Shown here: positions 1-64,000 of the stretch, in pieces | Position numbering within the stretch: the first letter of the stretch is position 1 | How the letters are laid out: every line of letters starts with the position of its first letter | NCBI RefSeq assembly: GCF_001701025.1 | Contig: NZ_CP016793.1 | Location: forward strand, 3,162,001 to 3,226,000 | Source of the DNA: Lentzea guizhouensis | Lineage (GTDB): Bacteria > Actinomycetota > Actinomycetes > Mycobacteriales > Pseudonocardiaceae | Direction: 5' to 3' | DNA length: 64,000 nucleotides | Translations under genes and position numbers: made by a program | The notes under the pieces: model-generated | Seen by the model: only the letters and a program-made list of their open reading frames with translations | Told to the model about the DNA's origin: nothing | Database searches by the model: none

Positions 1-1
1 G

Positions 2-175
2 ATCAAGTTCGTCGGCACGAATGACGTCGACTGCGCGATTGCGGTCGACGTTGCGGATGGCCAGCAGCTCTTCGTGAGCTACAAGCCGCTCAACACGGAA
101 TCGCAAGAAGAAATGTGTGGAAAAGCCAAGACCGCCGCAGGGCTCGCGCTCGTGACGCTCAAGACCTTGAAGTGA
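2..175 (+). CDS. DUF3558-family lipoprotein, C-terminal fragment
   Basis: Only the last 57 residues lie in the window; the start is off the left edge. The fragment has a VDCAIAVDV strand and a closing EEMCGKAKTAAGLALVTLK helix. The same arrangement (CRVYVD, then ACGRAKSLADGVAAVL) ends the complete lipoprotein at 35359-35928. That pair of cysteines and the final helix are typical of DUF3558 proteins, which in Pseudonocardiales are often encoded just upstream of PPE-like and EspG genes, as here. The molecular role of the family is unknown; an exported, lipid-anchored location is inferred from the full-length paralogue. The next gene starts 9 bp downstream, so an operon is likely. Confidence 0.7.
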   Translation: MKFVGTNDVDCAIAVDVADGQQLFVSYKPLNTESQEEMCGKAKTAAGLALVTLKTLK

Positions 176-184
176 GGGGTAGGT

Positions 185-1500
185 ATGTCAGGGTATCGAC
201 AGCTCACTGACTGGAACTTCGACGGCTGGTCCAACCAGGAGCTGGCCGACGAAGTCAAGAAGCTCTCGAACGGCACGCTCGCACACGACTTCGGCGAGGC
301 TTCCAACCACCTGCGCCAGCTGGCCAACAGTCTCACGGACGTGGACCGCGAACTTCGCGCGAAGCTGAAAGAACTCGGCATCGCCTGGCAGGGCGCCGCA
401 GGCGAGAACGCCAACAAGCACGTCGAGGTCAGCGCGGGGAACGCCACCGAGGCGACCGAGGCCACCGAGCAGAACTCCGATGCGATGGCTCGGCAGGGCG
501 AAAGCAACAGCCAGGCTCGGTACAGCACCCCGGAACCCCAGACGTTGCGCGGTGACACCGAGCGGAACCTGTTCGACAAGGGTGCCGGCCTGCTCGGTTT
601 CGAGACCGACCACGCGGCCGAGGTCGCGGCGACCAACAAGGCGCGTCAGGAGGCCATCGACGGCCTGAACGGTTATGTCACCGGCAGTGAAGGGGCGCTG
701 AACGACTTCCGGCCTCCGCCCCCGGCTCCTGAAATCGTGGTGAGCAGCGCTCCTGTCTCCACGTCGGTTGGCGCTCAGGTCGGCCTGCCCAGCGGCGGTC
801 CTCCCGGAGTCACCGGCGGTCCCGGCTTCACCGGCACCCCGGGCTCGCCCGGATCTCCCGGCGTCCCGGTCGCCCCCGTCCCCAACACCCCCGGCGGCAC
901 GACCGGCATCCTCCCCGGCACCGGCACTCCCGGCCCCATCGCCACCGGCCCCGGCCTCCCCAAGCCCTTCGGCTCCCGCTCCCGGTCGCCGCCACCGCGG
1001 CCACCGCGGCGGCAGCCGGCCTGGCAGGAGCCGCGGGCAACGCGCGCGGCCGCAGGTCGTCGGCGGCGGGCGTGGTCCGTCCCAGGCCCCGAAGACGCCG
1101 ATCGCCCCGGCTGGTCCGAAGGGTGCCCGAGCACCATCGGCGCCGGCGGCAAGGGTGGCGGACCCGGCGGTGGCGCTGGTGGTCCCGGCGCTGGTGGTCC
1201 TGGCGCCGGTGCCGGTGGCACGGGTGCGGCCGGCAAGGGCGTTCCGGCAGCATGACGCCGGGTGGCGCCGCGGGCGTCGGTGCCGACGCGAACCGGCCCG
1301 GTGCGGCCGCCGCGAAGGGTGGCGTCGCCGCGGGCAAGGGGGCCGGGTCGCTCATGTCCCCCGCCGCCGGTGCGGCCAAGGGCGAGGGCGACGAGGACAC
1401 CGAGCACGTGCGCAAGTACGGCGTCGACTCGGATGACGTGTTCGGTGACGAGCGCATGGTGGTGCAGTCGGTCATCGGCGAAGAACCGAAGGACAAGTAG
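185..1500 (+). pseudogene. PPE-like T7SS substrate, frameshifted in its Gly/Pro-rich half
   Basis: The ATG at 185 opens a helical N-terminal domain (about residues 1-175) with a WQG motif in GIAWQGAAGE, as in WXG/PPE-type secretion substrates. A Pro/Gly-rich low-complexity tail follows. The open frame runs to 1255, but the conserved C-terminus (TEHVRKYGVDSDDVFGDERM, ending at 1500) lies in another frame. It matches the tail of the paralogue at 36425-37708 (DDVFGDDRMVAPPVIG). Plausible sequence can be followed through four frames, switching near 976, 1060, 1130 and 1250, and each switch equals loss of one base. I infer one protein of about 435 residues and suspect sequence error in G/C runs, although real decay is possible. 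EspG follows after 5 bp. Confidence 0.7.
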
Positions 1501-1505
1501 ATCCC

Positions 1506-2261
1506 TTGAGCTCACCAGGTTCTGTGGTTCTGTCCACAGTGGAGTTCGCCGTGGTCTGGGAGGCGCAACGCCTCCCAGCCGCCCACGTCGCGCTCGACAC
1601 GCGGATTCCCTCCATCACCCACACCGAGAAGGCCGAGGTGGTGAAACGGGCCTGGGAGTCGCTCGAATCGCGCGGCCTGGCCGGCAACGGCCGGGTCGTG
1701 CCCGAGCTCGCGGACGGGTTCGCGTTGCTCGCGAACGCGCAGATGTCGATCGACCTGTGGATCTGGGCCGACCGGCAGATCAGCGGGCTGGCCGCGGCCG
1801 TGGGCGACGAGGCCATCCTCGCCGTCCAGGACCGCGACGAGATGTGGCTGATCGAGGCGCGCGGCACGGCACTGGCCGAGGCCGCGGTGTCGGTGGCCGG
1901 TGAGATGCCGGCCGGGTTCGGGCGCTCGATCAGCCTGCCGTACGACGACCTGGTCGCCGCGGCCAAGGACGTCGGCCAGGACGCCCAGCGGTTGATCACC
2001 ACCCTCGAACGCCAGGGCATGCGCCTCGGCGACGCGCAGGAGCTCGCCGGCATGCTCGACGGCACCTCCACGCGCGGGCAGTTCGGCGTGCAGCGGGGCG
2101 GCCAGCGCGCCGGCCGCGTCGTTTCCTTCCATGACACGCACAACGGCCGCTATCTGCGGCAGCTCAAGCCGAGCAGCGACGGCCGCAAGTGGTGCACCAT
2201 CACGCCGGTCGACAACCACCGGCTCGCCGCCGCCGTCTGGGAGCTCTTCCAGGAAGTGTGA
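1506..2261 (+). CDS. EspG-family T7SS chaperone
   Basis: This 251-residue protein belongs to the ESX secretion-associated EspG family, cytosolic chaperones that bind PE/PPE-type substrates and hold them soluble for export. The N-terminal VEFAVVWEAQRL aligns with EEFDVVWERLNV of the second EspG at 37705-38511. The C-terminal part (GRVVSFHDTHNGRYLRQL) aligns with its RVISFFDTEEGRYLQQR. The start is uncertain: TTG 1506 preserves the N-terminal region shared with the paralogue, whereas GTG 1524 or 1539 would shorten it. It lies directly after the PPE-like gene, the usual substrate/chaperone order. A hairpin at 2281-2306 follows. Confidence 0.8.
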   Translation: MSSPGSVVLSTVEFAVVWEAQRLPAAHVALDTRIPSITHTEKAEVVKRAWESLESRGLAGNGRVVPELADGFALLANAQMSIDLWIWADRQISGLAAAVGDEAILAVQDRDEMWLIEARGTALAEAAVSVAGEMPAGFGRSISLPYDDLVAAAKDVGQDAQRLITTLERQGMRLGDAQELAGMLDGTSTRGQFGVQRGGQRAGRVVSFHDTHNGRYLRQLKPSSDGRKWCTITPVDNHRLAAAVWELFQEV

Positions 2262-2280
2262 TCACGGAACCCCCACGCTC

Positions 2281-2306
2281 GCCCGTGCGTCGTAACGCAC
2301 GCGGGC
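2281..2306 (+). terminator. hairpin after espG, possible terminator
   Basis: The inverted repeat GCCCGTGCGT / ACGCACGcGGGC has a CGTA loop and one bulged C. It lies 20 bp after the EspG stop. No U-tract follows, so it may be a weak or structural terminator only. Confidence 0.4.
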
Positions 2307-2354
2307 CTGGGGGGCCAGGGGACGTCGCCCGCCGCATGCCGGGAGAGTTCCGAC

Positions 2355-2819
2355 GTGAGAGCAGCACTCACCCCGTCCGCGTTCCGCGCGGCGTGGGACC
2401 ACCTCGACCTGGGCGCGATGCCGATCGTGCTGCACGCACCCGAGTCCATTGTGGAGCATGCGGGGCCCGACCCGTGGCTCGGCAAAGCACTCCACCAACT
2501 CGCGTTCCCCACACTCGCCCTCGACGTGCGCCTCGGCATCGGCAGCACGTCGACGCGCGCGATGGTCGTGGCGAGCGGCATCAGGGCGGTGCTCACCCGC
2601 GACGAGGTCGTCATCGACGAGGTGGGCGACATGACCGCCGCCCTCGTGGAGCTCGTCCCGGAAACGGGCCTTCGTGCGTGGTTCGGCGCGATCGCCGTGA
2701 ACGACAACGGTCGCCGGCACCGAATTGACGCGATCGTGGACGAGGACATCACCCGACAGGCGTTGAAAGGACGAATCGACGCCCTGCTCGACACAATTCG
2801 TTCTAAGGTCTCCGAGTAG
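2355..2819 (+). CDS. short EspG-like protein (N-terminal half only)
   Basis: This 154-residue protein starts at GTG 2355. Its N-terminus, TPSAFRAAWDHLDLGAMPIVL, resembles the opening of EspG proteins (FDVVWERLNVGPMPLVLKVP in the 37705 gene). It is about 60% of their length and lacks their C-terminal FxDTxxGRYL region. It could be a single-lobe relative of EspG or a diverged duplicate. It sits between a complete EspG gene and two WXG-type genes, with 21 bp to the next gene, so a role as dedicated chaperone for those substrates is a reasonable inference. I see no catalytic motif, signal peptide or membrane segment. Confidence 0.6.
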   Translation: MRAALTPSAFRAAWDHLDLGAMPIVLHAPESIVEHAGPDPWLGKALHQLAFPTLALDVRLGIGSTSTRAMVVASGIRAVLTRDEVVIDEVGDMTAALVELVPETGLRAWFGAIAVNDNGRRHRIDAIVDEDITRQALKGRIDALLDTIRSKVSE

Positions 2820-2840
2820 ACATCGAGGGGGTATGCGCAC

Positions 2841-3146
2841 ATGGCCGTGGCGAAGTTCAACAGCGAAGCCATGGAACAGTGCCGAACAACCGTGAGCAGC
2901 CAAGCCGGACAATTCGGCGCGATCGGTGACGGCTTTTCCAATCAACACGGCAATCCGGACATCTTCGGAAAGCTCGGCGCATCCGGTGCCATCTCGGGCG
3001 CGGTGAACGCGATGGACCAAGCGGGCGCCCAGGAGTTCGAAGCCGCGGAAAAGGTCCTGCGCAAGGTCGAAAGCGCGCTGGACGCGATCCAGTCCAACGT
3101 GGCGGACGTCGAGGACGCCAACCGCACGTCGTTCAGGGCGGTGTGA
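2841..3146 (+). CDS. small WXG100/EspC-like T7SS protein
   Basis: This 101-residue, mostly helical protein has no signal peptide. Its size and amphipathic helices (residues about 5-25 and 50-95) fit the WXG100/EspC-like class of small T7SS substrates that form helical hairpins, though no clear WxG is present. A GGGG ribosome-binding region precedes the ATG. The next gene starts one base after its stop, so the two are almost certainly translated together and may form a heterodimer, as EsxA/EsxB-type pairs do. The assignment rests on size, predicted helicity and context rather than on a decisive motif. Confidence 0.65.
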   Translation: MAVAKFNSEAMEQCRTTVSSQAGQFGAIGDGFSNQHGNPDIFGKLGASGAISGAVNAMDQAGAQEFEAAEKVLRKVESALDAIQSNVADVEDANRTSFRAV

Positions 3147-3147
3147 C

Positions 3148-4314
3148 ATGAGCGCGATGGACGAGGTCGCCTCCCTTCCCGGCGGCGCCCCGCTGGCAGA
3201 GCTCGCCGACAAGGTCGAGAACGCCCAACCCCAAGCCGTGCGCGACATCGCGAACCGCTGGAAGCAGGCCGCCGGCAAGTGCGGCGACCAGTCGAACGCC
3301 CTGCAGCGCTCCGTCTCCCAGCTCGACGGCGCCTGGGAAGGCAAGTCGGCCGACGGCTTCGTCGCCTACATGGGCAACGTCACCAAGTGCGGCACCTCGA
3401 TGACAGACGCGCTCAACGGCGCCGCGGCCGACCTGGAGGCGGCCGCGAACGCCTTGGAAACCGCGAAGTCCTCGATGAGCCGCATCTGCGAGAACCTGCT
3501 GAGTCGCGCCCGCCAGGTCCGCCGGCAACTGCACGGCCAACCGCAGGAAGACGTCGACAGCATCATCCGCAGCTACTGCGCCGAAGCCCTCGGCGACGCC
3601 CAACCCGTCATCTCCCAGGCAGAAAACGCCCTGAACACCGCCGCCGGCGCCTTGAAGGGCCGCCCAGGCTCGCTCGCCCCGAAGTTCTCGTCCATCGAGG
3701 ACCCGAACACGCAGACCTTCACGCCCGCACCCGGCAAGCCCGTGGAGTGGACCGCAAGCCCGCCGCCCGACGACTCCACGTCGACGTCCTCCTCAGAAGC
3801 CAAGCCCGCACCCGCGCAGGACCGCGGCCAAGGCGGCGGTGGTGGTGCTTCCGGCGGTGGTGGTGGCGGCGCTTCCGGTGGCGGAGGCGGTGGTGGCGGC
3901 GGAGGTGTTGGCGGCATGGGCCCGAGTGGCGGCCCACCATCGGGCAGCCCGCCTCCCGGCAACGTCGAGGAGTGGATCCGCGAAGCCATCAAGATCCTGC
4001 AGGCCAACGGCATCCCGGTCACCGAGGACAACATCGACGAGATCTGGAAGATCATCGAGAAGGAGTCCAGCGGCAACCCGCACGCCATCAACCTCTGGGA
4101 CTCGAACGCGCAGAAGGGCACCCCGTCCAAGGGCCTCATGCAGTGCATCGACTCGACGTTCAACGCCCACAAACTGCCCGGCCACGACGACATCTGGAAC
4201 CCGGTCGACAACATCATCGCCGGCGTCCGCTACACGTTCTCGCGCTACGGCGGCTTCGACGGCCACCCAGGCCTGAAGGCGATGTCCCAGGGCGGCGGCT
4301 ACCAGGGCTACTGA
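3148..4314 (+). CDS. WXG100-type protein with C-terminal SLT lytic transglycosylase domain
   Basis: This 388-residue candidate T7SS effector has three parts. Residues 1-150 are a helical WXG-type domain with W63 in GAWEGKSADGF. Residues about 150-275 are a Pro/Ser linker ending in a long Gly/Ser run. Residues about 275-388 are a soluble lytic transglycosylase fold: IWKIIEKESSGNP carries the likely catalytic E306, followed by SKGLMQCIDSTF and a closing YGGFDGHPGLKAM. Such domains cleave the MurNAc-GlcNAc bond in peptidoglycan. It has no Sec signal, so export through T7SS is inferred. A role in wall remodelling or in attack on competitors cannot be told apart from sequence; no immunity-like gene is adjacent. 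Confidence 0.8.
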   Translation: MSAMDEVASLPGGAPLAELADKVENAQPQAVRDIANRWKQAAGKCGDQSNALQRSVSQLDGAWEGKSADGFVAYMGNVTKCGTSMTDALNGAAADLEAAANALETAKSSMSRICENLLSRARQVRRQLHGQPQEDVDSIIRSYCAEALGDAQPVISQAENALNTAAGALKGRPGSLAPKFSSIEDPNTQTFTPAPGKPVEWTASPPPDDSTSTSSSEAKPAPAQDRGQGGGGGASGGGGGGASGGGGGGGGGGVGGMGPSGGPPSGSPPPGNVEEWIREAIKILQANGIPVTEDNIDEIWKIIEKESSGNPHAINLWDSNAQKGTPSKGLMQCIDSTFNAHKLPGHDDIWNPVDNIIAGVRYTFSRYGGFDGHPGLKAMSQGGGYQGY

Positions 4315-4318
4315 TCCG

Positions 4319-4432
4319 CCACTCGATCGGGTGAGGCTTGTCCTGAACCCGGCGCGTGCCCGTCTGCTCTCTCGTGACGGATACGCGCCGGGTTTTGTCT
4401 GCCCCCACTCGATCGGGTGGGCAATGTCCTGA
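4319..4432. repeat. pair of direct repeats flanking the terminator
   Basis: The 15-bp sequence CCACTCGATCGGGTG occurs at 4319-4333 and again at 4405-4419. Each copy is followed within 10 bp by TGTCCTGA. The two copies bracket the hairpin at 4346-4397. The origin is unknown: a small duplication around a terminator, or a repeated extragenic element. Confidence 0.6.
4346..4397 (+). terminator. intrinsic terminator after the WXG-transglycosylase gene
   Basis: A perfect 12-bp inverted repeat, AACCCGGCGCGT (4346-4357) and ACGCGCCGGGTT (4383-4394), encloses a 25-nt loop and is followed by TTTT. It lies 32 bp after the stop codon and should end the T7SS transcript. Confidence 0.6.
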
Positions 4433-4439
4433 TTCTGCC

Positions 4440-4980
4440 GCTCGCTCGTCCCGCAAGTATGGAAGCGCGGGGATGGCGGCCGAATGGCGAACGGTCGAGG
4501 CCGGCCGACGAGGTGCCGTGCCACGCGACCGAACACCCTGTCGCCGAGCCGTCGGGTCGGGGTCGAGGCGGTGGGAACGGCAGGAGGGCGGCGGAAGAGG
4601 CGGTGGAGACGGCAGGCGGGTGGTGGAGGTGGACGAGACGGCAGGCGGGTGGTGGAGAAGGAGGGAACGGCAGGTCGGCGGCGGAGGAGGTGAGGAACGG
4701 CGGTCGGGCCAAGGGAGATGGATGGCGCGCGGGAAGGGGAAGGGTGGCGCGTCGGAAGGAAGGGCCGAGACGGCGCGGCGTGGGTGGAGGGTGAGCCGTG
4801 GGTGGAGGGTGAGGCGGCGCGGTGGGTGGAAGAAGGTGCGGTGCCGTGGGGCCGGAGGGTGAAGACGGTGCGGTGGGCGGGAAGGCGAAACGGCGCGGTC
4901 GGGTGGAGGGTGGGTGAGCAAGAGGTGGAGATGCTGGGGTGGGGGCGAGCCGGTGGTGAGCGGGGCTGGTGCGCCCAAGA
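4440..4980. repeat. G-rich gap with degenerate short repeats
   Basis: This stretch has no gene I can support. The + strand is strongly G- and purine-rich. A 23-bp sequence recurs exactly at 4606-4628 and 4635-4657, and a 16-bp sequence (GTGGGTGGAGGGTGAG) at 4780-4795 and 4798-4813; many looser GGTGGAGG-type copies surround them. Frames stay open in several directions only because the composition lacks stop codons. Runs of GGG could form G-quadruplexes on the + strand. The function is unknown. Confidence 0.65.
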
Positions 4981-5009
4981 TCTCAGGTTCCGTCGTGGCA
5001 TCGGGGAGT

Positions 5010-5021
5010 TAGCCTGGCGCC
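5010..5021 (+). promoter_or_regulatory. leaderless -10 box for the aminotransferase
   Basis: TAGCCT (5010-5015) ends 6 nt before the ATG at 5022. This distance puts the transcription start at or next to the start codon, and no ribosome-binding site is visible. Confidence 0.5.
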
Positions 5022-6167
5022 ATGCTGACCGTGGCTGCTCGTGCCGACGTCCCGCCGTTCCACGTCATGGAGGTGCTCTCCGCCGCTGCGCAACGGCAGC
5101 GCACTCACGGGGATGTGGTGTCGTTGGCGGCTGGGCAGCCGTCGAGTCCGGCGCCGCGGCCGGTGCGGGAGGCGGCGGTGCGGGCGTTGGGCGAGCAGGC
5201 GTTGGGGTACACCGAGCAGTTGGGTGTGTTGGAGTTGCGTGCTGCGGTTGCTGGGCATTACCGGCGGCAGTACGGGTTGGCGGTGGGGGCGGACGACGTG
5301 GTGGTGACCACCGGGTCGTCGGGGGCGTTCACGTTGGCGTTCTTGGCGGCGTTCGACGTCGGGGATCGGGTGGCGTTGGCGCGGCCGGGGTATCCGGCTT
5401 ACCGGAACATCTTGAAGGCGTTGGGGTGTGAGGTTGTCGAGCTGGCGTGTGGGGCGGGCACGCGGTTTCAGCCGACGGTCGGGATGTTGGAGGAGGCGCA
5501 CCGGGTCGCGGCGCTCAAGGGGGTGATCGTGGCGAGTCCGGCCAATCCGACTGGGACGGTTGCGGACGTCGAGCCGATTGCGCGGTGGTGTGCGGGCAAC
5601 GGGGTGCAGTTGATCAGCGACGAGATCTACCACGGCATCAGCTATGAGGGGGCGTTGCCGTGTGCTTGGGAGACGTCGCGGGATGCGGTGGTCGTCAACT
5701 CGTTCTCGAAGGCGTTCGCGATGACCGGGTGGCGGCTGGGGTGGATGTTGTTGCCGGAGCGGCTCAGGAGGGCCGTGGACTGCTTGACCGGGAACTTCAC
5801 GCTGTGTCCGCCCGCTTTGTCTCAGTTTGCGGCGATTGAGGCGTTTCACGAGGATTCGTACGCGGAGACGGCGAGGCACCTCGAGCGGTACCGGACGAAC
5901 CGGGATCTGCTGGTGGAGGGGCTGACGGGGCTCGGGATCGGGGAGCTGGCGCCGGCCGACGGGGCGTTCTACGTGTACGCGGACGTCCGGCACCTCACGG
6001 ACGACTCGATGGGGTTCTGCCGGAAGTTGTTGGACGACACGGGGCTCGCGATCGTGCCGGGCATCGACTTCGACCCCGTGGACGGTCACCACTTCGTGCG
6101 GATGTCGTTCGCGGGCTCAACGGAGGACATCCGGGAAGCGTTGAGGCGGATGAAGGCCTGGCTTTGA
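5022..6167 (+). CDS. class I/II pyridoxal-phosphate aminotransferase
   Basis: This 381-residue fold-type I aminotransferase is aspartate aminotransferase-like. It has the nucleotide-independent hallmarks of the family: NPTGTVADVEPI for the cofactor-binding Asn loop, ISDEIYHGISYEG with the PLP-binding Asp/Tyr, and NSFSKAFAMTGWRLGW with the Schiff-base Lys. Length and motif spacing are normal. The substrate cannot be told from sequence. Codon use differs from neighbours, with much TTG for Leu and GGG for Gly instead of CTG and GGC, and the gene shares the G-over-C excess of the gap upstream. This may reflect transfer or a local mutational bias. A 14-bp tandem repeat starts 14 bp after its stop. 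Confidence 0.85.
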   Translation: MLTVAARADVPPFHVMEVLSAAAQRQRTHGDVVSLAAGQPSSPAPRPVREAAVRALGEQALGYTEQLGVLELRAAVAGHYRRQYGLAVGADDVVVTTGSSGAFTLAFLAAFDVGDRVALARPGYPAYRNILKALGCEVVELACGAGTRFQPTVGMLEEAHRVAALKGVIVASPANPTGTVADVEPIARWCAGNGVQLISDEIYHGISYEGALPCAWETSRDAVVVNSFSKAFAMTGWRLGWMLLPERLRRAVDCLTGNFTLCPPALSQFAAIEAFHEDSYAETARHLERYRTNRDLLVEGLTGLGIGELAPADGAFYVYADVRHLTDDSMGFCRKLLDDTGLAIVPGIDFDPVDGHHFVRMSFAGSTEDIREALRRMKAWL

Positions 6168-6181
6168 GCGAAGCGAAGCAC

Positions 6182-6249
6182 GAAGCCGGAAGCGCGAAGC
6201 CGGAAGCGCGAAGCCGGAAGCGCGAAGCCGGAAGCGCGAAGCCGGAAGC
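6182..6249. repeat. 14-bp tandem repeat, 4.9 copies
   Basis: The unit GAAGCCGGAAGCGC is repeated four times exactly from 6182 to 6237, then 12 more bases to 6249. It lies between the aminotransferase stop and the small membrane protein. At 14 bp it is not a multiple of three, which argues against a coding repeat. Copy number may vary between strains. Confidence 0.85.
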
Positions 6250-6287
6250 CGGGCGAGCAGACCGGGACGAGCAAAACAGGGGGAGAA

Positions 6288-6437
6288 ATGTGGACGATCA
6301 TCGGTTGGCTCGTCGCCATCTGGATCATCCTCGCCGTCGTCGGCGCCGTCGTGAAGGGCCTGTTCTGGCTCGCTGTGATTGGAGCGCTACTCCTCGCAGG
6401 CACCGCGGCCTACGGCGCAATCAAATCGCGACGCTAG
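6288..6437 (+). CDS. 49-residue membrane protein
   Basis: ATG 6288 follows a good ribosome-binding site (GGGGGAGAA). The frame encodes MWTIIGWLVAIWIILAVVGA and a second hydrophobic stretch (LFWLAVIGALLLAGTAAYGA), ending in KSRR. This gives two transmembrane helices with a short polar turn (VVKG), and almost nothing else. Similar two-helix miniproteins are common in actinomycetes and lack known function. It lies 39 bp before the potassium channel gene on the same strand, so it could be co-expressed with it or assist it; that is only inference from position. Confidence 0.6.
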   Translation: MWTIIGWLVAIWIILAVVGAVVKGLFWLAVIGALLLAGTAAYGAIKSRR

Positions 6438-6476
6438 GCCCTGGAACAACGCCGCGGCACCATTCACCATGAAGCG

Positions 6477-7202
6477 GTGTTGCAGTCCAACGAGGCCCGC
6501 CTCGAACGGTGGGAGCGCAGGGTCGAGTGGCCGTTGACGGCGCTCGCCGTGCTGTTCCTCGTGGTCTACGCGTTCCAGGTGCTGGATGATCACGCGTTCC
6601 TGCACGTGCCGCTGGAAGTCGTCTTGTGGCTGATCTGGGCGGTGTTCGCGGCCGACTACGCGATCAGGTTGAAGCTTGCGGCCAACAAAAAACAGTTCCT
6701 CAAATCGCACATCTTTGATCTTGCCGCGGTGCTCCTGCCGATGATCCGGCAACTCAGGGTGCTCCGGCTCATCACCGTCATCACGCTGCTGAACAAGAAG
6801 TTCCAGCACAAAATCCGGCAACGGGTCAGCATTTACGTCGCGGGCGTCACGGCGCTCGTCGCGTTCTGCGCGAGCCTGGCCGTGCTGGACGCGGAAAGGC
6901 ATGCGGAGAACGCGAGCATCACGACGTTCGGGGACGCGTTGTGGTGGACGCTCACCACGATGTCGACGGTCGGTTACGGGGACCGCTACCCCGTCACGAC
7001 CGAGGGGCGGGTCGTGGCGGGGTTGCTCATGGTCGGCGGCATCGCGTTGCTCGGTGTCATCACCGGCACGATCGCCAGCTGGCTCGTGGAGAAGCTGCGC
7101 GGCGTCGAGGAGGCGGAGCTCGAGACCGCGCAGGAGCTGCGGAACCTACGCGCCGAGATCGCCGAGCTCCGCGCGGAGCTCAAGTCGAGCAGCGGCGGCT
7201 GA
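6477..7202 (+). CDS. potassium channel family protein
   Basis: This 241-residue cation channel resembles a small Kv-type subunit. It has hydrophobic segments at about residues 18-36, 42-60, 80-100 and 120-138. A pore loop carries the selectivity filter T164-VGYGD, followed by a last helix (AGLLMVGGIALLGVITGTIA) and a C-terminal coiled coil (EEAELETAQELRNLRAEIAE) that probably aids tetramerisation. The segment RQLRVLRLITVITLL resembles an S4 helix but carries few positive charges. No RCK/TrkA-N domain is present, so gating by ligand is not indicated. The GTG at 6477 is chosen. The 3' end overlaps the convergent HAD gene by 57 bp. Confidence 0.85.
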   Translation: MLQSNEARLERWERRVEWPLTALAVLFLVVYAFQVLDDHAFLHVPLEVVLWLIWAVFAADYAIRLKLAANKKQFLKSHIFDLAAVLLPMIRQLRVLRLITVITLLNKKFQHKIRQRVSIYVAGVTALVAFCASLAVLDAERHAENASITTFGDALWWTLTTMSTVGYGDRYPVTTEGRVVAGLLMVGGIALLGVITGTIASWLVEKLRGVEEAELETAQELRNLRAEIAELRAELKSSSGG

Positions 7203-7733
7203 GGTCCACAGCCGGGCGTCGATGCCCGCGGCCAGCGCGCCGTCCACATTGGTCTGGCGGTCGTCGTAGAACACCAGGTCCGAGCTGCCGACGACGTCCT
7301 TCAGGTCCTGCCAGATCGCCGCGTCCGGTTTGGCGTAGCCGAGGTCGCCGGAGAAGACCAGGTGCCGGAAGTGCGCGGCCCACGGTTCCTTCTCGGCCAG
7401 GCGCGCGAACGTCACCGGCGCGTTCGACAGCAACGCCAGGGGCACGCCCAGCCCGCCCAGCTCCTCGATCAACGCCACCGTCTCGGGCACCGGGTCGGTC
7501 AGCCAGCCCGCGTTGTCGAGCGCCGTCATCGCCTCGACGTCCACCGGCACCCCGAGCCGCGCTCCGATCCGGCCCCAGTAGTCGGCGTCCGAACCGCCGC
7601 GGTCGTACGCGTCCCGGTCCCAGTAGACGGCCTCGAAGGAGGCGACCGACACCCCGAGCCGCGCCGCCATGTCCGGGATGGCGGGGTTGCGCTGGCTGAT
7701 GACCTCGCCGAAGTCGAACACGATCCAGCGCAT
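7146..7733 (-). CDS. HAD-superfamily hydrolase (subclass IA)
   Basis: This 195-residue phosphatase-like protein has all four HAD motifs: nucleophile Asp in IVFDFGEV (D7), motif II LLSNAP, motif III Lys in YAKPD, and motif IV FYDDRQTNV. The second motif I residue is Gly, not the acid/base Asp, as in the haloacid dehalogenase and epoxide-hydrolase-like branch, so phosphatase activity is not certain. The helical cap lies at about residues 18-85. Its start codon is 1 bp from the stop of the upstream threonine aldolase gene, so they are co-transcribed. Its last 19 codons overlap the potassium channel gene on the other strand. Confidence 0.85.
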   Translation of the reverse strand: MRWIVFDFGEVISQRNPAIPDMAARLGVSVASFEAVYWDRDAYDRGGSDADYWGRIGARLGVPVDVEAMTALDNAGWLTDPVPETVALIEELGGLGVPLALLSNAPVTFARLAEKEPWAAHFRHLVFSGDLGYAKPDAAIWQDLKDVVGSSDLVFYDDRQTNVDGALAAGIDARLWTSAAAARLELRAELGDLGA

Positions 7734-7734
7734 C

Positions 7735-8737
7735 TCAGACGTCCTCTCGCAGCCGGCGCAGCACCTCGGCGATGTCCGAGGCGTTCACGTCCCCGTGCGT
7801 CACGAACCGCACCTTGCCCGACATCGGACTGGCGAAAACCCCGACCTCGCGCAACGACAGCAGCGTCTTGTCCACATCGGGCACCGACGCCAGCACGATG
7901 TTCGTGTCAGGTGCGGGCACGTCCCAGCCCAGCGCGCGCAGTCCGGCCGCCAGCTCCGAAGCATGGGAGTGGTCAGCGGCCAACCGGTCGATCCGGTCCA
8001 GCGCCACCAGCCCGGCCGCCGCCAGCACACCGCCCTGCCGCACCCCGCCGCCGAGCATCTTCCGCACCCGCCGCGCTCCACGACGAACGCCGCCGAGCCG
8101 GCCACCACCGACCCGACCGGCGCGCCCAGGCCTTCGACAGGCACACCTGCACCGTGTCCACGCCGGCCGTCAACGCCGTCAGCGGCACCCCGAGCGCCAC
8201 CGCCGCGTTCCACAACCGCGCCCCGTCCAGGTGCACGGCCAGCCCGGCCGACCGCGCCGCCGCCACCAGCCCCGAATGCTCGTCGACCGAGGTCAGCGTG
8301 CCGCCGGAGGCGTTGTGCGTGTTCTCCAGGCACAGCAACGTCGACCGCAGCCCGTAGTAAGGGGACTCCCCGCCGCCCGCCGCGACCACGGCCTCCGGTG
8401 TCATCGACGGCAACGCGTGCGGCATCCCGCCGGCCAGCCACGCCGCCGTGCCCAGTTCGGCGTCCAGCACGTGCGCGCCCAGCGGCGCCAGGAACCGGTC
8501 ACCCCGCCGGACGTGCAGGAACAACGCGATCAGGTTGCCCATCGAGCCCGACGGCACCCACAGCGCGGCCTCCACGCCGAGCAACGCCGCGACCCGTTCC
8601 TCCAGGGCGGCCATCGTCGGGTCGTGGTCCAGCACGTCGTCGCCGACCTCGGCCGCGGCCATCGCGCGGCGCATCTCCTCGTCGGGCTTGGTCACGGTGT
8701 CCGAGCGCAGGTCGATGGCGGTCACGACCCCGATCAC
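7735..8737 (-). pseudogene. ltaE: low-specificity threonine aldolase, two frameshifts
   Basis: PLP enzyme of the beta-eliminating lyase family that splits threonine or allo-threonine to glycine and acetaldehyde. The frame opens with IDLRSDTVTKPDEEMRRAM and holds HLDGARLWNAAVALG, then TVQVCLSK with the PLP Lys. There the frame breaks: SKGLGAPVGSVVAG continues in a second frame from about 8131, and RKMLGGGVRQGG to the stop in a third from about 8070. Each break equals loss of one base, the first by shortening AAGGGCC to AAGGCC. Joined, the protein has the normal length of about 335 residues. Sequence error is at least as likely as true inactivation. ATG at 8722 (MTAIDLRS) is an alternative start. 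Confidence 0.8.
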
Positions 8738-8790
8738 ATCACATCAGGCGAACGACCAAGGGGGTGATGTAGCTCTCCCCGGAGGTTCGT

Positions 8791-8817
8791 GCAACCGTTG
8801 GTGCCACACATTCCGTC
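8791..8817 (+). promoter_or_regulatory. ECF-type promoter before the first SigE-family sigma gene
   Basis: GCAACC (8791-8796), then 17 nt, then CGTC (8814-8817). The same pair with 16-17 nt spacing precedes the sigma genes at 10759 and 48525. The layout fits ECF promoters and suggests autoregulation. Confidence 0.55.
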
Positions 8818-8857
8818 CTGTCAGTGCAACTCGAGGAACGAGCGGAGAGCAGTCCGC

Positions 8858-9376
8858 GTGGATCAGCGCGACGAGCAGGAGTTCGCGGAGTACTTCGTGG
8901 CTCGCCGTGAGGCCGTGCGCCGAACGGCATACCTGCTGTGCGGCGACTGGCACCGCGCTGACGACTTCGCGCAGACGGCGTTCGTGGCGGTGCACAGGAG
9001 GTGGCGGAAGATCCGGGACAAGCAGGCCCTCGACGCCTACGTCCGGCGCACCGTGGTGCGCGCGGTGATCGACGAGTCCCGCCGTCCGTGGCGGCGCGAG
9101 AAGTTCACCGACGAGCTGCCGGAGGCTCCGGCGCAGGACAACGAGGTCGGCGACACCGTCGCGACCCGTGAGGCGTTGATGAAGGGCCTGCGCAGGGTTC
9201 CGCCGCGGCAACGGGCGGTGCTCGTGCTGCGGTTCCTCGAAGGGCTCGACGTGACGGCCACGGCCGAGGTGCTGAAGTGCTCGGAAGGAACTGTGAAGAG
9301 TCAGACCGCTCGCGGGCTGACCGCGCTGCGGGAAGCCCTCGGGGACGCGATCGACGACCTGCGACCGGCATCGTGA
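8858..9376 (+). CDS. SigE-family RNA polymerase sigma factor
   Basis: This 172-residue group IV (ECF) sigma factor has region 2 at about residues 10-75 (YFVARREAVRRTAYLLCGDW, DDFAQTAFVAVHRRW) and region 4 at about 110-165 (VPPRQRAVLVLRFLEGLDVT, KCSEGTVKSQTARGL). The frame is open upstream, but GTG 8858 (VDQRDEQEF) is preferred: it matches the N-termini of the two other sigma factors here and has GGAG 9 nt upstream. Its 29-bp distance to the following membrane-protein gene suggests that protein is its partner or anti-sigma factor. A GCAACC-N17-CGTC element upstream suggests it transcribes its own gene. Confidence 0.88.
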   Translation: MDQRDEQEFAEYFVARREAVRRTAYLLCGDWHRADDFAQTAFVAVHRRWRKIRDKQALDAYVRRTVVRAVIDESRRPWRREKFTDELPEAPAQDNEVGDTVATREALMKGLRRVPPRQRAVLVLRFLEGLDVTATAEVLKCSEGTVKSQTARGLTALREALGDAIDDLRPAS

Positions 9377-9405
9377 CGGGCGCGACCGGCGGAAGGAGGC
9401 TGTAG

Positions 9406-10092
9406 ATGGACGAGAACAAGCTCGCGGACCTGTTCCGCGACGCCGCGCACGACGCACCACCGGCGGCCTTCGACGTGTCGGACGTCCGCACCGCGTCGCG
9501 CAAAGCCACCCAGCGCAGGCGCAGTGCGATCGCCGGCGGAACGGCGCTGGTCGTGGTGCTCGGGTTCGGCGGCGTCGTGGCGGGTACCGACTGGGTGAAC
9601 CAGGACAAAGGCAGCGAGTCCGTCGCAGGTGCTGGCCAGCGGGAGGACAACTCGGCAGAATCGCCGCTGTCCGCACCGGCCGACCCGCCGGGGATGCAGA
9701 CGAAGGACTTCCCTGGCGACCCGTCCACGCAGGGGGATGTGGTCACGCCGGGAAGCGCCGACCCCAGTGTCGGCGGACGCGCAGTGCAGGGCTGCGCCGC
9801 GGTGGACCGGGAGCTCGCCGTCGCCCTCGCCGGAGAGCTTTCGGTCTCACCAGACGACGCGGTGCCGCCGAGCGTCACGTGCTCGCCACCGTCGCGCTCG
9901 GCCGCGTACAAGATCGACGGCCTGACCGTCACCGCGGTCGTCACGGCCGACGAGTTCGTGCCGCCGCCCGGCGCGGACACGGCGCAGGTCAAGACCGGCA
10001 CGGGTCAGGAGCTCTACGTCCTCACCCAAGGCGACGGCGAGCTGAAAGGCCAGGCCAAGCGGGTCGCCGAAGCGGTAGCACCGCGGTTCTGA
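9406..10092 (+). CDS. single-pass membrane protein, probable sigma-factor partner
   Basis: This 228-residue protein has a short cytosolic N-terminus (MDENKLADLFRDAAHDAPPA), basic residues (KATQRRRS), one transmembrane helix at about residues 45-63 (AIAGGTALVVVLGFGGVVAG), and an extracytoplasmic Ser/Pro-rich stretch leading to a C-terminal domain with two cysteines. No zinc-binding HxxxCxxC anti-sigma motif is present. Topology and position right after a SigE-family sigma gene match the pair at 10759/11289 and the fused protein at 48525. A role as anti-sigma factor or sensor is inferred from that repeated arrangement, not from a recognised domain. Confidence 0.7.
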   Translation: MDENKLADLFRDAAHDAPPAAFDVSDVRTASRKATQRRRSAIAGGTALVVVLGFGGVVAGTDWVNQDKGSESVAGAGQREDNSAESPLSAPADPPGMQTKDFPGDPSTQGDVVTPGSADPSVGGRAVQGCAAVDRELAVALAGELSVSPDDAVPPSVTCSPPSRSAAYKIDGLTVTAVVTADEFVPPPGADTAQVKTGTGQELYVLTQGDGELKGQAKRVAEAVAPRF

Positions 10093-10104
10093 CCGCGTGA
10101 CCAG

Positions 10105-10119
10105 TACTCTGGCCCGACT
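10105..10119 (+). promoter_or_regulatory. candidate -10 box for the TetR gene
   Basis: TACTCT (10105-10110) ends 9 nt before ATG 10120 with no ribosome-binding site between, which implies a leaderless or near-leaderless transcript. Confidence 0.35.
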
Positions 10120-10701
10120 ATGACGGCAGCAACTCCCAAGGGCGAGCGCCGCAGGCAGGCGCTCGTGGAGGCCGCGGCCGAACTGCTCGTGGAGGGCGGG
10201 TTCGACGCGGTCCGGCACCGCGCGGTCGCCGAACGCGCAGGTCTGCCGCTCGCGTCCACCACGTACTACTTCGACTCGCTCGACGAGCTGGTGACCGCGG
10301 CCGTCGAGCTGCACGGGCGCACCGAGCTCGCGAGCGGCAGGCGGAAGCTGGACGCGCTGCCGGAGGGCCCTGACGACGACGCGGTGGTCGAGCTGGTCCT
10401 CGACCTGCTGGTCGGCCCGGACGTGACCGACACCGAGACGATGCTGCTGCGCTACGAACGCCTCGTCGCGACCGGCCGCCGCCCCTACCTGCGGCCGTTG
10501 ATGCGCGCGATGGGCGCGGAGCTGCAGGACCTGATCGCCGCCATGTTCGCCCGCTCCGGCCGGGCGCTCTCCGCGGACCGGGTCGAGGAGCTGATCGCGT
10601 TGGTGGACGGCGCGGTGGTCAACGCGTTCATCGAGCTGAAGTCGGATCCGCGGGGTGTGGCGGCCAAGATGCTCCGAAAGGCCCTGTCGCGTCACGAGTG
10701 A
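10120..10701 (+). CDS. TetR-family transcriptional regulator
   Basis: This 193-residue repressor-type protein has an N-terminal helix-turn-helix at about residues 10-55 (RRQALVEAAAELLVEGGFDA, VRHRAVAERAGLPLASTTYYF), a clear TetR signature. The C-terminal ligand domain (DAVVELVLDLLVGPDVTDTE onward) resembles TetR_C proteins of actinobacteria, but the ligand is unknown. It lies between the two sigma/membrane-protein pairs on the same strand. The promoter element of the second sigma gene begins 2 bp after its stop. No palindromic operator stood out nearby, so its target genes cannot be named. Confidence 0.9.
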   Translation: MTAATPKGERRRQALVEAAAELLVEGGFDAVRHRAVAERAGLPLASTTYYFDSLDELVTAAVELHGRTELASGRRKLDALPEGPDDDAVVELVLDLLVGPDVTDTETMLLRYERLVATGRRPYLRPLMRAMGAELQDLIAAMFARSGRALSADRVEELIALVDGAVVNAFIELKSDPRGVAAKMLRKALSRHE

Positions 10702-10702
10702 T

Positions 10703-10728
10703 GCAACCCCGCGTTCCTCCGGTGCGTT
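10703..10728 (+). promoter_or_regulatory. ECF-type promoter before the second SigE-family sigma gene
   Basis: GCAACC (10703-10708), then 16 nt, then CGTT (10725-10728). It starts right after the TetR stop codon and matches the elements at 8791 and 48473. Confidence 0.55.
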
Positions 10729-10758
10729 CCCCTGGGTGAGGACGCGAGAGGGGATCGC

Positions 10759-11292
10759 ATGCGCAAGGCCGATGAACAGGGCTTCCGCGAGTTCGCGGCA
10801 GCCAATGCCGCGAGCTTGCGCCGCACCGCGTACCTGTTCTGTGGTGACTGGCACACCGCGGAAGACCTCATGCAGTCCAGCCTGATGAAGATGTACCTGG
10901 CCTGGAAGCGGATCAAGGGCCTGGACAACCTGATCGCCTACGCCCGCAAGGTGCTGCTGCGCACCTGGCTGGACGAGAAGCGCAGGCCGTGGCGCAGAGC
11001 CGAGCAGCGTGACGGGGAGCTGCCGGACGCCGCCGACGAGAGCGTGGACCCGGACAACACCAGCGCGAAGCTGTGGGCGCGTGAGCTCGTGCACACCGCG
11101 TTGCTGCAGGTCCCGCCGCGGCAACGGGCGGTGCTCGTGCTGCGTTACTTCGAAGACCTCTCGGTCGCCGAGGTGGCGGTGGCCATGGGGTGCTCGGAGG
11201 GAACGGTGAAGAGCCAGACGGCGCGTGGCCTCGCGACGCTGCGCACCATCGTGGAGAAGCTCGACAACAGTTCGGGGAGGGTCGCGTCGTGA
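10759..11292 (+). CDS. SigE-family RNA polymerase sigma factor
   Basis: This 177-residue ECF sigma factor is closely related to the one at 8858. Region 2 includes AANAASLRRTAYLFCGDWHT and EDLMQSSLMKMYLAWKRI; region 4 includes VPPRQRAVLVLRYFEDLSVA and MGCSEGTVKSQTARGLATLR. An AGAGGGGA ribosome-binding region precedes ATG 10759. Its stop codon overlaps the GTG start of the next gene by 4 bp, so the sigma factor and the membrane protein are translationally coupled and made in fixed proportion. That is the usual arrangement for a sigma factor and its membrane-bound antagonist. The upstream GCAACC-N16-CGTT element suggests autoregulation. Confidence 0.9.
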   Translation: MRKADEQGFREFAAANAASLRRTAYLFCGDWHTAEDLMQSSLMKMYLAWKRIKGLDNLIAYARKVLLRTWLDEKRRPWRRAEQRDGELPDAADESVDPDNTSAKLWARELVHTALLQVPPRQRAVLVLRYFEDLSVAEVAVAMGCSEGTVKSQTARGLATLRTIVEKLDNSSGRVAS

Positions 11293-12053
11293 GTGAGCAG
11301 GAGATCCGCGAGGGAATGCTGCTGGCCGTCTGGGACGAGCCGCCGCTCGACTTCGACCCCGACGTGCTGATGAAGCGGGCTGAACAGAAAAAAAGTCGCA
11401 GGCGAGCCCTGGTCAGCGTGGGAGTGGCCACCGCTCTGATCGCCGTGTCGGCGTTCGCACTGCCGAGCCTGCTGCCGAAGACCGGTGGTGACGACCAGAT
11501 CGCCTCGCAGCAGACCACGTCCCCGGCGCCCACCCCGACCGAGGCACCCGACGCCCGTGCGCTGCGCATCAGCAACGCCCTCGCGGAGAAGCTCGGCACG
11601 GAGGTGCCCGACCTGCGGGAGGTCTACGCCAACCTCCAGCCAGGGCCCGTGTACCAGCTCCCGTCATCGACCACGAGGTCGAAGGCACCGGGCACGCCTC
11701 CCGACCCGTCCCTGCACGGTTACGTGTACCTGACCGACTACCTCGGGCCGACCGCGCTGCAGGTGATCGGCTCGAAGAACCTGCAGAGCCAGCGGACCGT
11801 CTGCGCCGGTGCGCTCACCTGCAGGGAGCTGGGGCAGGAGGACGGGTCGAAGGTCTTCGCCGCCGAGTTCCAGGACGGCAACTCGACGGTCGTCCGCGCC
11901 GTGTCGAGCCGCATCTATCAGAGCGGCTACACCGTGCAGGTCATGGCGTTCACCACGAACCCGGCGACGGGCAGCGGTCTGCGCCAGGAGCTGCCGGTGT
12001 CTGTGGACGTGCTCACAGCGCTGGTCACCGACCCCCGCATCCGCTGGGAGTGA
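11289..12053 (+). CDS. single-pass membrane protein, probable sigma-factor partner
   Basis: This 254-residue protein starts at GTG 11289 inside the sigma stop (GTGA overlap). The cytosolic N-terminus (about residues 1-40) contains DEPPLDFDPDVLMKRAEQKK and a basic RRR. One transmembrane helix follows (ALVSVGVATALIAVSAFALP), then a Thr/Pro-rich linker and an extracytoplasmic domain with two cysteines (VCAGALTCRELG). The N-terminal region aligns with the linker of the fused sigma protein at 48525 (DEPESNIRRDTVIRAGRTK), which supports a role as the sigma partner. No zinc anti-sigma motif is seen. Function as anti-sigma or sensor is inferred from gene coupling and from this fusion. Confidence 0.72.
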   Translation: MSEQEIREGMLLAVWDEPPLDFDPDVLMKRAEQKKSRRRALVSVGVATALIAVSAFALPSLLPKTGGDDQIASQQTTSPAPTPTEAPDARALRISNALAEKLGTEVPDLREVYANLQPGPVYQLPSSTTRSKAPGTPPDPSLHGYVYLTDYLGPTALQVIGSKNLQSQRTVCAGALTCRELGQEDGSKVFAAEFQDGNSTVVRAVSSRIYQSGYTVQVMAFTTNPATGSGLRQELPVSVDVLTALVTDPRIRWE

Positions 12054-12066
12054 GTCCTGTGTGCAC

Positions 12067-12078
12067 TAACCTGGCGGC
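12067..12078 (+). promoter_or_regulatory. leaderless -10 box for purB
   Basis: TAACCT (12067-12072) ends 6 nt before the GTG at 12079. No ribosome-binding site is present, so purB is probably a leaderless transcript. Confidence 0.55.
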
Positions 12079-13497
12079 GTGACCAAGCCCCGCATCTCCA
12101 ACGTCCTCGCAGGTCGCTACGCCTCCACGTCGCTCGCGACGCTCTGGTCGGCCGAGCACAAGATCGTGCTGGAACGCCAGTTGTGGCTCGCGGTCCTGCG
12201 TGCGCAGGCGGCGGCGGGCATCGACGTGCCGGCCGGTGCGGTGGCCGACTACGAGCGCGTGCTGGAGCAGGTCGACCTGGAGTCGATCGCGGCGCGTGAG
12301 CGGGTGACGCGGCACGACGTGAAGGCGCGCATCGAGGAGTTCAACGCCCTCGCCGGCCACGAGCACGTGCACAAGGGCATGACCTCGCGCGACCTCACCG
12401 AGAACGTCGAGCAGCTGCAGGTGCTGCGCTCGCTGGAGCTGGTGCGCGCCAAGACGGCGGCGGTGCTGGGACGCCTGGCGAGGCTCGCCGCCGAGCACAC
12501 CGGCCTGGTGATGGCCGGCCGGTCGCACAACGTCGCCGCGCAGGCCACGACGCTGGGCAAGCGCTTCGCCACGACCGCGGACGAGCTGCTGGTGGCGTTC
12601 ACGCGGCTGGACGAGCTGATCGCGCGGTACCCGTTGCGCGGCATCAAGGGCCCGGTCGGCACCGCGCAGGACATGCTCGACCTGCTCGGCTCCGGCGAGA
12701 AGCTGGCCGAGCTGGAACGCACGATCGCCGGTCACCTCGGCTTCGAGCGGGTGCTGACGTCGGTCGGCCAGGTGTACCCGCGCTCGCTGGACTTCGACGT
12801 GGTGTCGACGCTGGTGCAGCTCGCGGCCGGGCCGTCGTCGATGGCGAAGACGATCAGGCTGATGGCGGGCCACGAGCTGGTGACCGAGGGCTTCAAGCCC
12901 GGTCAGGTGGGCTCCAGCGCCATGCCGCACAAGATGAACACCCGGTCGTGCGAGCGCGTGAACGGCTTCGCGGTGATCCTGCGCGGCTACCTGTCGATGG
13001 TCGGCGAGCTCGCGGGCGACCAGTGGAACGAGGGCGACGTGTCGTGCTCGGTCGTGCGCCGGGTGGCGTTGCCGGACGCGTTCTTCGCGTTCGACGGGTT
13101 GCTGGAGACGTTCCTGACGGTGCTGGACGAGTTCGGTGCCTACCCGGCGGTCGTCGCGCGTGAGCTGGACCGGTACCTGCCGTTCCTCGGCACGACGAAG
13201 GTGCTGATGGCGGCCGTGCGCGCGGGTGTCGGCAGGGAGACCGCGCACGAGGCGATCAAGGAGAACGCGGTGGCGGTCGCGCTGGCGATGCGCGAGGAGG
13301 GCCTGGCGCAGAACGACCTGCTGGACCGCCTCGCCGCCGACGAGCGCCTGCCGCTGGACCGCGCCGCCCTGGACGCGCTGCTCGCTGACCGGCTGTCGTT
13401 CACGGGAGTGGCGTCGGCGCAGGTCGCCGCGGTCGTCGAGCAGGTGGCCGAGGTCGTCGAGAAGTACCCGGCGTACGAGCCGGAGCCGATCCTGTGA
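12079..13497 (+). CDS. purB: adenylosuccinate lyase
   Basis: This 472-residue cytosolic enzyme of the fumarase/aspartase superfamily acts twice in purine synthesis, splitting SAICAR to AICAR and adenylosuccinate to AMP, releasing fumarate each time. The superfamily signature is the flexible loop GSSAMPHKMNTRSCERV at about residues 280-296. HKGMTSRDLTEN and AGRSHNVAAQATTLGKR also fit PurB. Length is normal. The MOSC-domain gene overlaps its stop by 4 bp. It is the first purine gene in an arc purB, purC, purSQL, purF, purM spread over 36 kb, matching the order in mycobacteria. Confidence 0.95.
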   Translation: MTKPRISNVLAGRYASTSLATLWSAEHKIVLERQLWLAVLRAQAAAGIDVPAGAVADYERVLEQVDLESIAARERVTRHDVKARIEEFNALAGHEHVHKGMTSRDLTENVEQLQVLRSLELVRAKTAAVLGRLARLAAEHTGLVMAGRSHNVAAQATTLGKRFATTADELLVAFTRLDELIARYPLRGIKGPVGTAQDMLDLLGSGEKLAELERTIAGHLGFERVLTSVGQVYPRSLDFDVVSTLVQLAAGPSSMAKTIRLMAGHELVTEGFKPGQVGSSAMPHKMNTRSCERVNGFAVILRGYLSMVGELAGDQWNEGDVSCSVVRRVALPDAFFAFDGLLETFLTVLDEFGAYPAVVARELDRYLPFLGTTKVLMAAVRAGVGRETAHEAIKENAVAVALAMREEGLAQNDLLDRLAADERLPLDRAALDALLADRLSFTGVASAQVAAVVEQVAEVVEKYPAYEPEPIL

Positions 13498-14291
13498 TCG
13501 TCTCGGAGCTGTTCGTCTACCCGGTCAAGGGGTGTGGCGGCGTCTCCGTCACGTCGTCCGCGGTGGACCTCACCGGGCTGCGCGACGACCGGATGATGAT
13601 GCTGGTGTCGGCCGCGGACGGCGTGTTCCTGTCGCAGCGGAACACGCCCGCACTGGCCGCCCTGCGTCCGTCCGTCGTGGACTCGTCGCTGGTGGTCGGT
13701 GGCGAGTCGTTCCCGGTTGTCGTCGACGGGCCGCGGATCCCGGTCGTCGTGCACAAGTGGGACGGCTTCGGCGTTGATCAAGGTGCTGACGCCGCCGCGT
13801 ACTTCTCCGACGTGCTCGGTCAGCCGGTCCGGCTGGTGCGCACGCCACCGGACCAGCGCCGCGAGTCGACCGGCGAGACCACCGGCGTCATCGGTTATGC
13901 CGACGGCAACTCGGTTCTCGTGGTCTCGCTGTCCTCGTTGGACGGTCTGAACGAGCGCATCCTGGAACGCGGCGGCGAACCCGTGCCGATGGACCGGTTC
14001 CGGCCGAACGTCGTCGTGTCCGGCCGGCCGGAGCCGCACGTCGAGGACCGGGTGCGCCGTGCGGTGATCGGCGACGTGGAACTGGGTTACGCCAAGGACT
14101 GCGTGCGGTGCGCGGTGCCGCTGGTCGACCAGGGCACCGGCCTGCGCGCCGGTCCGGAACCGATCCGCACGCTCGCCTCGTACCGGCGCGACCCGGACGG
14201 CGGCGTGACCTTCGGGATGAAGGCGGCCGTGGTCCGCGCCGGGTCGCTCGCGGTCGGTGACGAGGTGGACGTGCTGGAGTGGGCGAGCTAG
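13494..14291 (+). CDS. MOSC domain-containing protein (YcbX-like)
   Basis: This 265-residue protein has an N-terminal MOSC beta-barrel domain (ELFVYPVKGCGGVSVTS, GLRDDRMMMLVSAADGVFLS) and a C-terminal MOSC domain (MDRFRPNVVVSG, KDCVRCAVPLVDQGTG). The CxxC in DCVRCAVP is characteristic of this branch, related to molybdenum cofactor sulfurases and to YcbX/mARC-type enzymes that carry Moco and reduce N-hydroxylated compounds. The C-terminal ferredoxin domain of YcbX is missing, so an external electron donor would be needed. The GTG start overlaps the purB stop by 4 bp, so the two are co-translated; I see no functional link to purine synthesis. Confidence 0.82.
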   Translation: MIVSELFVYPVKGCGGVSVTSSAVDLTGLRDDRMMMLVSAADGVFLSQRNTPALAALRPSVVDSSLVVGGESFPVVVDGPRIPVVVHKWDGFGVDQGADAAAYFSDVLGQPVRLVRTPPDQRRESTGETTGVIGYADGNSVLVVSLSSLDGLNERILERGGEPVPMDRFRPNVVVSGRPEPHVEDRVRRAVIGDVELGYAKDCVRCAVPLVDQGTGLRAGPEPIRTLASYRRDPDGGVTFGMKAAVVRAGSLAVGDEVDVLEWAS

Positions 14292-14294
14292 TCC

Positions 14295-14738
14295 CTAGGC
14301 CTTCTGCCAGCGCAGCCGGTCGGCGCGCCGGTCGTCCTTGCGGCACACGAGCGCCTCGCCGCGCAGCCCGATGCCGGTGGCACCCTCGGGATCGCAGCGC
14401 GCGCCTTCGTTGACGAAGAGCCCTCGCTGCGGCGGCTCCGTCGTGGTGACCGGCGGCGGTGGCGGGGGCTGCACCGGCGGTGGCGGCGGCTTCCTCGTCG
14501 TGGTCGTCGTGGTGGTGGTGGTCGTCGTCGAGGTCGAGGTCTTGACCGTGATCTCGGCGATCTCGGGCGTCGGCACGATGCTGACCTGCTGGGTCGTGCT
14601 CGTGTTCGGCCCGGAGGAGGCCGGGAGCGTGAGTGGCCCGGAGTCGCCGCCCCAGCCTGCGACGGCGAGCACGATGAGCAGTCCCGCGCTGGCAGCCGCC
14701 GGGATCAACAGGGCCTTTCGGGTGAGCACGGGGTGCAC
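14295..14738 (-). CDS. membrane-anchored protein with Thr/Pro-rich linker
   Basis: About 147 residues with no recognised domain. A basic N-terminus (VLTRK) is followed by one hydrophobic helix (ALLIPAAASAGLLIVLAVAG), a linker with a run of about 14 Thr and poly-Pro segments, and a short C-terminal domain with two cysteines (GARCDPEGATGIGLRGEALV, then CRKDD). The topology suggests export with the small domain outside the membrane. The GTG at 14738 (or 14729) is preferred to the further upstream 14825 because it begins just before the signal-like helix and does not run into purC. The function is unknown. It is convergent with the MOSC gene and divergent from purC. Confidence 0.6.
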   Translation of the reverse strand: MHPVLTRKALLIPAAASAGLLIVLAVAGWGGDSGPLTLPASSGPNTSTTQQVSIVPTPEIAEITVKTSTSTTTTTTTTTTTRKPPPPPVQPPPPPPVTTTEPPQRGLFVNEGARCDPEGATGIGLRGEALVCRKDDRRADRLRWQKA

Positions 14739-14805
14739 CTTAAGGGGCGCGGCCCCCGATCTGTAGTGGCGAGCGGGTACCCGACCGGCTGAAGACCGCG
14801 GCACG

Positions 14806-14818
14806 TAGGCTGACCAGC
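14806..14818 (+). promoter_or_regulatory. leaderless -10 box for purC
   Basis: TAGGCT (14806-14811) ends 7 nt before the GTG at 14819. No ribosome-binding site lies between, which indicates a leaderless transcript. Confidence 0.55.
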
Positions 14819-15694
<876 letters not shown>

Positions 15695-15744
15695 GTTGGT
15701 CCTGGTTTCACGCGGATGTCACCACGGCATGGCGCACTCAGAAC

Positions 15745-16395
15745 GTGCACTCACAGCTCGTGGTCTCACTGTCCGGCATCGGTCCGCAGACACTCGACCG
15801 ATGCGCTGATCTAGCCGCGGCGCTCGACCCGCGGCAGGTGCCGTTGTCGCTGCTCGTGACACCTCGCGAGCTCGGCAAGGCGCAGGAGTGGGTGCGGCAG
15901 CGCGCCGCGCTCGGGGATGCCGTCGTGCTGCACGGGCTCGGGCAGCGGAGACTCCCCGCGTACGAGGCGGGGCTTCTGCTGACGGGCGCCCGTGTGCAGA
16001 TGGAAGCCATCGGGTTGAACGCCGACACGTTCGCGCCACGGCGTTGCGTGGCGTCACCCGGCACGTTGATCGCGCTGGCCAAGCACAAGTTCAAGCTCTG
16101 CGCCGACGCGCACGCCGTCCGCGAGGTCCGCACCGGGCTCGCGACGCTGGGTCGGCTGCACGCGTTGACCGAGCGCAGCAGCTTCGGTGAGCTGCGGTCG
16201 ATGGCGCTGGTCTACGCGACGGCCCGGTCCGCACGGCGCGGCGGGCTCACGCGGATCACCGTGGACGCCCGCGACCTGCACCGGCCGGGGGCGCGGCAGG
16301 CCGTGCTCGACGCCGTGGACGTGGCACTGGCCCACGACGCCGACCCGACCACCTACGTCAGACTTCCGTCTCCTCGCCACGCGGCAGCGGCCTGA
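15745..16395 (+). CDS. DUF2334 polysaccharide deacetylase-like protein
   Basis: This 216-residue protein is related to the carbohydrate esterase 4 barrel (DUF2334). The N-terminal strand LVVSLSGIGPQTLDRCADLA and the central VPLSLLVTPRELGKA and VVLHGLG fit that fold. The usual Asp-Asp metal site of polysaccharide deacetylases is not obvious: the first motif reads SLSGI rather than a DD pair, so catalytic activity is doubtful. No signal peptide is present. The GTG at 15745 is used. Its last 38 bp overlap the convergent MBL-fold gene. The function in this setting is unknown. Confidence 0.68.
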   Translation: MHSQLVVSLSGIGPQTLDRCADLAAALDPRQVPLSLLVTPRELGKAQEWVRQRAALGDAVVLHGLGQRRLPAYEAGLLLTGARVQMEAIGLNADTFAPRRCVASPGTLIALAKHKFKLCADAHAVREVRTGLATLGRLHALTERSSFGELRSMALVYATARSARRGGLTRITVDARDLHRPGARQAVLDAVDVALAHDADPTTYVRLPSPRHAAAA

Positions 16396-16993
16396 CCTCG
16401 GTGCCCTCCGGCTTGAGGTTCTCGAAGTGCCGGTAGGCCATCTGCGGCATGGCCAGCACCGCCTCGTGGATCGGCACGGCCACGCGCGGCCTGACGGCGC
16501 GCATGAAGTCGACGGCCTCACCGGTGCGCATCCACGGCGCGCCGGAGGGCAGCCCGAGCACGTCGACGTCCTCGTCGGGGACGAACAGCGCGTCGCCGGG
16601 GTGGTAGAACGCGCCGTCGCCGACGACGTAGCCGGTGTTCGGGATGACCGGGATGTCCTGGTGGATGATCGCGTGCTGACCACCGACGACCTTGACGGTC
16701 GTGTCGCCGATCTTCAGCACATCACCCGGCCGGGCGACGGTCGGGTTCTCGACGCTCGGCGCCGTGCCCTCGTCCACGACCAGCTGCGCCCGCGGGTTCG
16801 CCTGGAGCAGCGCGGGCAGCTTTTCGGCGTCGACGTGGTCGGCGTGCTGGTGCGTGATCATGACCGCGTCCAGGTCGGTCAGGTCCTCGAACCCGGCCGA
16901 GAAGCTGCCGGGATCGATCAGGATGCGGGTGGTGCCGGTGTCGAGCAGCACACAGGCGTGACCGAAATGGACAACTCGCACAGTTTCCTCCAT
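16358..16993 (-). CDS. MBL-fold metallo-hydrolase
   Basis: This protein of about 211 residues belongs to the metallo-beta-lactamase superfamily, UlaG/RomA-like group. It opens with VRVVHFGHACVLLDTGTTRI and has the zinc motif THQHADHVD (HxHxDH). GGQHAIIH and FYHPGDALFVPD supply further metal ligands, with a late VPIHEA. Such enzymes hydrolyse esters, lactones or phosphodiesters; the substrate is not predictable. ATG 16993 (MEETVRVVHFGH) is preferred because family members begin close to this strand; GTG 17017 would add 8 residues. It overlaps the DUF2334 gene tail to tail. Confidence 0.85.
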   Translation of the reverse strand: MEETVRVVHFGHACVLLDTGTTRILIDPGSFSAGFEDLTDLDAVMITHQHADHVDAEKLPALLQANPRAQLVVDEGTAPSVENPTVARPGDVLKIGDTTVKVVGGQHAIIHQDIPVIPNTGYVVGDGAFYHPGDALFVPDEDVDVLGLPSGAPWMRTGEAVDFMRAVRPRVAVPIHEAVLAMPQMAYRHFENLKPEGTEVRPLPRGEETEV

Positions 16994-17047
16994 TACCGAC
17001 GTTTGGCGGGCTGACACGGTCAGGTGACGTCGGAAGTATCAAAGAGC

Positions 17048-18172
17048 ATGAGGAAAACCCTGCAACTCCTCACGGCACTGGCCCTCGCCCTGCCGCTGAC
17101 GACCGTTGTCCCTGCTACCACCACCACTACACCTGCTCAGGCGCAATCGCCGCAGACGCAGGAAATCGGCACCGAGGAATCCGCCTCGGTCCGCGTGGGT
17201 GGCACCACTCGTTCGACGGTGATCGAACGACCCGGCTCCGGATACGTGAAGCTGCATTTCACCGACCTGCGAATCATGCCGGGTGACGTGCTCACGGTGT
17301 CGAACCCTGACGGCACCGAGACCTACGCCTACACCCGCGACCTGAAGTCCTCGCTGACCGCCACGATCGACTCGACCGGCTTCTGGGCCATGTCGATCAC
17401 CGGCGACAAGGCCGTGGTGTCGGTGCGCAACGCGCTGAGCCGCGTCCGCGTCGACAAGCTCACCCGCGGCTACACCGAGGCCGAGATGTCCGCGCAGCCG
17501 TCCGTGCAGAGCATCTGCGGCACGAACGACTACAAGGACGCCGTCTGCTACCAGTCGAGCAACCCGACGGAGTTCGGCAAGACGCCGGCCGTCGCGAAGC
17601 TGCTGCGCAACGGCAGCTCGCTGTGCACGGCGTGGCGGGTCGGTCCCAACAACCGCATGCTGACCAACGAGCACTGCTTCACCAGCACCACCGGCATCGA
17701 GGTGTGGTTCAACTACCAGTGCCCGACCTGCGGCGGCACGGCCTCGGCCACCGTCACGAAGGTGCTGGCGGCGCAGGTCCTGAAGTACAGCGCCGCACTG
17801 GACTACACCCTCTTCACCGTGAACAACTTCGCGGCCATCAGCTCGTTCGGCTACCTCGAGCTGGACGCGCGCGTTCCGGCCGTGGGTGAGGAGATGTACA
17901 TCATCGGCCACCCGGCCGGGAAGCTGAAGAAGCTGTCGTTGCGCGACAACAACAACGGCGGCGGCTACTGCGTCGTGCGCGCGGTGCGCGTCAACGGCAG
18001 CTCGTCACAGTCCGACATCAGCTACATGTGCGACACCGAGGGCGGTTCGTCCGGTTCACCCGTGCTGTCGAGGCGCACGCACAAGGTGATCGGCCTGCAC
18101 CACTTCGGCGGCTGCCCGAACCAGGGCGTGCGCATCGACCTCGTCGCCGCGCAGGTCAACTCACTGCTGTAA
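17048..18172 (+). CDS. secreted trypsin-like serine protease
   Basis: This 374-residue exported peptidase has a signal peptide at about residues 1-32 (MRKTLQLLTALALALPLTTV, Ala-Gln-Ala cleavage region) and a propeptide-like domain to about residue 150. A chymotrypsin-fold catalytic domain follows with the triad: His in MLTNEHCF, Asp in AALDYTLF, Ser in TEGGSSGSPVLS. Cysteine pairs (CSICGTND-type, CPTCGG, CVV/CDTEGG) suggest disulphides as in lysyl endopeptidase-like enzymes of myxobacteria and actinomycetes. The ATG at 17048 is chosen because it places the signal peptide at the N-terminus. The 3' end overlaps the convergent epimerase gene by 17 bp. Confidence 0.85.
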   Translation: MRKTLQLLTALALALPLTTVVPATTTTTPAQAQSPQTQEIGTEESASVRVGGTTRSTVIERPGSGYVKLHFTDLRIMPGDVLTVSNPDGTETYAYTRDLKSSLTATIDSTGFWAMSITGDKAVVSVRNALSRVRVDKLTRGYTEAEMSAQPSVQSICGTNDYKDAVCYQSSNPTEFGKTPAVAKLLRNGSSLCTAWRVGPNNRMLTNEHCFTSTTGIEVWFNYQCPTCGGTASATVTKVLAAQVLKYSAALDYTLFTVNNFAAISSFGYLELDARVPAVGEEMYIIGHPAGKLKKLSLRDNNNGGGYCVVRAVRVNGSSSQSDISYMCDTEGGSSGSPVLSRRTHKVIGLHHFGGCPNQGVRIDLVAAQVNSLL

Positions 18173-19136
18173 GGATCTCCGCCTCCTCGTCGGGCGTCAG
18201 CCCCGCCTTGCGAGGCCGGTCCACCCCGAGGCCGCGCTCGTACTCCAGCGAGTCGAGCGCGGTCTCGGCCACCGTCCTGGTCCGCAGCCCGTTCGCCAGC
18301 GCGTTGCTCACGTCGCGGCCGACCATCTTCGCCCACTCCCGCGGCAACCACAGCGGCAACGACCGCGGCCCGGCCCACGGGTTGATCTCCAGCTGTTCGA
18401 GCACGCTCTCCGCCACCGGCACGAGCTGCGTCCCCGGCGCCGCCACCGCACCCGCGATCTCGCCGATCACCATCTGGAACGGCATCACCGGCCCGGTCGA
18501 GTCGAACGTGCCCGTGACCCGCTCCTCGGCCGCGAACACGATCCACTGCGCCAGATCGCGCACGTCGATGTGCTGGAACCCCAGGTCAGGACTGTCCGGC
18601 ACGACCACCCGCCCGCCCTTGCTGAGCCTGGCGGGCCAGTACCCGAACCGGTCGCTCGGGTCGTCCGGCCCGGTGATCAACCCGGCCCTGACGATGAACT
18701 CCCGCCCCCGCACCGCCTCCCGGACCGCGTTCTCGCTGGCCACCTTGACGCTGCCGTACCGCTCCGACGTGAACTCCTGCGTCGGATCGTCCTCAAGCGG
18801 CGGCAACAGCTCGTCACTGCCCGTCGAGTGGTCGGCGTAGACCGAGATGCTGCTGACGAACGTCCAGTGCGGCGTCGTGTCCCCGAACGCCTCCAACGCG
18901 TCCCGCACCCAGGTCACCGAGTACTTCGACACGTCGATCACGGCGTCGAACCGCTCACCGGCGAGCTGGTCGAACGCGCCGGGCTGGTTTCTGTCTATCG
19001 GGACCAAGCGCGCGCCTTCGGGTACGGAACCCGAAGCGCCCCGCGCGCCGCACACCACGTCGTGGCCCCGGCGGACCGCCTCCGCCGTGACGGCCTTGCT
19101 GAGGAACACGGTTCCGCCGAGCACCAGGATCTTCAT
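18156..19136 (-). CDS. NAD-dependent epimerase/dehydratase (extended SDR)
   Basis: This Rossmann-fold protein of about 326 residues has the N-terminal nucleotide-binding motif ILVLGGTVFLSKAV (GGTxFLG-like). VIDVSKYSVTWVRDALEAFG, TFVSSISVYADHS and the active-site tyrosine in YGSVKVASENAV (YxxxK) place it in the extended SDR class, close to the isoflavone-reductase/CSP41-like group often labelled sugar epimerases. The substrate is unknown. ATG 19136 (MKILVLGG) directly precedes the Rossmann strand; ATG 19148 is an alternative with a better-spaced upstream purine run. Its stop lies inside the end of the protease gene on the other strand. Confidence 0.82.
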   Translation of the reverse strand: MKILVLGGTVFLSKAVTAEAVRRGHDVVCGARGASGSVPEGARLVPIDRNQPGAFDQLAGERFDAVIDVSKYSVTWVRDALEAFGDTTPHWTFVSSISVYADHSTGSDELLPPLEDDPTQEFTSERYGSVKVASENAVREAVRGREFIVRAGLITGPDDPSDRFGYWPARLSKGGRVVVPDSPDLGFQHIDVRDLAQWIVFAAEERVTGTFDSTGPVMPFQMVIGEIAGAVAAPGTQLVPVAESVLEQLEINPWAGPRSLPLWLPREWAKMVGRDVSNALANGLRTRTVAETALDSLEYERGLGVDRPRKAGLTPDEEAEILTAVS

Positions 19137-19261
19137 GATCTCCAGCATCCGTCTGATGCCCCGGTTGTGCCAGCTGTCTCCGCTGACAGCGGAAACCCGC
19201 TCGATCGGCTGGAATTCCTGCAGTGTCGTTCGGACCCGGCCGATGAACATTTCGTGAGTGA

Positions 19262-19675
19262 GAGCTGCACTTCAAGAAGGAGAAGACCGACCGACGGAAG
19301 CTGATCTTGTCGAGGCTCGCCTCCATTGGCGCTGCCGTGCACATCTACACCTGCGACTGCTCCAAAGGGGAGGAAGTCGCACGTCAGGAGTGCTTGATCG
19401 CGCTCGTCAACGATCTGCTCGACCTGAAGGCGATGAGGCTCGTCCTGGACAGCCGGGAGGAGCGAAACCTGCACGACGCGCAGACCATTCGCGCGACGCT
19501 GGGCAAGCGGCCGAGCCACTCGAACATCACCTATGAACATGTGGTGAGCACGCAGGACGAGTTGCTCTGGATCGCGGACGTGGTCGCGTGGTGCCACGGT
19601 GCGGGAGGTGACTGGGCGAGGCGCGTGCGCTCGCTCGTGGCGAAGGAGACGGCGGTGGACAAATGGTCCAGATAG
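19262..19675 (+). pseudogene. remnant of a DUF3800-like protein, 5' end missing
   Basis: The open frame from 19262 reads ELHFKKEKTDRRKLILSRLA, then HIYTCDCSKGEEVARQECLI, LRLVLDSREERNLHDAQTI-like segments and LLWIADVVAWCHGAGGDWARR. This pattern is found in a family of small actinobacterial proteins related to DUF3800 (RNase H-like fold). The ELHF strand normally lies about 60 residues into the protein, but here a TGA closes the frame at 19259 and only 110 bp separate it from the divergent epimerase start. Translation could begin at TTG 19307, giving 122 residues. I read it as a 5'-truncated or frameshifted copy; the family assignment is from memory of its pattern only. Confidence 0.5.
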
Positions 19676-19680
19676 CGCAA

Positions 19681-19716
19681 AGCACGGCGGCCGACCGTCC
19701 GGACGGGCACCGTGCT
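19681..19716 (+). terminator. nested hairpin after the DUF3800-like remnant
   Basis: Outer arms AGCACGG (19681-19687) and CCGTGCT (19710-19716) enclose the 12-bp palindrome CCGTCCGGACGG (19695-19706). There is no T-run, so function as a terminator is only possible. Confidence 0.35.
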
Positions 19717-19845
19717 CACTTCCTCGGCCTACGGGGCCTTGGCAGGTCGAACACTACCAGTGATCGGCGGACTCATCCAAGCCGATTCCTTCCGTTCACC
19801 CGATGGTGGAGCCCGGTGACGATGTGCCGCCGAACACCTGTCGAG

Positions 19846-19872
19846 TTGATGAACACCCAGGTCAGGTAGGCT
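19846..19872 (+). promoter_or_regulatory. candidate promoter of purSQL
   Basis: TTGATG (19846-19851) and TAGGCT (19867-19872) are separated by a short 15 nt. The start codon of purS is 45 bp downstream, leaving a 5' leader with a normal ribosome-binding site (GGGAG at 19902). Confidence 0.35.
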
Positions 19873-19916
19873 CTCCGGGTACCGCCAGCCCCCTCGAATC
19901 CCGGGAGCAGTCTGTC

Positions 19917-20156
19917 GTGGCCCGAGTCGTCGTCGACGTCATGCCGAAGCCCGAAATTCTCGACCCGCAAGGCCAGGCGGTGGCGAACGCGCTGCCCCGC
20001 CTCGGCTTTGACGGCATCACCGCTGTCCGCCAGGGCAAGCACTTCGAGCTGGAGGTCGCCGACGACGTCGACGACGCCACGCTCGCCAAGATCGCTGAGA
20101 CCTTCCTCGCCAACCCCGTGATCGAGGACTGGACCGTGCGCAGGGTCGAGGCATGA
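19917..20156 (+). CDS. purS: phosphoribosylformylglycinamidine synthase subunit PurS
   Basis: This 79-residue protein is the small structural subunit that bridges PurQ and PurL in the FGAM synthase complex and helps ammonia transfer. [20 protein letters not shown] and [20 protein letters not shown] are the family signature; the size is typical. The frame is open further upstream, but GTG 19917 has GGGAG at proper distance and gives the standard N-terminus. Its stop overlaps the purQ start (ATGA), so PurS, PurQ and PurL are co-translated in the order purS-purQ-purL. Presence of PurS fits the small PurL encoded here. Confidence 0.95.
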
Positions 20157-20824
20157 GGGTCGGTGTCATCACCTTCCCCGGCACGCTCGACGACGTCGAC
20201 GCGCAGCGGGCCGTCAGGTACGCGGACGGGGAGGCCGTGCCGCTCTGGCACGGTGACCACGACCTGAAGGGCGTTGACGCGGTCATCGTTCCCGGTGGGT
20301 TCTCCTACGGCGACTACCTGCGGTGCGGCGCCATCGCGCGGTTCGCGCCGGTGATGCAGGAGGTGGTCGAGGCCGCGAACAAGGGGATGCCCGTGCTGGG
20401 CATCTGCAACGGCTTCCAGATCCTCGCCGAGGCCCACCTGCTGCCCGGTGCGCTCGTCCGCAACCACAAGCTGCACTTCGTGTGCCGCGACCAGTGGCTG
20501 AAGGTCGAGAACAACAGCACCGCGTGGACCACCCGCTACGACCTGGGCGCCGAGATCCTCGTGCCGCTCAAGTCCGGCGAGGGCGGCTACCAGGCCGACG
20601 CCGGCACCCTGGAAGAGCTCGAAGGCGAAGGCCGGGTCGTCTTCCGGTACGTCGGCGAGAACCCCAACGGCAGCCGCAACAACATCGCGGGCATCACGAA
20701 CGCCAGGGGCAACGTCGTCGGTCTCATGCCGCACCCGGAGCACGCGATCGACGCGCTCACCGGCCCGACGGACGACGGACTGGGGATGTTCCTGTCCCTG
20801 CTCGACTCGGTGGTGAAGGCATGA
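20153..20824 (+). CDS. purQ: phosphoribosylformylglycinamidine synthase, glutaminase subunit
   Basis: This 223-residue class I glutamine amidotransferase supplies ammonia from glutamine to PurL. The nucleophile elbow is [11 protein letters not shown], with Cys at about residue 85. The His-Glu pair is in [10 protein letters not shown] near the C-terminus. [20 protein letters not shown] is characteristic of PurQ. It overlaps purS upstream and purL downstream by 4 bp each. Length and motifs are complete, so the enzyme should be functional. Confidence 0.96.
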
Positions 20825-23097
20825 CGTCCAAGATCAGCAACGTCGACACCGTCAAGAACGCCGAGAGCACGCCCGACCAGGAGCAGCCCTACAAGGAGCT
20901 GGGCCTGAAGGACGACGAGTACGCGCGCATCAAGGAGATCCTCGGCCGCCGCCCCACGGACGCCGAGCTCGCGATGTACTCGGTCATGTGGAGCGAGCAC
21001 TGCTCCTACAAGTCGTCCAAGGTGCACCTGAAGTACTTCGGTGAGACCACCACCGACGAGATGAAGTCGAAGATGCTCGCGGGCATCGGCGAGAACGCCG
21101 GCGTCGTCGACATCGGTGACGGCTGGGCGGTCACGTTCAAGGCCGAGAGCCACAACCACCCGTCCTACGTCGAGCCCTACCAGGGTGCGGCGACCGGCGT
21201 CGGCGGCATCGTGCGCGACATCCTCGCGATGGGTGCGCGGCCGCTCGCGGTCATGGACCCGCTGCGCTTCGGCAAGCCGGACGCGCCCGACACCAAGCGC
21301 GTGCTGCCCGGCATCGTCGCGGGTGTGGGTGGCTACGGGAACTGCCTCGGCCTGCCGAACATCGGCGGCGAGGTCGTGTTCGACGAGACCTACCAGGGCA
21401 ACCCGCTGGTCAACGCGCTGTGCGTCGGTGCGATGAAGGTCGAGGACCTGCACCTCGCGCACGCGTCCGGTGCCGGCAACAAGGTCATCCTCTACGGCGC
21501 GCGCACCGGCCTCGACGGCATCGGTGGCGTGTCCGTGCTGGCGAGCGAGACGTTCGACGACAGCGCCGGCAAGCGCAAGAAGCTGCCGAGCGTGCAGGTC
21601 GGCGACCCGTTCACCGAGAAGGTGCTGATCGAGTGCTCGCTGGAGCTCTTCGAGAAGGGCATCGTCGTCGGCATCCAGGACCTCGGCGGCGCGGGCCTGT
21701 CCTGCGCCACGAGCGAGCTGGCGTCCGCGGGTGACGGTGGCATGCACGTGTGGCTCGACCGCGTTCCGCTGCGGGCCACGGGCATGACGCCGGCGGAGAT
21801 CCTGTCGAGCGAGTCCCAGGAACGCATGTGCGCGGTGGTCGAGCCGGCCAACGTCGAGGCGTTCATGGAGGTCTGCCGCAAGTGGGACGTCATCGCCACC
21901 GAGATCGGTGAGGTGACCGACGGCGACCGCCTGGTGATCACGTTCCACGACGAGGTCGTCGTGGACGTGCCGCCGCGGACCGTCGCCCACGAGGGCCCGG
22001 TGTACAACCGGCCGATCCAGCGCCCCGCCGACCAGGACGAGCTGCAGGCGAACACGCCGGACGCCCTGGCGAAGCCGGCGGAGGACGAGCTGCTGGAGCT
22101 GATCAAGTCCCAGGCGGCCAGCCCCAACCTGGCCTCCAAGCGGTGGGTCACCCAGCAGTACGACCGGTACGTGCGCGGTGGCACGGTCCTGGCGCAGCCC
22201 AGCGACGGCGGCATGATCCGCATCGGCGAGGACACGCACCGCGGTGTGGCGCTCTCGACGGACTGCAACGGCCGCTATACCAAGCTCGACCCGTACGCGG
22301 GTGCGCAGCTGGCGCTGGCCGAGGCCTACCGCAACGTGGCCGCCACCGGTGCCACGCCGGTCGCCGTCACCAACTGCCTCAACTTCGGCTCGCCGGAGGA
22401 CCCCGGCGTCATGTGGCAGTTCGAGCAGGCCGTGAAGGGCCTCGCGGACGGCTGCGTCGAGCTGGGCATCCCGGTGACCGGCGGCAACGTCAGCTTCTAC
22501 AACCAGACCGGTTCCACGGCGATCCTGCCGACGCCGGTCGTGGGCGTGCTCGGCGTGATCGACGACGTGCGGCGCCGCATCCCCACCGGGATCGGGGCCG
22601 AGGCCGGCGAGACGCTGCTGCTGCTCGGTGAGACGCGCGCCGAGTTCGGCGGGTCGGAGTGGGCGCACGTCGTCCACGGCCACCTCGGCGGTCTGCCGCC
22701 GAAGGTCGATCTGCAGCGCGAGAAGCTGCTCGGCGAGGTCCTGGTCGCGGGCTCCCGCGACGGCATGGTCTCCGCCGCGCACGACCTGTCCGAGGGCGGT
22801 CTGGCCCAGGCGCTGGTCGAGACGTGCCTGATCGGTGAGACGGGTGCACGGGTCTTCCTGGAGGGCGACCTGTTCACCGAGCTGTTCAGCGAGTCGGCCG
22901 GCCGTGTGCTCGTGGCCGTTCCCCGCACCGAGGAGCAGCGCTTCACCGACATGTGCACCGCGCGCGCGTTGCCGTGGCGCAAGGTCGGCGTCGTGGACCC
23001 CGAGTCCAACGCCCTGGAGATCCAGACCCTCGGCTCGCTCCCGCTCGACGAGCTCCGCGAGGCCTGGGAAGCCACCCTCCCGGCCCTCTTCGACTGA
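20821..23097 (+). CDS. purL: phosphoribosylformylglycinamidine synthase subunit PurL
   Basis: This 758-residue ATP-dependent synthase converts FGAR and ammonia to FGAM in purine synthesis. It is the small PurL form that needs separate PurS and PurQ. Motifs include [19 protein letters not shown], the active-site [20 protein letters not shown], and the duplicated AIR-synthase-like half with [12 protein letters not shown] and [17 protein letters not shown] 20821 overlaps the purQ stop (ATGA); the frame stays open upstream through purQ but that part is antisense-like noise. REP-like palindromes follow 9 bp after its stop and may act as transcript ends. Confidence 0.96.
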
Positions 23098-23105
23098 CGC
23101 TTCAT

Positions 23106-23187
23106 GTCACGCGGGAGCCCCGCGTTCCCTTTCGGTCACGCGGGGCCCCCGCGTGACCTTCAGGGGAACGTGGGGCCCCCGCGTGAC
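23106..23187. repeat. three REP-like GC palindromes
   Basis: Three related units lie in 82 bp between purL and the lysozyme gene, which are convergent. The central one is a perfect 11-bp inverted repeat (GTCACGCGGGG c CCCCGCGTGAC, 23135-23157). The first (23106-23124) and third (about 23168-23187) are imperfect copies of the same motif. They resemble repetitive extragenic palindromes and may serve as bidirectional terminators for both genes. Whether they recur in the rest of the genome cannot be seen here. Confidence 0.65.
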
Positions 23188-23189
23188 GG

Positions 23190-23978
23190 TCAGCTGGCGG
23201 CGAGGCGTTGGAGTTGGTCGTACTTGCCGTTGAAGAGGTTCTGGTCGCCGGGGAAGAAGCCGGCGGCCTGCCACTGCCAGATGGTGTGGAAGGCGAAACC
23301 GGCGGGCAGCGGACCGAGCTTGTCGGCGTAGTGCGCGATCCACAACGGGTGGTGCTCGCCGAAGTTGTACGAGCCGCCGACGCACTTGTTCCACCAGTTC
23401 GTGGACGTGTAGATGGCCGGATAGCGTTTCGTGCGCGCGTGGACCGTGGTGCTGAACGCCCGCACCCACGCGGTCATGGTGGCCTGTGACATGCCGTAAC
23501 AGGTGTCGCCGTACGGGTTGTACTCCATGTCCAGCGCGGGCGGCAGGGTCCTGCCGTCCGGTGCCCAGCCGCCGCCGTTGTCGACGAAGTAGTTCGCCTG
23601 GGCGGCGCCGTCGGAGCGGTCCGGCAGCGCGAAGTGGTAGGCGCCGCGGATCATGCCGACGTGGAACGAGCCGTGGTACTGCTGGCCGAACTTCGGGTTC
23701 GTGTAGCCGGTGCCCTCGGTCGCCTTGACATAGGCGAACCGAGCTCCTTTGGCCCACGAATCGGGCCAGTCGACGTCGCCCTGGTGGCTGCTGACGTCCA
23801 TGCCGGGCACCTTGCCGTCTGTCGGTGGTGCCGCGGCTGTTCGGGTTCCCGCCCCCTCGTGCTTGAGGATCTGAGAACCCGCGAAGTGGTCCGCGGAGCC
23901 CTCTGGCAAGGGCGCCGCGGACGCGGGGGCCGGCGTGATGCCGGCGACGATCGCCACGATGCTGATCAAGGTCCGCAT
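23190..23978 (-). CDS. secreted GH25 lysozyme (N-acetylmuramidase)
   Basis: This 262-residue exported enzyme cleaves the beta-1,4 bond between MurNAc and GlcNAc in peptidoglycan. A short signal peptide (residues about 1-21, IVAIVAGITPAPASA) is followed by a linker and the GH25 barrel from about residue 58. GMDVSSHQGDVDW holds the first catalytic Asp, ALDMEYNPYG the DxE pair, and YVKATEGTGYTNP and WNKCVGGSYNFGEHHPLWIA are further family motifs. The disposition matches Streptomyces cellosyl-type lysozymes. No cell-wall-binding domain is attached. It may act in growth-linked wall turnover or on other bacteria. Confidence 0.9.
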   Translation of the reverse strand: MRTLISIVAIVAGITPAPASAAPLPEGSADHFAGSQILKHEGAGTRTAAAPPTDGKVPGMDVSSHQGDVDWPDSWAKGARFAYVKATEGTGYTNPKFGQQYHGSFHVGMIRGAYHFALPDRSDGAAQANYFVDNGGGWAPDGRTLPPALDMEYNPYGDTCYGMSQATMTAWVRAFSTTVHARTKRYPAIYTSTNWWNKCVGGSYNFGEHHPLWIAHYADKLGPLPAGFAFHTIWQWQAAGFFPGDQNLFNGKYDQLQRLAAS

Positions 23979-24019
23979 AGAACGATCGTGCGGCCATTCG
24001 GCCTAGTCGGCCACCGGCT

Positions 24020-24859
24020 TCACCCGTCCAGGCGGGTTAGCTCCTCCGCGGTCAACTCCAGGTGGGTGGCCGCTGCCGAATCCGTGATGCTCGCGGGCCG
24101 GGAAGCGCCCGGAATGGGGATGACGACCTCGGACTTGGCGAGCATCCACGCCAGGCACACCTGGTGCGGGCTCACGCCGTGCGCGTCCCCGACCTCCTTG
24201 AACGGGCCGCTCAGGTCGCCCGCCTTGCCGATGCCGCCGAACGGGCTCCACGGCAGGAACGCGATGCCGAGCTTGTCGCACAGCTCGAGCTCCGGCTCAC
24301 TCGACCGGAACGACGGCGAGAACTGGTTCTGCACCGCTGCCAGCCGGCCGCCGAGGATCTCGTTGGCCTGCACGATCTCGTCCGGGTTGAAGTTCGACAC
24401 GCCCGCGTAGCGGATCTTGCCGTTGTCCAGCAGCTCCTTCAGCGCACCGACCGACTCGGCGATCGGCGTCTTCGGGTCCGGCCGGTGGAACTGGTACAGG
24501 AAGATCTGCTCGACGCCGAGCCGACGCAGCGACCCGTCCACCGCCTTGCGCAGATATTCGGGGCGTCCGTCGAGCGCCCAGCCGCCACCCGCGACGCGCG
24601 TGTGGCCGCCCTTGGTCGCGACGAACACCTCCTCGGAACGGCCGCGCAACCCCTCGGCGATCAGCTCCTCGTTGTGGCCGAAGTCGCTGTCGTCGAGCGA
24701 GTAGGCGTCGGCGGTGTCGATGAACGTCACGCCCGCGTCGAGCGCGGCGTGAATGGTCTCGATGGCCTGCGCGCGGTCCGGGCGACCCTGGACCGAGATG
24801 GGCATGCCGCCCAGTCCGATCGCGCTGACCTCGACTTCTCCGATTCGACGCTTCTGCAT
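24020..24859 (-). CDS. aldo/keto reductase
   Basis: This 279-residue NADPH-dependent oxidoreductase of the AKR superfamily has the catalytic tetrad recognisable as Asp in FIDTADAYS, Tyr in the same motif, Lys in VFVATKGG and His in FLYQFHRPDP. GVSNFNPDEI and the late VVIPIPGASRPASI (cofactor phosphate-binding loop) are also typical. Aldehyde or ketone reduction is expected; the substrate is not predictable. It is divergent from the LysR gene 24938 with 78 bp between starts, so it is the likeliest target of that regulator. Confidence 0.92.
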   Translation of the reverse strand: MQKRRIGEVEVSAIGLGGMPISVQGRPDRAQAIETIHAALDAGVTFIDTADAYSLDDSDFGHNEELIAEGLRGRSEEVFVATKGGHTRVAGGGWALDGRPEYLRKAVDGSLRRLGVEQIFLYQFHRPDPKTPIAESVGALKELLDNGKIRYAGVSNFNPDEIVQANEILGGRLAAVQNQFSPSFRSSEPELELCDKLGIAFLPWSPFGGIGKAGDLSGPFKEVGDAHGVSPHQVCLAWMLAKSEVVIPIPGASRPASITDSAAATHLELTAEELTRLDG

Positions 24860-24937
24860 GACCTCTACTCTGCTCCACCTGGATTAAGCTGTCCAACGCA
24901 GAGAAGTGATCTCATTGAGCACCGCAGGTGATGAATC
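24860..24937. promoter_or_regulatory. divergent promoter region of reductase and LysR genes
   Basis: This 78-bp interval holds an inverted repeat CTCTGC (24868-24873) and GCAGAG (24898-24903) with 24 nt between arms. It is a candidate LysR-type binding region; no firm -35/-10 pair was assigned. Confidence 0.3.
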
Positions 24938-25831
24938 GTGGAACTCCGGCAGCTCCAGTACTTCCTCGCGGTCGCCGAGGAGTGCCACTTCACCCGCGCC
25001 GCCCAGCGGATGCACGTCGCCCAGTCCGGCCTCTCCGCGTCGATCCGCGCGCTGGAGGTCGAGCTCGGCGCGCCGCTGTTCCTGCGCACCACCCGCCAGG
25101 TCGAGCTGACCCAGGCCGGGCGGGCCCTCCTGCCGGAGGCCCGGCGCGCGCTGGGCAGCGTCGAGTCCGCGCGTGACGCCGTGGCCGCCGTGCAGGGCCT
25201 GCTCAGGGGCACGTTGTCGGTCGGCAGCCTGCAGTGCCTGCACGTGGTGCACCTGCCGGCCGTGCTGGCGCGGTTCCACGAGCTGCACCCCGGTGTCGAG
25301 ATCCGGATGCGCCAGTCCGGCAACGCCGAGCTGGTCGAGGAGGTCCGCGCGGGCCGGCTCGACCTCGCGTTCGTGACGCGCCAGCCCAGGATGGCCGACG
25401 ACCTGCGGGTGTCCACCTTGGCCAGTGAGCCGCTGGTGCTCGCGTGTGCGCCGGAAAGTCCGTTCGCCGGCCGGGAAAGCGTCGAGCTGGCGGAGCTGCG
25501 GGGTCAGCCGTTCGTCGACTTCAACGCCGACTGGGGCACGCGCGACGAGGTCGACCGCACGCTCACCGCGGCCGGCGTCGAGCGGCACGTCGCCGTCGAG
25601 GTCAACGACGTGCACTCACTTCTTGACTTCGTCGGGTTCGGTCTCGGGGTCGCGCTCGTCCCGCAGTCCTTCGCCGTCAAGCCCACCAGGGCGCACTTCG
25701 TCGGGCTGCGCGGGGACGTGCCCGTTGCCGAGACCGTGGTCGTCACCAGCCACACGGTCAGCGCCGCCGCGAGCGTCCTGCTCGACGTGGTCGGGCAGGC
25801 GAAGTCCGGCCGCCTCCGTGCTGCCGGTTAG
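24938..25831 (+). CDS. LysR-family transcriptional regulator
   Basis: This 297-residue regulator has a winged helix-turn-helix at residues 1-60 (VELRQLQYFLAVAEECHFTR, AAQRMHVAQSGLSASIRALE) and a periplasmic-binding-protein-like effector domain from about residue 90 (LRGTLSVGSLQCLHVVHLPA). It starts at GTG 24938. Genes of this family often control the adjacent divergent gene, here an aldo/keto reductase. Its last 216 bp are overlapped on the opposite strand by an open frame continuing the membrane protein gene at 25616-26710, an unusually long antisense overlap. Confidence 0.9.
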   Translation: MELRQLQYFLAVAEECHFTRAAQRMHVAQSGLSASIRALEVELGAPLFLRTTRQVELTQAGRALLPEARRALGSVESARDAVAAVQGLLRGTLSVGSLQCLHVVHLPAVLARFHELHPGVEIRMRQSGNAELVEEVRAGRLDLAFVTRQPRMADDLRVSTLASEPLVLACAPESPFAGRESVELAELRGQPFVDFNADWGTRDEVDRTLTAAGVERHVAVEVNDVHSLLDFVGFGLGVALVPQSFAVKPTRAHFVGLRGDVPVAETVVVTSHTVSAAASVLLDVVGQAKSGRLRAAG

Positions 25832-26710
25832 CGCCCAGCCGGGTGCGGGCGCGCGGAAGGCGGTGCCGGGCCGCACCTTCAGCTCACCGGTGTGCACCGC
25901 GGGCGGCTGGGGTGCCGGGTGCAGGAACGTGCCCACCTCGGCGCCGTCGAACTCGACCTCACCGAGGAACCTCGCCTCCTGGAACGAGATCCCGCCCTCG
26001 AAGTCGCCGTTCTTCAGCTCCAGCCTGCCGTAGAACGTGGCGCCGGAGAACAACGACGGCTTGCGCACGTGGACGTTGCGCAGGTTCGTGATGCCGTAGA
26101 ACTGCGCGCGCCTGGCGGTGATCCGGTTGACGTGCCTGCCGTCCAGCGAGAAGTACTCCAGGCTCGCGCCGGTCAGGTCGAGGTCGTAGTGCCCGTCGAT
26201 GTCCTCGCCCCAGGCCAGCGTGTCCTTGATCAGTCGCTGGGCGGTGAGGCGCACCTGGTGCTCGAGCTGGACGTCCGCCGGCACGTCCAGGAACACCTGA
26301 GCGGGATCGCTCGGCTTCTTCTGGTAGGCGGGGTGCTCGAACGGCCGCCGCAGGTAGGCGCACAGCACGTCGAGCACGGTCTGCTTGTAGCGCGGAGTGG
26401 AGTTCGCCAGCCACGCCAACGCGTGCATGGCACCCACCCGGACCTGGTCCGCCTCGTTGCCGAGCAGCTCGACCGACCGCGCGAACCGCTCGTCGGCGAT
26501 CTTCTCGCTCTCCAGGTTGTGCCGCGCCTCCTCGACCTTGCGGCGCCTGTCGTTGAGCCACAACGCGTACAGCGCGACGACCGCACCGCCCGCGACCCCG
26601 GCGGTCTTCACGATCTCCACCGCCGGTGCCTTCACGAGCCACAGCGCGACGCCGGTTCCCGCGGTCACCAGCAGTGCCGCGAGCACCGCGGTCAGCCAAG
26701 GTGCCTTCAC
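25616..26710 (-). CDS. membrane-anchored pentapeptide-type protein, copy 2
   Basis: This 364-residue protein has two N-terminal membrane segments (about residues 5-24 and 31-50), a helical region (ADERFARSVELLGNEADQVR, VGAMHALAWLANS), and a right-handed beta-helix-like part with pentapeptide-like spacing (LDLTGASLEYFSLDG, FSGATFYGRLELKNGDF). It is a tandem paralogue of the next gene upstream (26712-27641), sharing ALYALWLNDRRRKVEEAR and LCAYLRRPF. Beyond about residue 290 it diverges; the last 72 codons are antisense to the LysR gene and look like noise. The true end may be near 25830, or the stop may have been lost. The start GTG is 1 bp from the preceding stop. The function is unknown. Confidence 0.65.
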   Translation of the reverse strand: MKAPWLTAVLAALLVTAGTGVALWLVKAPAVEIVKTAGVAGGAVVALYALWLNDRRRKVEEARHNLESEKIADERFARSVELLGNEADQVRVGAMHALAWLANSTPRYKQTVLDVLCAYLRRPFEHPAYQKKPSDPAQVFLDVPADVQLEHQVRLTAQRLIKDTLAWGEDIDGHYDLDLTGASLEYFSLDGRHVNRITARRAQFYGITNLRNVHVRKPSLFSGATFYGRLELKNGDFEGGISFQEARFLGEVEFDGAEVGTFLHPAPQPPAVHTGELKVRPGTAFRAPAPGWALTGSTEAAGLRLPDHVEQDARGGADRVAGDDHGLGNGHVPAQPDEVRPGGLDGEGLRDERDPETEPDEVKK

Positions 26711-26711
26711 G

Positions 26712-27641
26712 TCAGTTCCTCCACGCCTGCGGCAGGTCGGGCTCCTGGGCGAACGTACAGCCGTCCGCCTTCACCTCGGTCCACTGCGACCCGGTGAACT
26801 TGGTCTCCCCCAGGAACTTCGACTCGGTGAACACCGCCAGCGCGTTCGTCCTGAACCGGCTGAACCACGCCTTGCCGCGGATCTCGGTGTGGTGCATGTA
26901 CAACCGGCCCTTCACGTCGGCCTCGGTCAGGTACGCGTCACCGTGGATCACCATGTGGTGGAAGGCGTTGGACTCCTTCAGGTGCGCGACCCGCATGATC
27001 AGGTCGCCGACGTGCCGGTACGACAGGTCCATGTACTCCAGGTGCGCCTTGGTGAGGTTCAGGTCGTAGCGGACCGGGTTCTCCTCCTCGTAGCGCGGCA
27101 GCAGGTCCTCGATCAGCCGCTGGGCGGTCAGCCGGACCTCCAGCTCGATCTCCTCGGCGTCGGCGTCGAACTCGTCGACGTCCTCGGGGTCGTCGAGCCG
27201 CTTGAACGGCCTGCGCAGGTACGCGCAGAGGATGTCGAGCACGGTCTGGGTGTAGTCGGGCCGGGACTTCGCGAGGCCGGCCAGCGCGTGCATCGCGCCC
27301 ACCCGCACCTGCGCCGCCTCGTGGCCCAGCAGCTCCACGGCGCGGGCGAACCGTTCGTCGGCCACCCTGGACCGGTCGTGGTCGATGCGCTGGCTCTCGA
27401 TCTCCTGCCGCGCCTCCTCGACCTTGCGGCGCCGGTCGTTGAGCCACAGCGCGTAGAGCGCCACGATCGCGCCACCGGCCAGGCCGCCGGTCTTGATCGC
27501 CTCGTGCTTGGGCGCGCCGGGGTCGATGAGCAGCAACAGGCCGCCGACCAGGACGAACGCCGCGAGCGAGGCGAGGATCGTGGGCAGCAGCATGTTCTTC
27601 GGGTGGCGCTTGCGCCGCTCGGCAAGCCGGAGAAACCTCAC
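26712..27641 (-). CDS. membrane-anchored pentapeptide-type protein, copy 1
   Basis: About 309 residues from GTG 27641; ATG 27593 is an alternative. Two transmembrane helices (LLPTILASLAAFVLVGGLLL and GGLAGGAIVALYALWL) are followed by a cytosolic region. It has a HEAT-like helical stretch (RFARAVELLGHEAAQVRVGA, MHALAGLAKSRPDYTQTVLD) and beta-helical repeats near the C-terminus (AVFTESKFLGETKFTGSQW). Proteins of this layout are common in actinomycetes under the name pentapeptide repeat-containing protein; their role is unknown. The following gene is a paralogue one base downstream, so this is a tandem duplication within an operon. It is divergent from the DUF574 methyltransferase. Confidence 0.72.
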   Translation of the reverse strand: MRFLRLAERRKRHPKNMLLPTILASLAAFVLVGGLLLLIDPGAPKHEAIKTGGLAGGAIVALYALWLNDRRRKVEEARQEIESQRIDHDRSRVADERFARAVELLGHEAAQVRVGAMHALAGLAKSRPDYTQTVLDILCAYLRRPFKRLDDPEDVDEFDADAEEIELEVRLTAQRLIEDLLPRYEEENPVRYDLNLTKAHLEYMDLSYRHVGDLIMRVAHLKESNAFHHMVIHGDAYLTEADVKGRLYMHHTEIRGKAWFSRFRTNALAVFTESKFLGETKFTGSQWTEVKADGCTFAQEPDLPQAWRN

Positions 27642-27729
27642 GAGGTCGGCATTCTGCCAATGGTGCGGTGTGTAACGCTGGCAGATTGGCCCATGATGTG
27701 GATGGGGCGGATCTGAACGCGGAGGTGGC

Positions 27730-28545
27730 GTGGTGGAGCGGCCGAACTGGGCGCCGGGGGACATCGACCTGGAACGACCGAGTGTCGCGCGCGTGTACGA
27801 CTACTGGTTGGGCGGCGCGCACAACTTCGCCGCCGACCGCGCGGTCGGGCAGAAGGCGCTCGACTTCATGCCCGAGCTGCGCGAGGTGATCCTCAACCAC
27901 CGCGCGTTCCTGCGCCGGGTCGTGCGCCACCTGCTCGACCAGGGCGTCCGCCAGTTCCTCGACCTCGGCTCCGGCATCCCGACCGTGGGCAACGTGCACG
28001 AGATCGCGCAGTCGGCCGACCCGGACGCGAAGGTCGTCTACGTCGACGTGGACCCGGTCGCGGTCGCGCACAGCCGCTCGCTGCTGAACGGCAACGGGCG
28101 GGTGACCGTGCTGCAGGCCGACGTGCGCGACCCGGCGGCCGTGCTCACCTCGCCCGAGGCCACCGGGCTGCTCGACTTCGACGAACCGATCGCGGTGCTG
28201 ATGATCGCGCTGCTGCACTTCGTGTCCGACGACGAGGACCCGGCGGGCATCATCGGCGGCTACCGCGACCGGCTCGCTCCCGGCAGCTTCCTCGCGATGT
28301 CCCACGCCGGGTGGGAGGCGGACGAGGAGACCGGGTCGTACCGGGCCGTGCGCACGATGTACGACCGGAACGTCACTCCGATGACCTACCGGAACAAGGC
28401 GGAGATCACTCAGCTGTTCGAGGGGTTCGAGCTGGTCGATCCGGGCGTGGTGCGGCTGCCGGCCTGGCACCCGGAGTCACCGGACGACCTGGACGGGACC
28501 GGGGTGCCGCTGCCGGCGTTCGCCGCGCTGGGCCGGAAGGCGTAA
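27730..28545 (+). CDS. SAM-dependent methyltransferase (DUF574 family)
   Basis: This 271-residue protein belongs to the S-adenosyl methyltransferase family abundant in actinomycetes (DUF574, Methyltransf_19). RPSVARVYDYWLGGAHNFAA is its hallmark N-terminus, with the SAM-binding loop FLDLGSGIPTVGNVHEIA and acidic VVYVDVDPVAVAHS following. The substrate of the family is not established; members accumulate in multiple copies and several are suspected to serve secondary metabolism. A GGAGG ribosome-binding site precedes GTG 27730. It is divergent from the tandem membrane-protein pair and ends 60 bp before the GGDEF-EAL gene. Confidence 0.9.
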   Translation: MVERPNWAPGDIDLERPSVARVYDYWLGGAHNFAADRAVGQKALDFMPELREVILNHRAFLRRVVRHLLDQGVRQFLDLGSGIPTVGNVHEIAQSADPDAKVVYVDVDPVAVAHSRSLLNGNGRVTVLQADVRDPAAVLTSPEATGLLDFDEPIAVLMIALLHFVSDDEDPAGIIGGYRDRLAPGSFLAMSHAGWEADEETGSYRAVRTMYDRNVTPMTYRNKAEITQLFEGFELVDPGVVRLPAWHPESPDDLDGTGVPLPAFAALGRKA

Positions 28546-28605
28546 AGATGACTGCGCACGGCAACCGCCCGTATGCTGCGCGTTCGTGGCGTTAGGGCCG
28601 AAGCG

Positions 28606-30771
28606 ATGACCGAACGGGTTGACCACCGGGTGCGTGACGACCGCTCTCCTTTGGACCCGGCCGTGCTGGCCGGTGCCGAGGCGTTCGCACGCAGCTGGGC
28701 CACGGCCGTCATCGGTTCCAGCTACGTCCCCATGACCCGCGCCGAGGTCGCCCAGCACCTGCAGGACCTGACCGAGATGCTCGTCGAGGCGCTCTACGCG
28801 AGCCCGTTCCGCACGGCGCCCGGCTACGAGATCGGCTCCCGCCTGGTCGACGCGCACTTCACCGGCACCGACACCCTCGGCCGCACGATCCAGCTGCTCG
28901 GCGACGACCTGCTGGCCGAGCTGGGCGTGGCCGGCGACGCGCGGCTGCAGTCGCGGCTGGCGGCGTTGCAGGGCGCCCTGTCGGCGGGGTACGCCCGCGC
29001 GCTGCGGGAACGCACGCTCGCCGAGCAGGAGGCCATCAGGGCGGCCGTGCTGGACGCCCGTGACCAGGCGGAGGCGGCGCTGCGGGCCTCGGAGGCCCGG
29101 TTCCGCGCCATGTTCACCGAGGCCGCGATCGGCATCGGCATCGCCGCCATCGACGGCCGGATACTGGACGTCAACCAGGCCCTGCAGGACATGCTCGGGT
29201 TCAGCGTCGAGGAGATGCGCCAGTACAACGTGCGCGACCTGATGCACCCCGAGGACGCGGGCAGCGTGTGGCGGCTCTACGACCAGCTCATCGCGGGCGA
29301 GTGCGACCACTACCGGGCCGAGAAGCGCTTCCACCGCGCCGACGGCGAGCAGGTGTGGACGCACCTGACGCTGTCGCTGGTGCGCGACGACCACGGCGAG
29401 CCGCAGTACCAGGTGGCGATGATCGAGGACGTCACCGACCGGCACCTGCTGCAGAACCGGCTGCGCTACCAGGCGTTGCACGACCCGCTGACCGGGCTGC
29501 CGAACCGGGCGCTGTTCCTGGAACGCCTCGGGCGCGTGTTCAACAACCGCGGCAAGCACCTGCGGGCCGGTCTCTGCTACCTCGACCTGGACGGCTTCAA
29601 GGTCATCAACGACTCGCTCGGCCACGACACGGGCGACCAGCTGCTGGTCGAGGTCGGGCGCAGGCTCGACCACTCGGTGTCCGGCGCGGGCAAGCTGGTC
29701 GCGCGCATGGGCGGCGACGAGTTCGTGATCCTGGTCGAGGGCTCGTCCGGTGAGCAGGACATCGTCGACGTGGCCGACCGGGTGCTGACCGAGCTGGAGG
29801 CGCCGATCCGGATCGGCGGGCACGAGCTGTCGGTGTCGGCGTCGATCGGCATCGTCGAGCGGCAGCTGTCCGGCACGACGGCCGCCGACCTGATGCGGGA
29901 CGCGGACATCACGCTGTACTGGGCGAAGGCGGACGGCAAGGCGCGCTGGGCGTTGTACGACCCCGAGCGCAACGCCCGCGAGGTCGCCCGCTTCACGTTG
30001 TCCGCCACGATGCCGCGTGCGTTGGAACGCGACGAGTTCTACGTCGAGTACCAGCCGCTGGTGCGGCTGGAGGACTCCACGGTCGTCGGCGTCGAGGCGC
30101 TGGTGCGCTGGCAGCACCCGGAGTTCGGGCGGCTAGCGCCGGACCGGTTCATCGAGCTGGCCGAGGAGACCGGCCTCATCGTCCCGTTGGGACGGTGGGT
30201 GCTGCGCAAGGCCTGCGAGGAGGCCAGGCGCTGGCTGGTGGAGTTCGGTGACGCGGCGCCGTTCGTGTCGGTGAACCTCGCCGTGCGCCAGTCGCGCGAC
30301 CCGGAGCTGGTGCGGGACGTGAAGCGCATCCTCGACGAGTGCGCGCTGCCGCCGCACCACCTGCAGCTGGAGCTCACCGAGTCGGCGATCATGGGCACCG
30401 CCGACGAGCCGCTGGAGGCGTTGCGGGCGTTGTGCGACATGGGTGTGCGCATCGCGATCGACGACTTCGGCACCGGCTACTCGAACCTCGCCTACCTCAA
30501 GCACCTGCCGGTGCACGAGCTGAAGATCGCCGGCTCGTTCATGGAGGGGCTGCGGGCGGAGAACGAGGAAGACCCGGTCGACGCGCAGATCGTGGCGACG
30601 CTGGTCCAGTTGGCCCACGCGCTGTCGTTGGGCGTCACCGCCGAGGGTGTCGAAACGCCTGCTCAGGCCGCCCGGTTGCTGCGGCTGGGCTGTGACACCG
30701 GGCAGGGCTGGTTCTTCGCGCGACCCGGTCCGCCCGAGGACATCGACAGCCTGTTGCGTGGTGATCTTTAG
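28606..30771 (+). CDS. PAS-GGDEF-EAL cyclic-di-GMP signalling protein
   Basis: This 721-residue protein has an N-terminal helical sensor region (about 1-150) and a PAS domain (about 160-290, FRAMFTEAAIGIGIAAIDGR). A diguanylate cyclase domain follows with an intact active site, MGGDEF at residues 369-373, and a phosphodiesterase domain with GVEALVRW, EAL at 497-499, plus the metal-binding DDFGTGYSNLAYLK and EGVETPAQA. Both sites appear competent, so it may make and degrade c-di-GMP; the net direction cannot be predicted. No membrane segment is visible, so it should be cytosolic. ATG 28606 is preferred; ATG 28573 in frame would add 11 residues. Confidence 0.92.
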   Translation: MTERVDHRVRDDRSPLDPAVLAGAEAFARSWATAVIGSSYVPMTRAEVAQHLQDLTEMLVEALYASPFRTAPGYEIGSRLVDAHFTGTDTLGRTIQLLGDDLLAELGVAGDARLQSRLAALQGALSAGYARALRERTLAEQEAIRAAVLDARDQAEAALRASEARFRAMFTEAAIGIGIAAIDGRILDVNQALQDMLGFSVEEMRQYNVRDLMHPEDAGSVWRLYDQLIAGECDHYRAEKRFHRADGEQVWTHLTLSLVRDDHGEPQYQVAMIEDVTDRHLLQNRLRYQALHDPLTGLPNRALFLERLGRVFNNRGKHLRAGLCYLDLDGFKVINDSLGHDTGDQLLVEVGRRLDHSVSGAGKLVARMGGDEFVILVEGSSGEQDIVDVADRVLTELEAPIRIGGHELSVSASIGIVERQLSGTTAADLMRDADITLYWAKADGKARWALYDPERNAREVARFTLSATMPRALERDEFYVEYQPLVRLEDSTVVGVEALVRWQHPEFGRLAPDRFIELAEETGLIVPLGRWVLRKACEEARRWLVEFGDAAPFVSVNLAVRQSRDPELVRDVKRILDECALPPHHLQLELTESAIMGTADEPLEALRALCDMGVRIAIDDFGTGYSNLAYLKHLPVHELKIAGSFMEGLRAENEEDPVDAQIVATLVQLAHALSLGVTAEGVETPAQAARLLRLGCDTGQGWFFARPGPPEDIDSLLRGDL

Positions 30772-30791
30772 GACTGGGCACTCGAAGTGCC

Positions 30792-32585
30792 ATGAGGATT
30801 CTGGCGCTCGTCGTGCTCCTGCTCGTCGCGGTGACTCCGGTCGTCCACGCCGCTGAGGTCGTGCCACTCCCCGCGGACAAACAGGGGTTCGGCACGGCCA
30901 GAGGGGGCAGCCCGGTCTGGTTCACGCTCGGCCACCAGGGGCTGTCCGAGATCTTCCACCCCGACCTGAGCACACCGGCGACCCGCGAGACCCGGCTACT
31001 GGTGAACGGCAAGCCGGGGCAGGCGCGGACCGAACCCGCCGACGACCGGTCGCTGACGTTCCGGCAACGGTTACGCGGTGACGGCTGGCACGCCGTGCTC
31101 ACCTACGTCACCGATCCGCAGCGCGCGGCCGTGCTGGCGAACGTCGAGTTCTGGGCCCAGCGGCCGATGAAGCTGACGATCGACCACGTGCCGATGAAGG
31201 GCACGAGCACCGTGGAGAGCACGCTGCCCACCGAACCCGTGCGGCACGCGCGTGGCACGTTCGCCGTCGAGTTCGGTGACGGTGTCGCACGCGCGGCGCT
31301 GGGTCGCGACTTCCGTGCGGTGGCGAGGGAGTACGCGCGGGGCTGGCACGCGTACCTGGACGGGCTGAAGCGGCCGCGCTCGGCGGACCGGCGGCTCTAC
31401 GACATGTCGGTGATGGTGCTGGCGGCGACCGAGGACAAGACCAACCCCGGTGCGTCGATCGCGTCGCCGAGCTTCCCGTGGGCGTTCGGGTTCGACCGGG
31501 AGCTGGCGCCGGAGCTCGGGCCGTACGCACTCGTGTGGCCGCGCGACCTCTACCACGTGTCCACGGCCATGATCGCCGCCGGCGACCGCGGGTTCGCCGA
31601 GCGGTCGCTGGACTTCATGCTGCGCGTGCAGCAACAGCCGGACGGGCACCTGCCGCAGAACACGCGGGTCGACGGCACCCCGGTGTGGCTGAAGGTCCAG
31701 CTCGACCAGACCGCGGCACCGCTGTTGCTGGCCTGGCACCTCGACCGGCGTGACCAGTCCACTGTGGACTCGCTGCGGCGCTCGGCGGACTACCTGCTGA
31801 GCTACCCGAACTCGCCGTTCAGCGAGCAGGAGCGGTGGGAGAACCAGAGCGGCTACTCGCCGGCCACGATCGCGTCCGTGGTCGCGGGCCTGGTGTGCTT
31901 CGCGGACCTGTTGCAGCGCAACGGGGAGAACGCCGACCGGTACCTCGCCGCCGCGGACGCGTGGCAGCGGCAGGTCGAGGGCTGGACGGCGACGAACACC
32001 GGCCCGTACGCGCCCAAGCCGTACTACCTGCGGGTCACCAAGGACGGGAAGCCGGACCAGGGCACGAAGTACAACCTCGGCGACAACAACCCGACCGACA
32101 TCGACCAGCGGGCCGTGGTCGACCCGAGCTTCCTGGAACTGGTGCGGCTGGGCGTGAAGCGCGCGGACGACCCGGTCATCCGCAACACCGTGGCCGTGGT
32201 CGACGCCCAGCTGAAGGAACAGGGCTACTGGCACCGGTTCACGCAGGACGGCTACGGCGAGACGGCCGACGGCAGGCCTTGGGGCATCAACTGGCCGGAG
32301 CCGACGCGCACGTACGGCCGGTTGTGGCCGTTGCTGAGCGGCGAACGCGGTGAGTACGAGCTGCTGGCCGGTGACAAGGCGAGTGCCGCCCAGCGGTTGC
32401 GGGAGATCGCGGCGACCGCGAACAGCGGGCTCATGCTGCCCGAACAGGTCTGGAACGGCCGGGGCACGCAGTCGGCGACCCCGCTGGCCTGGACGCACGC
32501 GCAGTACGTGCGGCTGGCGTGGTCGCTCGACCGGGGCGAACCGGTCGAGCGACCTGCCGTGGTGGTGAAGCGGTACCTCAGCTGA
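30792..32585 (+). CDS. secreted glucoamylase-like GH15 glycosidase
   Basis: This 597-residue exported enzyme has a signal peptide at residues 1-20 (MRILALVVLLLVAVTPVVHA). An N-terminal beta-sandwich region (to about 190) is followed by the alpha/alpha-barrel of family GH15. VWPRDLYHVSTAM and WEENSGYSPATIA-like sequence (here WENQSGYSPATIAS, general acid E350) are family marks, and LPEQVWNGRGTQSATPLAWT holds the general base. It should release glucose from starch-like or other alpha-glucans, though GH15 also includes trehalases and dextranases. The length is slightly short for bacterial glucoamylases owing to a small sandwich domain. Its stop overlaps the convergent GH2 gene by 8 bp. Confidence 0.85.
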   Translation: MRILALVVLLLVAVTPVVHAAEVVPLPADKQGFGTARGGSPVWFTLGHQGLSEIFHPDLSTPATRETRLLVNGKPGQARTEPADDRSLTFRQRLRGDGWHAVLTYVTDPQRAAVLANVEFWAQRPMKLTIDHVPMKGTSTVESTLPTEPVRHARGTFAVEFGDGVARAALGRDFRAVAREYARGWHAYLDGLKRPRSADRRLYDMSVMVLAATEDKTNPGASIASPSFPWAFGFDRELAPELGPYALVWPRDLYHVSTAMIAAGDRGFAERSLDFMLRVQQQPDGHLPQNTRVDGTPVWLKVQLDQTAAPLLLAWHLDRRDQSTVDSLRRSADYLLSYPNSPFSEQERWENQSGYSPATIASVVAGLVCFADLLQRNGENADRYLAAADAWQRQVEGWTATNTGPYAPKPYYLRVTKDGKPDQGTKYNLGDNNPTDIDQRAVVDPSFLELVRLGVKRADDPVIRNTVAVVDAQLKEQGYWHRFTQDGYGETADGRPWGINWPEPTRTYGRLWPLLSGERGEYELLAGDKASAAQRLREIAATANSGLMLPEQVWNGRGTQSATPLAWTHAQYVRLAWSLDRGEPVERPAVVVKRYLS

Positions 32586-35220
32586 CCGACTTCTTCGCCA
32601 CGTTGTGGCCGGAGATCTCCACGACGGGCTGGGCGGACCCGAGCGCCGAGGACCGGTACTCGGCCTTGAGCGTCAGGGTCTCGCCCGGCCACAACGTCAC
32701 GTAGTTGTCGCTCCACTGCGTCGGCAGCACCTCGGGACCACCGGCTCCCTTGCGCAACGACGCCCGCACGAAGAACGCCACCGTGTTGCCGGTGTTCTTC
32801 ACCGTCACCGTGGTGGCCTGCCTGTCGTCACCGATCGGCGCGGTCGACACGGTCGAGGTGACCGTGCCCGGCTTCAAGGTGTTGAGGCCCTTCAGGTCCG
32901 CGTAGCCGGACTGCGGCGTGTGGTACCAGGTGGAACCGCCGTAGTTCAGCGTGTCGGCCTTGGTGGAGAGCCAGTAGACGTTGCGGTCCACCACCTTGCC
33001 GGCCGCGTCCTTGAGCAGCAGGCGCACGAAGTAGGTGGTGGAGAGCCCCGACGGCTGCGGCAGCGTGCCGACCTTGGTCGGACCGTTGGCCGCCGCGGTC
33101 ACGTTGCGGGTCTCGTCGGCCTTCTGCGTGCCGTCGAGGTTGAACAGCGTGATCTGCAGCTTGTGATTGTTCGCCGGCTGCAGGCTCGTGTTCATGACCG
33201 CGAGCGACTTGTCGTCGTAGGAGTACTGCGCGTGCAACGGCCGCAAGCCCGCCTTGGCGCCGAAGTACGACCCCGCGGTGGCGAGGTAGTAGTCGTACAG
33301 GTGCCAGTAGAGCGTCGGCCAGGCGTTGTTGAGCATCCAGTAGATGACGCCGGTGGACGGGTTGTTCGCGTCGTTGAAGTTGTCGCCGAACGCCTCGAAC
33401 TGCGCGCGGTTCGTCTCGTAGTTCGCGAGCTGTGCCTTGCGGACGAGGTCTTCGACGTTCGAGGGCTTGCCGTAGCGGTTGTCGAGCGCGGTGCCCCAGA
33501 ACGAGAGCTTGTTGAACGTCGTCGACGGCGACAGGTGGTACTGCGTCGCGTTGTAGTCCGCGAGCCTGTTGATCTCAGCGGTGGACAGGAACTTCTTCAG
33601 CTCGTCCATCTCCGGGATCGTCGCTCCGGGGCCGATCTCCGAGGCGAACCCCGCCGCGCCGCCCTTCTGCTTGGAGAACCAGTAGACCGGCGGCTCCCAC
33701 CAGTACGGGCCGTCCATCTTCATGCCGGGGTTGCCCAGCTGCGGTGAGCCGATGTTCTTCGCCGACGAGATGACCGGCAGGTTCCACTCGGCCCGCTTCA
33801 GCGCGTCGAGGTAGATCTTCTCCAGACCCGCGCCGGGGGCCGCGTCCGAGCCGATCATGAAACCGATCATGCTGGGGTGGTTGCGGATGCGCTTGGCCTC
33901 GCTCTCCGCGGACTCGCCGGCGACCCGGTCGTCCTCGGCGTCGAACGAGTCGTACTTCTCCCACTTCGAGCAGCACTCCCAGCCGGTGAGCAGCATGATG
34001 CCCTTGCGGTCCGCCATGTCGTACAGCTCGTCGTTCTCCGGCTTGCCCTCCAGCCGGATGGTGTTCATGCCCATGGTCTTCACCAGGTCGAGCTGGTCCT
34101 CGATGTAGCGCAGGTCCGTGCGCAGGAACAGGTCCGACGCCCAGCCACCGCCGCGGACGAGGAACGGCTTGCCGTTGACGGAGAACTGCCGTCCGGTGCC
34201 GCGGATGCTGGAGCTGACCTCGCGGACGCCGAAGGTCGTCTTCGCGGTGTCGGAGGCGGTGGTGCCGACGTTCGCGGCGAGCACGGCCTGGTAGAGCGGC
34301 TGCGCGCCCATCTGGAACGGCCACCACACCTGCGGGTTCCGCAGGTCCTGGGTGAACGTCATGGTCTTGGTCTGGTCGGCGTCGAGCCGCACCTGCTGCT
34401 TGAGGACCTGACCGGCGACGGTGGCGGTGACCTCGGTGGTCACGGCCTGACCGGTGTTGTTGCGCGCGTCGACCTTGGTGGTGATCTTGGCGCTGGTCAG
34501 GTCCGGCAACGGCAGGTCGGAGTCGACTCGCAGGTCGCGCAGCGACACGGGACCGCTCGGCTCGAACGTGACGTCGCGGAAGATGCCCTGGTTGCGGTCG
34601 GGCGGCAGCTGGGCCCAGTCGATGAAGTGGATCAGCAGGTCGTTCTGCGGGTCGGACGGCGACGCCTTGATCGCCAGCGCGTTGTCGCCCTTGCGCAGCA
34701 ACGAGGTCACGTCGAACTCGTGCGTCGGGTAGGCGCCGACGACCTCGTCGGTGCCGGCGACCTTGCTGCCGTTGAGCCAGATCTCGCCGCGGGAGATGAT
34801 GCCGCCCTTGAGCTTCAGGAACGTGTTCACGCCCGGCTGCGGGTCGGCGGTGAAGGTCTTGCGGTACCACCAGCCGACGCTGAAGTCGCCTGCGTCGACC
34901 TGCTTCATGTTCTCGGAGTACCGCACGTCGGGGTACCTGTTGCTGGCGACCAGACCGGCCATGACGGTCGACCGCGCCGGCACGGTCAGCCAGCCGGTGT
35001 CCGAATAGGCCGGCCCGGAGATCACGTCACCGCCCTGGGTCGCCCTGGCGCTGCTCTGCATGCGCCAGTCGGGGACGGTGGAGGCGGTGCCGGGACGCGC
35101 GGCCACGGTCAGCGCCGCTCCCGTGCCCGGCACCGGACCGGCGGTGGCGGAGGTGGGCACCAGCAGTGCCAGCCCCACCGCCGCCACGACCAGTGCCGGT
35201 AGTGGTCGGTTGCGCAGCAT
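32578..35220 (-). CDS. csxA: secreted exo-beta-D-glucosaminidase (GH2, CsxA-like)
   Basis: This 880-residue exported enzyme removes glucosamine from the non-reducing end of chitosan. After a signal peptide (LPALVVAAVGLALLVPTSAT) come the GH2 sugar-binding, immunoglobulin-like and TIM-barrel domains. The barrel carries FMIGSDAAPG with D459 as the likely acid/base and FASEIGPGAT with E528 as nucleophile. Asp instead of the usual GH2 Glu at the first site marks the CsxA exo-glucosaminidase subfamily of actinomycetes. The C-terminal part (NVYWLSTKADTLNYGGSTWY) also matches CsxA; the carbohydrate-binding module of the Amycolatopsis enzyme is absent. ATG 35220 has GAGGAG upstream. A CsnR-like operator half-site lies about 53 bp before the start. 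Confidence 0.88.
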   Translation of the reverse strand: MLRNRPLPALVVAAVGLALLVPTSATAGPVPGTGAALTVAARPGTASTVPDWRMQSSARATQGGDVISGPAYSDTGWLTVPARSTVMAGLVASNRYPDVRYSENMKQVDAGDFSVGWWYRKTFTADPQPGVNTFLKLKGGIISRGEIWLNGSKVAGTDEVVGAYPTHEFDVTSLLRKGDNALAIKASPSDPQNDLLIHFIDWAQLPPDRNQGIFRDVTFEPSGPVSLRDLRVDSDLPLPDLTSAKITTKVDARNNTGQAVTTEVTATVAGQVLKQQVRLDADQTKTMTFTQDLRNPQVWWPFQMGAQPLYQAVLAANVGTTASDTAKTTFGVREVSSSIRGTGRQFSVNGKPFLVRGGGWASDLFLRTDLRYIEDQLDLVKTMGMNTIRLEGKPENDELYDMADRKGIMLLTGWECCSKWEKYDSFDAEDDRVAGESAESEAKRIRNHPSMIGFMIGSDAAPGAGLEKIYLDALKRAEWNLPVISSAKNIGSPQLGNPGMKMDGPYWWEPPVYWFSKQKGGAAGFASEIGPGATIPEMDELKKFLSTAEINRLADYNATQYHLSPSTTFNKLSFWGTALDNRYGKPSNVEDLVRKAQLANYETNRAQFEAFGDNFNDANNPSTGVIYWMLNNAWPTLYWHLYDYYLATAGSYFGAKAGLRPLHAQYSYDDKSLAVMNTSLQPANNHKLQITLFNLDGTQKADETRNVTAAANGPTKVGTLPQPSGLSTTYFVRLLLKDAAGKVVDRNVYWLSTKADTLNYGGSTWYHTPQSGYADLKGLNTLKPGTVTSTVSTAPIGDDRQATTVTVKNTGNTVAFFVRASLRKGAGGPEVLPTQWSDNYVTLWPGETLTLKAEYRSSALGSAQPVVEISGHNVAKKSVS

Positions 35221-35262
35221 GTCGCTCCTCGACGCATCGGGGCGGCGGCGCTTCGGGGTATC

Positions 35263-35284
35263 GTAAAGAAGGTTTCCTTTTCGG
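35263..35284. promoter_or_regulatory. CsnR/ROK-like operator upstream of csxA
   Basis: GTAAAGAAGGTTTCCTTTTC contains the right half GTTTCCT of the AGGAAAGTTTCCT-type palindrome bound by ROK-family repressors of chitosanase genes in Streptomyces. The left half is degenerate. Position 43-64 bp before the csxA start is suitable for repression. Confidence 0.4.
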
Positions 35285-35358
35285 TGGGTCACCGGCAATG
35301 CGCTTTACGGGTGACTCGGCTCACTTCAATCGCAACACTCCGTGCTCAGCGATCCGAT

Positions 35359-35928
35359 ATGTTGACGGTCATGCTTCGAGTGGTGGTCCCGTTCCTGCTG
35401 GCAGCGGCCCTGACCGGGTGTGCGACGACCGAACCGGGCACCGCCACCCCGGGAGGGCAGACGCCGACCGGAACTTCCACCTCGAAGAGCGCGCCGGTGA
35501 ACAGGCCGAAGGCCGTCGACCTCAAGACGCTCGACCCGTGCACGCTGATCACGCCGGAGACGAAGGCGGCGCTCGCGATTCGCACAGTTGAGCCCGGTTC
35601 CTCGTTCGCCGAGTACGGCGACGGGTCGAAGGCGTGCGGCGCGAGCTACGAGGACCGCAAGTACGTGTACGGCCTCTACACGATCCTCAGCGGTGGCGTG
35701 GACAAGCTGCGGTCCGGCGGCGAGCAGATCACCACGTCGACCGCGGCCGGATACCCGGCCTACCAGTCCAAAGACGACAAGGCCTGCCGCGTTTACGTGG
35801 ACGCCCACGACGGGCAACTACTGCTGGCGGCCGTGAACCCGTCGATGGGCACCGACTCCACCGTGGACGGTGCCTGTGGACGGGCGAAGTCGCTGGCCGA
35901 CGGGGTCGCCGCGGTCCTGGCGAAGTGA
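35359..35928 (+). CDS. DUF3558-family lipoprotein
   Basis: This 189-residue lipoprotein has the signal peptide MLRVVVPFLLAAALTGC with lipobox ALTGC, then a Thr/Pro-rich linker and a DUF3558 domain (LDPCTLITPETKAALAI, KACGASYEDRKYVYGLY, KACRVYVDAHDGQLLLAAVN, CGRAKSLADGV) with four conserved cysteines, probably two disulphides. The role of the family is unknown. It heads a DUF3558/PE-like/PPE-like/EspG group, like the one whose tail opens the window. The ATG at 35359 or 35371 may be the start; neither has an obvious ribosome-binding site. Confidence 0.8.
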   Translation: MLTVMLRVVVPFLLAAALTGCATTEPGTATPGGQTPTGTSTSKSAPVNRPKAVDLKTLDPCTLITPETKAALAIRTVEPGSSFAEYGDGSKACGASYEDRKYVYGLYTILSGGVDKLRSGGEQITTSTAAGYPAYQSKDDKACRVYVDAHDGQLLLAAVNPSMGTDSTVDGACGRAKSLADGVAAVLAK

Positions 35929-35948
35929 GTAGAACTACTCCGCTTTTA
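35927..35948 (+). terminator. short hairpin at the end of the DUF3558 gene
   Basis: GAGTAG and CTACTC (35927-35940) form a small stem beginning in the stop codon, followed by CGCTTTTA. A weak terminator or attenuator between the lipoprotein and the T7SS genes is possible. Confidence 0.35.
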
Positions 35949-36044
35949 CCGGGAACCGGTCACCCGCGTCATGCATCAGAGCTAAAGTCGTTCCAAATGC
36001 ACACGCGGCTCCGAACCTGAGGGCCGTACTGAGGAGGGTGTGCC

Positions 36045-36407
36045 GTGCATCTCGCGGATGGTGGGGGTACTTCGTCGCCTCCGGAGTTCGGTCAACGCAG
36101 GCTGAAGGTGGACCCGTCCGCCATTCCCCAGGCGAGGGCCGCGTTCGAGCACGCGCTGGACGAGTTCGAGGCCAAGATCGAGCGCATTTCCAGCCAGCTG
36201 CCCACCCGGCCGTGGGCCGGTGATCCGATCAGCAGCGAGACCTCCAAGGCCTTCAACGAGCAGACCTCGGAGAAGGCCCTGACCGCGCTGACGTTCTACA
36301 AGAAGCAGCTCCTGGGCGTGATCGACCAGCTCAGGAAGATCGAGGAGCAGTACCGGATGGTCGAGGGCGACAACACCGCCCTCTGGGGAAAGCACCTGCA
36401 GGACTGA
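36045..36407 (+). CDS. small PE/WXG-like T7SS-associated protein
   Basis: This 120-residue helical protein has no signal peptide. The first 25 residues are polar, then two long helices follow (VDPSAIPQARAAFEHALDEF, ALTALTFYKKQLLGVIDQLR). A WAGDP motif sits between the helices, as WxG does in WXG100 hairpins. The position just before the PPE-like gene (17 bp) suggests it is the PE-type partner of that protein. GTG 36045 follows a good ribosome-binding site (GAGGAGG). The corresponding place in the first cassette (1-2261) holds no such gene, so the two cassettes are not identical in content. Confidence 0.65.
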   Translation: MHLADGGGTSSPPEFGQRRLKVDPSAIPQARAAFEHALDEFEAKIERISSQLPTRPWAGDPISSETSKAFNEQTSEKALTALTFYKKQLLGVIDQLRKIEEQYRMVEGDNTALWGKHLQD

Positions 36408-36424
36408 GAGGAGGGGACTGACCG

Positions 36425-37708
36425 ATGAGTGACCACCGCTTCCAGGGGTACGCGCACCCCGAGCTGTACAACATGATCAACTCTGGACCCGGCGTCTCCG
36501 CCTCCATTCCGGTGGAGCAGGGCTGGAAGACCATCGCGGAAACCCTCGCGCAGATCGACGAGAACCTGCACACCGCGCTGTCCAAGATGGGTGCGGACTG
36601 GGAGTCCGACGCCGCCGACGCCGCGTCCGCCGCGTTGTCGCCGCTGGCGGAGTGGGCCGGGTTCGCGAACCAGGGCGCCACCACGATGGAGAGCTCGGCG
36701 CGCCTGCAGGGCGAGTTCATCGCCGACGCGCGCAAGAAGATGCCGGAGGTCGTCCCGATCACGGCCGAGAAGCCCGGCTTCCTCGACTTCGCGGGTGGCG
36801 CGCTGACCGGTCCCGTCGGTCTGGCGCACGTCATCGACCAGCAGCGCGACCACGAGCGCCAGGAGGCCGCGGCGGACAACGCGGCCGCCCAGGCCGTGAA
36901 GGTCATGGAGGACTACCAGTCCGACAGCCGGTGGAACTCCTCGACGCTGGGTGAGTTCCCGGAGCCGCCGCAGGTCGTCATCGACACGCCGCCGCCCGGC
37001 CAGACGGGCACGCACAACCAGCACGTGGGCTACACCTCGACGAGCGTGAACTCGCCGGCGGGCAACAACACGGGCACGACCACGCCGTCGTGGACCCCGC
37101 CGCCGACCTCGACGGGCACGCCGACGCCGACGTGGACGCCGCCCGGCGACAACACGCACACGTCGTGGACGACGCCTTCGACCACGACGACGCCGCCTCC
37201 CACGACCCACCTCCCGCCGACGACCCTGCCGACGCCGGAGCCGAAGCCCACGCCGACGCCCGGTCCCGGTCCTGTCTTCACCCGTCCGACGACCACGAGC
37301 GTGCCCGGTGGTGGCCGCAGCGGTCCCGGCGGTACCGGTGGCGTTCGCGGTGGTCAGGTCGGTGGTGGCAAGCCGTTCGGTCCGATGTCCGGTTCGCTCG
37401 GCGGCCCTGGTCAGGGTGGTGCCGCCGGTCAGCCCGGTGGCATGAAGGCCGGCGGCATGATGCCCGGCACGGGTGCCGGTCCCGACGCGATGCGCGGCGG
37501 TGCCATGGGCGCCGGTGCCGGTGTCGCGGGCAAGGGTGGCGCCGCGGGTGCCGGCATGGGCGCCGGTGGCGCTGCCGGTGCCGGTGCCAGGGGCGAGGGC
37601 GAGGACGACATCGAGCACAAGGCGGCCGACTACCTGGTCGAGACCGACGACGTGTTCGGTGACGACCGCATGGTCGCGCCCCCGGTCATCGGGGGCCTGT
37701 CGGAGTGA
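36425..37708 (+). CDS. PPE-like T7SS substrate, Gly/Pro-rich
   Basis: This 427-residue protein has an N-terminal helical domain (about 1-165) starting YAHPELYNMINSGPGVSASI and including GADWESDAADAASAAL. A Pro/Thr-rich stretch (about 180-290) is followed by a Gly-rich tail and a conserved end (EDDIEHKAADYL, DDVFGDDRMVAPPVIGG). PPE-like proteins of Pseudonocardiales have this layout and are thought to be exported by an ESX system. It is intact, unlike its paralogue at 185-1500, and served to recognise the displaced tail there. EspG overlaps its stop by 4 bp. Confidence 0.8.
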   Translation: MSDHRFQGYAHPELYNMINSGPGVSASIPVEQGWKTIAETLAQIDENLHTALSKMGADWESDAADAASAALSPLAEWAGFANQGATTMESSARLQGEFIADARKKMPEVVPITAEKPGFLDFAGGALTGPVGLAHVIDQQRDHERQEAAADNAAAQAVKVMEDYQSDSRWNSSTLGEFPEPPQVVIDTPPPGQTGTHNQHVGYTSTSVNSPAGNNTGTTTPSWTPPPTSTGTPTPTWTPPGDNTHTSWTTPSTTTTPPPTTHLPPTTLPTPEPKPTPTPGPGPVFTRPTTTSVPGGGRSGPGGTGGVRGGQVGGGKPFGPMSGSLGGPGQGGAAGQPGGMKAGGMMPGTGAGPDAMRGGAMGAGAGVAGKGGAAGAGMGAGGAAGAGARGEGEDDIEHKAADYLVETDDVFGDDRMVAPPVIGGLSE

Positions 37709-38511
37709 GCTTGTTCGGCGGTCCGGCGGAGAGGGAGCCGATCACCCTGTCCGCCGAGGAGTTCGACGTGGTGTGGGAGCGGCTGAACGTCGGTCCCATG
37801 CCGCTCGTGCTCAAGGTTCCGTCGCCTGGCAGGACGCGGGAGGAGCGCATCGCGCTCGAGAACCGCGTCCACCAGCAGCTGGACCACCGCCGCCTCGGCA
37901 ACTCGCGCGGTCTGTCGTCCGAGCTGGACGGCCTGCTGCGGATGTTCGTGAAGCCCGAGCGGGAGGCGGACGGCCGCCTCTGGCTCGGCCACGCCCTGCG
38001 AGTCCTCGCCGTCGCGAACGGCGACCACGGCGCGCTGGCCACGTTGCGGGACGACCAGCTGACGTTCCAGCCGTGGGCGGGCTCCGGCCTGGCCTCCGCG
38101 GTGCTGTCGGTGCTGCCTCAGCACCCCGCGGGCACCGGGCTGTCGGTCACGCTGCCGAGCGCGGACGTCGAGAAGGCGATCGGCCGGACCGACGGATCAC
38201 CGAAGTCGCTGGAGGCCTCCTTCCGGGGCATCGGACTGCGGGAGGACGACGCGAAGGCGCTCGTCACGATGTTCACCGGGGTCGTGCGGACCGGGAACTT
38301 CGGCGCCGCGGCCCGCGACAAGTACGGCAAGCGCTGCCGGCCGGACCGGGTGATCTCGTTCTTCGACACCGAAGAGGGTCGCTACCTGCAGCAACGTCGT
38401 TCCTCGAACGGCCAGCCGCCGTGGAGCACGTTCACGCCGACCGACGGCCGCCGGCTGATGCACCAGGTCGACGAGCTGGTCGCCGAAGCCGTTCGTTCCG
38501 CATCGGACTGA
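37705..38511 (+). CDS. EspG-family T7SS chaperone
   Basis: This 268-residue EspG-family protein is a predicted cytosolic chaperone for the PPE-like protein encoded just upstream. EEFDVVWERLNVGPMPLVLK opens the fold, and DRVISFFDTEEGRYLQQRR lies near the C-terminus. GTG 37705 overlaps the upstream stop (GTGA), so chaperone and substrate are co-translated. It is paralogous to the EspG at 1506-2261; the core ESX secretion genes (eccB, eccC, eccD, eccE, mycP) are not in this window, so both cassettes must feed an apparatus encoded elsewhere. Confidence 0.85.
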   Translation: MSLFGGPAEREPITLSAEEFDVVWERLNVGPMPLVLKVPSPGRTREERIALENRVHQQLDHRRLGNSRGLSSELDGLLRMFVKPEREADGRLWLGHALRVLAVANGDHGALATLRDDQLTFQPWAGSGLASAVLSVLPQHPAGTGLSVTLPSADVEKAIGRTDGSPKSLEASFRGIGLREDDAKALVTMFTGVVRTGNFGAAARDKYGKRCRPDRVISFFDTEEGRYLQQRRSSNGQPPWSTFTPTDGRRLMHQVDELVAEAVRSASD

Positions 38512-38568
38512 TGTCTGGTTTGATCTGACCACCGCCGCCGTGGCCAAGACCCCTTGGAGACGGCGAAC

Positions 38569-40215
38569 ATGAACATCGACAGACGGCAGTTCCTGCTGGC
38601 TACAGGGGCTGCGGTGGTCGGGACGTCAGCGTTGACGGGGACGGCAGCCGCTGCCGAGTCCTCCGCCTCGCTGTGGCAGGAGTTCGTTGCCAACCCGTAC
38701 GACCACCCGCAGATCCCCAACGTCGCCTACGCCGGCCACCGCACCGGTGAGCGCCCGCCACGCCGTCCCGTGCTGGCCAACGTCCTGTTCTTCGGTGCCC
38801 GGCGCGACGGTTCCGCCGACGCCGCACCCGCGATCAACAGGGCGGTCGAGTTCGTCGGCCGTCTCGGTGGTGGCACCGTGCTCGTGCCGCCCGGCCGCTA
38901 CCGCATCGACGACATCATCCGCATCGGCTACGACAACGTCGTGCTGCGCGGTGCTGGCAGTGCGAGGACGACGTTCTACGCGACCCGGTCGCTGGAGCAG
39001 ATCGTCGGCATCAACCGCAGCCGCTACGGCTCGGAGAACTCGGCGTGGAGCTGGGCGGGTGGTCTGGTGTGGGTCTGCCACCGCGACCGCTACCGGCCGT
39101 TGATCGACGCGATCCAGGCGAAGAAGTGGCCGTTCGAGGGCTGGACGGGCAACGAGCTGGAACAGGGTTCGGTGCTGACCGAGATCACCGGTTCCGCCGC
39201 GCGCGGTGCGTTCGTCGTGACCGTCGCGAATGGACGATCGTTGCGCGCGGGTCAGCGGGTTCTGTTGCGGCTGGACGACTCCGAGTACTCGCTGCCCAAG
39301 CACATGTGCGGCGACGTCCCCGGCACCACGTCGTACCGGTGGGACGACAAGACGAAGTTGTTGTCCTACTTCCCGTTCCTGTGGCCGGTGCGGGTGGAGT
39401 GGGTGCGCGGCAACAGGGTCAAGCTCGCGCAGCCGTTGCCGCTGGAGATCCGGCCGGAGTGGAAGCCGCGGCTCACCACCACGGCACCCGTCATCACCGG
39501 TGCGGGCGTCGAGGGCATCAAGATCGAGATGTTCAAGGTGCCGACGCCGAAGCACCTGCAGGACAAGGGGTACAACGGTGTGGCGTTCCAGTGCGCCTGG
39601 GACTGCTGGGCCGACGACGTGCACGTCCACGACGTCGACAACGGCTTCCTCATGGTGTCCGCCAAGGGGATCTCACTGCTGAACACGCGGGTCTCCGGCC
39701 GCGGCCACCACCACGCCTACGCGACCCGTGAGCAGTCGCACGACAACCTCACCGACGGGTTCGTGATCGAGGCGCCGTCCGAGCCGTCCCAGGCGGGCGC
39801 CGGCAACCACGGGCTCAACGTCGAGGGCCTGTCCTGCGGCAACGTCTGGACGCGCGGCCGGATGGACCACGACGTGTTCGACACGCACCGCGGTCTGCCG
39901 TTCGGCAACGTGCGCACCGAGATCACCATCAACAACGTCGGCGCGCACGGCGGCAGCGCGGACGCCGGCCCGTTGTACGGGGCCAGGTTCGCGCACTGGA
40001 ACGTCACCGTCACCAACCAGCGCGCCGGCAACGTCCGGATCGACCAGGTCGCACCGTGCAGCGCGACGGTCGCGATCTCCGAGGTCCGCGACTTCGGCCA
40101 GATCGACAAGCCGGACTTCACCGGGCCGTTGAACTCGCGGCTGGAGCTGTACGGCACGACCGACGTGGTGCCGCGCAACCTCTACGACGCGCAGAAACGC
40201 TTGCGGCGCCGGTAG
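38569..40215 (+). CDS. Tat-exported right-handed beta-helix (pectate lyase superfamily) protein
   Basis: This 548-residue protein has a twin-arginine signal (NIDRRQFLLATGAAVVGTSA, cleavage after TAAAAE). The pectate-lyase-type start VLFFGARRDGSADAAPAINR and VPPGRYRIDDIIRIGYDNVV is typical of Pectate_lyase_3/GH28-related beta-helix proteins. Later repeats (GVEGIKIEMFKV, WADDVHVHDVDNGFLMVSA) form the helix coils. Carbohydrate binding or cleavage outside the cell is likely, but I cannot name the substrate or the catalytic residues. ATG 38569 has GGAG 9 nt upstream. The neighbours are T7SS-associated genes, with no evident functional link. Confidence 0.8.
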   Translation: MNIDRRQFLLATGAAVVGTSALTGTAAAAESSASLWQEFVANPYDHPQIPNVAYAGHRTGERPPRRPVLANVLFFGARRDGSADAAPAINRAVEFVGRLGGGTVLVPPGRYRIDDIIRIGYDNVVLRGAGSARTTFYATRSLEQIVGINRSRYGSENSAWSWAGGLVWVCHRDRYRPLIDAIQAKKWPFEGWTGNELEQGSVLTEITGSAARGAFVVTVANGRSLRAGQRVLLRLDDSEYSLPKHMCGDVPGTTSYRWDDKTKLLSYFPFLWPVRVEWVRGNRVKLAQPLPLEIRPEWKPRLTTTAPVITGAGVEGIKIEMFKVPTPKHLQDKGYNGVAFQCAWDCWADDVHVHDVDNGFLMVSAKGISLLNTRVSGRGHHHAYATREQSHDNLTDGFVIEAPSEPSQAGAGNHGLNVEGLSCGNVWTRGRMDHDVFDTHRGLPFGNVRTEITINNVGAHGGSADAGPLYGARFAHWNVTVTNQRAGNVRIDQVAPCSATVAISEVRDFGQIDKPDFTGPLNSRLELYGTTDVVPRNLYDAQKRLRRR

Positions 40216-41769
40216 CTACGGCAGCGCTATCTGCACGTGCATCTGGTCGGGCACGGACAGGCCGAACCCCGGCCTGTCCGGCACCCGGCCGGCTGCGCGC
40301 GCGCTGACCAGCGACGTGTTCGGGTCGTCGAGGCGGAACTCGATGCCGAACGCCAGGCTGTCCTTGATGAACGGCGGCACCTGGTCCCACGACCTGGCCG
40401 TCACGACGATGTGGCGGTCCGGGTCGAGGGGTTCGCCGGGACCGTCGAGCAGCTGGAATCCGCTGAGGTCGCCGAGCACGGTCGCGAGGGTGCGCAACGT
40501 GGTGCTCTTGCCGGTGCCCGGTCCGCCGACGATCGCCCCGTGCCGCAGCTCGTCGGTGAACGCCGGGACGAGCACGCCACGACGTTGCTCGTACGGCATG
40601 TCGAGCACGCCGATCGCGCCCGGCGGCAGCATGTCCAGGGTCGTCTCGTCGCCGGTGGTGTGCAGGGGCGCCAGGACGATCTCGTGCGCGGGCGGGCCGC
40701 CCACCAGCGCGTGCGGCAGCGACGCGGCCATCTCGGCGAGGTCGAACGCGGGCGTGGCGTGCGGCCACTCCGGGAGCCGCAACGCCAGCTGCGCCGGGAA
40801 GGCGTCGCCGGAGAACAGCACCCGGATGCCGAGGATCCGCCCGGCCCTGACCAGCGGCTCCAGCACGTTCTGGTAGCCGCGCTCGATCAGGATCTCGGCG
40901 GTGTCGACGCAGATCAGCAGGTCCGGCAACGGTTCCAGGCCGGCGCCGGCCTCCCGCTTGGCCCGGTAGTCCAGGCTGTTGCGGCACCGGCCGACCCGGT
41001 GGACCAGCTCCTGGCGGCGGTTGAGCTCACCGTGCAGGCCCGCGGTGAAGCGGTCGAACCACTCGTCGTCGTCCTGGCCGGTCAGCTCGAACGTCGCGTG
41101 GCCCGCGTTCGGCAGCTCGCCGAACACGTCGTTGTCCTGCATGTCGAGGAACGCGATGTTCAGGTCTGCCGGCGAATGCGTGACCATCAGGCCGAGGAGC
41201 GCGCTCTGCAACCGTTGGGAGCGCTGCTCAAACGGGCCGAGATACGTGCCGCTGTAGCCGTGTCCCTCCACGCTGATGTCGAGGTACACAGGCCAGCCGT
41301 GCTGATCCATGCCCACGGCGGTCTTGAAGTCGCTGCGCTGCCACTTGTCGTGCAGATCGGCGGAAACCCCGTGCAACGCCAGGAAGTCCGTCGGCTCGCC
41401 GTGCAGGTGCCTGCGCAACCGCCGGGGCAACGTGTCCCACCCCCGCGCCGTCACCACGGTCTGCACCCCGCGCGCCGGCCCGAAGGCCGCGATCCACTCC
41501 ACCGCCCGGTCGAGCTCCGGATCCATCTCCGCGCACAACGCCCAGTCGTCGACCAGCAACACCGCCCCCGACGGTGCACCGCGTTCGAACCAGTCCAGCA
41601 GACTCCGGCACCCCGCCTGGTCGGCCGGGTCGAAGCTCGCCGACACGGGCAACGGGTCCGCTCCCCGCCCGATCCGGTAGACGGACAGGTTCGGCGCCGC
41701 GGCCAGCGCCGCCGCCAGCCGCTCCCTCGTCGCCGGCCGGGGACCCACGACGGCGAAGTTCCTGATCAC
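40216..41769 (-). CDS. stand-alone EccC-like FtsK/SpoIIIE ATPase
   Basis: This 517-residue protein is made of incomplete EccC-type ATPase units. Residues about 1-150 look like a degenerate unit (AVLLVDDWALCAEMDPELDR, VQTVVTARGWDTLPRRL). Residues about 165-340 resemble the second EccC domain (LLGLMVTHSPADLNIAFLDM, LLICVDTAEILIERGY) but carry no P-loop. Residues about 345-517 match the last EccC domain with an intact Walker A, GGPGTGKSTT, and the closing FRLDDPNTSLVSARAAGRVP. No transmembrane segments of full EccC are present. It may be an energising or substrate-binding accessory to ESX secretion. GTG 41769 is chosen. It is divergent from an SCP2-like gene. Confidence 0.72.
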   Translation of the reverse strand: MIRNFAVVGPRPATRERLAAALAAAPNLSVYRIGRGADPLPVSASFDPADQAGCRSLLDWFERGAPSGAVLLVDDWALCAEMDPELDRAVEWIAAFGPARGVQTVVTARGWDTLPRRLRRHLHGEPTDFLALHGVSADLHDKWQRSDFKTAVGMDQHGWPVYLDISVEGHGYSGTYLGPFEQRSQRLQSALLGLMVTHSPADLNIAFLDMQDNDVFGELPNAGHATFELTGQDDDEWFDRFTAGLHGELNRRQELVHRVGRCRNSLDYRAKREAGAGLEPLPDLLICVDTAEILIERGYQNVLEPLVRAGRILGIRVLFSGDAFPAQLALRLPEWPHATPAFDLAEMAASLPHALVGGPPAHEIVLAPLHTTGDETTLDMLPPGAIGVLDMPYEQRRGVLVPAFTDELRHGAIVGGPGTGKSTTLRTLATVLGDLSGFQLLDGPGEPLDPDRHIVVTARSWDQVPPFIKDSLAFGIEFRLDDPNTSLVSARAAGRVPDRPGFGLSVPDQMHVQIALP

Positions 41770-41814
41770 CGTCCAGATATACCAACAGCTCCAAATCGCC
41801 GGTCGGCACTTCGC

Positions 41815-41827
41815 TAATCTGACCCGC
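41815..41827 (+). promoter_or_regulatory. leaderless -10 box for the SCP2-like gene
   Basis: TAATCT (41815-41820) ends 7 nt before GTG 41828. No ribosome-binding site is present between them. Confidence 0.5.
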
Positions 41828-42205
41828 GTGCCAGCCAAACCCGTCGACCCGGCCGAGATGCGCGCCGCCGTCGAAGCCGTCCTGCCCTGGCTGCACGGCA
41901 CCGCCGACCAGCCAGAACGCCCGCTCCTCGCCGCCGCCGTGCGCCTGAGCCTGCGCACCCTCGAACAGGTGGCCCCCGGCCGCAGCGTCGAGGTCCGCGT
42001 CCCCCCGTTCGCCGCGGTGCAGTGCGTCGAGGGCCCCCGCCACACCCGCGGCACCCCGCCGAACGTCGTCGAAACCGACGCCCGCACCTGGCTCGAACTG
42101 GCCACCGGCACCCTGACCTGGCCAGACGCCGTCGACACGGCCCGGGTCACCGCGTCGGGCACCCGAGCCGACCTCTCCGCGCTACTCCCGGTCGTGCGCT
42201 TCTAG
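41828..42205 (+). CDS. sterol carrier (SCP2-like) family protein
   Basis: This 125-residue cytosolic protein resembles the conserved actinobacterial family (Rv0807-like, annotated as sterol carrier family) normally encoded just before purF. RPLLAAAVRLSLRTLEQVAP and TDARTWLELATGTLTWPDAV are the recognisable parts; the second resembles the DxxTWLxLATG stretch of SCP2-type domains. No enzymatic motif is seen. In mycobacteria the homologue is adjacent to purF; here 3.6 kb of other genes intervene, including a T7SS-type hydrolase pair on the opposite strand. Confidence 0.72.
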   Translation: MPAKPVDPAEMRAAVEAVLPWLHGTADQPERPLLAAAVRLSLRTLEQVAPGRSVEVRVPPFAAVQCVEGPRHTRGTPPNVVETDARTWLELATGTLTWPDAVDTARVTASGTRADLSALLPVVRF

Positions 42206-42213
42206 AACCGCTG

Positions 42214-44199
42214 CTAGAACCACGACCCGATCGTGCTGCCGACGCCCTTCACGATCCCGACGCCACCCTCGACGACGTCCCGGCCCAGCTCCACGGCGTT
42301 GCCCACGGTGTCCGCCACGACGTCGACCGCGTCGCTGCCGACCTCCTTGGTGGTCTCCCAGGCGTGCCCGGCGGCGCCGCCCCAGTTGCCGTTCGACACG
42401 TCCTCGACGACCCGGCCGCCACCGGTCCAGAGGTCCTCGCCCATGTCGGCGACCTCCTTGCCGGTGTTCACACCCCAGTCGATGATCGGCCCGGCCACCG
42501 GCAGGTCGGAACCGGGCACCTCGACGGGCGTCGGCGAGTCCTGCCAGCGTTGCGAGCTGATCTCGTCGCCACGACCCGTCGCGATCTTCGCGAGGTTGTC
42601 GAGCGACTCGGAGTTCTTGTCGAAGTAGGCCGAGTGCGCGTGGTCGACCTTGGCGTCCGAGGCGGTGCCAAAGGTCTGCGCGCCGAACGACGAGTCGTAG
42701 GGACCCGTGGACGAGCCGTCCTTGGTGAACCAGTCACCACTGGTGCCCTGCACCACGGGGTCGTGCTCGGTACCGCCGACGTACACGTGACCGCGGCCGG
42801 CCGAGAGCTGGTCGACGTTGGAGGCACCGACGCCCGGCGAGCCGACGAACGCGATGTCGTCGGCCTTGAGCCCGTTGTCCATGGCGGAGTACCCGACCAC
42901 CGTGCTGCCGTAGCTGTGACCGATCACCGTCACGTGCGCGCCGGGGTTGGCGGTGCGGTAGCCCTCGACGTCCTTCGCCAGGATCGCCGCGCCCTCCTGC
43001 GCCTGCGCCGGGTCGTTGACCTGGCCGATCGCGAACTCCGGTGCGTCGTAGCCGAGCCACTGGATCGCGGCGCCGTCCGGTCCCATCGCGGCGCTGAGCT
43101 GCGCGGCCTGGCTCTGGCTGAAGGACGTGAGCGTCGACGTCGTGCCGGGCACGCAGACGGCGAGGTTCTTCGCGGTGTCCGGGTTGCCGTACGACACCGC
43201 CAGAGCGCCTTCCTTGGCACCGGCGCCGTCCGGACTCCAGTAGAGGACGTAGGGCTGCTTGCCGTTCGCCTGGCCCAGAGCTGTGGCATCCTGCAACGCC
43301 TTGACCGCGTCGCCGGAGTTCTTCTCCCGCCGGGCCGCCTCGTCGTACTGCGACATCAGCTGAGAGCCCTGCGGGTCGTTGCGCAACGCGCGCTGGCCCT
43401 CCGCCGACTTCGGGTCGACACCCAGCTCGCGCGCGCGGTCGGCGAGCTGCTGCTCGAGCTGCTCGCGCTGCTGCTTGAACCGCGCCTGGTCCTCGGGGAT
43501 CCGCTTGCGGTTGGCCTCGTCCAGGACCTCCGCCGGCAACCCGCGGAGCTGGCCGAGCTCCTGGTACTTCGTGTCCCGCAACGCCTTCTTCTGGTCCTCG
43601 CTGAGCGAGTTCCACCAGGCGGCGACCGCCTTGGGGTCGGTTCCCGGCGGCGGCACCGGGGGCAGCGGTCCGCCCGCACCGCCCGCGCGCTGGGCCGCCC
43701 GGCTCCAGCCGCCGTCGGTCCGCGCGGACTCCTCGAAGCCTGGAGGGATCTTGGTGAGCGCACCGGCGTAGGAGCGCAGGACGTTGTCGTAGCCGGTCTT
43801 CACCCGGTCCAGGGCGGCGTTGACCTGGTTGGCCAGCTGGCGCGTCTGCTGTTCGTCGAGGCCCGGCGGCCGGCTGCGCCACACGCTGATCGCCTGGTCG
43901 GCGGCGCCGCGCATCTGCCCGTAGGCGCGGGAGGCGGCCTGCACGATGTCGACACCGGCGCCGAGGCGATCGCGGACGGCCTTCGTGGCGTTCGAGGACA
44001 GCTCCGCACGAGCCGTGAACTTGGCGGCGCTGTCACCCACCCAGCTGCTGACCGCGGTCTTGCCGCCGTTGATGACGGACTCACCCGCCCGCCCGACGGC
44101 GCTGATCGCACCGGTGATCGGGTCCGCGGCGGCGGCAATGCGGCTGACGTCTCCCGAGGCGAGCCTGCCGTACAGGGACTCCGGATCCGTGTAGCTCAC
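42214..44199 (-). CDS. alpha/beta hydrolase (DUF1023) with WXG-type N-terminal domain
   Basis: This 661-residue protein has an N-terminal helical region (about 1-180) with SSWVGDSAAKFTARAEL (WxG), a coiled-coil segment at about 240-330, and the DUF1023 alpha/beta hydrolase domain (about 360-560). The nucleophile elbow is HVTVIGHSYGSTVVG, with Asp in EHDPVV and His in KVDHAHSAYF. A Gly/Val-rich helical tail closes it. Fusion of a WXG-type domain to a hydrolase suggests a lipase or cutinase-like enzyme exported by an ESX system. Its start overlaps the upstream small protein by 4 bp. The substrate is unknown. Confidence 0.8.
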   Translation of the reverse strand: MSYTDPESLYGRLASGDVSRIAAAADPITGAISAVGRAGESVINGGKTAVSSWVGDSAAKFTARAELSSNATKAVRDRLGAGVDIVQAASRAYGQMRGAADQAISVWRSRPPGLDEQQTRQLANQVNAALDRVKTGYDNVLRSYAGALTKIPPGFEESARTDGGWSRAAQRAGGAGGPLPPVPPPGTDPKAVAAWWNSLSEDQKKALRDTKYQELGQLRGLPAEVLDEANRKRIPEDQARFKQQREQLEQQLADRARELGVDPKSAEGQRALRNDPQGSQLMSQYDEAARREKNSGDAVKALQDATALGQANGKQPYVLYWSPDGAGAKEGALAVSYGNPDTAKNLAVCVPGTTSTLTSFSQSQAAQLSAAMGPDGAAIQWLGYDAPEFAIGQVNDPAQAQEGAAILAKDVEGYRTANPGAHVTVIGHSYGSTVVGYSAMDNGLKADDIAFVGSPGVGASNVDQLSAGRGHVYVGGTEHDPVVQGTSGDWFTKDGSSTGPYDSSFGAQTFGTASDAKVDHAHSAYFDKNSESLDNLAKIATGRGDEISSQRWQDSPTPVEVPGSDLPVAGPIIDWGVNTGKEVADMGEDLWTGGGRVVEDVSNGNWGGAAGHAWETTKEVGSDAVDVVADTVGNAVELGRDVVEGGVGIVKGVGSTIGSWF

Positions 44200-44519
44200 T
44201 TGCCGCCCCCAAGTCCGTTCATGATCTTCGTCAGGAACGACGCGTGGTCGTCGTCCGTGCGCTGGTAGGCCTCGGCGTTGGACACCAGGCCCTCGGCGGC
44301 GTCAGTGAACCAGGCCGAGCCGCGCTGGAGGTCCTGCGAGTGGGTGCCGACGAACTTCGCCAGGGCGTCCGCGAACTCGGCCGCGGCATCGACCTGGCCG
44401 AGCGCACCGGCGTCGAGCTGGAGCATCGAGATCATCTCCGCTGCCTCGCGCACCGCCTCGGAGCCGTTGCCGAACTCCTTCGACGCGGTCCGCAGCAGCT
44501 CTGGCTCAACGCCGAACAT
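44196..44519 (-). CDS. small EspC/WXG100-like protein
   Basis: This 107-residue helical protein is like EspC and other small T7SS partners (ASKEFGNGSEAVREAAEMIS, SQDLQRGSAWFTDAAEGLVS). ATG 44519 is preferred because AGGGGG lies 6-7 nt upstream; GTG 44525 would add two residues. It overlaps the DUF1023 hydrolase start by 4 bp, so the two are co-translated. A small partner encoded directly before a large WXG-type substrate is the classic secretion pair, so joint export is inferred. Confidence 0.7.
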   Translation of the reverse strand: MFGVEPELLRTASKEFGNGSEAVREAAEMISMLQLDAGALGQVDAAAEFADALAKFVGTHSQDLQRGSAWFTDAAEGLVSNAEAYQRTDDDHASFLTKIMNGLGGGK

Positions 44520-44587
44520 CGCCACCCCCTGGTTGGTCGTCGATCCATGCGACGCAGAAGCATCATGGCCGGTTCCCCACTCATGCG

Positions 44588-45361
44588 ATGACCGTTTCGG
44601 GCACGATGACGCGCATGGTGCAGACAGGGTGGACGGCCCAGCGGTGGACCGCTGTGTTCATCGAACAGGCGGAGATGTTCCGCAAGGCAGTGGCAGACGC
44701 GGATCCGGCGGCCGAGGTGCCCACCAGGCCCGGTTGGACCGTGCAGGACCTGGTCATCCACCTGGCGCGGTTCCTCGAGACCTCCACCGCCTACCTGCGC
44801 ACCGGCAGCCGCAACCCGATGGCGCCCCCGCCCGCGCCCACCGGCCTGTCCCCGCTCGAGTACCTCGACCTCCAGCTGGTCGCCGCGAACGAGATCCTCA
44901 CCGCGGTGCCCGGCAACCGCCCGGTGTGGACCTTCTCGCCGTCCGCTCCCGACCTCGCGTGGGTCTGGCACCGCCGGATCGCGCACGAGACGGTGCTGCG
45001 CCGGTTCGACGCCCAGACGGTCGTCCGCGGGCTCGTCGGCACGGACGCCGACCTGTGCGCCGACGGCATCGACGAGGTGCTGACCACGATCGTCGCCGCC
45101 AAGCTCGACGGCGACTCCCCGTCCGTGCTGTCCGGGACCGCCGTGGTCCGGCCCACCGACGTGCCCGAGTCGTGGCTGATCTCCTTCACGCCGGGTGGGG
45201 TGCCGGACGTCCGCGCGGCCGCTCCCGGCGAGGAGGGCGACGCCCGGCTCACCGGTGAGGCCGAGCTCGTCTACTTCTGGCTGTGGAACCGGATGAACCT
45301 GCAGGACATGGCCGGCGACCAGAACGTGCTGGACGTCCTGCAGGTCGGACGGGGGCACTGA
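44588..45361 (+). CDS. DinB-like maleylpyruvate isomerase family protein
   Basis: This 257-residue protein of the mycothiol-dependent maleylpyruvate isomerase (DinB-fold) family has an N-terminal four-helix bundle with metal-binding His at VIHLARFLE and RRIAHETVLR (HxxxH-like), preceded by PTRPGWTVQDLV, the family signature. The C-terminal domain (residues about 170-257) resembles MDMPI_C. Such proteins use mycothiol, the actinobacterial thiol, as cofactor; the substrate is unknown. ATG 44588 or 44606 may start it. A small lipoprotein gene overlaps its stop by 1 bp. Confidence 0.8.
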   Translation: MTVSGTMTRMVQTGWTAQRWTAVFIEQAEMFRKAVADADPAAEVPTRPGWTVQDLVIHLARFLETSTAYLRTGSRNPMAPPPAPTGLSPLEYLDLQLVAANEILTAVPGNRPVWTFSPSAPDLAWVWHRRIAHETVLRRFDAQTVVRGLVGTDADLCADGIDEVLTTIVAAKLDGDSPSVLSGTAVVRPTDVPESWLISFTPGGVPDVRAAAPGEEGDARLTGEAELVYFWLWNRMNLQDMAGDQNVLDVLQVGRGH

Positions 45362-45684
45362 TGCGCAAGCTCGCCGCGGTGCTCGCGGGCTGTCTGCTGC
45401 TGGCCGGGTGTGGTGGCTCCAGTTGGGAGGGCCAGCTGCGCTACAAGATCGCCTCGATCGACAAGTCGACCCCCACCGAGTTCTTCCAGCTCGAGCTGGT
45501 GGGTGACGCCCCCGAGGGGCTGCTGTGGCAGGACGGCCTGACCCCCAAGTTCCTGGTGCCGGGCAACGTCAGCGGTGACGCGGCCGTGGGCGACGAGGTG
45601 GTGTGCACGGGCACCCAGAAGAAGGGAAGCCCGTTCGCGTCCTGGGAGAAGGGCACCGAGCTGAGCGGATGCAGGAAGGCCTGA
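45361..45684 (+). CDS. small lipoprotein
   Basis: This 107-residue exported lipoprotein has the signal MRKLAAVLAGCLLLAGC with lipobox LAGC at residues 14-17, followed by a Gly/Ser patch and one small beta-rich domain (IASIDKSTPTEFFQLELVGD, AVGDEVVCTGTQKKGSPFAS) with two cysteines. I do not recognise the family. ATG 45361 overlaps the preceding stop by 1 bp, so it is co-translated with the DinB-like gene. A 171-bp gap then precedes purF. Confidence 0.7.
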   Translation: MRKLAAVLAGCLLLAGCGGSSWEGQLRYKIASIDKSTPTEFFQLELVGDAPEGLLWQDGLTPKFLVPGNVSGDAAVGDEVVCTGTQKKGSPFASWEKGTELSGCRKA

Positions 45685-45855
45685 CCCGGAACCACACGAT
45701 CGGGGTGTCGTCCGGCGAAGTCGCTGCAAAACGAGCCCGCGGGGTGCCGAAGGCATGAGTTTCGTCACCTCAACAGGGGTGCGATGGGGGTGAACAGGCC
45801 CCTGCTCCACATACACTCGGGTAGCAGCCAGCCCCGTCGTGAGGGAGCCAACTCG

Positions 45856-47361
45856 GTGGTCGCCGACCATTCCCAGCCCGAATCGGAACCCCGTGAGGAG
45901 TGCGGCGTCTTTGGCGTCTGGGCTCCTGGCGAAGACGTTTCGAAGATGACCTACTACGGCCTCTACGCCCTGCAGCACCGCGGCCAGGAGGCGGCGGGCA
46001 TCTCCGTCGGTGACGGGTCGCAGGTCGTCGTCTTCAAGGACCTCGGGCTCGTCAGCCAGGTGTTCGACGAGCAGGTCCTGCAGTCGCTCAAGGGCCACGT
46101 GGCCGTCGGGCACTGCCGTTACTCCACCACCGGGTCCACGACCTGGGAGAACGCGCAGCCCACGTTCCGCACCACCGCCGCCGGGTCGGGGCTGAGCCTC
46201 GGGCACAACGGCAACCTGGTGAACACCGCCGAGCTCAGGGAGAAGGCGCAGGAGCTGGGGCTGACCGGCCGCAACGGCGCCACCACCGACTCGGACATCC
46301 TCACCGCGCTGCTCGCGCACGCGGCGGCGGACAAGGGCATCGAGCAGGCGGCCCTGGAGCTGCTGCCGACCGTCCGCGGTGCGTTCTGCCTGGTGTTCTC
46401 CGACGAGGGCACGCTCTACGCGGCGCGGGACCCGCACGGGGTCCGGCCGCTGGTGCTGGGGCGGCTGGAGCGCGGCTGGGTCGTCGCGAGCGAGACCGCC
46501 GCGCTGGACATCGTCGGTGCGAGCTTCGTGCGCGAGGTCGAGCCCGGTGAGCTGATCGCGATCGACGGTGACGGCCTGCGGTCGTCCCGGTTCGCGAACC
46601 CCGAGCCCAAGGGCTGCATCTTCGAGTACGTCTACCTGGCGCGTCCGGACACGACGATCTCCGGGCGCAGCGTGCACGCCACCCGCGTCGAGATCGGCCG
46701 CCGGCTCGCCAAGGAGCACCCGGTCGAGGCGGACCTGGTGATCCCGGTGCCGGAGTCCGGTACGCCGGCCGCCATCGGGTACGCGCAGGCCAGCGGCATC
46801 CCGTACGGGTCGGGCCTGGTCAAGAACGCCTACGTCGGCCGGACGTTCATCCAGCCCTCGCAGACCATCCGCCAGCTGGGCATCCGGCTGAAGCTGAACC
46901 CGCTGCGCGACGTCATCCGCGGCAAGCGGCTGGTCGTCGTGGACGACTCGATCGTGCGCGGCAACACCCAGCGCGCGCTCGTCCGCATGCTGCGCGAGGC
47001 CGGTGCGCTCGAGGTCCACGTCCGGATCGCGTCGCCGCCCGTCAAGTGGCCGTGCTTCTACGGCATCGACTTCGCCTCGCGGGCCGAGCTGATCGCCAAC
47101 GGCCTGGACGACGACGGCATCCGCCGGTCGGTCGGTGCCGACTCGCTCGGGTACGTGTCGCTGGAGCAGCTGGTGGCGGCCACCGAGCAGCCCAAGACGC
47201 GGCTGTGCTCGGCGTGCTTCGACGGCGAGTACCCGATCGAGCTGCCGGCGGACGCGCTCATCGGCAAGCACCTGCTGGAGGGGCTCAAGGGCGTGGCGGG
47301 CTCGGCCACTCCCGTGCTGCCCAACGGCTATGGTGCCGAGGACGCACTCCGACGTCCTTGA
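45856..47361 (+). CDS. purF: amidophosphoribosyltransferase
   Basis: This 501-residue enzyme makes the first committed step of purine synthesis, converting PRPP and glutamine to phosphoribosylamine. A short propeptide precedes EECGVFGVW, whose Cys becomes the N-terminal glutaminase nucleophile after cleavage. Other motifs are GHCRYSTTGS, GHNGNLVN and the PRPP-binding VVVDDSIVRGNTQRAL. Cysteines in KGCIFEY, WPCFYGID and CSACFDGEY fit the [4Fe-4S] cluster of the Bacillus-type enzyme. GTG 45856 (VVADHSQPES) has GGGAG 8 nt upstream; the frame also opens at 45784. purM follows after 48 bp. Confidence 0.95.
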   Translation: MVADHSQPESEPREECGVFGVWAPGEDVSKMTYYGLYALQHRGQEAAGISVGDGSQVVVFKDLGLVSQVFDEQVLQSLKGHVAVGHCRYSTTGSTTWENAQPTFRTTAAGSGLSLGHNGNLVNTAELREKAQELGLTGRNGATTDSDILTALLAHAAADKGIEQAALELLPTVRGAFCLVFSDEGTLYAARDPHGVRPLVLGRLERGWVVASETAALDIVGASFVREVEPGELIAIDGDGLRSSRFANPEPKGCIFEYVYLARPDTTISGRSVHATRVEIGRRLAKEHPVEADLVIPVPESGTPAAIGYAQASGIPYGSGLVKNAYVGRTFIQPSQTIRQLGIRLKLNPLRDVIRGKRLVVVDDSIVRGNTQRALVRMLREAGALEVHVRIASPPVKWPCFYGIDFASRAELIANGLDDDGIRRSVGADSLGYVSLEQLVAATEQPKTRLCSACFDGEYPIELPADALIGKHLLEGLKGVAGSATPVLPNGYGAEDALRRP

Positions 47362-47409
47362 TTTCCGGGTACGTCCCAGAGCCTCCCAGAACAAGTGGAA
47401 GAAGTTGAC

Positions 47410-48471
47410 GTGACCGACAGCGCCAAGGCCACCTACGCCTCCGCCGGAGTCAGTATCGCCGCAGGTGACGAGGCGGTGGAGAAGCTCAAGCCGTGGGCGG
47501 CCAAGGCGCATCGGCCAGAGGTGCTCGGTGGCATCGGCGGGTTCGCCGGGCTGTTCCAGCTCAAGCTCGACCGCTGGAAGGAGCCGGTCCTCGCGTCCTC
47601 CACGGACGGCGTCGGCACCAAGATCGCGGTCGCGCAGGCGCTCGACAAGCACGACACCGTCGGCATCGACCTGGTCGCCATGATCGTGGACGACCTGGTC
47701 GTGTGCGGCGCCGAGCCGTTGTTCGTGCAGGACTACATCGCGGTCGGCAAGGTCGTGCCGGACAAGATCGCGGCGCTGGTCAAGGGCATCGCCGAGGGTT
47801 GTGTCCAGGCGGGCTGCGCGCTGCTCGGCGGCGAGACCGCGGAGCACCCCGGCCTGATGGGCGACGACGACTACGACATCTCCGGCACCGGCGTCGGCGT
47901 GGTCGAGCAGTCCAAGCTGCTCGGTCCCGACCGGGTGCGCGACGGTGACGTCGTGATCGCGATGGGCTCGTCCGGCCTGCACTCCAACGGCTACTCGCTG
48001 GCCCGGCACGTGCTGCTGGAGATCGCCCGCATGCCGCTCGAGGGCCACGTCGAGGAGTTCGGCCGGACCCTCGGCGAGGAGCTGCTGGAGCCGACCAAGA
48101 TCTACGCCAAGGACTGCCTCGCGCTGATCGCCGAGACCGAGGTCCGCGGGTTCTCCCACATCACCGGTGGTGGCCTGGCCGCGAACCTGGCCCGCGTGCT
48201 GCCCGAGGGCCTGCACGCGAAGCTCGACCGCGGCACCTGGACGCCCGCCCCGGTGTTCCAGCTCATCGCCCAGCGCGGCCGGGTGGAGCGCGAGGAGATG
48301 GAGAAGGCGTTCAACATGGGCGTCGGCATGGTCGCCGTCGTCGCGCCGGAGGACGTCGACCGCGCGCTGGCCGTGCTGACCGCGCGCCACGTGCCGTCGT
48401 GGGTGCTCGGCGAGGTCACGAAGTCGGAACAGGGCGGCGCCGCTCTGGTCGGAGACCACCCGCGGTTCTGA
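47410..48471 (+). CDS. purM: phosphoribosylformylglycinamidine cyclo-ligase
   Basis: This 353-residue ATP-dependent enzyme closes the imidazole ring, converting FGAM to AIR. Motifs are SSTDGVGTKIAVAQAL, IDLVAMIVDDLVVCGAEPLF, GCALLGGETAEHPG and FSHITGGGLAANLARVLP, all standard for PurM. GTG 47410 follows GGAAGAAG. It lies 48 bp after purF and is probably in the same operon. The second reported ECF-type promoter element begins 2 bp after its stop, serving the next gene. Confidence 0.95.
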   Translation: MTDSAKATYASAGVSIAAGDEAVEKLKPWAAKAHRPEVLGGIGGFAGLFQLKLDRWKEPVLASSTDGVGTKIAVAQALDKHDTVGIDLVAMIVDDLVVCGAEPLFVQDYIAVGKVVPDKIAALVKGIAEGCVQAGCALLGGETAEHPGLMGDDDYDISGTGVGVVEQSKLLGPDRVRDGDVVIAMGSSGLHSNGYSLARHVLLEIARMPLEGHVEEFGRTLGEELLEPTKIYAKDCLALIAETEVRGFSHITGGGLAANLARVLPEGLHAKLDRGTWTPAPVFQLIAQRGRVEREEMEKAFNMGVGMVAVVAPEDVDRALAVLTARHVPSWVLGEVTKSEQGGAALVGDHPRF

Positions 48472-48472
48472 G

Positions 48473-48513
48473 GCAACCCCCTACGGTCGTCGTTGCGTAC
48501 TAAGCGACGACCG
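48473..48513 (+). promoter_or_regulatory. ECF-type promoter and inverted repeat before the fused sigma gene
   Basis: GCAACC (48473-48478), then 17 nt, then CGTA (48496-48499), matching the elements at 8791 and 10703. A perfect 9-bp inverted repeat, CGGTCGTCG (48484-48492) and CGACGACCG (48505-48513), brackets the CGTA. The repeat could bind a repressor or fold in the early transcript. Confidence 0.55.
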
Positions 48514-48524
48514 AGGAGGGGGAC

Positions 48525-49682
48525 TTGGACCGTCGCGATCTGCGGGACCGCGAGTTCGGGGAGTTCGTCGACGCGCGTGCTCTCGTGATGCGCCGCACGG
48601 CGTTCCTGCTGTGCGGCGACTGGCACCGCGCCGAGGACATCGTCCAGACCGCGTTGATCAAGCTCTACGTGGCCTGGTCGCGCGTGCGCAAGGACAGCCT
48701 CGACGCCTACGCGCGCAAGATCGTCGTGCGGGCCGCCATCGACGAGACCCGGCGCGGGTTCTTCCAGCGCGAACGGTCCGTCGACGCCGTCCCCGACCGC
48801 GCGGCTCCCGAGGTGCACGAGGCCGATCCCGACCTGCGGCAGGCGCTGGACGCGTTGCCACCGGGGCAACGCGCCGTCGTCGTGCTGCGGTACTGGGAGG
48901 ACCTGAGCATCACCGAGACCGCCCGCATCCTCGGCAGGACGGAGGGCACGGTGAAGAGCCAGGCCGCGAAGGGCCTCGCCGCGTTGCGCGAGCTGCTGGT
49001 GGACGAGCCGGAGTCGAACATCCGCCGCGACACGGTCATCCGCGCCGGCCGGACCAAGCTCGCCCGGCGCCGGACGGCGGTCGCGGGTGCGCTGGTGTTC
49101 GCGCTGGTGGCGGGCCTGGGCAGCGTGATCTGGATGGCCAGGCCGCAGCTCACGTCGAGCAGTAACAGCGGGGGCAGCGCCACGTCGGGCACGATCGACC
49201 GCAGTTCTCAGCTCTCCTTCGTGCTGCGGCAGGCGAACGTCGTCCCGTCCGGCGTGGTGCTGCAGAACCCGCCGGGCGCGCAGGCTCTGCAGTTCGTGCG
49301 GGAGGACGGCCGGTACTCCGCCTCGGCGCTGCTGGTCGACGCCGGCGGCACGAGTGCGTTGACCGTGCGGGTGTACCGCGATCCCGCGGCGGTGCTTCCC
49401 GACTGCCGGCCGGGCGACGGCACCGACTGCCGCATCGAGGAGGTCGACGGCATCAAGGTCCGGTCGAGCATCGCGCGCCGGGAGGACGGTGCCTTCGCGC
49501 ACGACGTGCGCGCGTTGCGACCCGACGGAACGTACGTCGAGGTGAGCAGCGTGAACGTCGGAGCGTTCCTCCCCGACGCCCCTTCGACGCCGGACTGGAG
49601 CGCGGCGCGGTCACGGCAGGAACCGCTGCTCAACCGGGCCGCGCTGATAAAGATCGCGACACTGCCGGGTCTCACGCTCTAG
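48525..49682 (+). CDS. SigE-family sigma factor fused to a membrane/extracytoplasmic domain
   Basis: This 385-residue protein joins a sigma factor and a membrane partner. Residues 1-165 are the sigma factor: region 2 with TAFLLCGDWHRAEDIVQTAL, region 4 with LPPGQRAVVVLRYWEDLSIT and LGRTEGTVKSQAAKGLAALR. Residues about 168-195 are a linker (DEPESNIRRDTVIRAGRTK) that aligns with the N-terminus of the separate membrane protein at 11289. One transmembrane helix follows (AVAGALVFALVAGLGSVIWM), then an exported domain of about 160 residues with cysteines in LPDCRPGDGTDCRIEE. TTG 48525 follows GAGGAGGGGG. Activity would need release from the membrane or action in place. Confidence 0.85.
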   Translation: MDRRDLRDREFGEFVDARALVMRRTAFLLCGDWHRAEDIVQTALIKLYVAWSRVRKDSLDAYARKIVVRAAIDETRRGFFQRERSVDAVPDRAAPEVHEADPDLRQALDALPPGQRAVVVLRYWEDLSITETARILGRTEGTVKSQAAKGLAALRELLVDEPESNIRRDTVIRAGRTKLARRRTAVAGALVFALVAGLGSVIWMARPQLTSSSNSGGSATSGTIDRSSQLSFVLRQANVVPSGVVLQNPPGAQALQFVREDGRYSASALLVDAGGTSALTVRVYRDPAAVLPDCRPGDGTDCRIEEVDGIKVRSSIARREDGAFAHDVRALRPDGTYVEVSSVNVGAFLPDAPSTPDWSAARSRQEPLLNRAALIKIATLPGLTL

Positions 49683-49692
49683 CCTTGGTGGC
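49680..49692 (+). promoter_or_regulatory. leaderless -10 box for arfB, overlapping the sigma stop codon
   Basis: TAGCCT (49680-49685) includes the TAG stop of the fused sigma gene and ends 7 nt before ATG 49693. It is a likely start for a leaderless arfB transcript. Confidence 0.45.
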
Positions 49693-50115
49693 ATGAACGA
49701 CGTGACCGTGACTCGGACGCTGGTGCTGCCGGCGTCCGAGTTGCGCGAACGTTTTTCCAGGTCAGGCGGCCCCGGCGGGCAGGGCGTGAACACGGCGGAC
49801 AGCCGCGTCGAGCTCAGCTTCGACGTGGCGGGCTCGCCCACGATCCCCGAGCACCTCAAGCAGAGGATGCTCGACCGCCTGCAGCACCGGCTCGTCGACG
49901 GCGTCCTCACGATCGCCGCTTCCGAGCACCGCGCGCAGCTGCAGAACCGCGCCGCCGCACGGGAACGGCTCGCCGAGATCCTCCGCGCGGCTGCCGCGCC
50001 ACCGCCGCCGATGCGCAAGCCGACCAAGCCCACCAGGGGCTCGAAGGAGCGCCGCATCGCCGGCAAGAAGCGCCGCGCACAGACCAAGCGCGGCCGCTCA
50101 GGCTCCTGGGACTAG
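49693..50115 (+). CDS. arfB: alternative ribosome-rescue factor (ArfB/YaeJ/ICT1-type)
   Basis: This 140-residue peptidyl-tRNA hydrolase releases peptides from stalled ribosomes that lack a stop codon. The catalytic GGQ motif is in SRSGGPGGQGVNTADSR. The C-terminal tail is strongly basic (KPTKPTRGSKERRIAGKKRR), as required to enter the empty mRNA channel. Size and layout match ArfB. It begins 10 bp after the fused sigma gene and may have its own leaderless promoter. It is convergent with the two-component regulator gene 23 bp further on. Confidence 0.93.
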   Translation: MNDVTVTRTLVLPASELRERFSRSGGPGGQGVNTADSRVELSFDVAGSPTIPEHLKQRMLDRLQHRLVDGVLTIAASEHRAQLQNRAAARERLAEILRAAAAPPPPMRKPTKPTRGSKERRIAGKKRRAQTKRGRSGSWD

Positions 50116-50138
50116 CTTCAAGCCAGCGCCGTCACCGC

Positions 50139-50808
50139 TCAGGCTCCTGGCACCAGCCCGTAGATCCGTTCCGGCCGCCCGGTTCCGCCGTACCGCAACC
50201 GGACCTCCGCGCGTCCCGCCGACACGAAGTGCTCCAGGTACCGGCGTGCGCTGACTCGTGCGACACCCGTGGACGACGCGCACTCCGACGCCGACAACCC
50301 CTCCGGGTGCGCCCTCAGGGCGTTCTCCACGAGCCGCGGTCTCCGGGGTCAGACCCTTGGGCAGCAACGGTTTCGACGTCGGCCGCGCGCCGAACACCTG
50401 GTCCACGTCCGCCTGCCCGGCCGACCCGAGCCGGTCCAGCCTCTCGTGCAACGACGCGAAGTGCGCGAGCTGGTCGCGCAGGGCGTCGTAGTCGAACGGC
50501 TTGATCAGGTAGTGCAGCACCCCGCCGCGCATCGCACTGCGCACGGTCTCCACGTCGGTCGCCGCCGTGATCACGATGACATCCACGTCCTCGTTGGCGC
50601 GCAACGACTTCAGCACGTCGATCCCGCTCATGTCCGGCAGGTAGACGTCGAGCAGCACCAGGTCCGGTTTGAGCGCCGCCACCTGCCGCAACGCGTCCGC
50701 GCCCGTGTGCGCGACGCCGGCCACCTCGAACCCCTCGGTGCGCGCGACGTACCCGCTGTGCACCTTGGCCACCATGAAGTCGTCGTCGACGACCAGCACC
50801 CGGTTCAC
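50139..50808 (-). pseudogene. CitB/DcuR-type response regulator, frameshifted
   Basis: The N-terminal receiver domain (residues 1-125) is intact: VLVVDDDFMVAKVHSGYVAR with the acidic pocket, phospho-acceptor Asp in PDLVLLDVYLPDMSG, and Lys in YLIKPFDYDAL. After PKGLTPETAA near 50336 the frame breaks. The helix-turn-helix output domain (LVENALRAHPEGLSASECAS, STGVARVSARRYLEHFV) continues in another frame to 50139. The gap equals loss of two bases, most simply one CG from GCGCGG. A protein of about 223 residues is expected. GTG 50808 overlaps the kinase stop by 4 bp. It should control tctCBA in response to a carboxylate. Sequence error is a likely cause of the break. Confidence 0.82.
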
Positions 50809-52334
50809 CACGGCAGCCTGGCCGTGAAGACCGACCCGGACACGCTGACCGAGCCGCCGCGCCGCAGGCACGCCCGCCTGATCAGCGCGAGCCCGATGCC
50901 GCGTTCGCCGTGCGATGCGGCCTTGGTCGTGAACCCGTGCCGGAACACCTCTTCCGCCAGTTCCGGCGCCACTCCAGGACCGGAGTCGCGGACCACGACC
51001 TGGACCTCGTCGTCCATCTGCACCACACCCACCTCGATCCACTTCTGCGCGCCGTTGAGCGAGCTCAGCGCGTCCAACGCGTTGTCGACGAGATTCCCCA
51101 GCACCATGACCAGATCGGCGGACAACGCCTCGTCGACGCGTCCCAGCACGCTGTCCGGTCCCATCCGCAGCGTCGTGCCGCGTTCGGCGGCCAGCGACGC
51201 CTTGGCGATCAGCAGCGCGGCCACGGCGGGGTCGCCGATCGACGAGCTGACCTCGGCCCGCCACTGGTCCTGCGCCGAGCTGATCTGGTGGATGTAGTTG
51301 CTGACCTCGTCGTACTCCTTGAGCGAGATCAGCCCGGCGATGGTGTGCAGCCGGTTCGCGAACTCGTGCGCCTGCGCCCGCAACGTGTCGGTCGCGTGCT
51401 GCGAGGCGTCCAGTTCGTGTTGCAGGGCAAGGAGTTCGGTGCGGTCCCGCATGGTGACGACCGCGCCGGCACCCTCGATCGGCATGCGGTTCAACGTGAG
51501 CACGACCCCCTGCCGCAGCACGAGCTGGTCCACACCGGTGGCCCGCCCGGTCAGCACGTCGCGCAGCCGGTCGTTGAGCTCCAGCTGTTCCACCGACTGC
51601 CCGACCGCGTTCCCCGGCAGCGCCAGCAGGTCGCGCGCGTGGTCGTTGACCAGCGTGATCCGGTCCTGCGCGTCGAGGCCGACGACACCCTCCTTGATGC
51701 CGTGCAGCAACGCCTCGCGGTTCTCCACGAGTGCGGTGATCTCGTGCGGCTCCAGTCCGAGGGTCTGGTTCTTCACCCGCCTGGCCAGCAGCAACGACCC
51801 GGTGACGCCGATGACGAGCGCGATCAGCAGGTACCGCAGCGCGTCGACCGGCTGGTCCAGCGCGCCCTCCCAGATGCCGGGCTCGCGGGCGCCGGCGACC
51901 ACGATCCCGTTGACCTTGCGGGTCTCCTCGTCGAACACCGGCACGTGCGCCTCGATCGAGTCGCCCGCCGTGCCGACCCACGCCTTGCCGTCGAACGCGG
52001 TCGTCCTCGTGTCCAGAGTGGACCCGACCTGGGCGGGGTCCGGTGAGGTGAGCACCCGGCGCTGCAGGTCGACGATCAGCACGTAGGTGGCGCCGGAGAG
52101 CCCGCGCGCGGTCTCCGCGGCCGGTGCCAGCAGGTCGCGGTTGCCCATCTGCGTCTGGACCACGTTCGTCGCGGCCACGTTCTCCGCGACGGACAGCATC
52201 CGCCGCTCCTCGTTCGAGCGAAAGTTGCGGCCCGTCTGGACGACCGTCAGCGCGCCCACCGCGAAGAGTAGGCACATGACGACTACCAGTTGCCACACGA
52301 GCAACTGACTGGCCAGGGAACGGCGGCGACGCAT
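50805..52334 (-). CDS. CitA/DcuS/DpiB-type sensor histidine kinase
   Basis: This 509-residue membrane kinase has a first transmembrane helix (LLVWQLVVVMCLLFAVGALT), a periplasmic PAS-like sensor (about 35-170, RRMLSVAENVAATNVVQTQM), a second helix (LLIALVIGVTGSLLLA), and a cytosolic PAS domain (about 205-310). The phosphoacceptor region is QAHEFANRLHTIAGLISLKE, with the short H-E-F-x-N motif of the citrate/fumarate sensor family. The ATPase domain has NLVDNALDAL and RDSGPGVAPELAEE. Such sensors detect di- and tricarboxylates outside the cell. ATG 52334 has GGGAGG upstream. It is divergent from tctC, so carboxylate uptake is the probable target. Confidence 0.9.
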   Translation of the reverse strand: MRRRRSLASQLLVWQLVVVMCLLFAVGALTVVQTGRNFRSNEERRMLSVAENVAATNVVQTQMGNRDLLAPAAETARGLSGATYVLIVDLQRRVLTSPDPAQVGSTLDTRTTAFDGKAWVGTAGDSIEAHVPVFDEETRKVNGIVVAGAREPGIWEGALDQPVDALRYLLIALVIGVTGSLLLARRVKNQTLGLEPHEITALVENREALLHGIKEGVVGLDAQDRITLVNDHARDLLALPGNAVGQSVEQLELNDRLRDVLTGRATGVDQLVLRQGVVLTLNRMPIEGAGAVVTMRDRTELLALQHELDASQHATDTLRAQAHEFANRLHTIAGLISLKEYDEVSNYIHQISSAQDQWRAEVSSSIGDPAVAALLIAKASLAAERGTTLRMGPDSVLGRVDEALSADLVMVLGNLVDNALDALSSLNGAQKWIEVGVVQMDDEVQVVVRDSGPGVAPELAEEVFRHGFTTKAASHGERGIGLALIRRACLRRGGSVSVSGSVFTARLPW

Positions 52335-52364
52335 GAGACCTCCCGTGACCAGAAAGACCGAAAG

Positions 52365-52398
52365 AAACCTTAGAAGCGCAAGAGCGACATCAAGGTTT
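52365..52398. promoter_or_regulatory. inverted repeat between the sensor kinase and tctC
   Basis: AAACCTT (52365-52371) and AAGGTTT (52392-52398) form 7-bp arms with 20 nt between, in the 112-bp divergent promoter region. It is a candidate binding site for the response regulator. Confidence 0.4.
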
Positions 52399-52446
52399 AC
52401 ACGAGAGCAACATGTCCAACCACGCGGACGAGAGGCGGGGATCACA

Positions 52447-53432
52447 GTGTCGGTGAAGGTGTGGGTGGCGGTGGCGACGGCGTTGCTCGCCGTCCTGCTG
52501 GTGCCACCGCTGCTGACGCCGGGTGCGGACAGCGGCGACACGAACTCGGTGCGGCGCTGCGCGTGCTCGTGCCGAACGCGCCGGGCGGCGGGTACGACAT
52601 CACCGCGCGCACCGCGGCCAAGGCCATGGAGGACGCCGACCTGCTGCGCAACGCCGAGGTGTTCAACCTCCCCGGCGCGGGCGGCACGGTCGGGCTCGGG
52701 CGCACGGTCGGTGAGCGCGGCAACGGCAAGCTGATCATGTCGATGGGCCTGGGCGTGGTCGGCGCGGTCTACACGAACAAGTCGCCGAACTCGCTGCTGG
52801 ACACCACCCCGATCGCGAAGCTGATCGAGGAGCCGGACATCGTCGTGGTGGCGAAGGACTCGCCGTACACGTCGATGCAGCAGCTGGTGGACGCGTGGAA
52901 GGCCAACCCCGGCACGGTGACCGTAGGCGGCGGTTCGGCTCCCGGCGGTCCCGACCACCTGGCGCCGATGCTGATCGCGAAGGCCGTCGGGCTGCCGCCC
53001 AAGACCGTCAACTACATCCCGTTCGACGGTGGTGGTGAGCTGCTCGCGTCGGTGCTGGGCGGCAAGGTCGCGTTCGGCGTCTCCGGCGTCGGCGAGTACC
53101 GCGACCAGATCCAGGCGGGCACGCTGCGGGTGCTCGCGGTGACCAGCAAGGACCGCCTCCAGGGCATCGACGCGCCGACGTTGAGGCAGGCCGGGGTGGA
53201 CGTCGAGTTCACCAACTGGCGCGGGATCGTCGCGCCGCCGGGCATCTCGCAGGGCGACCGCGACCAGCTCGTCGACCTGTTCGCGCGGATGCAGAAGACG
53301 CCGCAGTGGGAAGAAGCCTTGCAGCGCAACGGCTGGACCGACGCGTTCGCCCCCGGCGACGAGTTCGGGACCTTCCTCGACAACGAGAACAAGCGGGTGG
53401 CAACGGTGCTCAAGGACTTGGGGCTCGCATGA
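52447..53432 (+). pseudogene. tctC: tripartite tricarboxylate transporter substrate-binding protein, frameshifted
   Basis: Exported solute receptor of the TTT family. The signal peptide (VWVAVATALLAVLLVPPLLT) is read from GTG 52447. The mature protein ALRVLVPNAPGGGYDITART and the rest (DTTPIAKLIEEPDIVVVAKD, NWRGIVAPPGISQGDRDQLV) lie in a second frame from about 52550. The break equals loss of one base, most likely a G from GGGTGCGG. Joined, the protein has the usual length of about 328 residues. The following gene overlaps by 4 bp. Sequence error is a likely cause. It probably binds citrate or a related carboxylate. Confidence 0.85.
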
Positions 53433-53959
53433 CGACCACGACGGAGGAAAGGCCTCAGCAGGGGCCGAAGAGCTGGCTCCGCGAACATTCCGAGCTGGGC
53501 ATCTGCGCCCTGCTGGTCCTGCTCGGCGCGCTGGTGCTGACCGACGCGGTGCGGATCCCGACCGACTTCGCCCAGCGGGGCCCCGTCGGCCCGAAGGCGG
53601 TGCCGATCCTGGTCGGCTCGCTGCTGCTGGTCGTGGCGGTGCTGCTCGCCCGTGACGTGCTGCGCGGCGGTCGCGGCGAGGCGGAGGGCGGCGAGGACGT
53701 CGACCTGTCCGCACCCGCCGACTGGCGCACAGTCCTGTTGCTGTGCGGTGCTTTCCTCGCGAACGCCGTGCTGATCGGCGTGGTCGGGTTCCCGATCTCC
53801 GGCGCGATCCTGTTCTGGGGCGCGGCCTACGCGCTCGGCAGCCGCAACCTCGTCCGCGACCCCTTGATCGCGGCCGGCATGTCGGTCGTGACGTTCCTGG
53901 TGTTCAACAACCTGCTCGGCGTCCCCCTGCCCGGCGGCCCGTTGATGGAGGTGTTCTAG
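53429..53959 (+). CDS. tctB: tripartite tricarboxylate transporter, small membrane subunit
   Basis: This 176-residue membrane protein of the TctB family has about four transmembrane helices (LGICALLVLLGALVLTDAVR, VGPKAVPILVGSLLLVVAVL, TVLLLCGAFLANAVLIGVVG, LIAAGMSVVTFLVFNNLLGV). It pairs with TctA in carboxylate uptake driven by an ion gradient. ATG 53429 overlaps the tctC stop by 4 bp, and tctA starts directly after its TAG. Motif and order tctC-tctB-tctA fit the family. Confidence 0.88.
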   Translation: MTTTTEERPQQGPKSWLREHSELGICALLVLLGALVLTDAVRIPTDFAQRGPVGPKAVPILVGSLLLVVAVLLARDVLRGGRGEAEGGEDVDLSAPADWRTVLLLCGAFLANAVLIGVVGFPISGAILFWGAAYALGSRNLVRDPLIAAGMSVVTFLVFNNLLGVPLPGGPLMEVF

Positions 53960-55471
53960 GTGGAACAACTGCTCGACGGCTTCGCGACCGCGCTGACGCC
54001 GACACACCTGCTGTTCGCGGCGATCGGCGTGCTCCTCGGCACCGCGATCGGCGTCCTGCCGGGCATCGGCCCGGCCATGGCGGTGGCCCTGCTGCTGCCG
54101 GTCACCTACGGCATGGAGCCGACCGGCGCGTTCATCATGTTCGCCGGCATCTACTACGGCGGCATGTTCGGCGGCTCGACCACGTCGATCCTGCTGAACA
54201 CACCGGGTGAGAGCGCGGCGGTCGTCGCCGCGTTCGAAGGCAACCCCATGGCCCGCAAGGGCCGCGGTGCGCAGGCGCTGGCCGCCGCCGCGATCGGCCA
54301 CTTCACCGGCGGCATCATCGGCACCCTCCTGATCGTGCTGCTGGCGCCGTTCGTGGCCAAGCACGCCGTCGACATCGGCGCACCGGACCTGTTCGCGATC
54401 ATGGTCCTGGCGTTCATCGCGGTCACGTCGGTGCTCGGTGCCTCCCGCATCCGCGGCGTCGCGTCGTTGCTGATCGGCCTGACCCTGGGCCTGGTCGGCC
54501 TGGACGAGATGACCGGCCAGCAACGCCTGACCTTCGGCTCGCTGCACCTGGCCGACGGCATCGACGTGATCGTCGTCGCGGTGGCGCTGTTCGCGGTCGG
54601 CGAGGCCCTCTGGGTCGCCGCCCACCTGCGCCGCAAGCCGTTCGTGCCGATCCCCGTCGGCCGTCCCTGGCTGTCGCGGGCCGACCTGAAGCGCACCTGG
54701 AAGCCCTGGCTGCGCGGCCCGGTGATCGGCTTCCCGTTCGGCGCGATCCCGGCGGGCGGCGCGGAGATCCCGACGTTCCTGTCGTACGTGACCGAGAAGC
54801 GGCTCTCCAAGCACAAGGACGAGTTCGGCAAGGGCGCCATCGAGGGCGTCGCCGGCCCGGAGTCCACGGCCTCGGCCTCCGCCGCCGGAACCCTGGTCAC
54901 GATGCTGACCCTCGGCCTGCCCACCACGGCGGTCGCGGCGGTCATGCTGGCGGCGTTCCAGCAGTACGGCATCCAGCCCGGCCCGTTGCTGTTCCAACGC
55001 GAAGCCGGCCTGGTGTGGGCACTGATCGCGTCGCTGTTCATCGGCCTGACGCTGCTCCTCGTGCTGAACCTGCCCCTCGCACCGTTGTGGGCGAAGCTGC
55101 TGCGCATCCCGCGCCCGTACCTCTACGCAGGCATCCTGTTCTTCGCCTCCGTCGGCGCGTACGCGGTCAACGCGGACATCTTCGACCTGCTGCTGATGCT
55201 GACCATCGGCCTGCTGGGCTTCGGCATGCGCCGCTACGGCCTGCCGGTGCTGCCGGCCATCATCGGCGTGATCCTGGGCCCGGCCGCGGAACAGCAGATG
55301 CGCCGCGCGTTGCAGCTCTCGGACGGCTCGCTGACCGGCCTCGTCAACACCCCGATGGCGATCATCGTCTACGTCGTGGTCCTGCTGATCGTGTTCTTCC
55401 CGCTGATCCGCCGGTTCCTGCCGAGGCCGCCCGCAGCGGCCGCACCGGACCGTGAGAAGATGGACGCCTGA
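53960..55471 (+). CDS. tctA: tripartite tricarboxylate transporter, large membrane subunit
   Basis: This 503-residue permease of the TctA family has about eleven hydrophobic segments and the conserved loops [40 protein letters not shown] and [20 protein letters not shown]. It forms the transport channel for tricarboxylates with TctB and the receptor TctC. GTG 53960 directly abuts the tctB stop. A clear terminator follows at 55487. The divergent CitA/DpiB-type two-component system probably controls the operon. Confidence 0.93.
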
Positions 55472-55486
55472 TCGCGCTCGAGAACG

Positions 55487-55518
55487 GCCCCCGCTCAGGA
55501 ACCGGGCGGGGGCTTTCT
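55487..55518 (+). terminator. intrinsic terminator after tctA
   Basis: GCCCCCGC (55487-55494) and GCGGGGGC (55506-55513) form a strong stem with an 11-nt loop, followed by TTTCT. It ends the tctCBA transcript and may also serve the convergent iolA. Confidence 0.65.
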
Positions 55519-55595
55519 CATGCGCTGCGGACGATCAGGACCGCGAAGGGCCGTCCCAGCAGGCCGACGAGCTCGGCGTCCGTCGTGGTCGACGA

Positions 55596-57089
55596 TCAGC
55601 CGTGGGTCGGGAAGCCCAGGTTCACACCGTGCTGCTGCGGCCACCGAGCCGTGATCGCCTTGGCGCGGGTGTAGAACTTCACGCCCTCGGCCCCGTGCAC
55701 GTGCGTGTCGCCGAACAGCGAGTCCTTCCACCCGCCGAACGAGTAGTAGGCCATCGGCACCGGGATCGGCACGTTGATGCCGACCATCCCCACGTGCACC
55801 CGCCGCTGGTACTCCCGCGCGGCCAGCCCGTCACCGGTGTAGATCGCGGTGCCGTTGCCGTACGGGTTCGCGTTCACCAGCGCGAGCGCGTCCTCGAACG
55901 TCTCGGCGCGCACGACCGACAGCACCGGGCCGAAGATCTCGTCGGTGTAGATGGTCATCTCGGGCGTGACGTGGTCGAACAACGTGGGCGCGAGCCAGAA
56001 GCCGTTCTCGTGGCCCTCCGGTGCGTGGCCGCGGCCGTCGACCACCAGCGCCGCGCCGGCCGCCTCGCCCGCGTCCACGTAGGACTTCACCTTGTCCCGG
56101 TGCACGCCGGTGACGAGCGGACCCATCTGGGCGTCCTCGTCGGTGCCGGGCAGCACGGCCGGGTGCAGCGCGCGGGTCCTTTCGGCGATCTTGGCGACCA
56201 GCTCGTCACCGGTCTCGCCGACCGCCACGACCACGCTGATCGCCATGCACCGCTCACCCGCCGAGCCGTAGCCGGCGGAGACAGCGGCGTCGGCGGCCAC
56301 GTCGAGGTCGGCGTCCGGCAGCACCACCATGTGGTTCTTCGCGCCGCCCAACGCCTGGACGCGCTTGCCGTTCGCCGTGCCGCGCGAGTAGACGTGCTTC
56401 GCGATCGGCGTCGATCCCACGAACGAGGCGGCCGCGACGTCCGGGTGGTCCAACAGGGCGTTGACCGCGAAGGCGTCGCCCTGCAGCACGTTCAGCACGC
56501 CGTCGGGGAGGCCGGCTTCCTGGAAGAGCTCGGCCAGCCGGACCGAGGCCGACGGGTCGCGCTCGGAAGGCTTGAGCACGAACGTGTTGCCGGTGGCGAT
56601 CGCGATGGGGAACATCCACATCGGCACCATCACCGGGAAGTTGAACGGCGTGATGCCCGCGACCACGCCCAGCGGCTGCCTCAGCGAGTAGGCGTCGACA
56701 CCGCGCGAGACCTGCTCGGAGTGCTCACCTTTCAGCAGCTGCGGGATGCCGCACGCGAACTCGACGACCTCCAGCCCGCGCTGCACCTCACCGGCCGCGT
56801 CCGACAGCACCTTGCCGTGCTCGGAGGTGATGATCGCGGCGAGCTCGTCGCGGTGCGCGTGCAGCAGGTGCCGGTACTCGAACAGGATCCGCGACCGGGT
56901 CGACAGCGATGACTCCGACCACGACTGCGCCGCCTTCAGCGAGGACGACACAGCCAGGTCGACATCGGCCTGCTCGGCGAGCACGACCTGCGCCGACACC
57001 GCGCCGGTGGCCGGGTTGAAGACGTCAGAGGTCCGGGACGACACCCCGGTGGTGCGGGCGCCGTCGATCCAGTGGGGGATGGTGCTCAA
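55596..57089 (-). CDS. iolA: methylmalonate-semialdehyde dehydrogenase (CoA-acylating)
   Basis: This 497-residue aldehyde dehydrogenase of the MmsA/IolA subfamily oxidises malonate semialdehyde (inositol pathway) or methylmalonate semialdehyde (valine pathway) to acetyl-CoA or propionyl-CoA. NFNFPVMVPMWMFPIA-type sequence (GITPFNFPVMVPMWMFPIAI), ALGGAKNHMVVLPDADLD and the catalytic Cys in GSAGERCMAISV are diagnostic. NPYGNGTAIYT and MVGINVPIPVPMAYYSFGGW close the fold. Its start overlaps the LacI regulator stop by 4 bp, so regulator and enzyme are co-transcribed. Context with iolG and iolC points to the inositol role. Confidence 0.92.
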   Translation of the reverse strand: MSTIPHWIDGARTTGVSSRTSDVFNPATGAVSAQVVLAEQADVDLAVSSSLKAAQSWSESSLSTRSRILFEYRHLLHAHRDELAAIITSEHGKVLSDAAGEVQRGLEVVEFACGIPQLLKGEHSEQVSRGVDAYSLRQPLGVVAGITPFNFPVMVPMWMFPIAIATGNTFVLKPSERDPSASVRLAELFQEAGLPDGVLNVLQGDAFAVNALLDHPDVAAASFVGSTPIAKHVYSRGTANGKRVQALGGAKNHMVVLPDADLDVAADAAVSAGYGSAGERCMAISVVVAVGETGDELVAKIAERTRALHPAVLPGTDEDAQMGPLVTGVHRDKVKSYVDAGEAAGAALVVDGRGHAPEGHENGFWLAPTLFDHVTPEMTIYTDEIFGPVLSVVRAETFEDALALVNANPYGNGTAIYTGDGLAAREYQRRVHVGMVGINVPIPVPMAYYSFGGWKDSLFGDTHVHGAEGVKFYTRAKAITARWPQQHGVNLGFPTHG

Positions 57090-58087
57090 CGCGGTCCTCC
57101 TGGGGGAGCTGTCGTGCTGCGAACAACGAGAGAGGGATTGAGGAGATGGCGCACGGGCTCGGTGCGCTCTTCGCGGACCCGCTGCAACAGGGCGTCCGCG
57201 GCCAACCGGCCGAACTCGGCACGGGGCTGGTCGATCGTGGTCAGCGAAACGTGGCGAAGAGCCGCCAGTGAGGTGTTGTCGTACCCCACAACGGAAACAT
57301 CGGCAGGCACCCGCAAACCGGCGTCTTCGAGAGCCGAGATCGCACCGACCGCGTTGAAGTCGTTGCAGGACAGAATGGCGGTGGGCAAGGCGTTGTCTTC
57401 GATCAGTCCGCGAATCGCTCGTGCGCCGGCGGAATCGGTGTACTCCGAAGGCACAACCTGCGGCACCAGCCCGTGTGCCTCCATCGCGGCGACATACCCA
57501 CGCCGACGAGGTCCGGCCTGAGTGCCCTCACCACCGTCCAAATGAGCAATCCGGCTGTGCCCCAGGGACACCAGGTGATCGACTGCCAGTCGCGCACCCG
57601 TCTCACCGTCGTCGTTCACGGTATCCACAGTGGACACACGGGAGGACCGCGCGACGAGCACGATCGGAAGTTGTTCCGCGGCCTTGGAGATCGCCGTCGC
57701 GGGTACAACAGGCGACAGCAGGATCAACCCAGCGGGGCGGAACGACAGCAGCGACTCCAGCGCGCGGCGTTCACGAGCGGGCGAACGGCCACCGGTGTTG
57801 ATGATGATGTCGAACCCCTGCTCGCGCGCCACCTCGTCGATGCCGTCCACGACCTCGGCGAAGAACGCGTTGTGCAGGTCGGACACCATCACGCCGAGCA
57901 CGGTCGACGTGCGCGAGGCCAGCGACCGGGCCATGGCGTGCGGCGAGTACCCCAGCTCCTCCGCGGCCTTCAGCACCGCGCTGCGTCGCGCGTCGCTCAC
58001 CTTGGGTGAGTTCCGCATGACCAGTGAGACCAGTGCCCGGGACACGCCCGCGCGCAGAGCGACGTCTTCCATCGTCGGCCTGACCAC
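57086..58087 (-). CDS. LacI-family transcriptional regulator of inositol genes
   Basis: This 333-residue repressor has an N-terminal helix-turn-helix and hinge (PTMEDVALRAGVSRALVSLV, GYSPHAMARSLAS) and a periplasmic-binding-protein-like ligand domain (VLGVMVSDLHNAFFAEVVDG; C-terminal VSVVGYDNTSLAALRHVSLT). It is divergent from the inositol catabolic genes and co-transcribed with iolA. Two palindromes of LacI-operator type lie 48-77 bp upstream of its start, between it and iolG, so it probably represses both directions until an inositol-derived inducer binds. Confidence 0.92.
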   Translation of the reverse strand: MVRPTMEDVALRAGVSRALVSLVMRNSPKVSDARRSAVLKAAEELGYSPHAMARSLASRTSTVLGVMVSDLHNAFFAEVVDGIDEVAREQGFDIIINTGGRSPARERRALESLLSFRPAGLILLSPVVPATAISKAAEQLPIVLVARSSRVSTVDTVNDDGETGARLAVDHLVSLGHSRIAHLDGGEGTQAGPRRRGYVAAMEAHGLVPQVVPSEYTDSAGARAIRGLIEDNALPTAILSCNDFNAVGAISALEDAGLRVPADVSVVGYDNTSLAALRHVSLTTIDQPRAEFGRLAADALLQRVREERTEPVRHLLNPSLVVRSTTAPPGGPR

Positions 58088-58106
58088 CTGGAACTCACCT
58101 CCCCTC

Positions 58107-58135
58107 TTGACACCCTGTGGCCGAAGTTACAGCAT
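58107..58135 (+). promoter_or_regulatory. candidate iolG promoter
   Basis: TTGACA (58107-58112) is a good -35 box; a weak -10 (CAGCAT, 58130-58135) follows at 17 nt and touches the first LacI palindrome. Repressor binding would block it. Confidence 0.4.
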
Positions 58136-58148
58136 TGGAGCGCTCCAA
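58135..58148. promoter_or_regulatory. LacI-type operator 1
   Basis: A perfect 14-bp palindrome, TTGGAGCGCTCCAA, with the central CG of LacI-family operators. It lies between the divergent LacI and iolG genes. Confidence 0.7.
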
Positions 58149-58152
58149 CCAA

Positions 58153-58164
58153 TAGAGCGCTCTA
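58153..58164. promoter_or_regulatory. LacI-type operator 2
   Basis: A perfect 12-bp palindrome, TAGAGCGCTCTA, sharing the GAGCGCTC core with operator 1. The centres are 17 bp apart. It precedes iolG by 34 bp. Confidence 0.7.
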
Positions 58165-58197
58165 ACACTTCACAGCCACGAACAGGGGAAACCTGCG

Positions 58198-59193
58198 ATG
58201 CGGATCGGAGTAGCGGGTGTCGGCCGGATCGGCACCATGCACGCGGCCAACCTCGCCGCACTGGACAGGGTCGACGAGGTGCTCCTCTTCGACCCGGTGC
58301 CCGGTCGTGCCGCGCAGGCGTCGGCTGAGCTGAGCGGGACCAAGGCCGTGGACGACCTCGACACGCTGCTCGGGAACGTGGACGGCGTCCTGCTCGCCAC
58401 CCCGACGAACACCCACCCGGAGATGCTCCGCGCGTCGATCGCGAAGGGTGTCCCCACGCTGTGCGAGAAGCCGATCGCGAGCGACGTCGCCGAGATGGCC
58501 GCGCTCATCGCGGACGTCGAAAAGTCGGGCGTCGAGGTGCTCGTCGGCTTCCAGCGCCGGTTCGACCCCGCGATCTACGAGCTCCACCGCCGCATCCGCG
58601 CCGGCGAGGTCGGTGACGTCTACCTGGTCAGGGCGGTCGGCAACGACGCCACCCCGCCGGACTTCTCCTACCTGCCCGCGAGCGGCGGCATCTTCCGCGA
58701 CCTGCTGATCCACGACCTCGACTGCGTGCCGTGGCTGGTCGGCGAGCCGGTCGTCGAGGTCTACGCGAGCGGGTCCGTGCTGGTGCACCAGGCGTTCGCG
58801 GACGCCGACGACGTCGACAACGCGGTCGTGATGTTGAAGTTCGCGGGCGGTGCGCACGCCACGCTGGCCGGCGGCCGCCACGACCCGGTCGGCTACGACC
58901 ACCGCATCGAGGTGCTCGGCAGCTCGGACTCGCTGGTCGTGGGTGTCGACCCGCGCACGCCGCTCAACTCGCTGGAACCGGGCGGGCACGTGGCCGGACC
59001 GGACGCCTACCCCGGTTTCCCCGAGCGCTTCCACCGCGCGTACGTCAACGAGATGAACCTGTTCACGCAGGTCGTCGCGGGCGAGGTCGCGAACCCGTCG
59101 CCGGCGAGGGAGAGTTTGATCAGCCTGCGCCTGGCCGAAGCGTGTGAGCAGTCGCGCCGCAGTGGCGCGCCGGTGAGGATCGAGGGGAACTAG
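58198..59193 (+). CDS. iolG: inositol 2-dehydrogenase (Gfo/Idh/MocA family)
   Basis: This 331-residue NAD-dependent enzyme oxidises myo-inositol to scyllo-inosose, the first catabolic step. The Rossmann strand RIGVAGVGRIGTMHAANLAA, the CEKPIASDV (EKP) motif and the catalytic-domain motif IHDLDCVPWLVGEPV (DxxxD/H) fit the Gfo/Idh family and inositol dehydrogenase in particular. ATG 58198 lies just after the LacI operators. The next gene starts 2 bp after its stop. Specificity for inositol rests on the gene neighbourhood; sister enzymes act on other polyols. Confidence 0.88.
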   Translation: MRIGVAGVGRIGTMHAANLAALDRVDEVLLFDPVPGRAAQASAELSGTKAVDDLDTLLGNVDGVLLATPTNTHPEMLRASIAKGVPTLCEKPIASDVAEMAALIADVEKSGVEVLVGFQRRFDPAIYELHRRIRAGEVGDVYLVRAVGNDATPPDFSYLPASGGIFRDLLIHDLDCVPWLVGEPVVEVYASGSVLVHQAFADADDVDNAVVMLKFAGGAHATLAGGRHDPVGYDHRIEVLGSSDSLVVGVDPRTPLNSLEPGGHVAGPDAYPGFPERFHRAYVNEMNLFTQVVAGEVANPSPARESLISLRLAEACEQSRRSGAPVRIEGN

Positions 59194-59195
59194 GC

Positions 59196-60056
59196 ATGGC
59201 GAAGATCGCGGGGGCACCGATCTCCTGGGGCGTGTGCGAGGTGCCGGGCTGGGGCAACGTGCTCCCGTCCGACACGGTGCTGGGCGAGATGCACTCCCTC
59301 GGCCTCACCGCCACCGAGCTCGGCCCGCCCGACTACCTCCCGGCCGACCCCGAGCAGCTCAAGACCCTGCTGAGCAGCCACGGACTCAGCCTCGTCGGCG
59401 GCTTCCTCGCGGTCACGCTGCACACCGACGTCCAGTCCACTCTGGACGAGGCCGGCCGCGTCGCCGCGATTCTGCAGGCGGGTGGCGCCGAGGTGCTCGT
59501 GCTGGCCGCCGCGACCGGCCTGGACGGCTACGACGAGACGCCGAAGCTCAGCGATGACGAGTGGAACACGCTCGTCGGCACCTGCGCGAAGATCCGCGAG
59601 ATCGCCGCGCGGCACGGGCTCAGGACCGTGCTGCACCCGCACGTGGGCACCCACGTCGAGCGGGAGGCGGAGGTCGAGCGGTTCCTCGCTGACTCCGATC
59701 TCCAGCTCTGCCTGGACACCGGCCACCTCCTCATCGGTGGCACGGACCCGGTCGAGCTGGCGCGCCGCTACCCGGACCGGATCGGTCACGTGCACCTCAA
59801 GGACGTGCGCGGCGAGATCGCGGCGAAGGTGCGCAGCGGCGAGCTCAGCTACACCGATGCCGTGGAACAGGGCATCTACGTGCCGCTCGGGGACGGCGAC
59901 GTGGACGTGGAAGCGCTGGTGAAGTCCGTCCACCAGGCGGGCTACACCGGTTGGTTCGTGCTTGAGCAGGACACCCAGCTCAAGGACGGAAGTCCTGAAG
60001 ACAAGCCGGTCAAGGACACCGCGCGCAGCCTCGCGCACCTCAGCAAGATCCTCTGA
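59196..60056 (+). CDS. iolE: inosose dehydratase-like sugar isomerase (IolE/IolI type)
   Basis: This 286-residue TIM-barrel protein of the xylose-isomerase-like family opens with AGAPISWGVCEVPGWGNVL, and metal-site segments include VLHPHVGTHVEREAEVER, LCLDTGHLLIGGTDPVELAR and HVHLKDVRGEIAAKV. Proteins of this type in inositol clusters are inosose dehydratases (IolE) or inosose isomerases (IolI). The N-terminus PISWGVCEVPGWG favours IolE, but the split is not certain. Start follows iolG by 2 bp. It should act on scyllo-inosose, the product of IolG. Confidence 0.78.
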   Translation: MAKIAGAPISWGVCEVPGWGNVLPSDTVLGEMHSLGLTATELGPPDYLPADPEQLKTLLSSHGLSLVGGFLAVTLHTDVQSTLDEAGRVAAILQAGGAEVLVLAAATGLDGYDETPKLSDDEWNTLVGTCAKIREIAARHGLRTVLHPHVGTHVEREAEVERFLADSDLQLCLDTGHLLIGGTDPVELARRYPDRIGHVHLKDVRGEIAAKVRSGELSYTDAVEQGIYVPLGDGDVDVEALVKSVHQAGYTGWFVLEQDTQLKDGSPEDKPVKDTARSLAHLSKIL

Positions 60057-60070
60057 AGGGACTGGAGACG

Positions 60071-61057
60071 ATGAAGTCTCGCTTGGTCATCCGCGCGGGT
60101 GTCGCACTCGCCGGTGTCGCTCTGCTGGCCGCGTGCAGCGGTCCCACGGGAACGAACTCGCAGCAGACGAACAACAACAGCAGCTCCCAGGCGTCCGGCG
60201 ACCTCAAGGTCTCCGTCATCACCCACGGCACCGCGGGCGACGCGTTCTGGAGCGTCGTGAAGGTCGGCGCCGAGGACGCGGGCAAGCAGCTCGGCGTCGG
60301 CGTCACCTACAACTCCGACGGCGACCCCGGCGCCCAGGCCAAGCTGATCGACAACGCCGTGTCGCAGAAGGTCGGCGGCATCGTGGTGTCGATGGCGAAC
60401 CCGGACGCGTTGAAGACCTCCATCGAGAACGCGGTGAAGGCCGGCATCCCGGTCATCACGATCAACTCCGGCAGCGCGAAGAGCGCGGAGTTCGGTGCCA
60501 TGGCGCACGTCGGCCAGGAGGAGTCGATCGCCGGTGAGGAAGCCGGCAAGAAGCTCAAGGCCGCCGGCAAGACCAAGCTGCTCTGCGTGATCCACGAGGC
60601 CGGCAACTCCGGCCTCAACCAGCGCTGCGACGGTGCCCGCTCCGGCTTCGGCGGCGCGGTGGAGAACCTCCAGGTCGACATCTCCAACCCGACCGACATC
60701 GAGGCCCGCATCAAGGCCAAGCTGCAGTCCGACGCCGCGGTCGACGGCGTGCTCGCGCTCAACCCGCAGGTCGCCGTGAACGCCGCGTCCGCCATCAAGG
60801 GCGCGAGCTCGAAGGCGCAGGTCGCGACGTTCGACCTGAACGCGGACGTGGTCAACTCGATCAAGTCCGGCGAGGTGCTCTTCGCCGTCGACCAGCAGCA
60901 GTACCAGCAGGGCTACCTGCCGGTCGTGATGCTGAAGCTCTTCAAGGACAACGCCAACACCCTCGGTGGCGGCAAGCCCGTCCTCACCGGTCCCGGCTTC
61001 GTCGACAAGTCCAACGTGGACAAGGTCGCGGAGTACGCCAAGAACGGCAAGAGGTAG
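60071..61057 (+). CDS. sugar ABC transporter substrate-binding lipoprotein
   Basis: This 328-residue lipoprotein receptor of the periplasmic-binding family (RbsB-like) has a signal peptide with lipobox LLAAC (about residues 18-22). An Asn/Gln/Ser-rich linker follows, then two Rossmann lobes ([60 protein letters not shown]). It lies between catabolic genes and the permease gene, so inositol is the probable ligand. A GGGACTGGAGACG leader precedes ATG 60071. Length and layout are standard. Confidence 0.9.
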
Positions 61058-61072
61058 GGAGGAGGCGGGGAG

Positions 61073-62118
61073 ATGACCGTGACAGCCACAGCCCCACCGG
61101 CTGCCGACGAACGGCTGGGCAAGCCGAAGCCGATGGACCAGCTGGTCAAACGGCCGGAGATCGGCGCCATGCTCGGCGCACTGCTCGTGTTCGTGTTCTT
61201 CTCCGTGGTCACCGAGCAGTTCCTGAGCGTGGGCGGTGCGGCCACCTGGCTGGACGACGCGTCCATGCTCGGGATCATGGCGGTCGCGGTGGCACTGCTG
61301 ATGATCGGCGGCGAGTTCGACCTGTCCGCCGGCGTCATGACCGCGTCCACGGCGCTCGTCACGGCTCTCCTCGCCACCCAGCTGGGCCTCAACGTCTGGC
61401 TCGCGTTGCTGGTGTCGCTCGCCTTCGCGTTGGCGGTGGGCGCGCTGAACGGCTGGCTCGTGATGCGCACGGGCCTGCCGAGCTTCATCGTCACGCTGGG
61501 CAGCTTCCTCGCGTTGCAGGGCCTCAACCTGGGCATCACGCGCCTGGTCACCGGCAGCGTGCAGGTGTCGGGCATGCGGTCGGCCGCGGGCTACGAGTCG
61601 GCCGGGTTCCTGTTCGCCTCGACGTTCCAGGTCGGCGGCACGAGCTTCTACGTGTCGATCATCTGGTGGGTGCTGTTCACCGTCATCGCCTCGACGGTGC
61701 TGATGCGCACCAGGTTCGGCAACTGGATCTTCGCGATCGGCGGTGCCGCGCAGAGCTCGCGCGCGGTCGGCGTGCCGGTGGTGCGGTCGAAGATCCTGCT
61801 GTTCATGACGACCGCGTTCGCCGCGTGGCTCGTCGGCTCGATCAACATCCTGCGGTACGCGAGCGTGCAGGCGAACCAGGGCATCGGCCTGGAGTTCCAG
61901 TACATCATCGCGGCGGTCATCGGCGGTTGCCTGCTGACCGGCGGCTTCGGCTCGGCGGTGGGTGCGGCGATCGGCGCGCTGATCTTCGGCATGGCCCGGC
62001 AGGGCATCGTCTACGCGGGCTGGAACAGCGACTGGTTCCAGCTGTTCCTCGGCGTGATGCTGCTGGCGGCCGTGCTGGTCAACAACATGCTGCGCCGCCG
62101 GGCGGAGAGGGTCAGGCG

Positions 62119-62122
<4 letters not shown>
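61073..62122 (+). CDS. sugar ABC transporter permease
   Basis: This 349-residue membrane protein of the RbsC-like permease family has about eight to ten helices ([80 protein letters not shown]). GGEFDLSAG and [11 protein letters not shown] are family marks. It pairs with the ATPase at 62119 and the receptor at 60071. Its stop overlaps the ATPase start by 4 bp. Substrate, probably inositol, is inferred from the surrounding genes. Confidence 0.92.
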
Positions 62123-62885
<763 letters not shown>

Positions 62886-62889
<4 letters not shown>

Positions 62890-63816
62890 CGGCGCTGGAG
62901 GTGCTGACCGTCGGCCGGGTCGGGGTCGACCTCTACCCGGAGCAGTCCGGCGTGCCGCTGGCCGACGTCAGCACGTTCGCCAAGTCGCTCGGCGGCACCG
63001 CGACCAACGTCGCGGTCGCCGCCGCCCGCCTCGGCCGCCGGGCCGGGGTGCTCACCAAGGTCGGCCCGGACGGCTTCGGAACCTATGTGCGCCAGGCACT
63101 GGAGGGGTTCGGCGTGTCGTCGGCACACGTCGGCACGTCGCCGGATCTGCTGACACCGGTGGTGTTCTGCGAGCTCAACCCGCCCGCCGACCCGCCGCTG
63201 CTGTTCTACCGGCTGCCGACCGCCGGACCTGACGCTGACCGACGCCGACGTGCCGTGGGACGTCGTGCGGGACGTGCCGCTGCTGTGGGTGACCGGCACC
63301 GGGGTTTCGGCGGAACCGGCGCGCGCAACCCAGCGGAAGATGCTGGAGCACCGCGGCCGTCGCGCGCACACCGTGCTGGACCTCGACCACCGGCCGATGT
63401 TCTGGCCGGACGTCGAGACGGCGCGGGCCGAGATCGGCTGGATGCTCGACCACGTCACGGTCGCGGTGGGCAACCGGACCGAGGTGGAGGTCGCGGTGGG
63501 TACCGCTGATCCGGATCTCGCCGCTGATCGGCTGCTGGCGCGCGGGTTGTCGTTGGCGCTGGTGAAGAAAGGCGCCGACGGCGTGCTCGTGGCCACGCCG
63601 GAGGGCCGGTGGACGGTCGAGCCGAACCTGGTCGAGGTGGTGTGCGGGCTCGGCGCCGGTGACGCGTTCGGCGGGTCGCTGGTGCACGGCCTGCTGTCGG
63701 GCTGGGACCCGGTGCGGACCGCCCGCTACGCCAACGCGGCCGGCGCTTTGGTGGCGTCCCGGCTGGCCTGCGCCGACGCGATGCCCGACCAGAAGGAAAT
63801 CGAGGAACTCCTGTGA
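62886..63816 (+). pseudogene. iolC: 5-dehydro-2-deoxygluconokinase (PfkB family), frameshifted
   Basis: Kinase of the inositol pathway that phosphorylates 5-dehydro-2-deoxygluconate. The N-terminal half (VGRVGVDLYPEQSGVPLADV, SLGGTATNVAVAAARLGRRA) is read from GTG 62886. Near 63222 the frame breaks, and DLTLTDADVPWDVVRDVPLL, the sequence to the catalytic GAGDAFGGSLVHG and the stop follow in another frame. The break equals loss of two bases in a GCGCCG stretch. Joined, the protein has the normal length of about 310 residues. Sequence error is likely because the region is otherwise intact. It overlaps the ATPase upstream and the next gene downstream by 4 bp. Confidence 0.85.
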
Positions 63817-64000
63817 TCACTGACGGCCAGTGGCGCGAACTGTTGTGGCGGCGTGCGGAGGACCCCGGTTCGATCAGACGGGCCTACCAGGCGCGCAAGC
63901 GGCGGCAGACGTTGTTGAACGGCAAGTCCACTCTGTTCCTGGTCGCGGCGGACCACCCGGCACGCGGTGCGCTCGGGGTCGGCGGCGACCCGCTGGCGAT
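63813..64000 (+). CDS. Cgl0159-family (beta/alpha)8-barrel protein, N-terminal fragment
   Basis: Only the first 62 residues lie in the window; the gene continues past the right edge. The N-terminus ITDGQWRELLWRRAEDPGSI, then RKRRQTLLNGKSTLFLVAAD followed by HPARGALGVGGDP, matches the Cgl0159 family, class I aldolase-like barrels that accompany iolC in actinobacterial inositol clusters. GTG 63813 overlaps the iolC stop by 4 bp. It may act as the aldolase that splits the phosphorylated product of IolC; that role is inferred from gene order. Confidence 0.7.
   Translation, partial: MITDGQWRELLWRRAEDPGSIRRAYQARKRRQTLLNGKSTLFLVAADHPARGALGVGGDPLA

Follow-up and report, generated by a model that had tools for sequence, protein, structure and literature searches.

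A probable membrane-tethered ECF sigma factor in Lentzea, apparently derived from two overlapping genes at the purM-arfB locus

The gene at position 48525 of the window (the whole 64,000-nucleotide stretch of Lentzea guizhouensis DNA analysed, contig NZ_CP016793.1, positions 3,162,001 to 3,226,000) most likely encodes a membrane-tethered ECF sigma factor that would be released by proteolysis. The reading that we favour, to which we give a probability of about 0.6, is that a single deletion joined a sigma gene to the gene of its membrane partner, that the resulting tether holds the sigma factor, and that proteolysis near the membrane frees it. The two other modules of the window, A and B, are distinct paralogs with the usual two-gene layout. 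The features concerned are the following:

8791..8816, + strand: candidate ECF-type promoter of module A, GCAACC-N17-CGT (GCAACC-N16/17-CGT in 24/24 genus genomes)
8858..9376, + strand: sigma A, SigE-family (TIGR02983) ECF sigma factor, GTG start
9406..10092, + strand: partner A, about 38 cytosolic amino acids, one helix, a proline-rich stretch and a small ectodomain (residues 128-228)
10703..10727, + strand: candidate ECF-type promoter of module B, GCAACC-N16-CGT (24/24 genus genomes)
10759..11292, + strand: sigma B, SigE-family ECF sigma factor
11289..12053, + strand: partner B, with a DEPPL-containing cytosolic segment, RRR, one helix, and an ectodomain that shares homology with the one in the fusion
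48473..48498, + strand: candidate ECF-type promoter of the fusion, GCAACC-N17-CGT (motif in 42/43 orthologous loci, fused and split)
48525..49682, + strand: fused gene C, SigE-family sigma and membrane partner, TTG start, 385 amino acids
48525..49004, + strand: sigma part of C, regions 2 and 4, residues 1-160
49005..49025, + strand: disordered hinge of C at the fusion junction, residues 161-167 (AlphaFold2)
49026..49124, + strand: helix of C, predicted as a single helix made of the retained partner segment and the membrane span, residues 168-200
49200..49679, + strand: folded ectodomain of C, residues 226-385

The layout described in an earlier note on this DNA was confirmed at its coordinates: sigma A (8858) is separated from its partner by 29 bp, sigma B overlaps its own by 4 bp (GTGA, 10759/11289), and the third sigma belongs to a single open frame (48525), in which sigma regions 2 and 4 are followed by a hydrophobic helix at about residues 184-202. 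All three sigma parts exceeded the curated NCBIfam cut-off that defines TIGR02983 membership (141.55 bits; A 162.8, B 156.7, fusion 157.3), and PF04542 and PF08281 (sigma regions 2 and 4) were above cut-off in each. The motifs CGDWHxA(D/E)D and GTVKSQ, and RRR before the helix, were present in A, B and the fusion. The sharing of CGDWHxAxD and GTVKSQ had been pointed out before, but these motifs are features of the family: among the 12 best SigE-family genes of the genome, CGDWHxA occurs in 4 and GTVKSQ in 8. The short cytosolic segment, the RRR and the single helix that the membrane parts were said to share were also seen, and profile scores of the cytosolic segments (A-C 22.3, B-C 27.0, A-B 23.1, the maximum in 3 x 100 column shuffles being 15.6) indicate a likeness among the three partners that exceeds chance. 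The membrane domains are thus not unrelated as regards the cytosolic part, nor, for B and the fusion, over their full length; no relation emerged for the A ectodomain.

A missed stop codon or a frameshift was ruled out as the cause of the fusion by unbroken orthologs in 22/24 Lentzea genomes including L. guizhouensis (identity 57-100%), and by the spacing between LRxLL and RRR, which is exactly 22 residues in 22/22 fused genes. An internal start at the junction, yielding a free partner, was rejected too: no start codon there is common to the 22 fused genes, the most frequent one being a TTG located in the sigma helix.

The purM-arfB locus was compared across 24 Lentzea genomes: 22 carry the fusion, one has split genes with a 4-bp overlap, and in one, probably L. 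fradiae, the gene is deleted and a scar remains. The split form belongs to the deep-branching Lentzea sp. NBRC 105346, where the two genes lie between purM and arfB. Outside the genus, 20/20 loci examined, from six other genera, were split with an overlap of exactly 4 bp (this sample being drawn from 56 non-genus genomes with a match, the listed matches ending at or before query residue 206). The stretches examined contained arfB in 18/20 and purM in 16/20 cases, loci L073 and L074 having neither. A named collection of 31 orthologs comprised 12 fused and 19 split genes, with the 4-bp overlap in 19/19 of the latter; it overlaps the previous set, 20/31 sequences being the same, including all 12 fused, and 11 split ones being new. 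The other 49 loci of this collection included no fusion, and in 47 of them the partner had a single helix.

Homology links the C-terminal part of the fusion with the split partner (E 2.6e-30). The distance between a fixed sigma motif and DEP is 56 bp in 3/3 fused and 118 bp in 3/3 split genes measured, and the EPP motif is found in 21/21 split partners and 0/22 fused genes. The net loss at the fusion is 62 bp in these genes, covering the stop/start overlap, the sigma end and the partner N-terminal helix. In a tree of purM and arfB (37 rows, after leaving out 6/43 loci with a neighbour gene missing or cut), the fused rows formed one clade (96/90), with NBRC 105346 as its sister inside the genus (100/99). 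The sigma tree, with 43 rows, likewise united them in one clade (100/100). We conclude from these comparisons that the fusion appears to descend from an ancestor at its own purM-arfB place that already had the 4-bp overlap. It would have arisen once, in a Lentzea ancestor, after the split from the NBRC 105346 lineage. Since NBRC 105346 groups with L073 and L074 in the sigma tree (95/86), and is not by itself the sister group to the fused clade, its split gene may be a transferred replacement of a fused gene, but its purM-arfB neighbours argue against this.

As the comparison shows, the deletion removed the stop/start overlap of 4 bp by which a SigE-family sigma gene was joined to the gene of its membrane partner. 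Also lost were 8-9 residues at the end of the sigma and the N-terminal helix of the partner (about 12 residues). The second cytosolic segment of the partner, which is basic, was retained along with the membrane helix and the ectodomain. According to our preferred reading, the partner in modules A and B would most likely be a short, zinc-free anti-sigma factor holding the sigma at the membrane; in the fusion a covalent tether would hold it. The ectodomain would read an outside signal, leading to cleavage near the membrane, and the freed sigma would transcribe the gene that encodes it, using the conserved GCAACC-N17-CGT promoter. More tentatively, the helix expected on sigma region 4 being lost at the fusion, tethering and not occlusion might be the inhibitory principle, that is, a second silencing route. 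AlphaFold2 did not confidently place the retained segment on the sigma (pTM 0.49; hinge disordered).

The fused protein might instead act from within the membrane, the sigma never being freed and the ectodomain altering its activity through conformation. Residues 168-200 are predicted to form one unbroken helix leading from the hinge across the membrane, and the invariant 22-residue spacing is what a geometric constraint would need. However, hinge residues 161-167 are predicted to be disordered, which better suits a flexible tether, and IutY, a characterised fusion of like shape, is cut (PMC5411451). We consider such action rather unlikely.

Doubtful as well, for reasons of arrangement and constraint, is the proposal to see in the partners, instead of anti-sigma factors, positive co-factors or independent envelope proteins merely sharing an operon. 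It agrees with the Pfam and NCBIfam searches, which found no known anti-sigma domain in the three membrane parts (P0002, P0004, P0005). Against it, translational coupling by the 4-bp overlap is kept across genera, the cytosolic segment of partner B is conserved (dN/dS 0.069) and its ectodomain is not (1.02), and a lasting sigma-partner fusion is Rosetta-stone evidence of joint action. Class I anti-sigma domains (ASDI), zinc-binding ones among them, have 50 amino acids or more, 101 on average, some with Hx3Cx2C (PMC7406223); the Lentzea cytosolic segments have about 38 and, by eye, lack Hx3Cx2C. Their length and apparent helix-PP-helix pattern, followed by one membrane helix, fit the class II anti-sigmas exemplified by CnrY/CnrH, with a short two-helix cytosolic segment wrapping the sigma, although in that stretch the predicted model of partner A shows no more than two helices, both short and of low confidence. 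CnrY binds sigma region 4 through its helix 1 and region 2 through its helix 2 (PMC7406223), whereas the Lentzea fusion is without the first helix and sigma binding by the Lentzea partners is putative. Partner B matched NF038083 (CU044_5270 family) over residues 19-100 with 18.2 bits (E 0.0017), below the cut-off of 100 bits; this family was not among the matches listed for partner A or the fusion. The match to PDB 4tmd (M. smegmatis ortholog of Rv0999), at 9% identity, is uninformative on mechanism.

One could also regard the fusion as a decaying locus, in which the deletion disabled control and the gene is on its way out. This would accord with the scarred deletion in one species, with the lower mean within-genus identity of the fused sigma part (0.88, versus 0.956 for sigma A and 0.977 for sigma B), with the stem branch of the fused clade (0.38 in the sigma tree versus 0.044 for the neighbour genes) and with the dN/dS of the fused ectodomain (0.88). 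Yet 22/22 full-length fused genes are unbroken, the promoter motif is kept, and dN/dS is 0.14 in sigma region 2 and 0.16 in region 4, both under purifying selection. Moreover, the ectodomain of the two-gene partner B evolves equally fast, so that fast ectodomains are normal in these modules. Decay is quite improbable. Counting against the favoured reading, the fused gene is dispensable, its ectodomain evolving almost as if unconstrained and one species having deleted it.

The earlier note had read A, B and C as three stages of one path, from a two-gene module to a membrane-tethered protein. What stands is the homology of the modules and the origin of the fusion from a two-gene ancestor; the stages do not. 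The gap of module A is 17-35 bp and the overlap of module B is 4 bp in 24/24 Lentzea genomes, gene spacing being a trait fixed at each locus; the 29-bp gap as an intermediate of any path is not supported by the comparisons. The genome has about 12 SigE-family genes, and the three concerned here, which are old paralogs, sit in a seven-paralog group whose inner branching has no resolution, so that the suggested co-duplication of the modules is not supported either. Although sigma parts and cytosolic segments are homologous, the three-stage reading is very improbable, in view of arrangements fixed by locus, of the lack of a resolved A-B-C trio, and of an ancestor of the fusion that overlapped by 4 bp at its own place.

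The weight of the promoter motif rests on place and conservation, not on counts. The strict pattern gave 3 matches genome-wide against 4 in the reversed control, so a regulon built on it was rejected and none beyond the fused gene itself is supported. With a looser pattern, 5 matches were found within the window (2.16 expected; 5 reached in 8/100 shuffles). Upstream of the ECF genes of the genome, it occurred in 5/12 SigE-family versus 0/18 other genes (Fisher p 0.006), A, B and C having defined the motif; without these three, the figures are 2/9 versus 0/18 (p 0.10). An inverted repeat around the -10 element was discarded as an operator common to these loci, since only some of them have perfect arms, of 8-12 bp.

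Independent fusions were searched for elsewhere, with 120 of 160 matches listed in one search and 15 in another. Among the matches listed, a clean sigma-like portion with a membrane helix after it was recognised by eye in P0079, P0088, P0090, P0117, P0122, P0127, P0131, P0133 and P0137, and a frameshifted look in P0126, P0128, P0129, P0132, P0134 and P0136; P0138 and P0139 are zinc-finger types by precomputed domains. One alignment took in 110 of the 120 listed proteins, and a further one combined partner A with 69 of the 120 homologs listed. The P0127-type fusion was found in 0/397 genomes, a weak test with no known positive to calibrate it. For the P0131 type, sigma-only matches were obtained in 12/394 genomes, and the 8 loci examined were two-gene with a 4-bp overlap. 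The candidates recognised by eye are leads only.

Fused ECF regulators are already known (IutY, ECF48/52/53), and the Lentzea case adds an unusually well-placed origin. The outside domain of the IutY type (ECF243) is FecR-type, whereas no Pfam domain was found after the sigma regions of the Lentzea fusion at E up to 1. IutY of Pseudomonas putida is a sigma/anti-sigma fusion activated by proteolysis, with an N-terminal ECF sigma, a single membrane segment and a C-terminal outside domain in one polypeptide (PMC5411451). It is a cell-surface signalling protein of an aerobactin (iron) system for which cleavage was shown, while the Lentzea fusion is a SigE-family sigma of a Gram-positive whose cleavage is putative. 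Closer in lineage, ECF48, ECF52 (SCO4117) and ECF53 are actinobacterial ECFs that carry membrane extensions at the C-terminus and are probably freed by proteolysis (PMC8999054 and PMC5826349). They share with the Lentzea protein an ECF sigma with a C-terminal membrane helix, but carry a zinc-finger domain, and ECF52 a carbohydrate-binding domain as well, neither of which was found by Pfam in the Lentzea fusion, whose unfused state moreover persists in the same genus.

The two-gene ancestral form, the single fusion event, its exact junction and a later loss are thus all found in one genus, at one conserved place. Because NBRC 105346 and the other genera examined keep two overlapping genes, the fusion has an assignable position on the family tree, and what it does to signalling is directly testable. 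Exchanging the split and fused forms would test whether a covalent tether is able to do the work of an anti-sigma domain, and also whether the short, zinc-free partners of SigE-family sigma factors are anti-sigma factors at all. If the tethering reading is true, one genus keeps an occluded two-protein form (NBRC 105346), a tethered form (22 genomes) and a loss (one species), and such a series in Lentzea would be a placed natural experiment.

The three sigma/membrane-partner modules reported by the earlier note lie as described: sigma and partner are separated by 29 bp in module A, overlap by 4 bp in module B, and share a single reading frame in C.

8858-9376, sigma A, 29 bp before partner A
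9406-10092, partner A, 29 bp after sigma A
10759-11292, sigma B, overlapping partner B by 4 bp
11289-12053, partner B, overlapping sigma B by 4 bp
48525-49682, fused gene C, single frame, 385 residues

The C protein starts with sigma regions 2 and 4; a single membrane helix and then an outside domain follow. The sigma parts of A, B and C all score above the cut-off of TIGR02983, the NCBIfam model of SigE-family ECF sigma factors. None of the three membrane parts gave a domain match above cut-off in Pfam or NCBIfam, partner B matching CU044_5270 (NCBIfam) weakly (18.2 bits for a cut-off of 100). By eye, the gene between modules A and B (10120-10701) resembles a TetR-type regulator.

The ∼10 Mb genome of L. 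guizhouensis, a single contig, was scanned with TIGR02983. Ten matches were found above the cut-off, and 12 above 140 bits. Nine of these 12 genes are immediately followed by a clear one-helix partner gene, with a 4-bp overlap (5 cases, the commonest arrangement among the 12), a 2-bp gap (2), a 10-bp overlap (1) or a 29-bp gap (1, module A). At locus L012 the partner gene appears frameshifted, with the break between cytosolic part and membrane helix; no partner was visible downstream of L004, and C is the only fusion. On its outer side the L011 partner carries a LytR_cpsA_psr domain (PF03816, E 5.6e-12), which may connect it with cell-wall polymers; four other partners checked against Pfam gave no match.

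The earlier note interpreted A, B and C as stages of one path from two genes to one. This is contradicted by the arrangement at each locus, which is fixed across the genus: in all 24 genomes, sigma and partner are 17-35 bp apart in module A and overlap by 4 bp in module B. The paralog tree (19 rows) also speaks against it. As to a joint duplication, the three sigma parts do fall within one group of seven genes (99/97), but the branching inside this group is not resolved, and A, B and C each sit on a long branch. Fixed arrangements and long branches together indicate that A, B and C are old paralogs rather than stages.

To locate the origin of the fusion, relatives were compared at the place of C, between purM and arfB. 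The fusion is present there in 22 of the 24 genus genomes, none with an internal stop, which disposes of the missed stop codon considered in the earlier note. In Lentzea sp. NBRC 105346 (identical in sequence to our genome G019), two genes with a 4-bp overlap occupy this place. In another genome (G010, locus L082, probably Lentzea fradiae), the first codons of the fused gene are joined to its last, the scar of an internal deletion; its −35 element reads GCAGCC in place of GCAACC, as if decaying after gene loss. A record named Nocardia sp. NRRL S-836 (P0007, L124) falls within Lentzea and is probably misnamed. Family-wide, matches to C at 1e-50 were found in 79 of 297 genomes, full length only in the 22. 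All 20 outgroup loci fetched, from six genera, have two genes overlapping by 4 bp; arfB was present in 18 and purM in 16 of the fetched stretches, both being absent from L073 and L074. A named collection gave 31 orthologs, 30 of them at the purM-arfB place: 12 fused, and 19 split, all with the 4-bp overlap. Since 20 of the 31 sequences, including all 12 fused ones, are identical to the first locus set, this collection adds names and 11 new split loci, from Actinokineospora, Actinophytocola, Saccharothrix and Umezawaea.

In a tree of the purM and arfB neighbour genes (37 rows, 6 dropped), the split NBRC 105346 is sister to all fused genomes (fused clade 96/90, genus 100/99), and the sigma tree has a single fused clade (100/100). 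The simplest reading of these sequences is a single fusion event, from two genes to one. Unlike the neighbour-gene tree, the sigma tree groups NBRC 105346 with L073 and L074 (95/86). Replacement of a fused gene by a transferred split one could fit this grouping, but is less likely, because the split gene has kept its place between purM and arfB.

What the single fusion changed can be read at the junction. The C-terminal part of the fused protein aligns along its length with the split partner (E 2.6e-30), starting at the partner's DEP, and the first helix of the split partner is absent. The distance between a fixed sigma motif and DEP was 56 bp in 3 of 3 fused genes measured and 118 bp in 3 of 3 split ones, a net loss of 62 bp comprising the last sigma residues, the overlap and the partner start. 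An EPP motif found in 21 of 21 split partners occurs in 0 of 22 fused genes, whose junction length is constant. Fixed differences (at least 85%) separate the 22 fused rows from 16 near split ones at only four sites, including one at the junction. Median pairwise dN/dS among fused genes was 0.14 in sigma region 2 and 0.16 in region 4, which are thus still constrained, compared to 0.58 in the hinge and 0.53 in the helix (weaker constraint) and 0.88 in the ectodomain (hardly any). The unfused partner B shows the same contrast (cytosolic part 0.07, ectodomain 1.02), meaning that a fast ectodomain alone is no sign of decay. Despite the small number of fixed sites, sigma changed far more than the neighbour genes on the branch leading to the fused clade (0.38 versus 0.044). 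By eye, two metagenome proteins, P0088 and P0090, run from a SigE-family sigma directly into a membrane helix, without the cytosolic partner segment.

Upstream of all three sigma genes we found GCAACC-N16/17-CGT, which fits the −35/−10 pattern expected of ECF promoters. It is kept in 24 of 24 genus genomes for A, in 24 of 24 for B, and before C in 42 of 43 orthologous loci. In the genome it precedes 5 of 12 SigE-family genes versus 0 of 18 other ECF matches (p 0.006), a count that includes A, B and C, which themselves defined the motif; without them it is 2 of 9 versus 0 of 18 (p 0.10). This candidate promoter suggests self-activation, persisting after fusion. Upstream of sigma A, the block GGGGGTGATGTAGCTCTC (8760-8777) is exact in 23 of 24 genus genomes and the leader GAACGAGCGGAGAGCAGTCCGC (8836-8857) in 22 of 24, a conservation that exceeds promoter needs; a second TGCAA(C) copy lies downstream of the promoter. 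An inverted repeat surrounds the −10 element of C (48484-48513). Its arms match perfectly over 8-12 bp in some orthologs, and in a few the two arms have changed in step, as judged by eye; other orthologs lack the repeat.

The usual restraint on an ECF sigma factor is a membrane anti-sigma factor transcribed together with it, and proteolysis sets the sigma free (PMC8999054). The partners of A, B and split C probably likewise hold their sigma at the membrane until proteolysis frees it. As only the second partner segment is left in the fusion, the tether itself would have to bear most of the restraint. Release of the fused sigma, on a signal sensed outside, would then come by cleavage, by analogy with IutY, a sigma/anti-sigma fusion released in this way (PMC5411451). 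Among the entries listed by searches of the freely accessible literature, the 2021 ECF classification aside, we found no description of C. Fusion and membrane anchoring have precedents among ECF regulators; what is new is C as a member without a zinc finger, and the nearly complete record of its origin and of one later loss.
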